From positions 4,157,140 to 4,221,139 of the forward strand of contig JAMKCF010000001.1 in assembly GCA_023634235.1 (NCBI GenBank): 64,000 nucleotides of DNA. The letters run 5' to 3'. Position 1 is the first letter of the stretch. The number at the start of each line of letters is the position of its first letter. The notes beneath the pieces were generated by a model that was not told the origin of the DNA, did not search any database, and saw nothing but the letters and a program-made list of their open reading frames with translations. The DNA comes from Pisaster brevispinus (lineage: Eukaryota; Echinodermata; Asteroidea; Forcipulatida; Asteriidae). This document shows positions 1-64,000 of the stretch, one piece after another. The translations under genes and the position numbers were made by a program.

Positions 1-130
1 CAAAGTAAGTCTTTCTCACCAAAGTAAGTCTTTCTCACCAAAGTAAGTCTTTCTCACCAAAGTAAGTCTTTCTCACCAAAGTAAGTCTTTCTCACCAAAG
101 TAAGTCTTTCTCACCAAAGTAAGTCTTTCT
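1..130. repeat. 19-bp tandem repeat (about 6.8 copies) inside a NUP210 intron
   Basis: Perfect repetition of CAAAGTAAGTCTTTCTCAC. Each unit contains AAAGTAAGT, very close to the consensus 5' splice donor. A single related stretch (cttctcaccaagtaagt) occurs alone at about 3655-3671 in another intron of the same gene. Confidence 0.95.
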
Positions 131-169
131 TGAGTGATAATGCCCTCTTAGGATTACATGTATATTATG

Positions 170-445
170 TAAATGGTGTTTGAAGCTTTGCATGGTGTGG
201 AGGATAAGAGTAACTATAAATATAAATATAAATAGTAAACTTGCGGGTACAACCATGTGTAAAAAAACTCTTTGAGGGAGTGTTGGCTCTGAAAAGAGCC
301 GGTTTGGTCTCGACGAGCAGAGTATACTGTTCGAAACGTCGAGACCAAACCGGCTCTTTTCAGAGCCAACACTCCCTCAAAGAGTTTTTTACACATGGTT
401 GTACCCGCAAGTTTACTATTTATATTTATATTTATAGTTACTCTT
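170..445. mobile_element. Palindromic hammerhead-bearing Penelope-like insertion, 12-bp TSD
   Basis: Direct repeats ATGTATATTATG at 158-169 and 446-457 flank the element. Arms 204-315 and 337-447 are near-perfect inverted copies (one A/T-run length difference). The central loop 316-336 belongs to a hammerhead-like core. The left arm also carries the full family tail (from about 170), whereas the right arm is cut short at 445. Sequence matches the copy at 32820-33005. Confidence 0.8.
312..346 (+). ncRNA. Partial hammerhead-ribozyme-like core
   Basis: Stem II GAGCAG/CTGTTC (loop AGTATA), then GAA at 333-335 and ACGTC with predicted cleavage after C340. The upstream CTGANGA half is missing, replaced by the inverted arm ending at 311. 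Confidence 0.5.
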
Positions 446-626
446 ATGTATATTATGGGTTGTACGATTGATGACACTTGTTGAATACATCAAATAGATC
501 AGACATGTACGACCTTGGCACTGAAAGAGTTAACAATACCGTTTTCATGCTGTTAGTCTTGAAACATTATTTATAGTTAAGTATTTGATCACAAAGATTT
601 GTCGTCTTCTTTTTATCTCTCCCAAG

Positions 627-806
627 GTGCGGAGTACCGGTGGACCTCAGCCACAGTCCCAGATTGAGTACAGCATCGGTGACTTTCAGATTGCCAACAT
701 TGCAACCAGCGGAGTTCTCAAGGCATTGGCCCTCGGTCATAGCCGGGTGACAGGTAAAGCCATCGGCTATGACCAGGAGACTGGATCACCTGTCGTGTAC
801 TCACAG
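627..806 (+). CDS. NUP210: NUP210 exon (first in window)
   Basis: Pyrimidine tract plus AAG acceptor before 627 and CAG/gtaagt donor after 806; 60 codons, phase 0 at both ends. Encodes fragment residues 1-60, including EYSIGDFQIANIATSGVLKA. The preceding exon is outside the window. Confidence 0.9.
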
Positions 807-3800
807 GTAAGTCATCAGCCACTCATTTATATTTGAGACCTACGGCATCGGGCGTTGCGCTGAAGGCTACTAAATGTTATTTGTAGTTTATTAATAGAGA
901 CAAAACACACTTGTTTACAAACTTGTAATCATCGGTCATGTTCAAAGCTATCAACAAAAGAGCACACGCCAATATGGCTGCCCACCTGGAAACTGCCTAG
1001 TAGCCAACAAAAGAGGGCTGTAGATCAATTATCGTAACAGTAAACTGTTTGTTTAACTTTCCCCAAGGAAGTTTAAGTTGCCCAAACAAAGATATTGACA
1101 AATAGGGAGACCGCTCAGCTGGTAGAGTGTTGGCACGTTAAACTGTAGGTCATTGGTTCTAATCCCGCTCTAGTCATTTTTTTCTTTGTTCAGCTTCAAA
1201 TAATTTAAAATTTGCTCAGTCAGTTTCCCCTGTGGTTTTTGATTTTAATTTTAACTTGATATTTAAAACAAATAAATAAACAAACTAATAGACAAATAAC
1301 TACACAAATAAAAAGAACTTTCTCCATCTCTCCACAGGATATCATTGATGTTTACGTAGTCCGCCTAAATGGCATCAAGATCCATGCCCCTCTCCTGCGC
1401 TTACAGTCCAACACCGAGATGCCGGTATACGCCACGGGCACCAACGAACACGAGACACCGTTCACAATCGGTAACGTAATACCAGGGCTGGAGTTTCACT
1501 GGACGGTTACCAACCCTGATGTGGTCAGTGTCGAGCCGGTGTTCCAACGGGTGAGTGATGTCACGAGTGTTCAGTCTTGGCAAGGGGTCTACTGCTCGGG
1601 ACTCAAGTTCTGATGGCGTTTTCATCGGAGTGTGGGTTCGCAAACTCGGTCATGTCACGTGTACATGTATCCTTGAGCAAAACACTTAAGCAATAGACCT
1701 TATGCACATGAGGTCATTTGAGAAGGGCTAGAGGTCAAAAGGTGGTTGTTCATTGGCCAATTCTGTGCGCCGCACGTACAAATCTGGCGTTTCAACTGTT
1801 TTGTCATTGGTTTACCTCTAAGATGGTTGCTGGATGACATCAATGCATTAGGTCATTTAGACCTTTTCCCATGAAATATGTAAATTGCACATCACACGTG
1901 CATACTAACACTGTTTATTGGTTGGCAAAATAAGGAAACATCACGCCTTTTTCTATGGGGCTGATGGTGGCGCGTTTGTGCTTCTGCTTAGTGTACATCT
2001 CTTTTTTGTTGCCTACCGAAAGAGTCTGTACGCATTCAATGTAATCAATATATTTTATGGGAAGGGCCAATTATGTTTTTTTATCCTTACCATTCCTGTA
2101 TAATATGTACTTTGAATTAATTTTGTATAGCTTTTTTTTTCTCAAGTTCGAGAATTAAATTTGTATTTATTCATGTGTTTACAGCAAGGTGTGTCAAGTC
2201 AGCCGGAGCATAATGTGGCCATGAGGGTCCACACGCTGAATCCCGGAGAGGCTTCCCTGAAGCTGAGAGCCACGTTTCACCCCGCCACCCCAACCCAGGC
2301 CGTTACCACTAACATGCTGATAGATGAGATCCAGCTTCAGGTAACCTGATTCAATCCCTCTGTATGTGTCATGGCCGAGAGGTTTAGTGCATCGGACTCA
2401 AGTTTCGGTTGCTGAGTCATCAGGATGGTTCGAATCTCAGTCATGACATTTGTGTCCTTGAGCAAGACTCTTAACTATAAATGTTTCTCATCACACAGGG
2501 GTAAATGGGTACCTGTGATGGCAGAGATGATTCTTGTGATTGATTTAGCTTGGTGTGCTACATACTTGGCAGCATAGGCTGTATACTCCCCAGGGAGCTG
2601 AGATGGTTTAAGGAATGAAATAAACGGCCCAGCGTTAACCTGGCTATGCAGCAGTTACAGGTTGAATTTCTTCTGACTGGCACTCCAAACCTATTGACAA
2701 ATTATATTGACAAATTAGAGAGATCGCAAACATAGGGGCTAGATCTTGTACAGTGTAGATAGCTCAGTTGGTAGAGCGCTGGCACGTTAATCCGGATGTT
2801 GCAGGTTCAAGTCGCCCTGTAGTGATTTTGTCTTTGTTCAACCAAAAAGTGCAAAAATAAAAGACAGACTGTAAATAGCCGTACAATCACTGTACACAGG
2901 TTCAAGCTACTTTCCAAGGTTTGTACACAAGCACGACCTCAAATCGCAAGTCAAATTAGCTCTAAGACCTTGCCTCAAGCCTGTGGAGTGCCAATAATTC
3001 AGGTTCAATCAATTTTATTTTGTTCAACTGTTTTAAATGTGTGCAATTATCTCTGAACAGGTGTTTGAGAAGCTCCAGCTTTCCAGCTCCTGCCACGAGG
3101 AGCTGCTGATGACCCCTGATACCCACACCCACATCAAGACCAACCGTGACGGCTCGGCCCGCATGTCCTTCATCGTCTTGTCTACTGACTACGAGCCCCT
3201 GCTGAAAGTAAATGGGCAAGGATTGGTGTCGGCCGGTGCCAGGACCGGTCAGGCATCGGTGCAGGTCACTGCCTATGAGAGCTTCGGAATCAACCAGACG
3301 CTGGTCTTGTTGGTCAAGGTGGGTTCTTGTAAATTGTGCCACTAACTTGAACTTCAACTAGTGGTTAAGAAACCTGGTGAAGAGTGCAAGAATCGGGGAA
3401 TGTTCTACAGGACTCAGAAAGCACTGACTATGCATCAAATCCATCCACGTTTAGCAAAGTGACAGAGGGTACCAACTGCATCTCTGGCCGCAGTATTTGA
3501 AAAGGGACACCAACCTTTAGAAATCTGGAGAAACGATTCATGCATGAATTGTTCCTTAGATTCGAATGTTTTTGTGTGGAAAAATTACCCAAACCATATT
3601 ACTTTGAGGGGACTCCTTTCCCGAAATAGTTTATACTATCAACAGCTGCAGTGCTTCTCACCAAGTAAGTTTTTATGGATAATTTAAGTAGTTACAATTT
3701 ACGACTCTACCTTGAATAGAGCTTTATCTCCTTGTACCTGTAGGTGAAGCCAGTGTCCTACATAGCTATCTACTCCATCACCAATCTACTCACCACAAGA

Positions 3801-6800
3801 ACCGACAAACTGACAGTGTTCCCAGTTGGCATGACGTTGTCTTTTGCGGTCGCTTTCTATGACAACTTCGGCGATAGATTCGAAGCTACGAACACAGTTC
3901 TGCAACACAGAATCAGCAGGTATTAAACACCACACAGATCGTTGTCAATGGGAGACTTTTGTGGACACTAGGTGGCAGCAGACTTACAAGGTCAATCCAT
4001 TGATCTCTGAATTGTGCCCATGCACAGAACTAAGTAAACAATGGAAAGTTACCTGGTAAGTCTGCTGCCACCTAGTGTTCCAAAGTCTCCCAGTGATTGG
4101 TGGAACACGCATCACATGTCATCCTTCATTTTGCCATGTATACTGCTGCGAGGCTCCAAAGTTTAATATAGTAGTCCTATTATATGGATAATTTTGCGAT
4201 GCTTCATAGCGTCATTACCAAAACAATTGTTCTCGCCCGTTATTCCAAACAAGGCAAGGTCATATCACAGCGGACATTTGGTGTCGACCATGTTGTTTAG
4301 AAGGGTTTTGGGAGGAATTTTGTTAGATGACATGCCGTCGATTTCACCAAACTCTTCCTAACTTAGGATTAATCTTAGGACTTAGGACGAGTCCCAGCCT
4401 TGCACTGTAACATGTAAACCTTAAGATTAATCCTAAGTTAGGACTAGTTACTCGTCCTAACTTGAGATAGGATTAATCCTAGCGTTTCGTGAAATCGGCT
4501 GATGGACAAGTTTCTGTGTCTGTCTTGTGTTTATTGTGAACAAATTTCAAATGACAAGGATCTATGTGTGAGTTAAACACAACGGATATTGATTGCATTT
4601 CGTTCTTGCATTGTCACAGATTACAGACCTGCGATTTCTCAAGAGTTTTTCCTGATTTCAGAATTTCCTGAAAATCTCCTTGAGCCTTCATATTTTCTTG
4701 AAAGAAGTAAAGCAGTCGCAACTAGCAGCAAGAAACAGGCCACATTGTGTCAGAACCTACAGGTTTTTTTTTATTATTTTTGTTTTACTTTTTAGATTTG
4801 ACATGTTGCGTCTTCAGGCTGGACCAGACAATGGAACCTTTGTTGCCAGGGCAACCCACGCAGGGAGTACAATATTCAAGGTAATTCTTCTTCACAATCA
4901 CATAACTTTGACTGGGGCGAAGCACTGTCAAACTGTAGTCGTTCTGAATGACTGCAACGGTAGATCTTTTGACTTCCAGCGCGTCCAATTGCTCCTAACT
5001 GTTTCAGACGTTTGAACTTTTCATGTACTTAATTCAACATTTTGGATCGGCGTGACTCTAGAGCGCCTGTCTGCACCAGGTGTTACCTCTTTACCATGTT
5101 TATCCAGACATTTACTAGAATATCAGTTTAATTTTTCTTAAAAGATATTGATTAAGTTTGTGAAATTACTGTTTGTCATTTATTCCACGGCTTTGACCAT
5201 GTTTCTTGTTTAGGTTTGGGATAAGAATAGCCCGTGGATTGAGGACTACGTGAACATCCCCGTTGGCAGCGTGGTAGAGCCCAGTGATGGGTTCACTGTT
5301 GGTGATGTGATATGCTTCAGGTCACCACTATTAACAGGAGAGGGTAGGTGATTTCAGCATAAAAACAGATAAGAGAGATTAGTTACAATAGGTTCTGGTG
5401 TTTCTGATCAGCAGAGTGTGGGTTGGAGTCCCAGTCTTGACACTTTTGTCCGTAGTGCATGTAAAAGAACCCAGTACACTTACTGCTAAGAGAAGGGGTT
5501 GGCCCCACTGTTTTTTGGTTTGGTCGGCTGCAGATTGCCCCACAGCACCTTTTGAACCGTTACACGGTGCTATATAAATATATGGGTTTTGTTCTTCTAA
5601 CATAGCTCCGAATACATTGTAGAAAAACTAATGAGCGCATTGCATTACGGGAAAGCTCCATTAAAGATTTTCTGATTTTCGCCACAAATACTCAGACACT
5701 ATACATGTATGTCCTTTTCACCAGTGAGTGTGTTTACATTGAATTACTTGGGTCATTAAACTTAATGGATGAGCAGTTAATCTGCCTGGGGCAGTCAGCA
5801 GCCCTACTGGTTTGTGCATGATCCAACTATGTCCACTGTTTGTAAAAGGAATTACATGGAATAACAGGTGTTAGTTGTCAGATGAAAAGGATGTTTTATT
5901 CTAGCCTCTTTCTTTAATGGAGCTTTCTGGTAGTTGAGATAACCTCGGGTATGATAAAGCGCTATGTAAGAACTGCGTATTTTTAGTAGTTTTATTATGA
6001 AGTGAAGAAAATGGTTATGCCTGTTGAAATAATTCATGAACCAATCACAAATTCTCTTTCATACAGGTCAGAGAGGATCCTGGAGAACGGCTACAGACTC
6101 TGTGCTGCAATTGGACAGTGCCAGTGGTGTTGCCGTAGCAGCTAGACCGGGGCATACCACACTGAATCATGACATTGCCAATAATCTTGCCACTCATTCT
6201 GAGGTGAGAATCAATGGAGCGCGCTCCCATCACTTGAAATATATTACGAAGACTGCTGTGCTTTTTTTTAATAATATGCCCACACTGTGAACAAGATATT
6301 GCAAAGTGAAAAACAATGTTTAATTTAGTGCTCTTTGTATGCAGAGTGGAGACAAAGTGTGTTCATTGAAATCTCTAAATTTCATACTGCTTCACAAATG
6401 GGTATGACTTGTGATGAGAAATTTATGTTCCTTGTGTCCTTGGGTCAGGGGCAGTAGCCCACATCTAGTAGCTAGATCAAGGTGCTTTTGCAACATTATT
6501 ATCCCTGTTCATCAGGTATACTTTAAGTTCGACCAACCCACAAAATGTCTCCTCTTAGTGGAAAGCATACAACTTCAACCTGCTTTAGTTAGTATGAAGG
6601 CCAAGTTTATTTAACCATTTTCTTGTTTTATCCCTGATGCAAATATTAACATCTATTACAACATTTTCTTGTCGTAAAGCACTGTGGGACGTGTGTGTAA
6701 ATGCACAACTTAAGAACTGTTTAATACTATTATTTTGTTCTTCTTTTTAAATATTTATAATATCTTTTTCTTATTCACTTATTCAGGTGTATGTCTTACC

Positions 6801-9800
6801 AATCAATAAGATAAAGCTTGAGAAAGAGGCTGTTTCCTTTTTCACCACAGTCCCCCGGGAAGGAGGTTATCAGATACCCATTGTGCTCAACTCGCAGTCT
6901 AGTATGAAAGGTATGTATTGACCCAATTCACCCGGGCCCAGTTTCATAAAGCTGCTAAGCACAAAAAGTAGCCAAGCATAATAAAAACATGCTTACCAAA
7001 ACAAGGTTACCAGCCAATATAGCACTCCGCATGTACATATTCTGACTGGTATCCTGCTACTTTTGGCTTAGGAGAAAACTTCTATAAAGCAGCTCTATGA
7101 AATTGTGTTCACACGTCATCACCCATACTAAATCTTGGCTGCGCCATGTTGGTAGTCACTGTGCAGTTCTTATTTTGGGCAGCACATGTGCAGATATGTA
7201 GGTACGCACCACATCTTTGCCTGCAGTTTGATTCCCAAAGTGGCAGACCATGGGCAGACAGTAGCATAGAGCTGCCAACTCTCTCTGATTCTGCAGAAAG
7301 TTCCCTAAAAATTAACAATCTTTCCATGATCCGATGAACAAATCTACCTGATTATGGAAATATTTTCCCCATGATGTTGATTGTTATTCAAAATATCTCT
7401 GATTGTTGTACAAAAACTCCTTGATTGCAAGATGCAAATGTTGGCCCCTCTGGAATCACCATATGATGATAATAATAATAATACAACATTTTTAAAGCCC
7501 CATCTATTTATGACCATATTCCAAGGCACTGGAAAAGGATTCAGAAAAGCAAACCTAACAAGATACTTCAGTACTTAGATAATCAAAGTACATTATACAG
7601 AGGATGTAATTAAGAGCACATTAAAGAGAGATTTGCACATAATCAATGATTTAATTTCGATATAATCAATGCACACTGCCAAAAAGAATGTGTATACAAA
7701 ATAAGCTTTCCACAAGGAACCGTTTTTGGACCACATCTTTAAATCAGAGCTTCTCCCTCCTATCAGGATACAACTGCAGTAGTCTCCTGTCCAGCCTGCA
7801 GATGGAACTCCCATCACCTCCCATAGTGTGCCAGCTCAGCTTCAGAGATCGAGGGTTGAAGGTACAGGCTAGCGAGCTTTTCCACGTATTCGCAGGGTTC
7901 GATGCAGAAATAGGTAAGTTGCAAATGCCCCGCGGGGCTCTTCGGAGCTCTGCTCCCCACCGGTAGGCACGACCAGCACGGTCCGTAACTCCAGGAGATC
8001 CAAACGGACACAACGGGCGAGGGTATGCTGAGGCAGAGGGCCCTCGGGTCGGCAAGGCCTGGGTGCAATGAGAGCCCTCCCAGCGGACGGTAAAGTACGC
8101 AGTTTGAGGCACGCGGAGGCGTTCTTGCTGTTGCAGGCCTGGAATTTTCATATTTGAGAGGGCAAGGCCAGTTTCATTTTGCAAAGGACACTTCCGTTGG
8201 AAAATCCTAAAGTCTATCGGAAACTTGCGAAGGGGCACCAAGGTCAAGACGAGGGGCAACAGAGGCCTCCGTGTAATTCCACGCCTGTGTTGTGCTTTAG
8301 TAATGACACCAAACAAAACTAAATTAAGACTTTCTTATATATTCATGGTTAATTTGCATTTTTGTTGGTAATCGGGTCCCCAATTTCATAGAGCCGCGTA
8401 TGAAGAAAAATTTGCTAAACAGTTTGCTGCCTAGCAAAAATGTGCTGGATGCCAGTAAAAGAATGGTTCATGTTACATGGTATTTTGGCTGGTATTTTTA
8501 ATCTGGTAAGCGTTATGTTGCTGTACTACATAAAGTGCTTAGCCTCTTTTGTGCTTAGGGCCCTTTTTCTGCTTGAAAATAAAAGAATTCTGCTCTCCCC
8601 ATATGTGGCGTATCTTTCTTCTACTGACTAGGGTATTTGCTAGCCCGGCATACAATGTCTAGTAAAAACTGCTACGAGCAAGTACACCCCACTTCTCAAC
8701 TTGTCCTGTGGGCTACTGAAAACTGATGACAAGAGCAGGCTAGTCAAAGCCTTGAGACCAATTAAGAACTCACTCTATGGTCGTGAAGTTAATAACGAGA
8801 AGTCCCTTTCATCCACTAAGCGAAAGTAGTAGTCCCAGCCAATTTCTAACCTCCTGACCAGACTGTAGTTAATAAGCAAGACAATTCTGAAATATACTCC
8901 GCGGCAGTAGAGTAAATAGTAAGACAAGTTTTGAAGAACAAACCTACAAAGCAAAGTAGATATACTTATGGTGTTATCGCAAACCGAATATGCAATGATG
9001 CCTCACCATGCGACGCCTCAAAACCCACAAACATATAATTAATGGTATTTTGACTTTCCTGTTTCTCTCTTCTTCAACTTTGTTTTGTCCAGGTGGCTAT
9101 TTCTGTGGCATTTCCCAGCTCGAATCACGGCATACCCCCAGCTACCTAGCGACCCTCAAGGCTGACCTTACCCTGTCAGTGGTCACTCGCAACATCCAGG
9201 GTCAGCAAGAGGTCAGATCAGATGTCGCGACCTTTGACTTCCACCCGCCTGCTCATATACATCCCCTACACCTTTCCCTAAGCCTGGCCCAGAAGGATGC
9301 AACCGTTATTGTGGAAGGGGTAGATGCAACGCTAAAAGCAATGAGGGTGAGTTGTAATAAAAATGTTTAAAGGGGTTGTGTCGTCATGATCAAAGCATGG
9401 AATAATGGAATGCACATGGAATAATGAACACTTACCCAGTTACTGCACGCTCGCCCTCCCTTTGTAACATATCCTGACATTACAGGAAAGCTCCATTATA
9501 GAATTTCCGAGTTTTGACCGTAAAACATTATTCATTGTTTCACCAGTTAGGTGTGTTTACACTGAATTACTTGGGTCAATAAACTTAATGGATGAGCTGT
9601 TAGTCTGCCTGGGGCAGTCAGCAGCCCTACTGGTTTGTGCATGATCCAATTATGTCCACTGTTTGGAAAAGGAATTACATGGAGATAACAGGCTTGAGCT
9701 GTCAGATGAAAAGGATGTTTGATTTGAGGTTCTTTCTTTAATTGAGCTTTCCTGCATGTTCTGTAATGCATTCGTTCGCGATTCTGTTTCTTCAAATACT

Positions 9801-12800
9801 TTAGTTTAACAGAGTTAAGGAATTATAGCACATTGTTGGGAAAGTAAAATCTAGACATGAATTATATGACAGTAAAAAAAAATTAAAAAATCAACATTTG
9901 TCTCGTATTGTGGGAGGAATTTGCCGTGTGAAATTTTGTGTTAAAATTTAGCATCTAAAGAATTTTCATCAGTTGTTTTTGCACATTTTGCTACATAATA
10001 ATAGTACTAATAATTAAAAGCATTTATAAAGTGCTTTTACAAGGGAGATAAAAGCGCTGAGCAAGAATATAACAAAAATAGAGTGTTGTGAATAAGGAGA
10101 TGTTTAAGACGCTTCCTGAAAATATTGAGAGACCGAGGGTTCCTGATGCTGCTGCTTTAATAGCCTACTTTACTTATGTCACTGTGTGACTGAATGTAAT
10201 GTTAAACTATACTTGAAGTCTGTAATGTGCAAGGACAATGAGGAAATAAATGTTAATAATAATATTATAAACAAGTTGGCAGTTGAACGTGAAAGTAGTC
10301 CCTGTGGTGGTTGGAGCACTTGGCACCATTCCGAAAGCACTGAGGAAACTTCTAGATGAAAATGGTGCTCCATAAATTGGGCTTAGAGAAAGGGTTTGGG
10401 GCCAGCTATTGAGAAAGACCTACTGTTGAGGGATTTGGAACTTAAAGAGATTGCAAGAAGAAATGTGTCATTAGACGATCCGAGTCCCGCCCTGCCCAGT
10501 AGAAACAAAGCGTGAAGATCATACTATTTGCCCTCGTTTGAGTTTATAAATTAATTTTACATGTGTGCTTCCTGCTTTCAGGTGTCAGTCGCTGATAGCT
10601 CTCTGATTGAAGTGGCCAAACACTACAGCATCAATGCCAATACCCTTCACTATCCCGTCCGCCTGGCAGACTCAGCATCCCGACAGTACGGCTCAGTAGT
10701 CATGACGACCGAGATCGAGTTCTACGACAGCCTGACCGGCCAGAAGCAAGTGATTCCCGTTGGGGTCAACATGGTTCCGTTGGCAGGGCAAGCAAAAGCA
10801 CACGGTAAATAAATAATAAAGACACTCTGACAATGTACAGATCTCGATCTGGCTTCTCATTCTCAGAATAATTTAGATTTTATTTTAATGAGAGATCGCC
10901 TAATATATAAGGCCAGACGGCCACTTCAAGGTCAGGGCTATACATGTACTTACCTGATTTGGTCTATCGACCAAAATCAACTGTCAACAGGGGCATGTTG
11001 CCACCTACTCCTGGGACTGAAACAGGGTTACCCCCTTCACAGTCTGTAAGGATGTAGGCATGGGTATCATCCACAGGTAGCCTGGCTGGTAGAGTAGAAT
11101 GCAATACCTTACCAACTTTCTACGAAGTAATCATGGTCAAGTGCCTAGCTCAAGGACACAAGTGTCAATACTGGGATGAACCCACACTCTGCTGCTGACA
11201 ACACCAGAGCTTGGGTCTGGTAAACTAGTCCGCTCGGCCAGGACATGCCAAGATGAGATCAGTGGTCAAGCATTAAAACATCTGTCCCATATCCAACTTG
11301 ACCCTCAACCTTGTTGGATATGTAGGATTTGACACTTTGCATGGTGGGAGTACAATTTAGGTGGTGACACCACGTGTACAATCTCTTTTGAGTAGCGGTG
11401 GTTTTGAGAAGAACTGGTAGATACTGTATAATTATTGTTAAATGATAATTGATATTGTGTAAGTATTTTAATAGCCTACTTCACCATAATTATGTCACTG
11501 GGTGACTGAATATAAAGTTAAACTATACTTAAAGTCTGTAATGTGCAAGGACAATGATGAAATAAATAAAGTAACAAGTTGGCAGGTGAATGTGAAAGTA
11601 GTCCCTGTGGTGGTTGGAGCACTTGGCACCATTCCGAAAGCACTGAGGAAACTTATAGATGAAATAGGGACAAATGTGAGGGTAGAACTATTACAGAAGG
11701 CGGCGCTTTTGGGAACAGCGAGGATTCTGAGAAAGACCCTTGAGATCTAAGGCTACGGGACGTAGCCCGACTCGAGGAGTTACCGGCACAAAAGAAAATG
11801 TGACCTTTCTTTTGCATGCTGTGATAGAATTCCACTCTTGGTTGTGTGATGGATATTATTATCTTCAAGCAGATTTGAATCCTGGATTCTGATGAGTAGA
11901 TCCATATCAATAAGGAGTGGGATTTAAACTTATATCGCATTGCCCATATCACACCCTGTGTATTGCCTTGTTCAAACTCTGCGTATCCTTCGGCCTCGTT
12001 GGATATGGGACGCAGAAGCGCTATAACTTCTCAGTATCTCACTCGCGCTTAAGTGATGATTTTTTCTTTTTTTTCCATATCTTCAAAGCATCAAAAGCTC
12101 TTTTTCCATTTGTCCAAGCTGTGTTTTGCATTGATGATGTAGTTCGCGAGGTCTATGGAGCTGCATGGTACAATGTAGGTTTAGTGGTGAGCATTTGAGG
12201 CAGTGATCCATGGTGTGGTCTGCTTCTCTACACTAACACGGCCCAATGTCATAGAGCTGCTTAAGCACAATAAAATGTTGCTTACCATGTCAAGTGTACA
12301 ATTTGTGACTGGTATCCTGCTCATATCTGCTTAGCAGGAAATTCTTAAGCATTATTTTCTGCTGAAGCAGCTCTCTGAAATAGGGCCCAGATGATAGGGC
12401 GGGTCTTGCAGTCAGTGTGCAGAGGTCAGCAAAGTGCTTCCTGCTAGGGCCAGTCTTGTACCCCCATTGGGCTGATTCAGCTTTGGATCTACCAGTTTTT
12501 GTCCTCAGGCGATTGTGTGATAACTAATAGTGCATCTTTGTTGGTTTTACAGAACCTCAGCTGACAGGATGGGCCCGGGTTCTTCAGGTTATCTTCAGCA
12601 GTTATCCCTACTGGATTCTACTCCTGATAGTCATTCTAGCCATCGCTGGTATCGTTCTTATATGTAAGTCATCTTCAGAGTGGCCATTCATATCCTAAAT
12701 GGGTGGAAAATATTCAAGCGATACCCCAAATGCAGGCATGCAACTCTTCCGCGTTTCCGCGGATTTCCGCGTTTTTTTAAAATGATCAGCGCTAAAAAAA

Positions 12801-15800
12801 AATCGGAAAAAAAAAAAAAAAAAAAAGTTTTTTTTTTTTTGGCGATTTTTTTTTTTTAAAAGCCTTATATATGCTTGGCAACAACAATGTACAACCACAA
12901 TAATGTGAAATAAGCCTAGTACATGCTAAGAATGCACCTAAGAGCATAATAAACCTCAAAATTTTCTAGGGTACCATTGTGGATCTCATGTCCCTTGGCG
13001 TTTTGGCTGCCTCGCTCCGCGCTTGCGTTGTGCCTTTGAAAATTTCCTCTTTTTTTTCATCGGGCAGTTGCATGCCTGCAAATGAGATAGTTATCATTCA
13101 TTAAGCACATTGGGGGAAGGGTGTTCTGACCAGGGTCACAGTATCCTTGTATACCCCGATTGGGAAAGTTGTCATCCACTAAGCACATTGGGAGAAGAGT
13201 GTCTGACCAGGGTCATAGCATCCTTGTATACCCCCAATTGGGGTTGTTATACTTGTATACCCCGATTGGGATAGTTCTCATCCACTAAGCACATTGGGAG
13301 AAGAGTGTCTGACCAGGGTCATAGCATCCTTGTATACCCCCAATTGGGATTGTTATCCTTGTATACCCCGATTGGGATAGTTCTCATCTACTAAGCACAT
13401 TGGGAGAAATGTGTTCCGACCAGAGTAAACATGAGATGAAAAAGAAAACGCACTAATGAATGCCTCGATACATTATTAAATAGCGCCCCATATTTTGTCT
13501 TTGCCCATGCTTCCCTCCCCCCCCCACCCCCTGCCGACATATAATATTCTTTCTATCTAGGATTTGCCCATTGTCATCTTGATTTTTAGAATTTTTTATT
13601 TCTTTCCTTAAAATTCAGTAATTACTCAATACTGATTTTGTATTTAATTTTTGTGCGCTATCCCTGGCTTTGTTTTTGTTCTTTTTTCTTGTAGGTACCC
13701 AGTTCTTTTGTTTTATATATTTTGTATGCCTCAAATAATCAGTAAGACATTTCATTTACCAGACATATTTCTCTTTTGGTCTTCAATCAGGTTACCACAT
13801 CTTCTTAGCACCTCGGTATTATCAAGTAGCAAATAACTCCGGTGTCTTTCTACGAACGCCTCCCTCGGGTGCTCCGCCTCCGTATTTATCCCAATCCCCA
13901 GGTTAGTACGCAGGGCTCAAACTACCCACTCGGTTTTACTTTTTACAGTCAAAGTACAGACTTCACTCAGCCTCAGACAACACCCGCTGGGTTCTCTCTA
14001 GGATTTTTCAAAACTGGAGGGGCATTCTGGACCCAAATTGTTGATGGGTTTAGCCAAAGCACACTGAATTGACCATATTTTTGACCGCATGAGGGCGCTT
14101 TCATCAGGGAATGTCTTGCATCACAATAGCAGTTTTAGCTTATTATAATTGCCTGTTTGTAGTTTTCTTGCACCAATGAAGAAATACATAAAAAGTAGCG
14201 ATAAAAAAGTGAAAAAACCCTGTTTGTTTACTTGTTTTTCATCATGTGAAATTTAATAATAATAATAATAATAATTGATTCTTATATAGCGCTTTATCAC
14301 AGCCCGAATGCCGTATCAAAGCGCCTCTGACATTATTACCCCTGGTCACTGGGCCATATATTTCATTCGTTAAACCATCTCAGCTCCCTGGGGAGTAAAC
14401 AGCCGGTGCTGCGAGTTTACCGCGCTCCAAGCTAATCATTCACATAAACCATCTCTGCCCTCACAGGTACCCATTTTACCCCTGGGTGGAGAGAAACAAT
14501 TATGGTTAAGTGTCTTGCTCAAGGACACAAGTGTCACGACCGGGATTCGAACCCACATCCCGATGACTTAACCACCAGAACTTGAGTCCGATGCTCTTAT
14601 CCGCTCGGCCACGACACCCCACAAATTTATCCACATACGCCCTCACGTGGTCAAAAATACGGCGAATTGACACAAGGTCCTTAGAATGTTTTGTACATGG
14701 TGTTTGTGGCGTGGCGTAGCCGAGCGGTTTAGTTCATCGGACCCAAGCTCTGGTGTTGTCAACAGCAGAGTGTGGGTTCGAATCCCGGTCATGGCACTTG
14801 TGTCCTTGAGCAAGGCACTTAACCATAAAAGTTGGAAATGTAGTGCACTCTGCTCTGCCAACCAGGCTCCTAGTGGATGATACCCTTGCCTACATCCTTA
14901 CGGACTGTGAAGGGGGTAACCCTCTTTCAGCCCCAGGAGTAGGTGGCAACGTGCCCCTGGTGACAGTTGAGCCAGGTTGACAGCACAAATCTTGAAGTGG
15001 CCGTCCGGCCTTGTGAGTTGGGCGATATCTCATAAAAATATAAAAATATCCATGGTTTCTCAAAGACCTTACGTCCAATCTGGAGCATTCTAAATGGTTT
15101 TATCTTGATGCTTTTTATGGATTTGTTCTGAAGTCCTCCAAAGTAATAAATAAATAAAACAAAATTTGTTCTGGCCACAATTCATAAAAATACGCTAGCT
15201 TGTGCATCGGGAGAGCGGGCGACCCGTCTGGTTGAAAACAAACCAGGTAGCAAATATCTCAAATCTGCTGCCTACAAATTATTTGCTTTAGCTGTTCCAG
15301 GTCTGTAGAACAAGCTTCCAATCACCCCTAAATTCACTGCCTAGTTTTGTAATTTTTGAACATGGTCTTGTATATATATTCGGTTTGCGGTAACACCATG
15401 TGTATATCTACTAGCGGTGTAGATTTGTTCTTTGAGAACTAGGTCTTTCTTTTTAATTCTACTGCAGCGGAGTAAATTTGGAATCGGGAGACTACTTCGG
15501 GAAACTACTTGACGTCTCCTGACGATGACTAGAGCAAGCTAGTCGAAACGTTGAGACCAAATTTAAGAACTCACTCCGCGGCAGTGAAGTTTATAACGAG
15601 AAGTCCCCTCGATCCGATCCACTATTAAGCTAAAGTAGTAGTCCCGGCCAATTTCCTACCCTCCGCCCAGGTAGTAGCTAATAAGCTGGACAGTTCTTTT
15701 CAGAACTTAGTAGTCTCCCGAAGTAGTCTCCCGATTCCAAATCTACTCCGCGGCAGTAGAATTAAAAAGCAAGACCTAGTTCTCAAAGAACAAATCTACA

Positions 15801-16673
15801 CAGCTAGTAGATATACACATGGTGTTACAGCAAACCGAATATATATTGATACCCCACCATGCAAAGCCTCAAAAAGTATATGGTCTTGTATGGCACAAAG
15901 GGAGTTCTGTCAGGGCTTGTCAAATGACAATCGTTTTTATGAATGTTTAGGTACTTTTTAGTGATGTAAGCATTCATTGATGTTACCGACCAGTTTTCGT
16001 GTAGCTCTAAAATTGCTTTGGTTAATAAATTTACGTCAGAAACTTTTTTTTCTGGTTAAGGTCGCCAAAGCTCACCCAGGACTCACCCTTAGCATTAGCC
16101 CGGCATACACTGTCTAGTAAAAAAATACAACGAGCTAGTAAACACCACTTCTAAACTTGTCCTGTGGGCTACTAAAAACTATGCAACATACTTGTTTAAA
16201 ATGCTCAAATTTCTTTCTTTTCACTTGTGGATATTACATTGTTACAATTTGTGAATTTATTTTTGAGTGTGTAAATGTAGCTTCATTTGACCATTAAACT
16301 GGTTGTGATCGCTACCACTAATACATCAGAAAAATCTGGGCTACTAAAACTTCCTGGGGGCAAGTAAAACAAACAGTTCACTAGGCCAGTGGTTCTATTT
16401 ACAAAAAGCTTAACCCAAGTTCTGACCAGTGTTACAGTAGACCTTATTTTTTCAAGAGGTGTGTAGTAACTGCTGTATTGTAAATCCCCTTTTGACATGA
16501 ATATCTCTCACATGTACATTGTCTTTACAGCATATCAGCATAGTCCGTACCAGTCGTCGTTTGATACTTCCTTACGGCATCGTCCACAACAGCAGCAGCA
16601 ACAGCAACGATCACCTACCAAGCTTTGGAGTACGGCCTACAGTCCACAGCCTGGCTCCAGCCCTCAGTATTAG
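627..16673 (+). CDS. NUP210: Nuclear pore membrane glycoprotein 210 (NUP210/gp210), C-terminal 815 residues, 15 exons
   Basis: Fifteen segments bounded by AG/GT sites keep one reading frame: 627-806, 1338-1550, 2185-2340, 3061-3318, 3744-3919, 4796-4880, 5214-5343, 6067-6203, 6787-6910, 7767-7913, 9093-9346, 10582-10804, 12553-12663, 13791-13901, 16531-16673. NUP210 is a type I membrane protein of the nuclear pore ring with a huge lumenal part. Seen here: lumenal beta-rich sequence; a bacterial-Ig-like (BID_2) stretch around fragment residues 235-260 (NGQGLVSAG...TGQASVQVTA); one hydrophobic helix near residues 713-732; and a cytoplasmic tail of about 83 residues with SPTKLWS near the end. 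Vertebrate family members are about 1,890 residues, so roughly 1,070 residues lie upstream of the window. All junction phases close exactly (total 2,448 nt including stop). The family assignment is from remembered sequence character, not a search. Confidence 0.93.
1105..1176 (+). repeat. tRNA-like SINE head (family 2)
   Basis: A-box-like CTCAGCTGGTAGAGT and B-box-like GGTTCTAATCC with 'ggcacgtta' between, followed by T-rich and AT-rich sequence. A sister copy lies at 2755-2825. The acceptor stem does not pair, so it is not called as a functional tRNA. Confidence 0.6.
1338..1550 (+). CDS. NUP210: NUP210 exon
   Basis: Acceptor tccacag, donor CGG/gtgagt; 71 codons, phase 0 to 0. Lumenal sequence with the motif GLEFHWTVTNPDVVSVEP, characteristic of the repeated Ig-like folds of this family. 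Confidence 0.92.
1551..2184. other. NUP210 intron with nothing recognised
   Basis: AT-rich sequence with short ORFs only. A loosely inverted pair (atagacctt near 1690, aggtcatttagacctt near 1851) may mark an old small element. Confidence 0.4.
2185..2340 (+). CDS. NUP210: NUP210 exon
   Basis: Acceptor gtttacag, donor CAG/gtaacc; 52 codons, phase 0 to 0. Lumenal segment. Confidence 0.9.
2367..2640 (+). repeat. tRNA-derived SINE (family 1)
   Basis: Head has TGGCCGAGAGGTTTAG (A box) and GGTTCGAATCTC (B box), then the shared body 'tgtgtccttgagcaag...gggtacctgtgatggcagagatg...ccagggagctgagatggttta'. At least eight other copies lie in the window. Confidence 0.85.
2755..2825 (+). repeat. tRNA-like SINE head (family 2)
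   Basis: AGCTCAGTTGGTAGAGCG (A box) and GGTTCAAGTC (B box), followed by 'agtgattttgtctttgttca', which is also present after the 1105 copy. Confidence 0.65.
3061..3318 (+). CDS. NUP210: NUP210 exon with BID_2-like Ig segment
   Basis: Acceptor ctgaacag, donor AAG/gtgggt; 86 codons. Contains VNGQGLVSAG and TGQASVQVTA, the typical end of a bacterial-Ig-like group 2 fold that this family is known to carry. Confidence 0.92.
3744..3919 (+). CDS. NUP210: NUP210 exon
   Basis: Acceptor ctgtag, donor CAG/gtatta; 176 nt, ends in phase 2. Contains VFPVGMTLSFAVAFYDNFGD. The split AG|A codon (Arg) is completed by the next exon. Confidence 0.92.
3948..4092. mobile_element. Small inverted-repeat element (MITE family M3)
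   Basis: Ends 'gggagacttttg...ctaggtggcagcagacttac' and 'gtaagtctgctgccacctag...caaagtctccc' are inverted copies around a short middle. A second copy lies at 30321-30469. It starts 28 bp after a NUP210 donor site. Confidence 0.75.
4339..4498. mobile_element. Small foldback element (MITE family M4)
   Basis: Terminal cgatttcac...gtgaaatcg, with internal inverted 'cctaacttagga'/'tcctaagttagga' and 'actcgtcctaac' blocks. A second copy lies at 20747-20887. Confidence 0.75.
4796..4880 (+). CDS. NUP210: NUP210 exon
   Basis: Acceptor tttttag, donor AAG/gtaatt; 85 nt, starts with the third base of Arg and ends in phase 0. Encodes FDMLRLQAGPDNGTFVARAT and on to STIFK. Confidence 0.9.
5214..5343 (+). 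CDS. NUP210: NUP210 exon
   Basis: Acceptor gtttag, donor AGG/gtaggt; 130 nt, ends in phase 1. Contains WDKNSPWIEDYVNIPVGS and a VGDVICF segment. The donor could be slid by one base, but only this choice keeps frame with the next exon. Confidence 0.9.
5379..5600 (+). repeat. 5'-truncated tRNA-derived SINE (family 1)
   Basis: Begins within the head (gttctggtgtttctgatcagcagagtgtgggt), with B-box-like sequence and a 3' end 'acggtgctatataaatat'. Confidence 0.7.
5645..5930. mobile_element. MITE (family M1)
   Basis: Terminal inverted repeats GGAAAGCTCCATTAAAG / CTTTAATGGAGCTTTC. The body 'ggatgagcagttaatctgcctggggcagtcagcagccctactgg' is shared with 9484-9752. No transposase frame. Confidence 0.75.
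6067..6203 (+). CDS. NUP210: NUP210 exon
   Basis: Acceptor tcatacag, donor GAG/gtgaga; 137 nt, phase 1 to 0. Contains LQLDSASGVAVAARPGHTTL. Confidence 0.9.
6204..6786. other. NUP210 intron with nothing recognised
   Basis: AT-rich; no repeat structure or coding signal that I can support. Confidence 0.4.
6787..6910 (+). CDS. NUP210: NUP210 exon
   Basis: Acceptor ttattcag, donor AAG/gtatgt; 124 nt, phase 0 to 1. Encodes VYVLPINKIKLEKEAVSFFT and following residues. Confidence 0.88.
6947..7102. mobile_element. MITE (family M2)
   Basis: Ends 'tttcataaagctgcta' and 'agcagctctatgaaa' are inverted, with internal 'ccaaaacaaggttaccagcc' and 'tgactggtatcctgct'. Related copies or fragments lie at 8378-8475, 12240-12387, 18186-18303 and about 18670-18880. 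Confidence 0.7.
7767..7913 (+). CDS. NUP210: NUP210 exon
   Basis: Acceptor tatcag, donor TAG/gtaagt; 147 nt, phase 1 to 1. Contains PPIVCQLSFRDRGLKVQASE. A GC-rich repeat begins immediately downstream of the donor. Confidence 0.88.
7925..8300. repeat. GC-rich block of unknown identity in NUP210 intron
   Basis: Begins 11 bp after the donor at 7913, with the palindrome ccccgcggggc and then dense GC-rich sequence ending near 'ccacgcctgtgttgtgctttag'. Its composition differs sharply from the surrounding AT-rich intron. It has the look of a structured repeat or truncated retroelement, but I do not recognise a family. Confidence 0.45.
8378..8475. repeat. MITE family M2 fragment
   Basis: 'ccaatttcatagagccgcgta...gctaaacagtttgctgcctag' resembles the left end of family M2 (6947-7102). 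Confidence 0.45.
8640..9030 (+). mobile_element. Diverged hammerhead/Penelope-like tail copy
   Basis: Contains 'ctgatgac...caggctagtcaaagccttgagaccaa', then 'ctccgcggcagtagag' and the terminal 'ggtgttatcgcaaaccgaatat', matching the order in 15374-15879. The catalytic GAA is altered. The first ~90 bp (tagcccggcatacaatgtctag...gtgggctact) recur at 16097-16185. Confidence 0.6.
9093..9346 (+). CDS. NUP210: NUP210 exon
   Basis: Acceptor ttgtccag, donor AGG/gtgagt; 254 nt, phase 1 to 0. Contains YFCGI and a long lumenal segment ending DATLKAMR. Confidence 0.9.
9484..9752. mobile_element. MITE (family M1), second copy
   Basis: Same terminal repeats and body as 5645-5930 (ggaaagctccatta ... taattgagctttcc). 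Confidence 0.72.
10150..10490 (+). pseudogene. 5'-truncated retrotransposon 3' end, broken ORF tail
   Basis: Frame from about 10284 encodes KVVPVVVGALGTIPKALRKL, then LDENGAP-stop. The same segment at 11586-11747 continues further. The VIPVVVGALG...ELLQK..LLGTARILRK C-terminus is one I associate with retrotransposon polyproteins in invertebrate genomes. Confidence 0.55.
10582..10804 (+). CDS. NUP210: NUP210 exon
   Basis: Acceptor gctttcag, donor ACG/gtaaat; 223 nt, phase 0 to 1. Last lumenal beta-rich segment (VADSSLIEVAKHYS; IEFYDSLTGQKQVIPVGVNM), just before the membrane exon. Confidence 0.9.
10890..11245 (-). repeat. tRNA-derived SINE (family 1), minus strand
   Basis: Reverse-complement head (gctcggccaggacatgcc at the right end) and body 'gccacctactcctgggactgaaacagggttacccccttcacagtctg', shared with 14705-15031 and 18333-18690. 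Confidence 0.8.
11330..11425 (-). repeat. Penelope-like tail fragment (minus)
   Basis: 'actttgcatggtgggagtacaat...ggtggtgacaccacgtgtac...gagtagcggtggttttgagaagaactgg' matches the tail at 47540-47640 and, inverted, at 33000-33085. Confidence 0.5.
11470..11790 (+). pseudogene. 5'-truncated retrotransposon 3' end, C-terminal fragment intact to stop
   Basis: Frame 11586-11750 encodes KVVPVVVGALGTIPKALRKL, IDEIGTNVRVELLQKAALLG and TARILRKTLEI-stop. It is followed by a hairpin-like 3' end 'ggctacgggacgtagcccgactcg'. The upstream 100 bp are noncoding and also match the copy at 10155. Confidence 0.6.
12240..12387. mobile_element. MITE (family M2)
   Basis: 'gcccaatgtcatagagctgcttaagcac' and 'agcagctctctgaaatagggc' are inverted ends; internal 'tgtgactggtatcctgctcatat'. 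Confidence 0.7.
12553..12663 (+). CDS. NUP210: NUP210 transmembrane exon
   Basis: Acceptor gttttacag, donor ATAT/gtaagt; 111 nt, phase 1 to 1. Encodes the single membrane helix: YWILLLIVILAIAG continuing to IVLIC. This anchors the protein in the nuclear envelope. Confidence 0.92.
12731..13080. mobile_element. MITE with perfect 15-bp terminal inverted repeats
   Basis: TGCAGGCATGCAACT at 12731-12745 and its exact complement at 13066-13080. The interior is homopolymer-rich (A and T runs) with repeated 'tttccgcg' words. No coding capacity. Confidence 0.75.
13088..13425. repeat. Composite tandem repeat, about 3 copies
   Basis: Blocks 'catccactaagcacattgggagaagagtgtctgaccagggtcatagcatcc' and 'ttgtataccccgattggga' alternate. 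The last two full units are nearly identical with a period of about 113 bp. Confidence 0.85.
13791..13901 (+). CDS. NUP210: NUP210 cytoplasmic tail exon
   Basis: Acceptor ttcaatcag, donor CCAG/gttagt; 111 nt. First part of the pore-facing tail, proline-rich (RTPPSGAPPPY). Confidence 0.85.
14075..14655. mobile_element. MITE (family M5) interrupted by a SINE
   Basis: Ends 'tatttttgaccgcatgagggcg' and 'cgccctcacgtggtcaaaaata'. An uninterrupted copy lies at 19207-19425, so the SINE at 14253-14623 is a later nested insertion. Confidence 0.8.
14253..14623 (-). repeat. tRNA-derived SINE (family 1) nested in a MITE
   Basis: Minus-strand head at the right end (ccgctcggccacgac) and an (AAT)n tail at the left end. 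Flanked by AAATTTA on both sides; the empty site at 19207-19425 has it once. Confidence 0.85.
14705..15031 (+). repeat. tRNA-derived SINE (family 1)
   Basis: Head GTAGCCGAGCGGTTTAG and B box GGTTCGAATCCC; body 'ggtaaccctctttcagccccaggagtaggtggcaac' ending near 'gggcgatatctcat'. Confidence 0.85.
15374..15879 (+). mobile_element. Hammerhead-bearing Penelope-like element with inverted end, 12-bp TSD
   Basis: ATGGTCTTGTAT occurs at 15362-15373 and 15880-15891. Inside are a left arm (about 15374-15506, from tattcggtttgcggtaacaccatg), a hammerhead-like core at 15514-15558, and a right arm that is the left arm inverted (about 15717-15845, ending acagcaaaccgaatatat). No coding frame, so it is a short non-autonomous or end-only copy. 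Confidence 0.8.
15514..15558 (+). ncRNA. Hammerhead-ribozyme-like motif (type I)
   Basis: Stem I GTCTC/GAGAC; core CTGACGA at 15519-15525 (fits CUGANGA); one extra T at 15526; stem II GACTAG/CTAGTC with loop AGCAAG; GAA at 15545-15547; minimal stem III ACGT; predicted cleavage after T15552. The extra nucleotide before stem II and the two-pair stem III are unusual, and activity is not shown. Confidence 0.55.
16097..16185 (+). repeat. Short repeat shared with 8641-8728
   Basis: 'tagcccggcatacactgtctagtaaaa...cttgtcctgtgggctactaaaaact' matches the start of the diverged element at 8640. Confidence 0.6.
16531..16673 (+). CDS. NUP210: NUP210 last exon: Q7 tract, SPTKLWS tail and stop
   Basis: Acceptor tctttacag; 143 nt ending TAG at 16671-16673. 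Encodes a seven-glutamine run (mixed CAG/CAA), then RSPTKLWSTAYSPQPGSSPQY-stop. The SP..LWS signature is what I expect at the end of NUP210 proteins, and it supports the splice choices upstream. Confidence 0.88.
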
Positions 16674-18130
16674 TCAAGTGCTGGACTCTGATCGGTTCAC
16701 ATGTTCTAATGATAAGCAGTTTTTGTTTGGCCCTGCAACACCATACCCTACCATAGAGAAAGCACCCACGGTTGGTTAGCTTTGAGTGCCCGACCCCCAT
16801 GGGGTCTTACCCTTTGGTTCAGGCACTGGCAACGAGCAAATCCCTTTGCCCAATAGTCCCCGCTCGGAGTCCATTGGACTATACCTGGCGCGCACATTGA
16901 ATCTATGCATAGAGTCCATATGGAAAAATAAAACACTTTCGATCTCTGACTGTGCTTCGTGGTCATATATAATGGGTTGATCTGGCTGGCTGCCAAAGAT
17001 GCCCTTGCATGCCTGCGGCTCGAGCACTTTGTAGCCGCGTCCTTTGCAATTCCGCTATTCAGCTGCTAGTATTAAGTTTGATTAGCCTCCCAAATGATTA
17101 CTATATTATAAAGACTTGTAATCAAGACTAACAATGGGTCCTTTCTCTGAATGAAGATCCTACAAAGTCAGACACTTTTCTGAAACAGATTTTAGTTTTG
17201 CAAGATTCGGAACCATCAGGTTCCCTTCCCTCCTCACCCCACCAAACCCTGACACCCTCCTCCCCCCTCCCCCCCTGCCTCCCACTTCCTTGCTTTCTTG
17301 ATGTAGTTTAAAAGAAAATTGTTCACTTGATTGTAGTTTGTAAATGACCCACATACTCTTGTGTGAGAACTGCCTTCAAAACCGTTCTTGAATGAAAGAT
17401 GGCGAAAGTGCAAGATCCCCTAACAAATGCAGTATATCTCTGCATGATTCACTCTCTGCTTTGGCGAGATTATTTGTGGTGAATATTGTAACGTGCCTTT
17501 GCTCTAGTATTATTACCTTAGCTATGCAGCCTTATTCATAACACTAAGGGACAAGAAGTATAGACGGAAACGCTTCTGAGTTTAACGGGAATGTAACATT
17601 TTATTGGGGATAAACTCTTACTTACATGTATTCTACTAGTTCTCTATATACAACTTCTACAACTGTTTGGCAGGAATGGTTTCTTGATCTTAACTAGCTA
17701 AAGATAGGTACGGTCTGACTTCTCTGATCGCTGGCTGGTCTAAGACTAACTCATATCGAATCATACAACACTATTTAACAACACACGATAAACTAGGTAG
17801 TAGCTAGCAGCTATGCAACAGCTACGCACGCATAGACCACGATGTGTGCATGTGATCAGAACGTGCTGTCATCCAGGCTTCGCCTATTCGTCGCGTGATC
17901 ACCAAGTCATGTAGGCCATGGCTAGTAGTGCGCCAACAACGGCGCAGCTCGGTTTGAAGTACTTTAGCAGAAAGGACAATCGCCGATTTGTGCTTCCAAG
18001 AGTTTCCGTCTCATTTTTATTCCGGTTTAGAATCCTGTTTAATTTACCCCATTGTATAATTATTGAACTATGCAATACTGATTCAGGGAAAACTATTTTG
18101 TATTGTAGGCTTAAATAAATGTTAAGTATG
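16674..18130 (+). other. Probable NUP210 3' UTR and downstream sequence
   Basis: No coding exon is recognised. Candidate AATAAA poly(A) signals lie at 16927-16932 and 18114-18119. A C-rich stretch occurs near 17260-17285. A 66-codon ATG frame at 17918 has no recognisable similarity and is not called. Confidence 0.5.
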
Positions 18131-18185
18131 TTTACTGTGGTATGTCTTTTTTTACATTGTTTGATTTGAAGATTGACTTATCTTG

Positions 18186-18303
18186 GCCCACTGTCATTGC
18201 TTACCAGAATAAGGTTGCCAGCCAAAACACCATTTTACACCATATGTGACTGGTGTCCTGCTCATATGTGCTCAAAAGAATCTTTTTAAGCAATGTTTTC
18301 TTC
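18186..18303. repeat. MITE family M2 fragment
   Basis: 'ttaccagaataaggttgccagccaaaac...gtgactggtgtcctgctcatatgtgctcaa' matches the middle of family M2. Confidence 0.55.
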
Positions 18304-18332
18304 TGATTGACCTTGTTTTTTATATTTTTTTT

Positions 18333-18690
18333 TATGAGATACCGCCTAACATCACAAGGCCGGATGGCCACTTCTAGGCGAGGGCTACACTTAACTGATT
18401 TGGGCTGTCAACCCAAATCAACTGTCACCAGGGGCATGTTGCCACCTACTCCTGGGGTTGAAACAGGGTTTACCCCTTCACAGTCTGTATTAAGGATGTA
18501 GGCACGGGTATCATCCACTAGGAGCCTGGCTGGTAGAGCAGAAAGCAATACCTTACCAACTTTTTACTAAGCAATCATGGTTAAGTGCCTAGCTCAAGGG
18601 CACAAGTGTCATAACCGGGCATTGAGCCCACACTCTGCTGCTGGCAACACCAGAGCTTGGGTCCACTCTACAATGACATGCTCCTAAAGC
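18333..18690 (-). repeat. tRNA-derived SINE (family 1), minus strand
   Basis: Begins 'atgagataccgcctaacatcacaaggccggatggccact' and ends in the reverse of the SINE head (cagagcttgggtcc). A MITE M2 piece directly follows. Confidence 0.8.
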
Positions 18691-19206
18691 TGTTTGAGCA
18701 CCCTGCAAAAATTGCTTGGCATAGAAAAAGCTTCCTATTGAGAAGAAACAGACTACCAGTGAAAATACAGTGTAATGTGTATTGTTTGTGACTGGTCCAC
18801 TGATAATTATTGAATAGCAGAAACAAAAATAACACAATTTTCTGCTTTGCTTAGAAACAGCTATGTGAAATCGGGCCTTGGGGTCAATTTAATAGAGGTG
18901 CTTAGAAACAGAAAAGGGAATATTTAACAAGATGAACGGTTGTCTGATTGTTATTATCATTCCTCTTTTCATTTTTTTCATTTTTATTTTTTTTACTTCT
19001 TTTTTCCTTGAAGAAAGTTGTTCAGGGTGAACATTACATTTTATGTTTGACCTCTTGGCTGGATCTAAACTGTTGCTTTATCCTCAATGGAAATTGTTTA
19101 AGATTTTGATGTAGTGTCATACTTTGATTATGACCCTAAAAGGCTAATGTTACATAACGATGGTAATAATGGTAAGCATCCTGCGAAATTATTTCTTCTG
19201 AAATTT

Positions 19207-19425
19207 ATCATATTTTTGACCGCATGAGGGCGCTGTCATCAGGGAATGTCTTGAATCACAATAGCAGTTTTAGCTTATTATAATTGCCTGTTTGTAGTTT
19301 TCTTGCACCAATGAAGAAATACATAAAAAATAGCGATAAAAAAGTGAAAAAAAACCCTGTTTGTTTACTTGTTTTTCATCATGTGAAATTTATCCACATA
19401 CGCCCTCGCGTGGTCAAAAATACGG
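19207..19425. mobile_element. MITE (family M5), intact copy
   Basis: 'catatttttgaccgcatgagggcgctgtcatcagg' to 'cgccctcgcgtggtcaaaaatacg'. Nearly identical to the interrupted copy at 14075-14655. Confidence 0.8.
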
Positions 19426-20084
19426 CGAATTCCCCCAGTGATTGAATATCAATAATAGTATGTCAAAATATGTTCATCTCCAAAGCTTGCCTGCGGGTGA
19501 CTTTTGGAAATTTATGAGGTATCCATTTGAATGTTGCCGTCAATACGGACAGAGATGCGGTTTGTACCCACTGTCACCTCGCTATAAACCTGGTTGGACT
19601 CGCGCTCTAATAATGAAAACACCGCAACAGATTTAGATGTTTGCTTAATAAGTAGGCACTCATAAGTCAAGTGAAACTTTCAGAAACTTTCAGAGGTGAC
19701 TGTGATGTTTATTGTATCTTTCTTGATAATTTTGCGTATAAATTAGCATTAAGTTGACAAAAACCAAGCGATGACTTGAACTGATGGCTGCCAATGCCAC
19801 TTCAAAGTTTTGTATACTTATCTGTGTAGAAAATTACTCTAAAGTTAATTAAAGTAAATGTCATGTTATACACAAATTTAAAAAATAGTTTTGGGGAAAG
19901 GAGATATCTAGTTGTTTTGTTTTGTTTTTTGGGGGGAGGGGGGTTAAGCGGATGAGATCCATGGGAGCATTTTGTAAGTCAATATGACTGTTGTATTTGT
20001 ACAGCATTTATTCCGCACTGTAGAATAGATTGAACTGGTAGCCTGCGTCTGTTGTTTGTAAATACTTGATTGTGCACACATAAT

Positions 20085-20400
20085 GCTATAGACCTTTCTT
20101 TTGCAACGTCACAGCCCAAGATTTTGCCAACCCAGGCTGGAAAACCATGGAAAGCCATCAATGCAAAACAAAAACAGATAACTACAGTTTGTAACAATGG
20201 TACACAAATATTCAAAAATAGTGTTGAATTTATTGGAAACAAAGCAACCGATCATGGGAGGTATTTTATTTAATTAATAGTTTGCCGAAAATGTTGAATT
20301 TGGTTAAAACATCTGTTAACACGATTGAATGTTTTACTAACATTCGGCGGTCCATGCCAACCAGCGCGGTTTGTTTATCAACAATGGAAAGGTCTATAGC
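20085..20400. mobile_element. Inverted-repeat element with perfect 14-bp ends
   Basis: GCTATAGACCTTTC at 20085-20098 and GAAAGGTCTATAGC at 20387-20400. No transposase frame. Confidence 0.65.
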
Positions 20401-20746
20401 TGCCCCTTTGCGCGATGCCCAGCACACTTACACGCGCCTATCCTGTCTGCCATTTTGGGAGTCAAAATGTTCGTAAAGGAATTGACTTGCAAAATGGCGG
20501 AAATGGTAGACTTGCATTATGCTGAGATGCGTTCCGCGTCTGTATTAAGGGTCATTAGACAGCTTGGCAAACACTCAGTGTTCATGTGTGAGCCATGGAA
20601 TGAGGTGCATGCTGGGGCCTTTCTTCGGCTCCTGCTCCAGGCTCCGTCTGATGTTCAAACCATCATGTGCAAAATACACGCTGCTCCAGAAATGTATAAC
20701 AGAGCCAAAGCCTGAGACAAAGCCCAAAGGTTTGGGAAAAGGTCCT

Positions 20747-20887
20747 GGGGTCGATTTCACAAAGATAGTCCTAACTTAGGACTTGTCCTAGTTGTTATTA
20801 AAAACTTAAGGCTAGTCCTAAGTTAGGACGAGTAACTCGTCCTAACTCGAGATAAGACTAGTCTTAACTCTTTGTGAAATCCACCCC
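20747..20887. mobile_element. Small foldback element (MITE family M4), second copy
   Basis: 'ggggtcgatttcacaaag...cctaacttaggac' inverted against 'gtcctaagttagga...ctttgtgaaatccacccc'; matches 4339-4498. Confidence 0.78.
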
Positions 20888-21722
20888 TGGTCTAGTCTGC
20901 GACCAAACTACACCAGCGTGCACCTCAATCCACGGTTCACACATGCGCACTGAGTATTTGCGAGCAGTCTATGCTATAGTTCTTTAGAATGACCTTTTTT
21001 GTTTTGTAAATAGTTTGTATTGCATCAAGCCCATTAGTAAGTCAGCATGCCGTCTTGACCAATCAGATTAATTGTTCTGTAAATAGTTTGGTAGTGCAGT
21101 GAGCCAATTGGTCAGTCAGCATGCCGTATTGACCAATCAGAGTAATAGTGAATTGGACACCTGCTCATCCAGTTCAGATTTCTGTCACAATTTTGTTTTG
21201 TTATTTTTTTTTTCAAGGAAGGAAATAAAGGGACAACAAAAAACTGTGTGCAAACCAGAAGAACACAAAATCAAATTTAATTTGTGGTGTTGGCTTTCCG
21301 AAATTTCAGGTTTTTTTACAAAGGTAGAATAGTAAAACAATTTTTAATCTTCACACATACTTAAGCAAAAGTCCTTTATAGTATAATTGATTGGGAGCAA
21401 TGCAGACACACATAGGCAAAGAGTTCTCCAAAATGAAATTTGCAGTTTCTGAAATTGTTTTTGCTTTATTTTATTTTATTTTTCCCTTTTATGTACTTGG
21501 CTAATTCGTACGAAAGAGTATTTCAAAACAATTATGCAGTGTAAGTCACAGAAAAGGACATTAAAAAAATATGTTTCTTTATTTTAATTAAGAAAGTTTG
21601 TCTTTGAATGTTGCGTACAATTTGTTTCTGTGGTTAAACTTGTCTAAAAAGACCAAATAAATATTTGTGTGAAAGTTTTACGAAATTTACAAATCTCTGG
21701 AAGTCCCATTCGACATTAATGA

Positions 21723-21902
21723 GATCTGGAGATAATTTACTGCAGGAAAATGACATTATAAACGTAGGATGTCGTCTACCCGATATAATTCGTCGTAGCA
21801 TAAAACTTTCGTGAAAATGTTGAGAACTCAAGAATATGTGGGAAGACAACATCCTACTCTCGGGATGATGTCATCATCTTGCAGTAAATTATCCCAGGAT
21901 TT
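21723..21902. mobile_element. Imperfect foldback element
   Basis: 'ctggagataatttactgcagg..atgacatt..gtaggatgtcgtctaccc' is the inverted, diverged partner of 'gggaagacaacatcctac..gatgtcatc..tgcagtaaattatcccagg'. Confidence 0.6.
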
Positions 21903-22289
21903 CAACAAGTTGGATGGCACTTCCAGAACTCCGTAGGTCCCGTAGGATTGGTTTTGTATGTAGGGTTTATTTTTTTAAAATGATGTCTGTTTGACTTTAA
22001 TGGTGATTAAAATTAAAGGAGGTTCCGTGTTTAAAAGCTTTTGAAAATGCAATCTGTTGGTGTACTTCTTTTGGTTTGTTGGCTTTTCCTAATCTGGTTG
22101 TCTCAGTGGTTTCTCCTTATACCGGAGCCTTGCATCTGGGCAGTGGGGAAACTAGGGTAAAATTTCAGGGGCTCAAGGGGTTGCACCATTTCTGGGGGAG
22201 GGGGGCACTTCTTAGCCAATTCAGACGGTTGTTTCTATGGTTGCCCTATAGAGGGGGACACAATACCAAAACATTTGCGGTAAAATTCA

Positions 22290-22640
22290 TGCCACTTAGA
22301 ACCCCCCCCCCAAAAAAAGGGGTTTTTTAATTGTAATTACGAAAGGTTTGATACATTAAATAGCACCCCCCCCCCCCGACTATTATATTATGGCAACACT
22401 AGATGGCGCTTAAATCCCAATACGGCTCTTAACCTTGGTTGCCAAGTCAACTTTCCTAGTGTTGTTAAGTATATTCTAGGAGGGTTGTTCTTTGTTATCC
22501 AGCCCCCCCCCCCTACAATTTTTTTTTTAAATTGCAATACGGTTAAGTCGGCTAACCATATAACACCTCCCCCCACCCCCTTCCAGATCTCACAAAATGG
22601 TCTCCACTATATCTCACTCCCCCCCCCCCCCCAACTACAT
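22290..22640. repeat. C-run-rich low-complexity intergenic block
   Basis: Several runs of 9-13 C (for example near 22303, 22367, 22503, 22620) within T-rich sequence. No gene seen. Confidence 0.7.
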
Positions 22641-22863
22641 TACAACATCCCTTTTTGGGGGAAATTCCTGGATTGGAAGATGTGTGACGCACCACCAGTC
22701 ATAAAGTGCGCATTCGTAACGATATGAATTGAGCACATTGACCGCGCAGATTAGCAAATGAACCCTTCCTCTTCTTGCGCCTTTTCATAGATGCGTAGGT
22801 ACTTTTGGCGCGCACTGGTACGTACTATTTATATTTACATACTGCCACAAAACAAACGACGAC

Positions 22864-30823
<7,960 letters not shown>

Positions 30824-31970
30824 AGAGAGGCGACACAATCTAAAGGAGACCAACTAGACCATGTAAACTTTGTTTACATAATGAGTAACCTTGTACATTA
30901 CAGATCGTGTAGGGAATTTTTATTTGTAAAAGATGCTGTAATTAAAATCATACACTTTTTAAACCATGCGCCGTCTGAGGTCGCTATAAACTCAAAACAT
31001 TGGGTTGCTGCCTGCAGATGTCTGTACGCATTGTTGTTTGTATAAAGATGAATTAGTTGACCTTTGAACATTTCAAAACATAAGTTGTGCACATGCCGAT
31101 GCCTATAGGCAGATGAGGGCATTTCAGATTGTGTTTTAATCACGACCTATTCTCACACTCGTTAAGGTCATAGACTACTAGAGTTAAAATGTAACGCCAC
31201 AGGTTGATTTAGCATTAGACTATCTCATGTGCAACAGTCATTCTGACTCATTAAGTGAAATTGAATTCCTGTTTTGAGGACCTTTCTATTTTGGGCGAAA
31301 TAAAATAACACTTAAAATTTGCCAAATGTTTACCGAAGTGGCTGGGAAAACCTGTACAATTATATAAAACATTTGTGGGTCGCTTTAAGCAAAGAATATC
31401 TTCTTTAAAATTATGGAACCAATTCTTCAAGCCCGGTTCCCTTCATTTTTTTTTTTTCTCATCGCCTTAAATGAGAATAATTTATTTTTTCTCCTGATCT
31501 TCATATTACATTATATATTTTCTCATACATTCATCATAAGGCAATAACATTGTGAAGAGCCGGTCTTCACTGCGTGGTAATGACCAGGTTGGTGGCTTGC
31601 TGCTGTTAACCGACCGAGCCGACGACCAGCCAACAACCCGGTCATTACCGCGCGGTGAAGGATGGCTCATCGTAGTAGTGTTGTTGCTATTAATTTAACA
31701 TTAATGAAAACAATTTATATCACAATAAAATGTATCAGAACTTGAGATTGTTCTTTCGCCGATATTTTTGTAATTGTTCTAATCATGTTCAAGGGCCATT
31801 CTTAAGGCTGTTCAGTTTAAACATGAACCTTATGTATCTCTTATCAATGCTAAATTATATTTAATCTTATTTTCAAGAACCAGACTATATGCTTTGAAAA
31901 TTGGCACTTCCATAAGTAAAAGTACTTTGTTTAGTGTTTGGCTTTATATTTTGCATTCTGTTGTTTGAGC
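30824..31970 (+). other. Probable CD225 gene 3' UTR
   Basis: No coding exon. Candidate AATAAA signals at 31299-31304 and 31724-31729. Contains the hairpin element listed at 31553-31675. Confidence 0.5.
31553..31675. repeat. Imperfect hairpin/foldback
   Basis: 'agagccggtcttcactgcgtggtaatgaccaggttggtgg' pairs imperfectly with 'ccagccaacaacccggtcattaccgcgcggtgaaggatggct'. Confidence 0.65.
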
Positions 31971-32270
31971 TTTCATGGCGCTTCTGCCTCCAGTTTAACT
32001 ACAGTACAGCAAAAACTGTCAGTAGAAAAAGCAAAACTCCAGCCATCTTGGGTGATGATTTGACAGCAGTGTTTCCCGTTCATTAGATCATGAGCTCATC
32101 TTAGAACCACTGCTTTTTACCCAAAATCTCGGGATTATAACGTATTTAAATTCGAGTTACTTCTTGTTTAATTTTTGAAACCCTTGACTCTATAATTTCA
32201 GGGAATTCTGGCGACAATAAACTTTGAATAACACAAAAGTACCGGTTTCTATACCATGGAACTTTAAACT
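31970..32270 (-). pseudogene. Collapsed relic of a transporter locus copy
   Basis: 31977-32060 matches, on the minus strand, the last exon of the transporter (…TGCTGTACTGTAGTTAAACTGGAGGCAGAAG). 32085-32270 matches the 5' flank of the same gene at 37945-38130 (ctcgggattataacg...ctcttgtttcaa). The gene body between these two blocks is absent. Confidence 0.6.
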
Positions 32271-32819
32271 TATAGGTAAATATATTTAACCTTTTTTATT
32301 TTTTAAGTGAGGCTGAATTTGTTGTACTATCATATTTCATGCACAGACCAGGCCCGTAAATAGGCGCTTCGCTAATGCGCCAATGTACATTTTCATTCAT
32401 ATTCAAATAAATAAATTGGATAGAAAATAATTTTTTTTTTTTTAAAGCCTGGTTACGGGCCTGCCACAGACCTATCCAGATCTAGCCCTTTGAAGATAAG
32501 TGGAGCCATCTTTTCATGCCAGGTTTCGAAGAGTAGGCCTAGCTGCGGTTCTAAAAAAAAACAATCCGAGCATACTGATCGAAACGTCAAAATGTTAAAC
32601 GACACAGCTCTTTGGTGCAGTCACGGTGTGGACAAGCCTTTGTGCGATAAAACTTAAAGAAAAAATCATATTCCTCAACACTGTGTTGACGTGTGTCAAG
32701 TCCACCTAGTGTTTAAATGTACTACACTTTAATATGGACCTCTTTTGTTCTCAAGTCCACATTCCGTGTGTAGCGTTAAAACACTGGTTCTTCTCTGAAC
32801 CACAACTACTCCGAAGAGA

Positions 32820-33005
32820 ACCACAACTTCTCCTGAAGACGAGCAGAGTATACTGTTCGAAACGTCGAGACCAAACCGGCTCTTTTCAGAGCCAACACTC
32901 CCTCAAAGAGTTTTTACACATGGTTGTACCCGCAAGTTTACTATTTATATTTATATTTATAGTTACTCTTATCCTCCACACCATGCAAAGCTTCAAACAC
33001 CATTT
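32820..33005 (+). mobile_element. 186-bp hammerhead-headed Penelope-like insertion, 12-bp TSD
   Basis: ACTCCGAAGAGA at 32808-32819 and 33006-33017. The insertion begins 8 bp before the hammerhead-like core and ends 'ccatgcaaagcttcaaacaccattt'. The inverted-duplicate arm near 47590-47640 lacks it, giving the pre-insertion site. Confidence 0.8.
32828..32872 (+). ncRNA. Hammerhead-ribozyme-like motif
   Basis: CTGAAGA at 32833-32839 (fits CUGANGA), one extra C, stem II GAGCAG/CTGTTC with loop AGTATA, GAA at 32859-32861, then ACGTC with predicted cleavage after C32866. Stem I is only partly paired (TTCTC vs GAGAC). Confidence 0.5.
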
Positions 33006-33360
33006 ACTCCGAAGAGATTTATACACATGGTATCACCACAAACCTCACCTGATTGTACTCCCACCATGCCGAGTTTCAAATTCTACTTAATTTTCCCGGT
33101 AATGTTTCATAGCTACGTACAACTGCATGAAAATTGATAACAACTTTCCTTGGTAATAAGGTGCGGGGCAACCTTGTTTGAACCGGTTAAGAGTTTGTGT
33201 ATAAAGACTGACTGCAGGGCCCTGATGTATTTTATACAAAAACTGTTAACAACTTTCCTTGAACTTCACATGCTCGATGCCCTCTCCCCCTCCCATAAAT
33301 GTAAGAGGATCACATTCTGCCAACCCCTGGTCCTGATATGGATGCTGTAGACGCTGCTCC

Positions 33361-33500
33361 TTATTCGAATGAATCAGATGAACTGGGATGGTGTTTCTGC
33401 CTCCAGTATAACCACAGTACAGCAATAGCAGTCAGTGATTGCAAACCAGCCATTAGACTGAAAGCCACGGTGTAATCTCCAATAGTGTCATAAATCAATC
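33361..33500 (-). CDS. Left transporter exon 4 with premature TAA
   Basis: Acceptor gccaaatag; LIYDTIGDYTVAFSLMAGLQ...WRQKHHPSSSDSFE, then TAA at 33363-33361. Confidence 0.85.
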
Positions 33501-36500
33501 CTATTTGGCACAAAACGAAGATCATAACGTAAAAATCAGAATTGTGGCCCTACTACATGTACATGAACAAAAAATTTCTTTAAAAGGATACAATCAATTT
33601 AGTAGTAAAAACAGTCAATCGATGAGCCGACTGTTAAGTACATGACTAGACAATCATATGTTAAAAGACTATGCTAAGTTCATCAATGTCGAATTCTGCT
33701 ACAAAGTTTGAATGTTCTTTTTGACATTGGTTTACAAGAACTTACGAGATGTCTTTCATTACAACTTGACGTTCAAAAGTTTTATTTCAAGAGAATTGTG
33801 CTTATTTTGGAAAATTAGTTGCAGTACCGTTAGTGTTCTCGCTGCAGACGAGGCATATGAACTCACCTGGAAAGTATAAAAAAAGGAGAAATGTCGATCC
33901 AGTCGCAAATCCAGACCATCCCAATGCGTGCCCCATCTGTTCTTTACCGATTGTCTCTTTAATGACAACATCAAGGAGGATTGAAAACATTGCAATAGCG
34001 TTTCCAAACACGAAACCATTTGCAATAATCGCCCAATAAGAAGTCAACCATGGATCAACAGCATAATAAATGGCAACTAAAAGTAGAGCACCAGCAAGCC
34101 ATATGTGTGTGCTGACAACCTTCACGGTTTGAACCAATGGACCAATCACAACGCAAGCTGTTACTCTCCCGATTCCATAAGCGACAATGAAATGTGATGC
34201 GTCTTCCATTATGAAATTTTTATAAACAGTAGTGTACTGCACATAATAAATTAGCCATGCAGAGTAGATCAATAAACAAACGGATTGTATAAATAAAACA
34301 AGCCAGAATGATATGGATGAGAATAATCCAAGCCGGAATGTATCTCTAGCAAATGAATAGACTGTGGTAAAACAAGAACAGCCAAAGTGGTTGCTTGGTA
34401 GCACTTCATTGTTCCTAGTCTCTAGCTTCTCGTCTGTGTGAGCTGCCTCATAACCATCTTGACTCCGACTAGCATCAGGTGGTTTTATCAGAGCTCCACA
34501 AACAGCGAGATGTAGCATTAATCCTCCAAGTAGTAGCATTGTTCCCCTCCAGCCGTAGATATCGAGGAAAAGCTGTATCAAGGGCACAACGGCCACGAAG
34601 ACAAAGGAGCTACCAAGGCACGCAATGCCGTAAGCCGTTGTGATAGATAAGCAAAAATAGCATCCAATCAGATTTTTCGTTATCACTTGTGAGATGCCAA
34701 TAGCTGATCCTGAATAGTAAAACGCACAATTTAAGAACGATGAAAAAGTAACAAAAATACTGTCGACTCAGCAATAAGCATACATTAACATAAATACATT
34801 ACAAAAGAAAATATAACGTCAACGAGCCACTCATTGTGTGATCTAATATTAATTAGACCCGATGAAAATACAGTGGTCTGTTCAGGTAGATCACATGTTA
34901 CATTGATGATTGTAATGATATGTGGGCCTATACGTAATTCCATCACTTCTTGATTGTTGTTGTTGTAGTTGTTGGGCTTTTTTATGGGACAAAGAAAAGC
35001 GACACAGATATACGATTTTGAAGGTTACGTCCGACTCTAGTCCGACAAACCATTATGTCAGAGCCGTTAACAAACCATTGTTTTGTTCAGCTTAAAGGAA
35101 TGAATCCGATAAACATAATGTCAGAAGCGCTTTGAGACGCCCTTCAGGTGTGAAAAGCGCTATATAAAAACGGGTTATTATTATTATAATAATATCGAAG
35201 TCTTATATAGCGCACGTATCTATCAAACAAGGTACTCAAGGCGCTGAGTATATACAAACTTTCAGAAAGATAGGTTATTGCAGTGGTGGATTCTGAGACC
35301 CATTTATTTAGCACCGTATAAGGGTTTACAAGGTGCTACGGCGCATTAAGCAGCCACAACCAGGAACACCGGGGCGAACCCCTTCTCTTTTCGATAAGTG
35401 CACTGGGTTCTTTTACATGCGTTACACAACACATGGGACCAACGGCTTTACGTCCCATCCGAAGGACGAAGCAATGGTAAAGTGTCTTGCTCAAGGACAC
35501 AAGTGTCACGGCTGGGGATTCGAACCCACACTCTGCTGATCAGAAACACCAGAGTTTGAATTCGGTGCTCTTAACCACTCGGCCACGACACTTCCAAAAA
35601 CATTAAAGCCCACCCATCATGGCCGACTAACTGTGTCGAACATTGTTGTCGATGTCTGACTTAGTGATGCGTAACATTCGGTAGGCGGTACCTCGCTATT
35701 GTTTCCTCTGGTGCCGGTGTGGCAGGAGATTCTGTCCCCAAGATATTCTGTTTCCCAGAGATTCTGCGCCCCACCCATTCGGCGAACTGTGTACAAACTT
35801 CTTCTGATAGCGCCATTCTGAATGTTCCTACTTCAGCCTATGTTAAATTCCGATTTGGGTGTCAGAATCTCTAGGGGGACTCCCCATGACCGCGGCAGTG
35901 ATTTATTTTAATATGTCTTCGCGCAGTTTCCCCAGTACATTGCTAATTAAACTCTTTTTTATTTACTCTAAGTAATGTTCCAACAGTTTTTTAAATACCT
36001 GTAAATACGGCAAGGATGAAGGTAATGGCGTATAAACTGGACAGGAATGACGTAGTTATCATGGAGATGCCAGCAACTATTCCACTCACTGTCACCACAG
36101 TCCTGGCGCCAAATCTCTCTTTTAGTGGCGTTGCTAGGATGCCTTTTAGGAAAAAGAAAATTAAAAATGGTACTCGAGAATTACTGACTAAATTATTTAT
36201 TAATAACTTTTCAATATTTATGGATTACCTGCAAAGTGTTCAAAACATGGCAAAACAAATTTGCACAACACATTGTCTTGTGATTTGTGTTTAAATCCGT
36301 CATGTTTTGTTGTACGTTACATTCTGATTTATTTTGTTCAGGAGTTTTGATTTTATAAAACAATAGCTTTTCAAGTAATTCAACAGAGGGCGATGTTCAG
36401 TTAATGACGTCATAGTTGCAATTATTTGGGAAGTCCGAGAATCAATAGCAACTAACATAAACCATGTTGAAATTTAACTTCATGTTATAGTTTATAGTTT

Positions 36501-37653
36501 TTGATGACCTTTCCAAAGTTGTAAATATTTCGAAATCAATTGCATGGTTCTAGAGCTTTGATTTTTTTCAGATATTACACTTTGAGTGATTTTATTTCCG
36601 AATTAAATGACGTCACAACGACCTAATTTTTTAGAATCAGTTTTGATGTTTAGTTTTGTTTTCATTTTCGAGTAATGCTAGCCTGTAGAGAAGAGTTAGC
36701 AAAAATACAATGTGTGTGACTCTACACTGCACCTTGCTGATCGTTGCCTTTTCGAGGTACAAGTACACGTTTTGTTGTACTTTTGTTTTCATCTGCTAGC
36801 ATCAATGTGCATGCAAACCTTTATCTCATGCTGTGCGAATAAATCAATAATTCCATTCTATGTGCAAGGAAGCCGAGTGTTCCGTGTGTTGATTAGTGTG
36901 ATGGCGCAATTAAACTAAACTGTCTTGCGTGCGAATCAGCATAAAATTGTGGTATTTCATTTGTGGCGATATGACAACGTTAAGAAAAGAAATGTGGTTT
37001 GGGAAAAATTAAAAAGTGACAAACATTAACGAAAAAGAAGCCGTAATAATAAAATTAAAAATACAATTCTTTAAAGCCGAACCACCACCCCTCCTTATAA
37101 AGTCACGAAGCGTAATTCCATTTTATGTGCAAGGAAGTTGCGTGTAAGTTAGTGTGCTTGCATATTTAAACCAAACTGTCTCGTGTGCGAATTAGCATAC
37201 AATTTGTGGTGTTTGATTTATGGTGATATGACAATGTTAGTACAAGATTATCCACCAGAAAAATTATGGCTTTGGAAAGAAGAAGAAACAAAAACTTTCG
37301 AGAAAGAGAACCGGTAAAAAAAAAATAATAATAAAAAACATGTAGAACCGAACCCTTCGCCTCCCTTATTAAGTCACGAAGCATAATTTTGTAATTCCCA
37401 ATAAGCATTCTCTGAACTTACCTGATAATTCTGCACCCGCTTCTACAAAAGCAACCATCCAGCCAATTAACCAAGTCGAAGTGACGAACTGTTCTTGTAG
37501 GATAGGTAACAACATACCCAGGCCTTTTACTAAAACAGCTAACACTGCCTTAGTTGTAAATAAACCTAAAACAGCAAACCAACCATGAAGACCACCATCT
37601 CGTAAGGTATCAATAGAAAAGTGCAAAACGCGTTCAAAGCAACCGGGAACCAT
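33361..37653 (-). CDS. Monocarboxylate-transporter-like protein (SLC16/MFS), left copy, shortened C terminus
   Basis: Exons (minus): 37422-37653, 35999-36142, 33867-34709, 33361-33500, joining to 452 codons. SLC16 transporters carry monocarboxylates or related solutes across the plasma membrane by 12 helices. Seen: the N-terminal RDGGLHGWFAVLGLF in the position of the family's [DE]G[GS] signature before helix 1; RFGAR loop; AYGIACLGSS; DIYGWRGTMLLLGG; and multiple hydrophobic helices with a charged loop (SRSQDGYEAAHTDEKLETR) mid-protein. The final exon reads ...HHPSSSDSFE-stop. The right copy has CAA (Gln) where this copy has TAA, so 17 residues are lost; downstream bases still resemble the old C-terminus. 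The substrate is not predictable. Confidence 0.85.
33867..34709 (-). CDS. Left transporter exon 3
   Basis: Acceptor ctattcag, donor CAG/gtgagt; 843 nt, the same length as the right copy. Holds most of the transport domain. Confidence 0.9.
35119..35605 (-). repeat. SINE pair inserted in left transporter intron 2
   Basis: A (TTATTA)n-tailed fragment and a minus-strand tRNA-derived SINE (head at the right end: ctcggccacgaca) lie tail to tail. AAACAT flanks both sides, and the matching site in the right copy (near 45150) lacks the insertion. Confidence 0.75.
35999..36142 (-). CDS. Left transporter exon 2
   Basis: Acceptor aaaag, donor CAG/gtattt; 144 nt. Encodes ILATPLKERFGARTVVTVSG and a hydrophobic helix. 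Confidence 0.88.
37422..37653 (-). CDS. Left transporter exon 1
   Basis: ATG at 37653 (MVPGCFERVLHFSIDTLRDG); donor CAG/gtaagt. 232 nt, ends in phase 1. Differs from the right copy at about 3 of 77 residues. Confidence 0.88.
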
Positions 37654-38449
37654 TTTGGAAAGACCCCACAGTTCGTTAATAACTTAAGATGTATAATTCT
37701 GGAACACAGCGACGCATTACCTCCATTTGGTGCTCGATTTGTGGCATGACCCCTATATAATGTTTACTGTATGGTTACGGGGATAAAGTCTATTTCCCAA
37801 AGATCAGACGACCCCAACACACCTCAGCAAGTGTACTGGTGTATGGAAGCAGCCAAGTGAAAAGCAATTACAAGATAAACATACACGGGGTCAAACCACA
37901 GCTGTGCTGTTAAACCATTTGCCTGAAATGTGTCCCTCAGTAGTTTGAACTCCGCAACGAGCTCATTATTCTTTAGACTCGCTGCCTTTTACCTCGGAAA
38001 ATCTCGGGATTACAACGCGTTTAAATCCGAGTCACCTCTTGTTTCAATAAGTCCAGAAAATTCTGACAAGGATGATAAACTTTGGGAAACACAGACCACG
38101 AATTGCCGGTTTTCATTATTTGGAATTATTGCGCCATAGTAAACACTATGAAGCTTTCACACAATAGAGTTATTGAACCCATATCCATACTGTACTTCCC
38201 TTCAGGTAGCATTATTCTCTGGTACTGTCACTCCGATCCATTTTACTTGACTATAACAATCTGACGCTACAATGAATTACGATGTACTCCATTCACTGCT
38301 TAACTCGAAAACTTTTTTTTGTGACATCACAAAAACAATGTCTTCGTGTTGCTTATCCTTGAATTGAGTTTTTCCGACACTAACCTTGGAGCCTGGTCAC
38401 TGTCTGCTATAAAAATATGTCCCATTTATGTGTCCTGATCCTCTACAAA

Positions 38450-38817
38450 TGTTACCCCGGTAAGCCACCCTCAGATTGTTCCTGGTCATCCTCAGATTCC
38501 AGTAGGCCAATTTCAAGAAGTTGTTGTTGATTTGTTCGGAGATTGTTTGCAGAAATCTAGTGATCAAGCTGGTACCCCGGTAAGCCACCCTCAAATTGTT
38601 CCTGGTCATCCTCAGATTCCAGTAGGCCAATTTCAAGAAGTTGTTGTTGATGTGTTTGCAGAAATCTATGATATACATGTAGCTGATGCCCCTGTAAGCA
38701 ACCCTGATGTACCAATTCATTCACAAGATCCAGTGGCTTACTTGCAAGAAGCTGTGGCTGACGTCTTTGGATATTGTTTGCAGAAAGAAATTGTTGAGCC
38801 TGATTTCTTGTTAGGTA
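38450..38817 (+). pseudogene. Tandem-repeat ORF fragment of unknown origin
   Basis: Two nearly identical ~120-bp units and a diverged third encode (T)PVSHPQIVPGHPQIPVGQF-QEVVVD-(V/L)F. The frame is closed upstream by TGA near 38433, has no ATG, and ends at a plausible donor (TTAG/gtaaat). Further coding-like stretches follow at 38937-39000 (VENTEVDSLSDDQ) and 39073-39170 (GEQFVPETIKRNRKSLILEE). It could be a gag-like retroelement part or a lost host exon. Confidence 0.4.
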
Positions 38818-39351
38818 AATATATTAATTTTTACTCTTGGTTTGTTTTGTTTTTTAAAGCGTGGTTGACTATTGTTACCAATTTCTCAAGGTCTAATCAA
38901 AGGTTCTATTTTATTTTGTTATTCTTGAATAGCCCAACCCCCGTCACATGGTTGTGCATGCGGTTGAAAATACGGAAGTAGACAGTTTATCAGATGACCA
39001 AAGTAAGTAGTTTGAATTCTCCAAATGTACTGCAATTTATACATCTTTGTCCTAATGTACCAATGACAATACTGGAGAACAATTCGTTCCAGAAACGATC
39101 AAAAGGAATCGCAAGTCATTAATTTTGGAGGAGGGAAAGCTTAAAGACTATCAACTATATAATTGTAGATTGGTATTTTGGAGTAATTTGATTTTGGGTG
39201 TAGAACCACACCAGTTGATAAGAAAGATATTAATTGTTGAGATTGAGATATTAATCGTTGAGATTGAAACAGTAAACCTTCGAGATGGAAGTTTTGAGGA
39301 TGTTATAATTTTGCAGAGTATTTTGAGTATTATTATTGGAAAGACCAGGGA

Positions 39352-39475
39352 AAGAACTCGTGGTTGTTCTGATAAAACTTAGTGAAGGAACTCGTGGTTG
39401 TTCTTGTAAAATTAGTTTAAAGGAACTCGTGGTTGTTCTTATAGCTGTGTGAAGGAACTCGTGGTTGTTCTGATA
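39352..39475. repeat. Direct repeats of GGAACTCGTGGTTGTTCT
   Basis: Four near-copies at about 37-bp spacing (the first starts 'gaactcg'). Confidence 0.85.
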
Positions 39476-40130
39476 ATCTCTCATGGTTGAAGTTGTGAAG
39501 AGTATTGCTAGTGGTTTCGGTTGAAACTCGGAACCAAGAATTGCATTAATACTATTCTGGATCTTCCTTTTACACGACAGGTCAATATCAAAAATGGCAT
39601 TTATTTTGCCCATCCTTTTGTTGTTTTGAGCGAGAAGAGGGTAGAATAAACCCAAGCAATTATTGAGCAAGGTTGGATTGAGGAAGCAGAGTTCGTATAA
39701 GTAAATTTTGTACTGATTAAGGAAATTCCTCTATGATATACATATAGACGAGAACTTAGAATTGGGAATTGCATTTTGAAGAAAGGAATTTAATTTGTGA
39801 ATTCATCTTGAGGAGAAATAATTTAAAGTTGTGAGTTTATCTTGAAGAAAGGAATTTTAAGCTATTAATTTCATTTAGAGAAACTAATTTATTGACGTGT
39901 TTAAATTTTGGTTTTGTTTAATCGGAAAGTATATCGAAATTTTGTACCACTGATTATATTTGAAGTCTTGTGAAAAGAGTAAGCACGATGTGATAAACTT
40001 TTAGAAATAAATTAAGAAAGGGTTGTACATAGAACATCTGAAAGTTTCAGTATTCATTTATTTCATGGGTGCATTTCTTTTGTTCATACTTTTAATTTGT
40101 CGGTTGGAACCACCCACCGTGGTTGTGTGA

Positions 40131-40650
40131 CAGGAGGTTGGGGTTGCATTCACCTCCAGGCCACCATTATTAGGACCGTAGAACCTCTGAATTTTCTAGT
40201 ACTTTGAATATATTCAGTTAATCTGATGCATTGTAGGAAATCGTAGTAAGTCCTCATAAAGTAGGTGATAACAGCGGGCGTATCCCCTGTCGCTGGAGCT
40301 TGAATTAAAGCGGCTGGCGCTGCAGTAGTTCATATGATCTAACCAGGTCATTTCGCCATTGGATTAAGGGCCTCTCGACCAATCAGAAGGCAGGATTTGG
40401 GGTCACGTGCTACGCAGAAATGAGTCAAGCTTGGAGTAAAGCTTTGAGAGCGCAACCATTTTTCTAGAAGGGGTGCGTTGGCAAATCGTGAGGAGATGTT
40501 TTGTTGACATTTTAATATTAATAATCGTATGACTGTAGTGTTTTAAAACTATCAAAACAATACACAGACAAGTTTGAGTTATGTTTATTAAGGTAATATT
40601 GATTAATAAATAAGACCCGCTCACTTTAATATGGAAGCACAAATAAAAGC
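40131..40650 (+). repeat. Possible solo or terminal LTR remnant
   Basis: Starts TGTGACAGGAGGTTGGGG after a 'ccaccgtggttg' stretch. CpG-containing promoter-like sequence (gtcacgtgctacgcagaaatgagtc) and AATAAA near 40642 follow. The boundaries are not proven. Confidence 0.3.
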
Positions 40651-43257
40651 ATTCTAAATACAGTTGTCGGTGTGCAAGTATTACTAGTAGCTTTACAATT
40701 TCATGAGCCTCAGAAACACCTGGTTGAAATTTGTAATGTTCAAACATCTCATTGTAGTCGTAAAAACAATCATAGTGCAACAAAACGACTCTGTTACTTT
40801 ATTGACTGTTATGATTTTATTTACTGCCTTGTTAAAGCAAATGTACAACATTGGAAATTGTCAATAACTAGTATCTACACTTAATGTGACCCGACATACA
40901 CATAGAATATCAAACCTGCGAAAGTTTAAGGTCTTCGAAGTCATGAGAAAACAGTGAAAACCCGATTAGGTATTTCAACTGTTTTCAAACATTGGATTTT
41001 ATCACCAGTGTTAAAGACTATTTTTATTACTCATTTCCTAAAAACTACAGCATTTCAAGCAAAACTATTTCAAGGGAAGTTTTCCACCTGACCATCTTTG
41101 TACAATGAAAAGTTATGTTAAAATCGGTGAAAATGTATGTTTCAATCTTACCAATGTTGTACACACCATTTAAAACCACGTAAGGAGCAAGTATAAAGAG
41201 CAGTATAAAAATTTACAACGTGCTTTTGATATGAAAGAAGATTTACAAATATTGACAGAAAACCTATTTCAAATAAATCTTTATATTATCTGATCTTATT
41301 TAAACTTCCGTTTTGAACAGGAAGTCAGGTCAAACCATGTCGCTTACAAATAACAATTACTCTCACACATCAAACTTTTAAGAGGCGAAGCAAAGATTCA
41401 AATCATAACAGCTGTGGTTCTAAAGATATGCATTAAAAACGATTGGTAAAACTGCACCTTTAAGGTGACTCATGTTACAATTGGTGAGTAATTTTTCAAG
41501 GAAAACACATTTTTTCAACATATCTCTGCTTGAGTATATCCAAAAGTTCAGCTCAATTGAGAAATTTGTTATGTAGATGAAGCCTTAAAAATTGATATTG
41601 AAGGTGACGTTATGTAAAACCTGATGGGGTCACCGTGACAGGACCTAAAATACTGGAATATCTAGTAAAGATTTATTTTGAACTTAACCTGCCGCTAGAG
41701 GGCGCTCTTGAATTTTGATGACACCATCGGTCTTATTTTTTTAAACCAGACTTTTTTCAGCCCACAACATCATTGAAAACAACTTTTTAAAAAGTTGCCA
41801 CTTTTAAATTACAAGGCCTTTCCTGTTTCGACAGGAAGTAGATATCACGTAACCGCGTATGAATGCATTCAACGACGCTGTTACAAAAAAAGTCACATGT
41901 AAACCAAACTCTCTTTTTATAACTAATCACAAACCCTTTACTTTAAAATCAAACCTAACTGCACCTTCAAACTCATCATATGACTGAACCTCAATATAAA
42001 GACAGAACCTGAATATTGAAGTCATGTTGGCGTCATCAGGTGTCAAATAAAATTGAACTTTAATATATCAATAAAATCATAGTTCTTGAACAACACATTG
42101 GATTTTTTTTCACTCTATACATAACCGGAAAGGTCTTCAAACAATGAACAGGCACGCTACACAATTATAAGACGTCGGTTTGACCTTGTGTTTTGATATA
42201 ATCTGGAAGTTGAAGCAAACAATAATCAAATCTAAAAGTATACCTCTGTGGTAAATACAAAACAAAATTTTGACATGGTTTCAGTGCATGAAATGACAAT
42301 TCACTTTTTCCGTTTCATTTTAAACAATGATGACGTTATGACAGTCAAAAGCGCCCTCTGGTGACAAAGTTTAATTATTTTGTTTTTAACCCGAGAGGTA
42401 AACTGAAATGACCCTTGAAACTCATCAGGTTATTGCAACTTAACATTTAGCTGGCATCAAATCATTTTTCAAACTTGAAAAATATAATAACTTGATGGGA
42501 AAGTTCTTCATAAGTTGGTTAAGCGTTACACACAGATGTAGCCCAATATCACCTGGTCCTCCGGTTCAAACCGGAAGTTGAAATGAAAAAAAAAATCTTG
42601 CTCCATGAGACACGAATAAAACTCAATTCAAGGATTAGCAAAACGAAGACATTGTGATTCTGATGTCACAAAAACAAAATTTCGAGGTCAACAGTGAATA
42701 GAGTACGTCGTTATTCATTGTACCATCAAATATTTGTAGTCAATTAAAATGGATCTGAATTACACTACCGGAGGAAAATGCTACCTGGATGGAAGTACAG
42801 TATGGATATGGGAACAATAACTCTATTGTGTGAACGCTTCATAGTGTTTATTGTACGGCGCAACAATTCCATGTTCTGAAAACCGGCAAATCGTGGTTTG
42901 TGTTTCCCACAAAGGTAAAAAGCAGTGGGTCTAAAAATATAGAGCTCATGACGGAGTTCCAAATATTGAGGGACACATTTCAGAAAAATAGTGCAACGAC
43001 ATGGCTGTGGTTTGACCCCATGCCCCTTTATCTTTTCATTTCTTTCCACTTGGCTGCTTTCATTACACCGGTATACTTCTTGAGGTGTGTTGAGTTTTCA
43101 TGTAGCCTTTAGAATTAGACTGTATCCCGTAATCACACAGTAATAAACATATATGGGGTACACATGCCACAAATCGAGCACCAATAACAGATTATGCGTT
43201 GCTGTTTTCCAGAATCTTCAATCTCAAGTCATTAACAGACTGTGGAGTCGTTCCAAA

Positions 43258-43489
43258 ATGATTCCCGGTTGCTTTGAACGCGTTTTACACTTTTCTATTG
43301 ATACTTTACGAGATGGTGGTCTTCATGGTTGGTTTGCTGTGTTAGGTTTATTTACAACTAAGGCAGGGTTAGCTGTTTTAGTAAAAGGCCTGGGTATGAT
43401 GTTACCTATCCTACAAGAACAGTTCGTCACTTCGACTTGGTTAATTGGCTGGATGGTTGCTTTTGTAGAAGCGGGTGCAGAACTATCAG
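43258..43489 (+). CDS. Right transporter exon 1
   Basis: ATG 43258; donor TCAG/gtaagt. The frame is open upstream to 43153, but only the part from MIPGCF is conserved with the left copy. Confidence 0.88.
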
Positions 43490-46400
43490 GTAAGTTCAGA
43501 GTGCTTTTAGGGGATAACGCTCGTGACTTTATAAGGGGGAGGGGTGGTTTGGCTTTTAAGACTTTCAGTTTTTAATTTATTATTGCGGCTTCTTTTCGTT
43601 AATGTTTTGTAACTTTTATATTTTTCCCAAACCACATTTTTTCTTGCGGATAATCTTATACTTACATTGTCATATCGCCACAAATAAAATGCCACAGTTT
43701 TATACTAATTCGCACGAAAGACATTTTGATTTAAATCCACCAGCACACTAATTAGTACACGGAACACTGAACTTCCTTGCACATAGAATTGAATTAATAA
43801 TTTATTCGCACAGCATGAGATAAAGGTTGCTAACTGATGGAAACAAAAGTACAACCAAATGTGTGCGTCTACCTCGAAAAGGCAACGATCAGCAAGACGC
43901 AGTGTAAAGTCAACCACAATGTTTTTCTGCTAACTCTTCTCTACAGCATTACCCATATAAGAAAAATAGGTCATTACGACGTCATTAATAAAAAAAACTC
44001 GAAGTGTAATATCTGAAATAAAAATCAAAGCTCATGAACCATGCTATTGATTTCGACATACTTTACATCTTCGGAAAGGTCACCAAAAACTAAAATTACA
44101 TATACATGTACATGAAGCAAACAAGAGACAAATTTTAACTTTTCTTTCGGTCAAAACCTGCTGTTGAAATGAGTACAAGAAAAGTTCATCTGTTAAATAA
44201 CATGAAAATAAGTATCAACATGGTTTATGTCAGTTGTTATTGATTCTAGGCTTTCCCAAATAGTTGAAACTATGACGTCGTTAACTGCACATCGCCCTCT
44301 GGTGAATTACTTGAAAAGCTATTGTTTTATAAAATCAAAACTCCTGAACAAAATAATACTATAAATCAGAATGTAACGTACACTAGCAAATGACGGATTT
44401 AAGCACAAATTACAAGACATTGTGTTGTGCAAATTATTTGCCATTATTTAAACACTTCGCAGGTAAACCATGAATATTGGAAAAACAATTAAAAAGTAAG
44501 TACCAGAAATAAAAGTTTACTGACAAACTAATTCTGCTGCCACAAATCGTCTTATTATCGACTTGTAATACTAGTCTTCTTTACTCCTTTTTTTTTTAAT
44601 ATTTTGTTTATTTTAGTCAGTAATTCTCATTACAAATTTTCTTTTTCCTAAAAGGCATCCTAGCAACGCCACTAAAAGAGCGATTTGGCGCCAGAATTGT
44701 GGTGACAGTGAGTGGATTAGTTGCTGGCATCTCTATGATAACTACTTCGTTCCTGTCCAGTTTATACGCCATTGCCTTCGTCCTTGCCGTATTTACAGGT
44801 GATTATAAAACTGCGGGAACATTACTTAGAGTAAATAAAAACAGAGTTTAATTAGCGATGTCCTGGGGTAACATGCGCGAAGACAAAGAGATTCTGTCAC
44901 CCATATGGGAAATTAACATGGGCTGAAGGAGGAGGATTCAAAAGAGGGCGCTATCAGAAGAAGTTCGTACGCCAAAATTTTGGGAGGGGGCAGAATCTCT
45001 GGGGGTGAAAAAATTTCTTGGGGGACAGAATGTCCTGCCAAACCGGCACCGTTGAAAACAAAAGTTAAGTACCGCCTACCAAATGTTACGCATCACTAAG
45101 TCAGACATCGACAACAATGTTCGACACAGTTAGTCGGCCACGATTGGTGGGATTTAATGTTTATCAGATTCGTTTTGTTTAGCTGAACAAAACAATTGTT
45201 TGTTAATTGCTCTAAAAAAAAAAAGGTTTGTCGGACTAGGGTGGTATGTAACCGTCGAAATCGTATGTCTGTGTCATTGTTCTTTGTTACGTAAAAAAAA
45301 CCACTACATCAACAACAACAATCAAGAAGTGATGGACTCAAGTATACATGTATCATTAGAATCATCATTGTAACCTGAACAGACCACTGTATTTTCATCG
45401 GGTCTAATTAACATAACAATCACACAAGGAGTTGCTCGTTGACGTTATATTTTCTCTTCGTGAATGTATTAATGTTGATGTATAGTCATTGGTGAATCTA
45501 CAGTATTTGATTTGTTTACGTTACTTTTTCATCGTTCTTAAATTGTACGTTTTACTATTCAGGACCAGCTATGGGCATCTCATATGTGATAACGAAGCAT
45601 CTGATTGGTTGCTATTTTTGTATTTCTATCACAACGGCTTACGGCATTGCAGACCTGGGTAGTTCCTTTGTCTTCGTAGCCATTGTTCCCTTGATACAGC
45701 TTTTCCTCGATACCTACGGCTGGAGGGGAACATTGCTACTTCTTGGAGGATTATTGCTACATCTCGCTGTTTGTGGAGCTCTGATGCTAGCACCTAATGC
45801 TAGTCGGAGTCAAGATGGTTATGAGGCAGCTAACACAGACGAGGAGCAAGAGACCACGGGCGATGAAGTGGTACCAAGCAACCAATTTGGCTGTTCTTGT
45901 TTTACCACAGTCTACTCATTTGCTAGAGATACATTCCGGCTTGGCTTATTCTCATCCGTATCATTCTGGCTTGTTGTATTTATACGATCCGTTTGTTTCA
46001 TGACGTACGCTGCATGGCTTATTTATTATGTGCAGTACACTACTGTTTATAAAGATTTCATATTGGAAGACGCAGCGCATTTCATTGTCGCTTGTGGAAT
46101 CGGGAGAATAGTAGCTTGCGTTGTGGTTGGTCCATTGGTTCAAACCGTGCAGGTTGTCAGCACACACATATGGCTTTTTGGTGTACTACTTTTAGTTTCC
46201 ATTTATTATGCTGTCGATCCCTGGTTGACGTCTTATTGGGCGGTTATTGCCAATGGTTTCGTGTTTGGAAACGCTACCGCAATGACTTCAATATTCCTTG
46301 ATGTTGTCATTAAAGAAACATTCGGTAAACAACAGATGGGGCATGTATTTGGATGGCTGGGACTTGCGAGTGGTTCGACTTTACTCCTTCTTTTATACTT

Positions 46401-47323
46401 TCCAGGTGAGTTTCTATGCCTAGTCTGCAGCGAGAACACCAACGGTACTGCGACTAATTTTCCAAATTAAGCACACTTTTGTTTAAATACAACTTTTGAA
46501 TGTCAAAATGTACTGAAAGACACCTCCATAAGTTTTTGTACACCAAGGTAAAAAAAAAACCATTCAAGCCTTGTAGCAGAATTTGACATTGATGAACGTA
46601 GCAAAGTCTTTTAACACATTTTCTTTTTATGTCAAGTCAAAACATTTGGCTCATCGAATAACTGTTTGTCCTACTAAAATGATTGTATTCTTGTTAAGTC
46701 TAGTTTTTTTCTAATAGAAGGGCCATCTTATCTATGATTCTGGTTTCTTTTCGTTATGATGTAGGGTGTCGTGGCCTAGCGGATAAGAGCACCGAACTCA
46801 AGCTCTGGTGCTTCTGTTCAGCAGAATGTGTGTTCGAATCCCGGTCGTGACACTCGTGTCCCTGAGCAAGACACTTAACTATAATTGCTTTTCTCCACCC
46901 AGGGGTAAATATGGGTACCTGTGAGGGCAGAGATGGTTCTTGTGATTGATTTAGCCGAGTAGCGCATTATTTGTTGCACAGGCTGTATACTCCCCAGGGA
47001 GCTGAGATGGTTTAAGGAATGGATTAAGGCCCAATGTAAAGTGCATTGAGAGTTCTCTCAGTACTGAAATGCGCTCTATAAGAACGTAATGTTATTATTT
47101 ATTATTATGATCTTTGTTCTTGTGCCAAACAGGATTGATTTATGACACTATTGGAGACTACACCGTGGCTTTCAGTCTAATGGCTGGTGTGCAATCACTG
47201 ACTGCTATTGCTGTACTGTGGTTATACTGGAGGCAGAAACACCATCCCAGTTCATCTGAGGCACTCGAACAAGGACCAGCGTTGACAGCATCCATATCTG
47301 GACCAGGAGTTGGCAAAATGTGA
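43258..47323 (+). CDS. Monocarboxylate-transporter-like protein (SLC16/MFS), right copy, 469 aa
   Basis: Exons 43258-43489, 44655-44798, 45563-46405, 47133-47323 (1,410 nt with stop). Length and architecture fit a 12-helix SLC16 transporter: RDGGLHGWFAVLGLF at the family's N-terminal signature position, RFGARIVVTVSG loop, AYGIADLGSSFVFVAIVP, TYGWRGTLLLLGGLLLH, a charged central loop (NTDEEQETTGDE), a second bundle of helices, and the cytosolic tail YWRQKHHPSSSEALEQ...GVGKM. MIPGCFERV is taken as the start because the left copy begins at the equivalent Met. Identity to the left copy is high in exon 1 and clearly lower in exon 3. The substrate is unknown; many SLC16 members use proton-coupled monocarboxylate transport. 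Confidence 0.9.
44655..44798 (+). CDS. Right transporter exon 2
   Basis: Acceptor taaaag, donor ACAG/gtgatt; 144 nt. Confidence 0.88.
45563..46405 (+). CDS. Right transporter exon 3
   Basis: Acceptor actattcag, donor CCAG/gtgagt; 843 nt. Begins PAMGISYVITKHLIGCYFCI. Confidence 0.92.
46761..47104 (+). repeat. tRNA-derived SINE in right transporter intron 3
   Basis: Head 'gtgtcgtggcctagcggataagagc' and B box 'gttcgaatcccgg'. TSD TTATGAT at 46754-46760 and 47105-47111. The left copy's intron has the single uninterrupted site. Confidence 0.88.
47133..47323 (+). CDS. Right transporter exon 4
   Basis: Acceptor gccaaacag; stop TGA at 47321-47323. Retains the full C-terminal tail lost in the left copy. 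Confidence 0.9.
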
Positions 47324-47529
47324 CCCTCTTAAATTTATGGGGGGGGGGGGGAAGCGTATTAAGTACAAAGAAAGGTGTTAACGTGTAAAAAAGACATCAA
47401 GGCCCTGTAGTCTTTATACACAAACTCTTTACCCGTTGAAACAAAGTTGCCCGCACCATTATTACCAAGGAAAGTTTTCATAAAATTTTCTTCGGTGGTA
47501 TGTAACTATCAAAACATTAACGGAAACAA

Positions 47530-47650
47530 TACCGTCGGATTTGAAACTCTGCATGGCGGGAGTACAATCAGGTGAGGTTTGTGGTGACGCCATGTGTAAA
47601 ATGATCTTTTGAGTAGTTGTGGTTCTGAGAAGAACCAGTGTTTAAAGCTA
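47530..47650 (-). repeat. Penelope-like tail fragment within the palindrome arm
   Basis: 'gaaactctgcatggcgggagtacaatcaggtgaggtttgtggtgacgccatgtg' is the inverse of 33000-33085 and resembles 11330-11425. Confidence 0.55.
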
Positions 47651-48589
47651 CTTACGAAGTGTGGACTTGAGAACAAAAGAGGTCCACATAATGTAGGAAC
47701 CTGAAACACTATGTGGACTCAGACACGCCCACACAGTGTAATTTACAGTATTTTCTTTAAGTGTATAGAACAAAGGAATGTCAACATCGTGACTGCAACA
47801 CAGAGCTGTGTGGTTTGACATTTGGACGTTTCCATCAGTATGCTCTGATTGTCTTTTAAGAACCGCAACTAGGTCACTCTTATCCATACATGAAGTCGCG
47901 TTGTCAAACCATCGACTCTTTTCAGAACCACAACTCAGACGAGATTTATACACAGGGTATCACCATCACAAACCTCACCTAAACGTAAACAATGTTGTTT
48001 TTCCTAACTTTGTTTTATTGTAAGAAGATTAGGATGGTTTTGGTTTTGAATAAGTGCTGACCACAAGTCTGTTGCATGACGGCAGCTGAATGTGTGAGCA
48101 TTGGAGCGCGGTGATATCTCTTCCCAATTGTTTAGGATTGTGAGCTGGTACACACGGTCCTCTAGGAAGGCCTTACCTTCCCCGGAGAACTTTGATCCCC
48201 TTAAAACACTTACGTGAGGAAACACCCCCAGGAATTACACAAATGCAGGAAGTTTCCAATCGCAGGGGGCGTTAGAACTTCAGAACCTATCACAGGCTAT
48301 TATCAAGACGCCTCGAAACTTGCTATGAACAGATGGCTCCACTTATCTTCAGAGGGTAAAATCTGGGTAGGTCTGTACCAGGCCCGTACATATTATTTTT
48401 TGTTAATTTTGTATTTATGTTTTATTGTATTTATTTATTTACTTATCTACTTTTTTTTTTTGCGGGGCGATTACGATTATTGGTGTTATTTTCTTATGGT
48501 CATTATTGTTGTTGTTTTTACTACTTTATTTTTTTCAATGGGAATAAGTTTTATACCATCGTGCTCCTTTAAAACAATGTTAGTATGAA

Positions 48590-49300
48590 ACATACAATAT
48601 TGTTTTACTCTGACGTCATCAGGTGTCAAATTACGGTAATTCAAAACTTTTCATTTAAAAATTCAAATCTCCTGAACTGCATGTCGTAAAGTCGTATTGT
48701 TTGTGTTGTTTTGTAGCTTTCAACAGTTCAAATAATTTATTCTTAACAATAATCTCACTTTGACATTTACTTCCGGTCCGAACAGGAAGCTCAAAACTTA
48801 AAGAGATGATTTCTCCTGAAATACATGTCGTAAAGTTATATCACATCGTTGTTTTGAAGCTTACATAAATTTCAAAATTTTAATACAGACAAGGCCCCCT
48901 TTTGACATCTACTTCCGGTCCAAACAAGAAGCTCAACATTTTAAAAACAAATATCTTGAACAAAATGCCATAAAGTCGTAATGTTTGTGCTGTATTGTAG
49001 CTTACAGCACTTTTAATATTTCATTTAGAAAAATTACCCCACTTTGACCTTTGCTTCCCGTACAAACAGGAAGATCAAATTTTAAAAAAGCAAATTTCCT
49101 GAAACGAATGTCATTAAGTCATTATCTTTCCGTTGTAAATTGTGACACATTCACATCCTTGAACCAAATGTCATCAAACCATAATTGTTGGGGCAAATTG
49201 TACCCGATGGCACATTTGACAATTTATTCAACAACAAGACCTCAATTTGACCCTTCTTTCGGTCCAAACAGGAAGTAGAAACTATACAATTACAACTTCT
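48590..49300. repeat. Degenerate tandem array with CCGGTCC-AAACAGGAAG motifs
   Basis: 'acttccggtccgaacaggaag'-type words recur at about 48769, 48903, 49052 and 49256, each followed by AT-rich 'tcctgaa..aaatgtc.taaagtc' sequence. The unit length is roughly 135-200 bp. Confidence 0.7.
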
Positions 49301-49319
49301 GAACCAGGTGAAGTGAGGA

Positions 49320-50394
49320 GACGAATAAGAGTCCTTTAGCACAATGATCATTGGTAATGACGGTAAACGTTTAGATCAGGTTCAGGGTCAGGTTTAAAAT
49401 CAGAATAAAAATCAGGTTTAGGACTTTAGTCACACTGGACATCAAATAAGGGTCTGTCAGGGGTAAAGGCACAACGCTCTCAAAGTCGGACTAACTTTAC
49501 AAGGTCTGGAACATTAAATTAAAGGAAAAACGGAACAGATTTGTGTTTGTCCTAAGGACAAACACTTAATGTCTAGTTTGTGTTTATTCTTATTATTAGT
49601 TGTACCAACATAGTAGTCGGAACGGCTATTGTTTTCATCAGGATATTTATTAGTTTTTCTTATTATTCTTTTCATCTGTCAAAAAGCCTTAGGTTTTGTA
49701 CACATATTTTGTCCAAAAGTCATACTTTGCTTAGTAAAAAGGAGTCAGATCATATATCATATTAATGCTAAGGTCATAAGTTGTACTTGATTGTACATAG
49801 CTTAAATTAATAAATAAGTTAACTTAGTTATAATGACATGAATATTTAATTAGCCAATCTTAAGACCACCATATCTCAAAAAGTATTGTCTGATCGTCCA
49901 ACCTTTTTCGATTTTATACTTGTGGGATACTGTTTAACTGTCTGCTGGCCTAAAATGACGGACAACGTCAACATGACGTCATTTATTGTGCGTTTTGTAT
50001 CGGTGTACAAAACCATGGCTCTGAAAAGTGTAAGTATTTTGTTGGTCATGTAGAGAGTTGGGTTTTTGCATTTTTTGCAGATTATCTTCACCTTTAAATT
50101 GCACATCCCTTTAATACTGTTGTAAATGAAACATGACCTATCACTGCCATAATTGTGTTCATACGTCGAGACAAAGTATACCGTTATGTTGTGAAATCAT
50201 TTTTATTTATAACTTGCTCAGCGAGCGAATTCAAGTTTATTTATAATTATTGGTGTAAGGTGGCTGAGTAGAAGGTATTCAATTTTTTACAATATTATCT
50301 CCTCTCCATTATTATTGTTGAAATACGTAGGAAATATAAACGTGTGTAAAAGGGCTAGCTCTGTGGTTCTTCGTTTTAATAGAAAGGGTCAGTC
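49320..50394. repeat. Repeat-family tail, no gene
   Basis: Segments 'aatgacggtaaacgtttagatcagg' and 'gttataatgacatgaa...ccaatcttaagacca' recur at 51970-52230 and, inverted, at 61290-61330. No coding signal. Confidence 0.6.
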
Positions 50395-52870
50395 AAAGAG
50401 ACAGATAATTTCATTCGTTCGTTTCCATTTCAACGTAAAGGTTGCTCGTCCAACACGTTGCAGTTGAATATTTGTTCATTGAAGAGTAGTTTTGGGTGAG
50501 TTTTTCGCTGTAGATAATTATTGTATTTGACAAATGTTTGATGTTAACCTGTAAAACTGTTCATTTTTGTAATAATGGCGATCTGGTATGAAGCTGTAGT
50601 GTTGATTGCTACGTGAGTGTACAACATGGCCGACGTGCTGCGTATGCCGAGACCGTCGTGTGCACACACACGTTGTTATATCATGTAGGCTATAATTATT
50701 GCGTGTGGGTGGATCTTGGATTTCACTGTCTCATGGCTGATAGCGTATCAAACCGTGCACGCGCAATGACTTATTTATAGATTTATAGATTTATAGATTT
50801 GTATAAATATTAGTTCATGTGACTGCCTACTAGACTTCAGTAGCCATTTACCACAGTTACTCTGATGTGCCAAGGTTAGATTTTATTTTATAATTTTCTA
50901 GATTATGCAAGGAATTTTAGATAAACTCATCAAGCTTAAAATGTGAAAACCTAGAAAGATGTAGAGATAACTGTTAATGTACAGTATGTCATTTATTTGC
51001 AGGGTCTTGTGTTGTTTTGTATAATACTTGTGGGTCAGCATTCATGTCAATACAAGCTTCAGTAAAGGAATAAAGAGCTAATTTAAAGATCATCAAGTGT
51101 TGAGAGTCAAATCATCTTTTATTGTGAAGGGTCGGATCCCACACTCTCACTTTACGGAGGGTGGAGTCAGTATAGTAAAAAAAACATACATTTTCAAAAT
51201 AGGATCAAATTTAGTTACCCGTAATACATAAATGTTTTTTTAAAACACAAATGTTTTTACTAAGACTTATTTCAGTCCATTCAAACTTATCAAACAACAA
51301 TGTATTCCCACGATGATTAACGATTAAGTAAGAAATCTGACATCGTGGCTAGCTTGCTGATTGCGCCATGACTGCACAAACACGGCAAGGCGTCGGAGAT
51401 TGCATTGGCAGTCGAGTCCTGACCGAGAGGGGACCTATAGTTAGTTTATAGACGTCCGATTTGTGCATGAACGGTATTTGCAGTTCCTCATCAGGTGTTA
51501 AATTACGGTAATTTAATGGTTATTACTTGTCTTGTAGCTTAGAACACTCGCGAAATTTTATTCAAAATGATGGTCTTATTAATTTTTGTCCTTTATTTCC
51601 GCTACAAACAGAAAGTGCAAATGTCAAAAATAGCATTTTCTTAAATTATTGTCATACAGTCATAATTTTTCGCCGTCTTTTAAATTGTGACAGATTTGAA
51701 AGATTAGTGACGAACGTGATCCTACTTTGACGTTTCCTTCCGGTCCAAACTGGACGTTTAAATGTAAATAATCACATTATTGAACCATTTCTCATTAAAC
51801 CATAATTTTTGTGGCGTATTGTACCTGATGGCATACTTAACACATTATTTGACAACACGATCTCAATTTGACCTTTGCTTTCGGTCCTAACAGGAAGTTA
51901 AAATTAACAATTACAACTTCTGAACTAGGTGGGGTGAGGGTACAAATGAAGCACAAGGTTCATTGCCAATGACGGTAAAAGTTAAGATCAGCTTCAGGGT
52001 CAGGTTAAACTACTATTATTTTCCTCTGTGAAAAAACACAGGGTTTGTTCACGCATTTCTTGACATCCAAAAGTCATACTTGGCATATTATAAAAGATTT
52101 AGATCGTATATCATTATATAGATTTGGTCACAAATCAATAGTTAAATGTTCTCAGCTAAACTTAATTAATTGGTTTGCTTAGTTATAATGACATGAGTTT
52201 AGCCAATCTTGAGACCAGTATTTCTCAAAAAGTACACGTCCGATCATCAGACTTTTTCGTTAACATACTTGTATGATACCGTGTGCAATTTTTTAATGGC
52301 CTAAAACGCTGGATGACGTCACCATGACTCCATTAATTTAGTGTACGTTGTGTAGTGTGTACAAAACCCTTGGCTCTAAAAGTATGTGTTTGTTAAAAAA
52401 CACAACTTTTCAAAATAAGTTACACAATGTTTATTCGGTTTGCAGTAACACCGTGTGTGTATCTACTAGTACTAGCTTTGTAGATTTGTTATTAGAGAAC
52501 TAGGTCTTGCGTTTTATTCTACTGCCGCGGAATAGAATTTTGGAAATCGGGAGACTTCCCTTGTTCTGAAAAGAACTGTCCTGCTTATTAGCCACTACCT
52601 GGGCGGACGGTAGGAAATGGGCCGGGACTACTAGAGGACTTCTCGTTGTTAACTTCACTGCCGCGGAGTGAGTTGTTGATTGGTCTCAACGTTTTGACTA
52701 GCTTGCTTTAGTCATCATCAGGAGACTGAAGAGTATGATACATGTTTGTCTATTTATAGGGGTTCAGAGGTTTCAGTGTGAAGTCAGTCACTGCTCTGAT
52801 TGGTTCTGCTGAAAGGAGAACTGTGGTTGGAGGGATCAGGGCTGTTGTGGGGGATGCTCATTGCGTGTGA
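50395..52870. repeat. Left arm of a second large inverted repeat
   Basis: Outer end 'gacagataatttcattcgttcg...ttgctcgtccaacacgttgcag', middle 'gggtcggatcccacactctcactttacggagg', inner end the Penelope-like tail. All occur inverted in 60585-63703. Confidence 0.8.
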
Positions 52871-52900
52871 GTTCCCTGTTTCACCCTCCTTCTGTGAAAG
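52436..52900 (-). mobile_element. Penelope-like element 3' end with hammerhead-like core (minus)
   Basis: Minus-strand order: 'cctctgaacccctataaatagacaaacatg', hammerhead-like core, 'ctccgcggcagtg', 'accgcaaaccgaat'-type terminus. Shares the whole layout with 60585-61027. Confidence 0.75.
52682..52726 (-). ncRNA. Hammerhead-like core, probably inactive
   Basis: CTGATGA, extra T, stem II GACTA...TAGTC, but the conserved GAA is AAA (G12 changed to A), then ACGTT and GAGACC. Confidence 0.5.
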
Positions 52901-53039
52901 CCTAAGTGAACCGCACCCTACTTCGAAGGGCACACATTATTTGTGACAATGAGCATTTACCAAATAAACTGAAGCACCTTAACACAGTGCTTAATTAAAG
53001 AGATAGGGTAAAGGCCGAACAAACGAGAGTTCCGTTCCT

Positions 53040-53590
53040 AACACAACTTTCAGTCTGCAAACTCCGAAGATATGCCCGTTGCGGTCCTCCCGTAAATGGG
53101 TCATACCTCACATAAAATTCAGCATATCATCCGGAAAGCAGATGTCAAGGCTGCTACCGAACTCGCGATCAGTTTGAAGCAAAGCTGCAAACCCACAAAG
53201 ACAAGCACGACTCTAGCAGTCAAGCAGGAGTTTACCGAATTCCTTGCTCTTTTGGTAAAATGTACATTGGCGAGACTGGTAGAGACCGTACTACTAGGCT
53301 GAAGGAACACAAAGCCCCTGGCCGCAGAGGGGAATATGACAAATCTGCCATTGTCAAACACTCCAACGATCTAGACCATGTCGTAGATTGGGATCAGGCT
53401 CGAATCCTGCTCCTGAGAGACATTGGTATACACGGTGCATCGGGAAACTATCGAAATACACAAGCACAACACTGTACCACAAGATATCGGTTACTTCATT
53501 AGCAGTATCTGGCACACACTCCTACTGCCCTACTCCACTGACATCCCACAGTCTACTGACACGCCCCACTACGAAGGGCACTCACGCACA
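53040..53590 (+). pseudogene. Penelope-like retroelement RT-EN fragment (GIY-YIG endonuclease), frameshifted
   Basis: IQHIIRKADVKAA and, in another frame, KLQTHKDKHDSSSQAGVYRI form the RT-to-endonuclease linker. GVYRIPCSFGKMYIGETGRD and RLKEHK give the GIY-YIG nuclease core (GVY, YIG and the following Arg visible). Then WDQARILL, and after a one-base shift near 53430, ETIEIHKHNTVPQDIGYFIS and SIWHTLL complete the domain. At least two frameshifts; no functional protein. Confidence 0.85.
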
Positions 53591-53599
53591 GCCCAGTTA

Positions 53600-53940
53600 A
53601 CACAATACGTTGTTACAAAAATGCACAACGTTGTGAAAAGGTTGCAATTTGGCGATAGAGAACAACGTTTTGACTACGTTGCATAAACGGCAGATCTTAA
53701 CATGATTTTTAACCAATGTTTTACGTTGTTTGCATGTTGGTAATTTATGCAACGTTACCGAAAAGTTGTATATGTAACTTTTTCACATTATTGTTTTTTT
53801 TTTTTGTAATATTACAAAGTGGTATTTAAGATAAGGCAACAATGTTGTGGATACGTTGTATTTAAGTTTCGTTAAAACGTAGTAATTATGTTGTGACAAG
53901 GACGTTGTATTTTGTTTTTATCAAACGTCGAATTGCAAAT
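53600..53940. repeat. Cluster of ACGTTGT / ACAACGT words
   Basis: At least ten occurrences of (a)acgttgt or close variants, on both strands, every 20-40 bp (for example 53607, 53626, 53671, 53722, 53854, 53902). Confidence 0.65.
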
Positions 53941-55139
53941 GTGGCGGGCAGCAAATTTGTTTTTGCTCATTGTTCCGGCAGAAAACAATGAGGGCGCTCT
54001 TCACACAGGTTTGAAACATGAATGCATGTAAGTGTTGCATTGTGGAGTCGTGCAGAAAACTTGCATTTAGGATACTTAACTGTACGTGTGTGCTGTGTGG
54101 GTGCTTATCCTGTTTATACAAATTTATAAACATGTATGTGTGTACATATACATTAGGAGAAGACAAAACTCGTGAACAAATCATATGGGATTCTGACCGA
54201 AATAAAGAATAAGAATAATGGGAAGAAAAAAACAAATACCAATCTTTAAAAAAAACTGGACATAATTTTTTGTTCCATAACAAAAACAAGGTGTTCGGTA
54301 TAGACATTTTCGAGTTAGCAGAGGTAGTGTTTTCAAAGCAAAAACTGAAAAAACTTAGTACGACAAATTGATACGTAAAGTGAATGGTAGAAGATTTCGT
54401 ATTTGAAATAAAAAACTTTGATAAATTAAAAAACTGATGAAATCATTCCGTTTTCATAGCTCATTTTATTATCAAAACATTGAGATTCATAGTTATTGTT
54501 TTGCTGGAATTGACAGTCCTATGGGTAAAACTGTATTCGATATACATGTAGAGGGACCATCTGATTTCAAGATCATATTGTTTGCAGGCCTCAAAACGAA
54601 GACCGGGAGTGATTATTTTCACTTAAGCTCTCAGTTTTGACAAGAATTGAAGCTCACAGGGAGACACAGTTTGTGTAATCATTGGGGATGGTGCAAGTTA
54701 TGTATATAAAAATTTTGGTTCTCCGGATAAAGGTTAATTTAATGTAAGGACGCCATCGAGTCGTCATCATCCCGAAAATAACTGCGGTTTCATCTACACA
54801 CTCGGGTCTAAGTATGTAAAGTTTTAGGTCTTAACCCTTTTTTGGTTAATGGGATATGAAGTTTTTAAGTATGGAATAAGCATCTTTCAGTTTCGACCAG
54901 AAGTAAAGGTCACAGAGCTGCATAGGGTCACACTTTGTGTAAAATTAAAAAAATACACTATGGTCTTTCACATGGACCAAAGATCTGGTATGTAGCAGTT
55001 ATAGTTTTCCAGATATGTTTTTTTGTAAAAATTAAACATTGATTCAATGTTATGACGTCATTGATGACGTAATCATGCCGAAAACCTATGTGGTTTCATT
55101 GACACACTAAGGTCTAAGTACATGGTTTAGCATAAAGTC

Positions 55140-57950
55140 AAAACCCTTTTTGGTTCAAGAGTTATGTTTTTCCATACACAGTACATATACATAATATACC
55201 TGAGCGGGGATAAGCATCAATTCAATCCGATAGTTGAAAATTAAACCATGACAAAAATAATGATTTTTGAAAGTAAAAAAACAAAATAAAAAACACTAGG
55301 CAAGTTCATGGATATCAACATTATTGTAGACAAAATAGGAATGCCCCCTCTTTTTAACGGTGATTTTGAAATAAAGCTTACCATTTTATTCACCGTGTCT
55401 GAAGGGCATACTCAGAGGGCCTAGAGCGCCTTTGGCAGGCATGGTCACGTCGATCAACGTGACGTGGGTCTCGGTGTTTGATGAGAAACAAACCAATGTC
55501 GTTCTTTTTCAGTTGAAGTTTTTGTCATTTAGTCAAAGTCATACAAATCCCTAAAGCAGGTGGACATCTCAGTAAAACCTCCTCTTTTATTCCTTGTTTT
55601 CCATTAAGCCATCAGACGAGCACAACGGAACTAAATTCACACTGAACTTTGAATGAGTTTGAGTTTTTTATGTGCGGGACACGTGTTGTTACAAGGTACA
55701 AGAATAAGCAACGCAATGATACATTTCCGTTGTGTGGGACTATATGCACAGGCTTCGTGGACTTTGAACCTTATATATAATGGAGCGGACAGTCAGTTAC
55801 AGCGCTTTTCTCCATACACAAATACACTGCGGTTAATACTAACTTTGGCTGTAACACACATTTAGGACCAGAAGTTAAGGTCATATTGGCATCATTTCTG
55901 TGCAAAAGTTTCGGAAGGATCACAGACCTACAATCTGATGTAAAAATTGTGATGAAATGATCAGTAGTTTTTGAGATATGAATTTTTTAAATATTCAACT
56001 TCCGGTTTGAACCGGAAGTCAAGGTCAAATGAGGTCGCGTTTAGTGTAGCGTTTTTAGAGTCATACCAGGCCTATCCGATGATGTATAGATTGTGAAAAT
56101 CCATTGTGTAGTTTTGGAGTTACGATTTTCTCAAATATTAAACTTTGATTTAACGTAACTCGACACCTGATGACGTCATCATGACGTAACTAAAGCGGTT
56201 TCATCTCCTAATAAATATCTAAATATATGTGAAGTTTCAAGTTCATATGAGCTTGGAAAGGGTGCTTTTGTTAGCGGACAAGGGACGCTGAGAAGAAGAA
56301 GAAGAAGAACTAGACATAAGAATTTGTTTGATAACAAATTCGAGGTGTTCGGATTCAAGTAAAGCTGACTGGAGTGATCGTGAGCTGTGCTGTTTGTTAT
56401 TGTGAAAACAGAATGAATAGCTATCAAATAATGTTTTTTAAAGCGTTTTACAGAACTTCCAGTTTAGACAGGTTAAAAGGTCAAGACAAGGTCACCAACA
56501 TATTCATTTTTGTGAAGTATGTGGAGCCCATGTTGAAACAATTATACAAACTCTGCAAAAGGCTTCTATTAAAACTGTATTTTGAACTGTTTTAACCTGC
56601 CGCCAGATGGCGCTTTTAAATCTTATTTTGTTTTAACCAGACCCTTGTCAGACTACAACATCGTTAAAATCAACTCCAAAAAAGTTGCACACTTTTTGGT
56701 TCACGATTTATGTTTTTTTCCATACACAGTACATATTCATAATATACCTGAGCGGGGATTAGCATCAATTCAATCCGATAGTTGAAAATTAAACCATGAC
56801 AAAATAATGATTTTTGAAAGTAAAAAACAAAACAAAAAAACACTAGGCAAGTTCATGGATGAAACATATCAACATTATTGTAGACAAAAAGGGAATGCCC
56901 CCTCTTTTTTACGGTGATTTTGATATAAAGCTTACCATTTTAATCACCGTGTCTGAAGGGCATACTCAGCGGGCCTAGAGCGCCTTTGGAAGGCATGGTC
57001 ACGTCGATCAACGTGACGTGGGTCTCGGTGTTTGATGAGAAACAAACCAGTGTCATTCTTTTTCAGTTGAAGTTTTTGTCATTTAGTCAAAGTCATACAA
57101 ATCCCTAAAGCAAGTGGACATCTCAGTAAAACCTCCTCTTTTATTCCTTGTTTTCCATTAAGCCAACAGACGAGCACAGCGGAACTAAATTCACACTGAA
57201 CTTTGATTGAGTTTGAGTTTTTTTATGTGCGGGACACGTGTTGTTACAACGTACAAGAATAAGCAACGCAATGATACATTTCCGTTGTGTGGGACTGTAC
57301 ACGCAGGCTTCGTGGACTTTGAACCTTATGGTTTTCATTACGTGGGACTGTACACGCAGGCTTCGTGTTGCACACACAGGCTTCGTGGACTTTGAACCTT
57401 ATGAATAATGGAGCGGACAATCCGTTACAGCGCTTTTCTCCATACACAAATTAACTGCGGTTAATACTAACTGGGGCTGTAACACCCATTTAGGACCAGA
57501 AGTTAAGGTCATATTGGCATCATTTCTGTGCAAAAGTTTCGGAAGGATCACAGATCTACAATCTGATGTAAAAATTGTGATGAAATGATCAGTAGTTTTT
57601 GAGATATGAATTTTTCAAATATTCAACTTCCGGTTTGAACCGGAAGTCAAGGTCAAATGAGGTCGCGTTCAGTGTAGCGTTTCTAGAGTCATACCAGGCC
57701 TATCCGATGATGTATAGATTGTGAAAATCCATTGTGTTGTTCTGGAGTTATGATTTTTTCAAATATTAAACTTTGATTTAACGTAACTCGACACCTGATG
57801 ACGTCATCATGACATCACTAAGGCTGTGTCTTCTACTCATATATATCTAACTATGTGTGAAGTTTAAAGGTTGTGTGAGCTTGGAAAATGCGTCTTTGTT
57901 GGCGGACAATCGCGGGGGATAAGAAGAAAAAGAAGAAGTATTAAAACTAG
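55140..57950. repeat. Tandem pair of ~1.6-kb noncoding units
   Basis: 55157-56350 repeats at 56690-57960 with near identity over hundreds of bases, including 'gggcctagagcgcctttgg', the hairpin 'tcacgtcgatcaacgtgacgtg' and 'gacaccagg'-type flanks. A partial third copy runs 58695-59235. Confidence 0.88.
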
Positions 57951-58484
57951 ACATAAGTTTTTGTTCCGTAACAAAAACAAGGTGTTCGGTGTAGACATTT
58001 TCGAGTAAGCAGAGGTAGTGTTTTCAAAGAGAAAACCGAAAAAACATAACTTAATACGTCAGATAATATTTCAGAGCGGGATAAAAGCATGAACAGTTGT
58101 TTGTTAAAATGTCAAGACAAGGTCACCAACATATTCTTTTCTGTGAAGTATGTGAAGCCCATGTTGAAAACAAATTATAAAAACTCTGCCAAAGGCTTCT
58201 AGTAAAACTGTATTTTGAACTGTTTTTAACCCACCGCAAGATGGCGGTCTTAATTTTGTTTTTAACCAGACCCTTGTCAGACTGCAACATTGTTAAAATC
58301 AACTTCAAAAAAGTTGCCACTTTTAATTACAATGCACTTTCGGTTTTAACTGGAAGTAAAAGACACGTAATTTCATGCAAACAATTAAAATCGAAGACCT
58401 ATATTACCTTTGTAAAATCCTGCAAAAAAAGCAACCCAGGGTCTCTTACCAATTTAACATTTAAATGACGTAGATTTCCGAGGC

Positions 58485-58690
58485 AGCATCTGTCACAGAG
58501 CGAGCACACACACACAAGTGTGTAAACACCTCCAACCGGGGACCTCCTATTGTCCCTCTTTTGTTTGGACTCTAACTTTTTGGCAACAGCTCCCATTGGT
58601 TTTGTACACAATTTCTAACTGGGGACCTTTACCCAACCGGGGACCCTATTGTCCTCTTTTGTTATAGGTCCCCGGTTTGAATGTGAAAAC
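58485..58690. repeat. Local repeat of 'accggggacc...ttgtcc(c)tcttttgtt'
   Basis: Two direct copies and a terminal inverted 'ggtccccggttt' within about 150 bp. Confidence 0.6.
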
Positions 58691-58694
58691 AAAC

Positions 58695-59235
58695 TCACTC
58701 ACACAGGCTTCGTGGACTTTGAACCTTATGATTCATGGCGCTGAACAGTCGGCTACAGTGCTTTTATGTACAAAGATTAAATGCGCGTTAATACTAACGT
58801 TGGCTGTAACACCCAGAAGTTAAGGTCATATTGGCATCATTTCTGTGCAAAAGTTTCGGAAGGATCACAGAACTGCAATCTGATGTAAAAATTGTGATAA
58901 AATGATCAGTAGTTTTTGAGATATGAATTTTTCAAATATTCAACTTCCGGTTTGAACCGGAAGTCAAGGTCAAATGAGGTCGCGTTCAGTGTAGCGTTTT
59001 TAGAGTCATACCAGGCCTATCCGATAATGTATAGATTGTGAAAATCCACTGTGTAGTTTTGGAGTTATGATTTTTTCAAATATTAACCTTTGATTTAATG
59101 TAACTCGACAACCGATGACGTCATCATGACGAAACTAAAAATGGTTTCATCTACTAATGAATATCTAACTATGTGTGAAGTTTCAAGTTTATGTAAGCTT
59201 AGGAAGTGTGTCTTTGTTAGCGGACAATCGACGCC
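58695..59235. repeat. Third, partial copy of the 1.6-kb unit
   Basis: 'caggcttcgtggactttgaacctta...catttctgtgcaaaagtttcggaaggatcacag' matches 55740-56300 and 57300-57930. Confidence 0.82.
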
Positions 59236-59250
59236 GAGAAGAAGAAGAAG

Positions 59251-59282
<32 letters not shown>

Positions 59283-59680
59283 CGAACAATAAGAAGAGGT
59301 CTTCGGACTTTTGTCCGAACACCTAAAAAAAAACAAAAAACGGAACAATAATAAGAGGTGTTCCGGGCGGATTGCCCGAACACCTAAAAAAAAAAACCGA
59401 ACAATAAGAAGAGGTCTTCGGACTTTTGTCCGAACACCTAAAAAAAAAAAAAAACCGAACAATAACAATGAGTTGTTCGGGCTTAAAGCCCGAACACCTA
59501 AAAAAAAAAAAACGGAACAAAAATAAGAGGTGTTCCGGGCGGATTGCCCGAACACCTAAGAAGAAGAAGTATTAAGAAAGAAAAAAAAAAAAAAAACGAA
59601 CAAAAATAAGAGGTGTTCCGGGCTGAATGCCCGAACACCTAAAAAAAAAACCTGTTCCGACATTAGGTCGGAACAGCTAA
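59236..59680 (+). repeat. Array of seven poly(A)-linked hairpins
   Basis: Hairpins at about 59297-59324, 59356-59385, 59412-59439, 59471-59499, 59528-59557, 59611-59640 and 59652-59676. Each has a 10-12 bp stem and a 4-5 nt loop, and most are followed by CCTAAAAAAA and 'ACCGAACAATAA'-type linkers. Stem pairs differ in concert (GGAC/GTCC, GGGC/GCCC, CGAC/GTCG). Open frames here are homopolymer by-products. Confidence 0.85.
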
Positions 59681-59689
59681 TACTAGTAT

Positions 59690-60584
59690 TTAAGTTTGGA
59701 CCATGAATTCGTCAATATTGTATTTAAGTTTGTATTGGTGAACTATTTATGTTTAGACCATAATGTTGAATAGTTCAAGCCTGCGCAGCTCGTTTGGGAT
59801 GTTTTGGAGGATATTTATTAGCTAACAACTTTGACATCACAACCAATGGTTGTTCTCAATTTAATTGTTTATATCGGTTGTCATAGATAAAATAGGCACT
59901 CGGGGAGCATCCCTACTACAGGGCATTTATTGATCTATCTGAAATACCGTAACTTGACACCTGATGACGTCACGGTGAAAACAAATCATACTAACAAATT
60001 TTAAAAGGTACTAGATGGTATTTAACTTTTCCCAATCAAATGCAATGGTTTGATCGGGGCTCTATGTGTTGTTGGAAACAAGACAACAGTACTTCTGGTT
60101 TATTTTTGTCGTCCTCGTCTTCAAAACATCACTTCACACTTTTGACGGAATCGTGCAAATGCCAGAACAATATCTTGGGCTTCCCAGTCCATTTGGGGAG
60201 CGGAAACTGCTGAACTGAATGCCATTTTGATACGGCATTACTGCATTGGTAGGTAAAGCGGTGTGTAGAATGTTCAATGCTCAATGGCAACACAAATAAA
60301 GTTGTAACGTGACGAAAATGCCTGGAACTATTCAGTATCTTTTTATCCTAAAAGACACTTCAGAATCTACTGTTTGTTACTGACAAGTATGTAGATCTTT
60401 TCTATACCGCTGCCACCATGTTGTGTCTTCACTATTACCTTAGAAATAAGGTGGAGGGAGAGACAGATTTAAACTGTTCTATCTCGGCATTTTTTTCAGT
60501 TTGTCTGCCATGTTGGTGAAGTATATAGTTGACAATAGAGGGCGCTATTTATATTTATCTGTGAATGTAACAATGGGCAACCCA
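59690..60584. other. Intergenic, no gene seen
   Basis: Contains one copy (59941-60056) of a direct repeat that recurs at 61844-61950 (cgtaacttgacacctgatgacgtcac...ggtactagatggtattt). Confidence 0.5.
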
Positions 60585-61027
60585 CAAAATAGCCCTCATC
60601 CCTCCAACTACAGTTCTCCTTTCAGAAGAACCAATCAGAGCAGTGACTGACTCTACACTGAAACCTCTGAACCCCTGAAATTAGACAAACATATTTCATA
60701 CTCTTGAGTCTCCTGACGATGACTAGAGCAAGCTAGTCGAAACGTTGAGACCAATCAAAAACTCACTCCGCGGCAGTGAAGTTAATAACCGATCCCCGAT
60801 CTGATCCACTATTAAGCTAAAGTAGTAGTTTCGGCCGATTTCATACCCTCCGCCCAGGTAGAAGCTAATAAGCTGGACAGTTCTTTTCAGAGCTAAGTAA
60901 TATCCCGAAGTAGTCTCCCGATTTTCAAAATTATACTCCGCGGCAGTAGAATAAAACGCAAGACCTGGTTCTCTAAGAACAAATCTATACAGCTAGTAAA
61001 TATACACATGATGTTACCGCAAACCGA
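60585..61027 (+). mobile_element. Penelope-like element 3' end with hammerhead-like core
   Basis: 'caaccaatcagagcagtgactga'-type leader, core at 60708-60752, 'ctccgcggcagtgaag', and terminus 'gatgttaccgcaaaccgaat'. Inverse partner of 52436-52900. Confidence 0.75.
60708..60752 (+). ncRNA. Hammerhead-ribozyme-like motif (type I)
   Basis: Identical core to 15514-15558: GTCTC/GAGAC stem I, CTGACGA, extra T, GACTAG-AGCAAG-CTAGTC, GAA, ACGT, predicted cleavage after T60746. Confidence 0.55.
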
Positions 61028-63703
61028 ATTATACATTGTGTAAACTATTTCGAAGATTCGTATTTTTTTAACAACCAAATACTGACACTTTTTAGAGCGA
61101 ATGGTTTTGTACATACTACAAAACGCACAATAAGTTATGGAGTCATGGTGACGTCGTCACACATTTTAGGTCATTAAAAAAATATACACGGTATCCTACA
61201 AGTATGTAAACGAAACTAGTCTGATGATTGGGCGTATTTTTTTATTTATTTATTTTTTTTTTTGGGGGGGGAGAGAAGTACTGGTCTCAAGATTGGCTTA
61301 ACTCATGTCATTATAACTAAGCAAAGTGATTAATTAGGTTAAGTAACTACATTTAACTTTAACTTACTTATGAAATATCTACTATGGTATAGGATTTGAC
61401 TCTTTTATAATAAGTCAAGTATGACTTTTGGAGGTCAAGAAATGCGTTTACAAAACCTATGCTTTTCTTTTTAAGACGAAAAGAGTAACAATTAAACTTG
61501 ACCCTGAACCAAATCTTAACTATTACCGTCATTTATGCTATTTGACCCTTATTCGTACCCTCACCCCAACTGGTCAAGAAGTTGTAATTGTTAATTTTTA
61601 CTTCCTGTTTGTAGCGGAAGAAAGATCAAATTGAGGCCGTGTTGTTGAATAAATTGTTAAATGTGCTTTCAGGTACAATATGCCACAAAACTTATGGTTT
61701 GATGACAAATGGTTAAGGTCAAAATAAGGTCATCATTTTGAATACAATATCGCAAGTGTCCTAAGCTACAAGATAGAAGAAAACGCACGACTCGATGACA
61801 GTTTGTTCAGGAGATATGATTGTTTAAGTAATAACATTGAAATACCGTAACTTGACACCTGATGACGTCACAATGAAAAACAAATCATACTAACAAATTT
61901 TAAAAGGTACTAGATGGTATTTAACTTTTCCCAATCAAATGCAATTTAATGAAAACCCTATTAACCGTCCATGCCCAAATCGAATGGGCTTTAAACTAAC
62001 TATAGGACCCGTCTCGGTTAGGATTCGACTGTCAAGGCAATCTCCGACGCCTTGCCGGGATTGGGCTAGTCTTGAAATCAAGTCGGTAATTGTTGTGCGG
62101 TCCAGTTGTGGGGACGGTACACACATCCTCGATCCCAATATGTGTGTGAGTCGGTCGCAATTACCGTCTTGAATAACTTGTACCCAGCTTTGTACACATG
62201 CAATTGGACTTGCTACCAAAATTGGACGGAGCAGTTTGATTGGTTAAGAATCGTGAAGACATGAATATTCATCATACATCTAGCAGCGTGTGGCATCTTG
62301 CAGCTATACCAGGCGCACACTTCATTCTTTGATAGGGGGTTTATTATTGATAGTAAAATTTTATGATAATGCATTGGTCAAATTTATCTTAAAAGAAAGT
62401 TAAGAAATGTTTACAATGATTGAAATATTATGTTTTTTTACATTGATGTTGGCAAATAAACTGTCATTCATATAAAAAAAAAAAGCCAACAGAAAAGATA
62501 CATTCCCATGTTTATAATGAATTCTTCCAATTTTGTCAGACGAGCTAACATTGGCTCTCTCTAGGGCAACTTTTACATATGCAATGTATAATTTACCATA
62601 CATGAATATTCGGCTGGGAACAAGCTATTCAAGTCGTTAGAGCTGACGGACCTTGCCACGCGCTACCTACGACCGTTGCATGAATGTACATTATAATCGC
62701 ACTGTGACTGTTGCATGAACGGCAGGATGTGTGTTTGTAATAGGCAGCGCTGGCAGACAAATAGACACTGACTAACGACTTGTCATCAAGTCTAGGATTG
62801 GGCAATCATGGCGCAATCAGCAAGCTTGCAGTTGTGTCCAATTTCTTACTTAATCGTTAATTATCGTGCGAATACACTGTTGCTTGATATGTTTGCATCG
62901 ACTGAAATAGCTCTTTATATTGAACAACATTTGTGTTTTAAAAATTATTTGTGTCTTAATTAAGGGTAACTAAAATTGATCTTATTTTGAAAATGTATGG
63001 TCTTTGACTGTGATGACTCCATCCTCCGTAAAGTGAGAGTGTAGGATCCGACCCTTCACAATAAATATTGAGATGACTCTCAACACCTGATGATCTTTAA
63101 AATAGCTCTTTAATCCTTTACTGAAGCTTGTATTGACATGAATGCTGACCCACAAGTATAATACAAAACCAATACAAAACCCCGCAAACAAATAACATAC
63201 TCACGTTACCAGTTGTCTCTAAATCTGGGTTTTCATATTTTAAGTTGGATGAACTTGTACAAACATGTCTACCCTCATGAGTGAACAAATGTTATAAAAA
63301 TCTACAGCAATATTAATCACCTTCACTGACAAGTCATTGTGCGTGCACGGTTTGATACACTATCAGCCATGAGACACTGAAATCCACGATCCACCCACAC
63401 GCAAAATAGCTTACACGATATTACAACGTGTGTGTGCACACGGCGGTTTCGGCATACGCAACACAACGGTCATGCTGTACACTCACGTAGCCATCAACGC
63501 TACTGCTTAATACCAGATCGCCGTGGGTAAAAAAATTAAAAATTTGACAGGTTTACATCAAATGTTTGTCAAATACAATAATTATCTACAGCATAAACAC
63601 ACCCCAAATGGTTTTCAATAAACAAATATTCAACTGCAACGTGTTGGACGAGCAACCTTTACGTACAAATGGGAACGAACGGATGACATTATCTGTCTCA
63701 AGA

Positions 63704-64000
63704 ATGTGATTATCTACATTTGAACTTACTGTTTGAACCGAAAGGAAAGGTCAAAGTTGGGTCACGTTTGTCACTAACATTTCTAATGTGTCACAATTTA
63801 CAAGACGGCGCAAAGACTATGACTTAATGACATTCGTTTCAGGAAAGTTTTTTTTCTTCAAATTTGCACTTCCTGTTTGTACCGGAAGCAAAGGTATATA
63901 TTGGGTCAATGTTCTAATGGAAATATCACAAGTAAACAACAGTAATGCACAATCATTACGACCTCATGGCATTTTTGAACTTACTGTTTAAGGTTAAGGT
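63704..64000. repeat. Repeat-family sequence to window end
   Basis: 'ttaccgtttgaaccgaaagg'-type and 'cacttcctgtttgtaccggaagcaaagg' words relate it to the units at 48590-49300 and 51500-51900. No gene. Confidence 0.55.

Follow-up and report, generated by a model that had tools for sequence, protein, structure and literature searches.

Three insertions in the window, the 64,000-nt stretch of Pisaster brevispinus DNA that was analysed, are most plausibly pseudo-LTR (pLTR) insertions of a Penelope/Poseidon-type element that would prime reverse transcription (RT) on both target strands, at two start sites in its RNA, and would carry a histone-type 3′-end signal in an R-like pLTR. We give this reading a probability of about two in three, based on the three insertions, on their relatives elsewhere in the genome and on copies in which the same unit adjoins a coding region.

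Insertions in the window and their target-site duplications

As the initial annotation had claimed, each insertion is bounded by an exact 12-bp direct repeat, located at 158–169 and 446–457 (ATGTATATTATG) for the copy at 170–445, at 15362–15373 and 15880–15891 (ATGGTCTTGTAT) for that at 15374–15879, and at 32808–32819 and 33006–33017 (ACTCCGAAGAGA) for that at 32820–33005. The first and third copies belong to one family (A) and the second to another (B), and the first two are head-to-head inverted structures. In the head-to-head family-A copy (locus L041), a tailed pLTR arm on the reverse strand (170–314, unit about 35/39 to 177) adjoins an inverted tail-less arm on the forward strand (310–445, unit about 10 to 144), with a 4-nt overlap whose letters are common to both. 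The family-B copy consists of an inverted tail-less arm on the reverse strand (15374–15509, unit 332 to 195 of 0–365) and a pLTR plus tail on the forward strand (15514–15879, unit 0–365). The third copy has 8 nt of filler (ACCACAAC, 32820–32827, forward strand), the same letters being present just upstream of the target, followed by a family-A pLTR plus tail (32828–33005, forward strand) that we use as the 178-nt reference unit (0–177); its target sequence around 32808–32819 looks like a family-C pLTR. On the forward strand of this unit, the outer ends of inverted arms elsewhere place a putative proximal RT start site at 32970–32972 (unit 143/144), and the tail (32973–33005) contains CACCATG, the likely ORF start, with the putative distal RT start at its end. 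The window also holds an older family-B pLTR on the forward strand at 60708–61042 (core 60713–60743, hairpin 60880–60893), at whose flanks no clear duplication was found, and another on the reverse strand at approximately 52417–52727 (hairpin 52563–52576), together with two family-C-like pLTR parts on the reverse strand, one at 47540–47641 (hairpin 47622–47635, partial downstream element) and one at approximately 11330–11417 (decayed hairpin 11401–11414, downstream element CAAAAGAGATT).

A pattern search for family A returned 187 places in the genome, and the counts of copy form use the 96 non-redundant copies of the 100 listed. L029, L042, L043, L049, L056 and L062 were removed as duplicate loci and L090 and L091 as duplicates; L039 and L028 each have a segmental duplicate, L040 and L055 respectively, that was likewise removed. 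The duplication and arm counts leave out L130–L146. A target-site duplication (TSD) of at least 10 bp was present in 77 of the 81 family-A copies with an inverted arm, compared to 1 of 4793 mismatched flank pairs in the control. The TSD, initially described as a constant 12 bp, proved nearly constant but not strictly 12: in these 81 copies it was 12 bp in 40, 13 bp in 27, 14 bp in six, 15 bp in one, 11 bp in one, 10 bp in two and 6–8 bp in four. Among the head-to-head copies of the 96-copy set, 59 of 71 had 12–13 bp. The first duplicated base was A in 64 of 77 family-A TSDs, with C preceding it in 46 of 77, and the target would be cut with a 12–13-nt stagger at sites resembling AAC followed by A, between the two.

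Ribozyme-like core and histone-type hairpin

The CTGANGA...GAA core that the initial annotation ascribed to all three insertions occurs in two of them, as CTGACGA...GAAAC at 15519–15549 (family B) and CTGAAGA...GAAAC at 32833–32863 (family A), both on the forward strand, and again in the older family-B pLTR at 60713–60743. The copy at 170–445 lacks the 5′ part of the core, and CTGANGA...GAAAC was not found there. The window holds four CTGANGA...GAAAC matches versus 1.05 expected, that at 2402–2423 being probably due to chance. A covariance-model search, a check named in the initial annotation, gave no Rfam hammerhead at the CTGANGA...GAAAC sites. Over 14 sequences stem II was 93.9% paired, but in all 14 the pair at its base joins the G of GAAA to a pyrimidine. 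The predicted cut follows GTC or GTT ahead of GAGACC, and would fall after 15552 (GTT) in the family-B copy and after 32866 (GTC, unit 39) in the reference unit. Five of 37 truncated inner ends, from four insertions, lie exactly at the predicted cut (P = 1.7e-5 by ends and 2.9e-4 by insertions; two more copies, ending at unit 35, were left out of this count), and one further insertion, L142, starts there. Such insertion ends suggest that the putative ribozyme may cleave the template RNA in vivo.

The hairpin behind the ribozyme core resembles the animal histone 3′-UTR stem-loop, a 6-bp stem with a UHUH loop. Its pattern occurs eight times in the window versus 0.57 expected, which speaks against chance, and by our own reading all eight lie within pLTR sequence. 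In the reference unit the stem-loop (GGCTCTTTTCAGAGCC, 32878–32893, forward strand) lies 11 nt behind the predicted cut, and hairpin cores are present in the tailed arm (GCTCTTTTCAGAGC, 286–299, reverse strand) and the inverted arm (353–366, forward strand) of the head-to-head family-A copy and in the family-B copy (15693–15706, forward strand). Rfam RF00032 scores of the window hairpins were 28.3–31.8 bits versus a cut-off of 34 (29.7 bits at 261–305, 28.3 at 347–389 and 28.3 in the reference unit). Matches in the window to mir-763, MIR5512, snR49 and MIR7723 were all under their own Rfam cut-offs and were discarded. Genome-wide, the ribozyme 3′ core plus hairpin was found at 969 places, versus none in the reversed control. 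In families other than B the hairpin lies 9–16 nt behind the predicted cut. The stem-loop pattern was present in every sequence chosen by it, but only two of ten pLTRs chosen by ribozyme plus hairpin exceeded the cut-off; scores were above 34 bits in L163–L166, which had been selected by score, and in L174 and L176, and 22.5–33.7 bits in L171–L173, L175 and L177–L179, and L180 had no histone stem-loop match among the matches listed.

Behind the hairpin, most families examined have AAAAGAGAT or a sequence close to it, just as the histone genes of this genome do; (A/G)AGAGAT stands behind the hairpin in seven of ten pLTRs picked regardless of that motif. Neither the histone-type hairpin nor the downstream element figured in the initial annotation. 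A candidate U7 snRNA, obtained from the Rfam U7 search at 24 bits versus a cut-off of 34, holds AUCUCUUUU, complementary to the downstream element; the same permissive search also gave matches, all under the cut-off, in 12 of 14 control genomes, and a second copy of the candidate has an extra A within the pairing region. Two other products of that search, L149 and L150, do not look like U7 and were rejected, and a U7 pattern search by an assumed Sm site gave no signal (14 matches versus 27 in the reversed control). Duplexes with the candidate reached −12.0 to −15.3 in 10 of 20 pLTRs, with at most 3 of 200 shuffles as good, and −13.1 to −16.1 in six identified histone genes; they were intermediate in L176 and L177 and weak in L174, L175, L179 and L180. 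In the window, the family-C-like part ending at 47641 gave −9.3 (0/200 shuffles as good), and no downstream element was found by U7 duplex in two family-B copies (136 and 133 of 200 shuffles as good).

Hairpin and purine-rich stretch could instead serve the ribozyme or an element protein, their histone likeness then being convergence without SLBP or U7, a possibility that we take seriously but judge rather unlikely. Family B retains its hairpin about 140 nt behind the core, without the ACC flank or a U7-type downstream element, and the downstream-element-like AAAGAG of family A (32905–32910, forward strand) is weak (duplex −7.1, 32/200 shuffles as good), as convergence would have it; moreover, a hairpin close to the cut could aid ribozyme folding or protein binding. 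Nonetheless, stem, loop, ACCAC-type flank, spacing and AAAAGAGAT jointly resemble those of H2A, H2B and H4 in this genome, with pairing to the candidate U7 as well, and family-D pLTRs, which were taken from a score-ranked list, scored 38.2–40.4 bits versus 38.0–42.5 for the histone genes. We favour a histone-type signal.

Head-to-head arms and the coding element

Head-to-head pLTR pairs make up 71 of the 96 family-A copies listed. The outer end of the inverted arm lies at unit 140–146 in 61 of these 71, versus 177 for the tailed arm, so that the inverted arm ends about 34 nt short, and the inverted-arm outer end in family B resembles this pattern. The arms are shortened independently: in 17 of 71 pairs the left one exceeds the right by 15 nt or more, in nine the right is the longer, and in L052 the left arm carries 293 nt upstream of the unit while the right begins at unit 86. 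Inner ends at unit 65–71, found in 8 of 44, may reflect either a halt of RT at the hairpin or cleavage directed by U7. In 31 of 74 pairs the arms differ somewhat, mostly by private changes or within a poly-T run; an origin of the two arms from different source loci is unsupported, since arms of one insertion share variants. One copy, L142, has a tail-less right end.

In the mechanism that we propose and that the copies support, RT would be primed by the bottom strand at the distal start site of the RNA (unit 177), which brings in the tail, and by the top strand usually at a second site, some 34 nt further upstream (unit 143/144), which leaves the tail out. Each cDNA would extend on its own until it reached the 5′ end of the RNA, the predicted ribozyme cut or some other stop, and the two would then be joined head to head. 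Unequal, independently truncated arms and the ~34-nt offset fit RT from both nicked strands better than they fit snap-back self-priming of one cDNA or antisense RNA, an explanation of the kind put forward for the head-to-head form of rotifer Penelope elements in the available part of that study (PMC3846280). Self-priming would account for the inner ends of both arms lying at most 14 nt apart in 45 of 71 pairs and for the source variants common to both arms, and a small palindrome at the unit start, CTTC-TCCT-GAAG, could initiate it. Yet the tail is in the right arms and missing from the left ones; 13 of 71 pairs have a left arm that exceeds the right by 62 nt or more, and in these neither arm can have been copied from the other; and junction classes left 7/right 0 and left 0/right 7 both occur. 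Later deletion inside the palindromes could mimic unequal arms in some copies, but overall we regard snap-back as improbable and retain priming from both strands.

A coding element with the same unit is present. In L017, the end of an ORF encoding RVT_1 and GIY-YIG domains lies 26 nt ahead of the unit (Pfam on its 464 aa: RVT_1, E = 2.3e-9; GIY-YIG, E = 5.2e-6; both over the cut-offs), which bears out the initial assignment to a Penelope-like family, and a homology search gave 3033 matches, the best named among the 120 listed being echinoderm proteins. The absence of a coding frame, also noted initially, holds for the three window insertions but not for other copies, where an ORF end lies directly upstream of the unit. 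The elements combine RT with GIY-YIG, direct and inverted pLTRs, the inverted ones without the 30–40-nt tail, and a TSD, as do endonuclease-bearing (EN+) Penelope-like elements. Judged from sequence, the insertions are most probably pLTRs of a Penelope/Poseidon-type endonuclease-bearing retroelement and not a separate non-autonomous class. An RT/endonuclease ORF end precedes the unit, with the same 3′ end, in 15 of the 96 family-A copies, and the remaining 81 are pLTR only. Such pLTR-only copies are expected when RT starts within the pLTR of the coding element's own RNA, and would then be its by-products.

We strongly doubt that a distinct, retrozyme-like ribozyme element moves alone with a fixed TSD, as first proposed. 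Besides the preponderance of pLTR-only copies, two direct solo copies would suit it, L007 (family B), which begins exactly at the unit start, and L142, which begins at the predicted ribozyme cut and has a 12-bp TSD, and animal retrozymes of 170–400 nt are described in the available part of PMC7229834. Against it stand the copies in which the RT/endonuclease ORF end is joined to the same unit and 3′ end, and the mostly head-to-head arrangement, unlike the tandem monomers reported for animal retrozymes.

Palindromes are known to rearrange readily. Against DNA recombination or palindrome repair as the source of the pairs stand their 12–13-bp TSDs, the constancy of the outer end and the hundreds of dispersed copies, often 99–100% identical, and we find such an origin, in place of RT, scarcely credible.

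Relation to known systems and implications

According to the available text of PMC11167929, the Poseidon_Ac protein of Anolis cuts and extends both target strands in vitro and initiates RT internally at two sites, one on each side of the tail, with no difference between strands in the sites used. The P. brevispinus element is alike in its RT plus GIY-YIG ORF, its pLTR with a hammerhead-like core and its optional 30–40-nt tail between two putative RT start sites, and probably in the cutting and extension of both strands. It differs in that the two start sites are split between strands in the insertions, in its 12–13-bp TSD at AAC/A-like sites as against an ATT preference, and in the histone-type hairpin behind the ribozyme; the word "histone" does not occur in the available main text of PMC11167929. 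Pen1–Pen6 of Adineta vaga share TSDs and solo pLTRs, but in the available part of PMC3846280 their TSDs are 8–10 bp or none, the head-to-head form is attributed to self-priming and a hammerhead is unmentioned. Metazoan retrozymes, as far as covered by the available part of PMC7229834, are likewise short and non-coding, with type I hammerheads, and have TSDs, if present, of more than 4 bp; they are described as tandem repeats with canonical hammerheads and circular RNAs, whereas here we find mostly head-to-head pairs, the core is minimal and a coding parent shares the ends. The stretches examined contained no tandem array of the unit, and the 12–13-bp TSD of family A differs from the 4-bp TSD of plant LTR retrozymes.

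Stem, loop, flank, spacing and downstream element resemble the replication-dependent histone 3′-end signal (RF00032), but the putative signal is placed in a retroelement terminal repeat behind a ribozyme-like core. The retroviral R region is a repeat holding the RNA start and the 3′-end poly(A) signal, which is used at one end. The pLTR would similarly be an R-like region, with the RNA 5′ end, the hammerhead-like ribozyme and a 3′-end signal used at one end, the signal being of histone rather than poly(A) type and the element having no LTR mechanism. This signal would consist of the stem-loop plus, in most families examined, the U7-complementary downstream element. Element RNA could then end without poly(A), as replication-dependent histone mRNA does, favouring S-phase expression; what looks like a histone signal is a hint that the element may couple its activity to DNA replication.

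We lean slightly towards a fuller proposal, that a Penelope-like lineage has built a host SLBP hairpin and U7 site into its terminal repeat, beside a self-cleaving ribozyme. The RNA would then be poly(A)-less and S-phase-tied, its fate as mRNA, full-length template or pLTR-only template would depend on competition between the ribozyme cut and the U7 cut, and each target strand would have an RNA start site of its own. A difficulty for any histone-type signal in the pLTR is that full-length RNA could form only if the signal were passed over in the 5′ copy. Our literature search found no mobile element using a histone mRNA end among the matches listed. If true, the proposal would link retrotransposition directly to S phase and would give a purpose to an RNA that lacks poly(A) and is cut by a ribozyme. 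With so many young insertions, one can test by what means Penelope-like elements prime both strands and for what reason their inverted pLTRs lack the tail; the narrow TSD and the sharp asymmetry of the start sites offer quantitative predictions that the published in vitro system could address.

Head-to-head insertions and their target site

The initial annotation singled out three insertions in the window, at 170-445, 15374-15879 and 32820-33005, and all three are bounded by 12-bp direct repeats in the sequence. It assigned a CTGANGA...GAA core to each; CTGANGA...GAAAC is present on the plus strand at 15519 and 32833, but in the copy at 170-445 only its 3' part was found; a further core lies at 60713. 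The insertions at 170-445 and 15374-15879 each consist of a unit, that is, a pseudo-LTR (pLTR) of a Penelope/Poseidon-type element with its tail, and a shorter inverted copy of the same unit, head to head. The copy at 32820-33005, like that at 170-445, is of family A and provides our 178-nt reference (unit positions 0-177); 15374-15879 is of family B. The 32820-33005 copy is nested in sequence resembling a family-C pLTR (32650-33070), with hairpin GGTTCTTCTCTGAACC ahead of it and motifs ACACATGG and CACCATGCC after it, an element within a related element. The window also contains a perfect 19-bp tandem array (1-130, 6.8 copies), a 27-bp array that keeps codon register (29019-29725, 26.8 copies), and an array in which A-runs alternate with GC-rich hairpin units of ~58 bp (59269-59559).

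Searching the genome with the 3'-terminal 20 nt of family A gave 187 matches (reversed control, 0), of which 100 were listed, and all 96 non-redundant copies among these were read. pLTR-only head-to-head pairs made up 67 of the 96, and four were pairs with an ORF end on the tailed arm; 14 pLTRs and 11 ORF ends had no inverted arm inside the stretch read, which reached ~600 or 1500 nt upstream and so misses more distant arms. In one copy with an ORF end (L017), the stop lies 26 nt ahead of the unit and the ORF encodes reverse transcriptase (RT) and GIY-YIG domains. This RT has 3033 relatives, and the best named among the 120 listed were echinoderm proteins, led by one from Asterias amurensis (61% identity) and followed by Patiria, Anneissia and Lytechinus. 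In family B, at least seven head-to-head pairs occur on one small contig (C34, 28917-422405; for example 28917-29624, 229048-229756 and 245556-246263), as if belonging to a larger repeated segment.

Target-site duplications (TSDs) were tabulated for those 81 copies of family A in which an inverted arm is present, pooled from best-match and pattern loci (110 non-redundant copies examined): 12 bp in 40, 13 bp in 27, 14 bp in six, 15 bp in one, 11 bp in one, 10 bp in two and 6-8 bp in four. In the pattern-listed set alone, 38 TSDs measured 12 bp and 21 measured 13 bp, and 67 of 71 reached 10 bp or more; when left and right flanks were taken from different copies, a match of that length arose in 1 of 4793 comparisons. 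Family-B TSDs were 12-15 bp at seven of eight loci, the eighth (L006) having only an 8-bp match. The lengths are therefore not scattered, the outcome that the initial annotation had named as refuting its constant TSD. Counting from the first base past CATTT, the first duplicated base was A in 64 of 77 copies, the preceding base was C in 46, and the two bases ahead of that were A in 45 and 56.

Different ends of the two arms

The tailed (right) arm ends at unit 176/177, the end for which copies were selected. The outer end of the inverted (left) arm, by contrast, lay at 140-146 in 61 of 71 pairs (143 in 30, 144 in 14), at 108-138 in nine and at 149 in one. A partly independent look at tail-less ends, using a pattern that required a non-A base next, yielded 17 matches: 13 were inverted arms of a tailed unit by reading, two adjoined a tailed unit as judged by coordinates only, one (L146) had no partner within its stretch, and one (L142) stood alone, its right end lacking the tail. 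The family-A tail corresponds to that known from Penelope elements. In Poseidon_Ac the tail is located between two RT start sites, and both strands are cut and extended by the protein in vitro, start sites showing no difference between strands (PMC11167929); in the insertions studied here the strands do differ.

The two arms are shortened independently: the left exceeded the right by 15 nt or more in 17 of 71 pairs (by 62 nt or more in 13 of these), the right was the longer in nine, and in 45 they were within 14 nt of each other. Later deletion within the palindrome may explain unequal arms in single cases. Copying of one strand on itself can yield neither a tail confined to one arm nor a pair such as L052, whose left arm extends into 293 nt of sequence upstream of the unit and whose right arm begins at 86, both matching the reference perfectly. 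Up to eight inherited variants are common to the two arms of an insertion, so both templates derive from a single source locus, or the same RNA served twice. In several pairs (L015, L037, L054, L100 and others) the arms are separated by 30-50 additional nt, which in some repeat fragments of the unit start and suggest repeated slippage or template jumps while two cDNAs join.

Ribozyme-like core and histone-type hairpin

Most template RNAs seem to begin at the 5' edge of the unit, because 93 of 142 inner ends lay at -5 to +12 and only nine farther upstream. Among the 37 truncated inner ends (15 to 135), five, in four insertions, fell exactly at 39, the predicted hammerhead cut between GTC and GAGACC (expectation for any one position, 0.3; P = 1.7e-5 counting ends, 2.9e-4 counting insertions); the solo copy L142 also starts exactly there. 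No Rfam hammerhead match was obtained in the pLTR sequences checked. At the base of stem II, all 14 sequences had a pyrimidine paired to the G of GAAA, and covariation over all three helices scored above 500 of 500 shuffles, a score inflated by the relatedness of the sequences; neither pairs changed on both sides nor further pair types exceeded the shuffles.

The histone-type hairpin pattern GYYYTTHTHARRRC occurs eight times in the 64-kb window (0.57 expected), and by reading each occurrence belongs to a pLTR of family A, B or C. Genome-wide, the ribozyme 3' core followed after 3-14 nt by GGYTCTTYTCAGARCC was found at 969 places (reversed control, 0). On C2 (5102933-5163059), five near-identical such places share one orientation at intervals of 12-18 kb; L179, the only one of them read, is without a downstream element. 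The Rfam histone model gave 75 scored candidates, all above cut-off, of which 20 were fetched and classified. Seven are histone genes by C-terminus: H2A (L151, L156), H1 (L153), H4 (L167, L170 and frame-shifted L168) and H2B (L169). In Pfam, H2A was above cut-off, H4 matched the histone model below it and the H2B peptide had no match; names other than H2A are presumed from known histone sequence. Five are pLTRs (L158, L163-L166), with the ribozyme 3' core directly upstream in four. The other eight (L152, L154, L155, L157, L159-L162) matched neither; they have a histone-type stem-loop and a CAAAAAAGAGAT-like element, and L160 and L161 are near-identical copies on C4 and C43.

Among the first 100 listed of the 969 places, ten further pLTRs (L171-L180) were picked for differing spacers, blind to downstream sequence; (A/G)AGAGAT follows the hairpin in seven (L171-L176, L178) and AAGAGAA in L177, with no similar motif in L179 or L180. 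The histone genes of this genome carry CAAAAAAGAGAT about as far behind the hairpin. The histone model scored L174 at 37.4 bits, L176 at 35.1 and seven others at 22.5-33.7, L180 having no listed match; six histone genes scored 38.0-42.5. The best Rfam U7 match in the genome reached 24 bits against a cut-off of 34, and of 14 control genomes, 12 likewise gave matches in this permissive search, all below cut-off. This candidate reads ...CATCTCTTTTGAATTTCTCAAG, then a 9-bp hairpin, and contains AUCUCUUUU, which is exactly complementary to AAAAGAGAU. It has a conserved 5' flank and, 11 kb off, a second copy with an extra A in the complementary stretch. Duplex energies computed against the first 21 nt of the candidate were -13.1 to -16.1 for six identified histone genes and -12.0 to -15.3 for 10 of 20 pLTRs (L171-L173, L178, C_11420 and all five of family D). 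They were ~-11.5 for L176 and L177, -8.4 to -10.0 for L174, L175, L179, L180 and C_47641, and weakest for families A (-7.1) and B (-5.2 and -4.6). By family, these energies assign the putative complete signal, hairpin plus downstream element, to several families; in A and B, those of the three insertions, the predicted hairpin alone is clear.

A working model

We propose that the pLTR, repeated at the two ends of the RNA, would supply the transcript start together with the ribozyme, a histone-type 3' end and the sites at which RT starts. Cutting of the 3' pLTR by U7 at ~70, or by the ribozyme at 39, would yield RNA lacking 3' start sites, leaving priming only to the 5' pLTR. Such restriction would account for the pLTR-only copies (81 of 96). 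Among the open-licence titles and abstracts listed, none tied a histone stem-loop, SLBP or U7 to Penelope-like or hammerhead retroelements. Penelope-like elements are already known to have tails, hammerheads and both inverted and solo pLTRs; the present copies add RT start sites that differ by strand, a TSD confined narrowly to 12-13 bp and, most notably, the histone-type signal.
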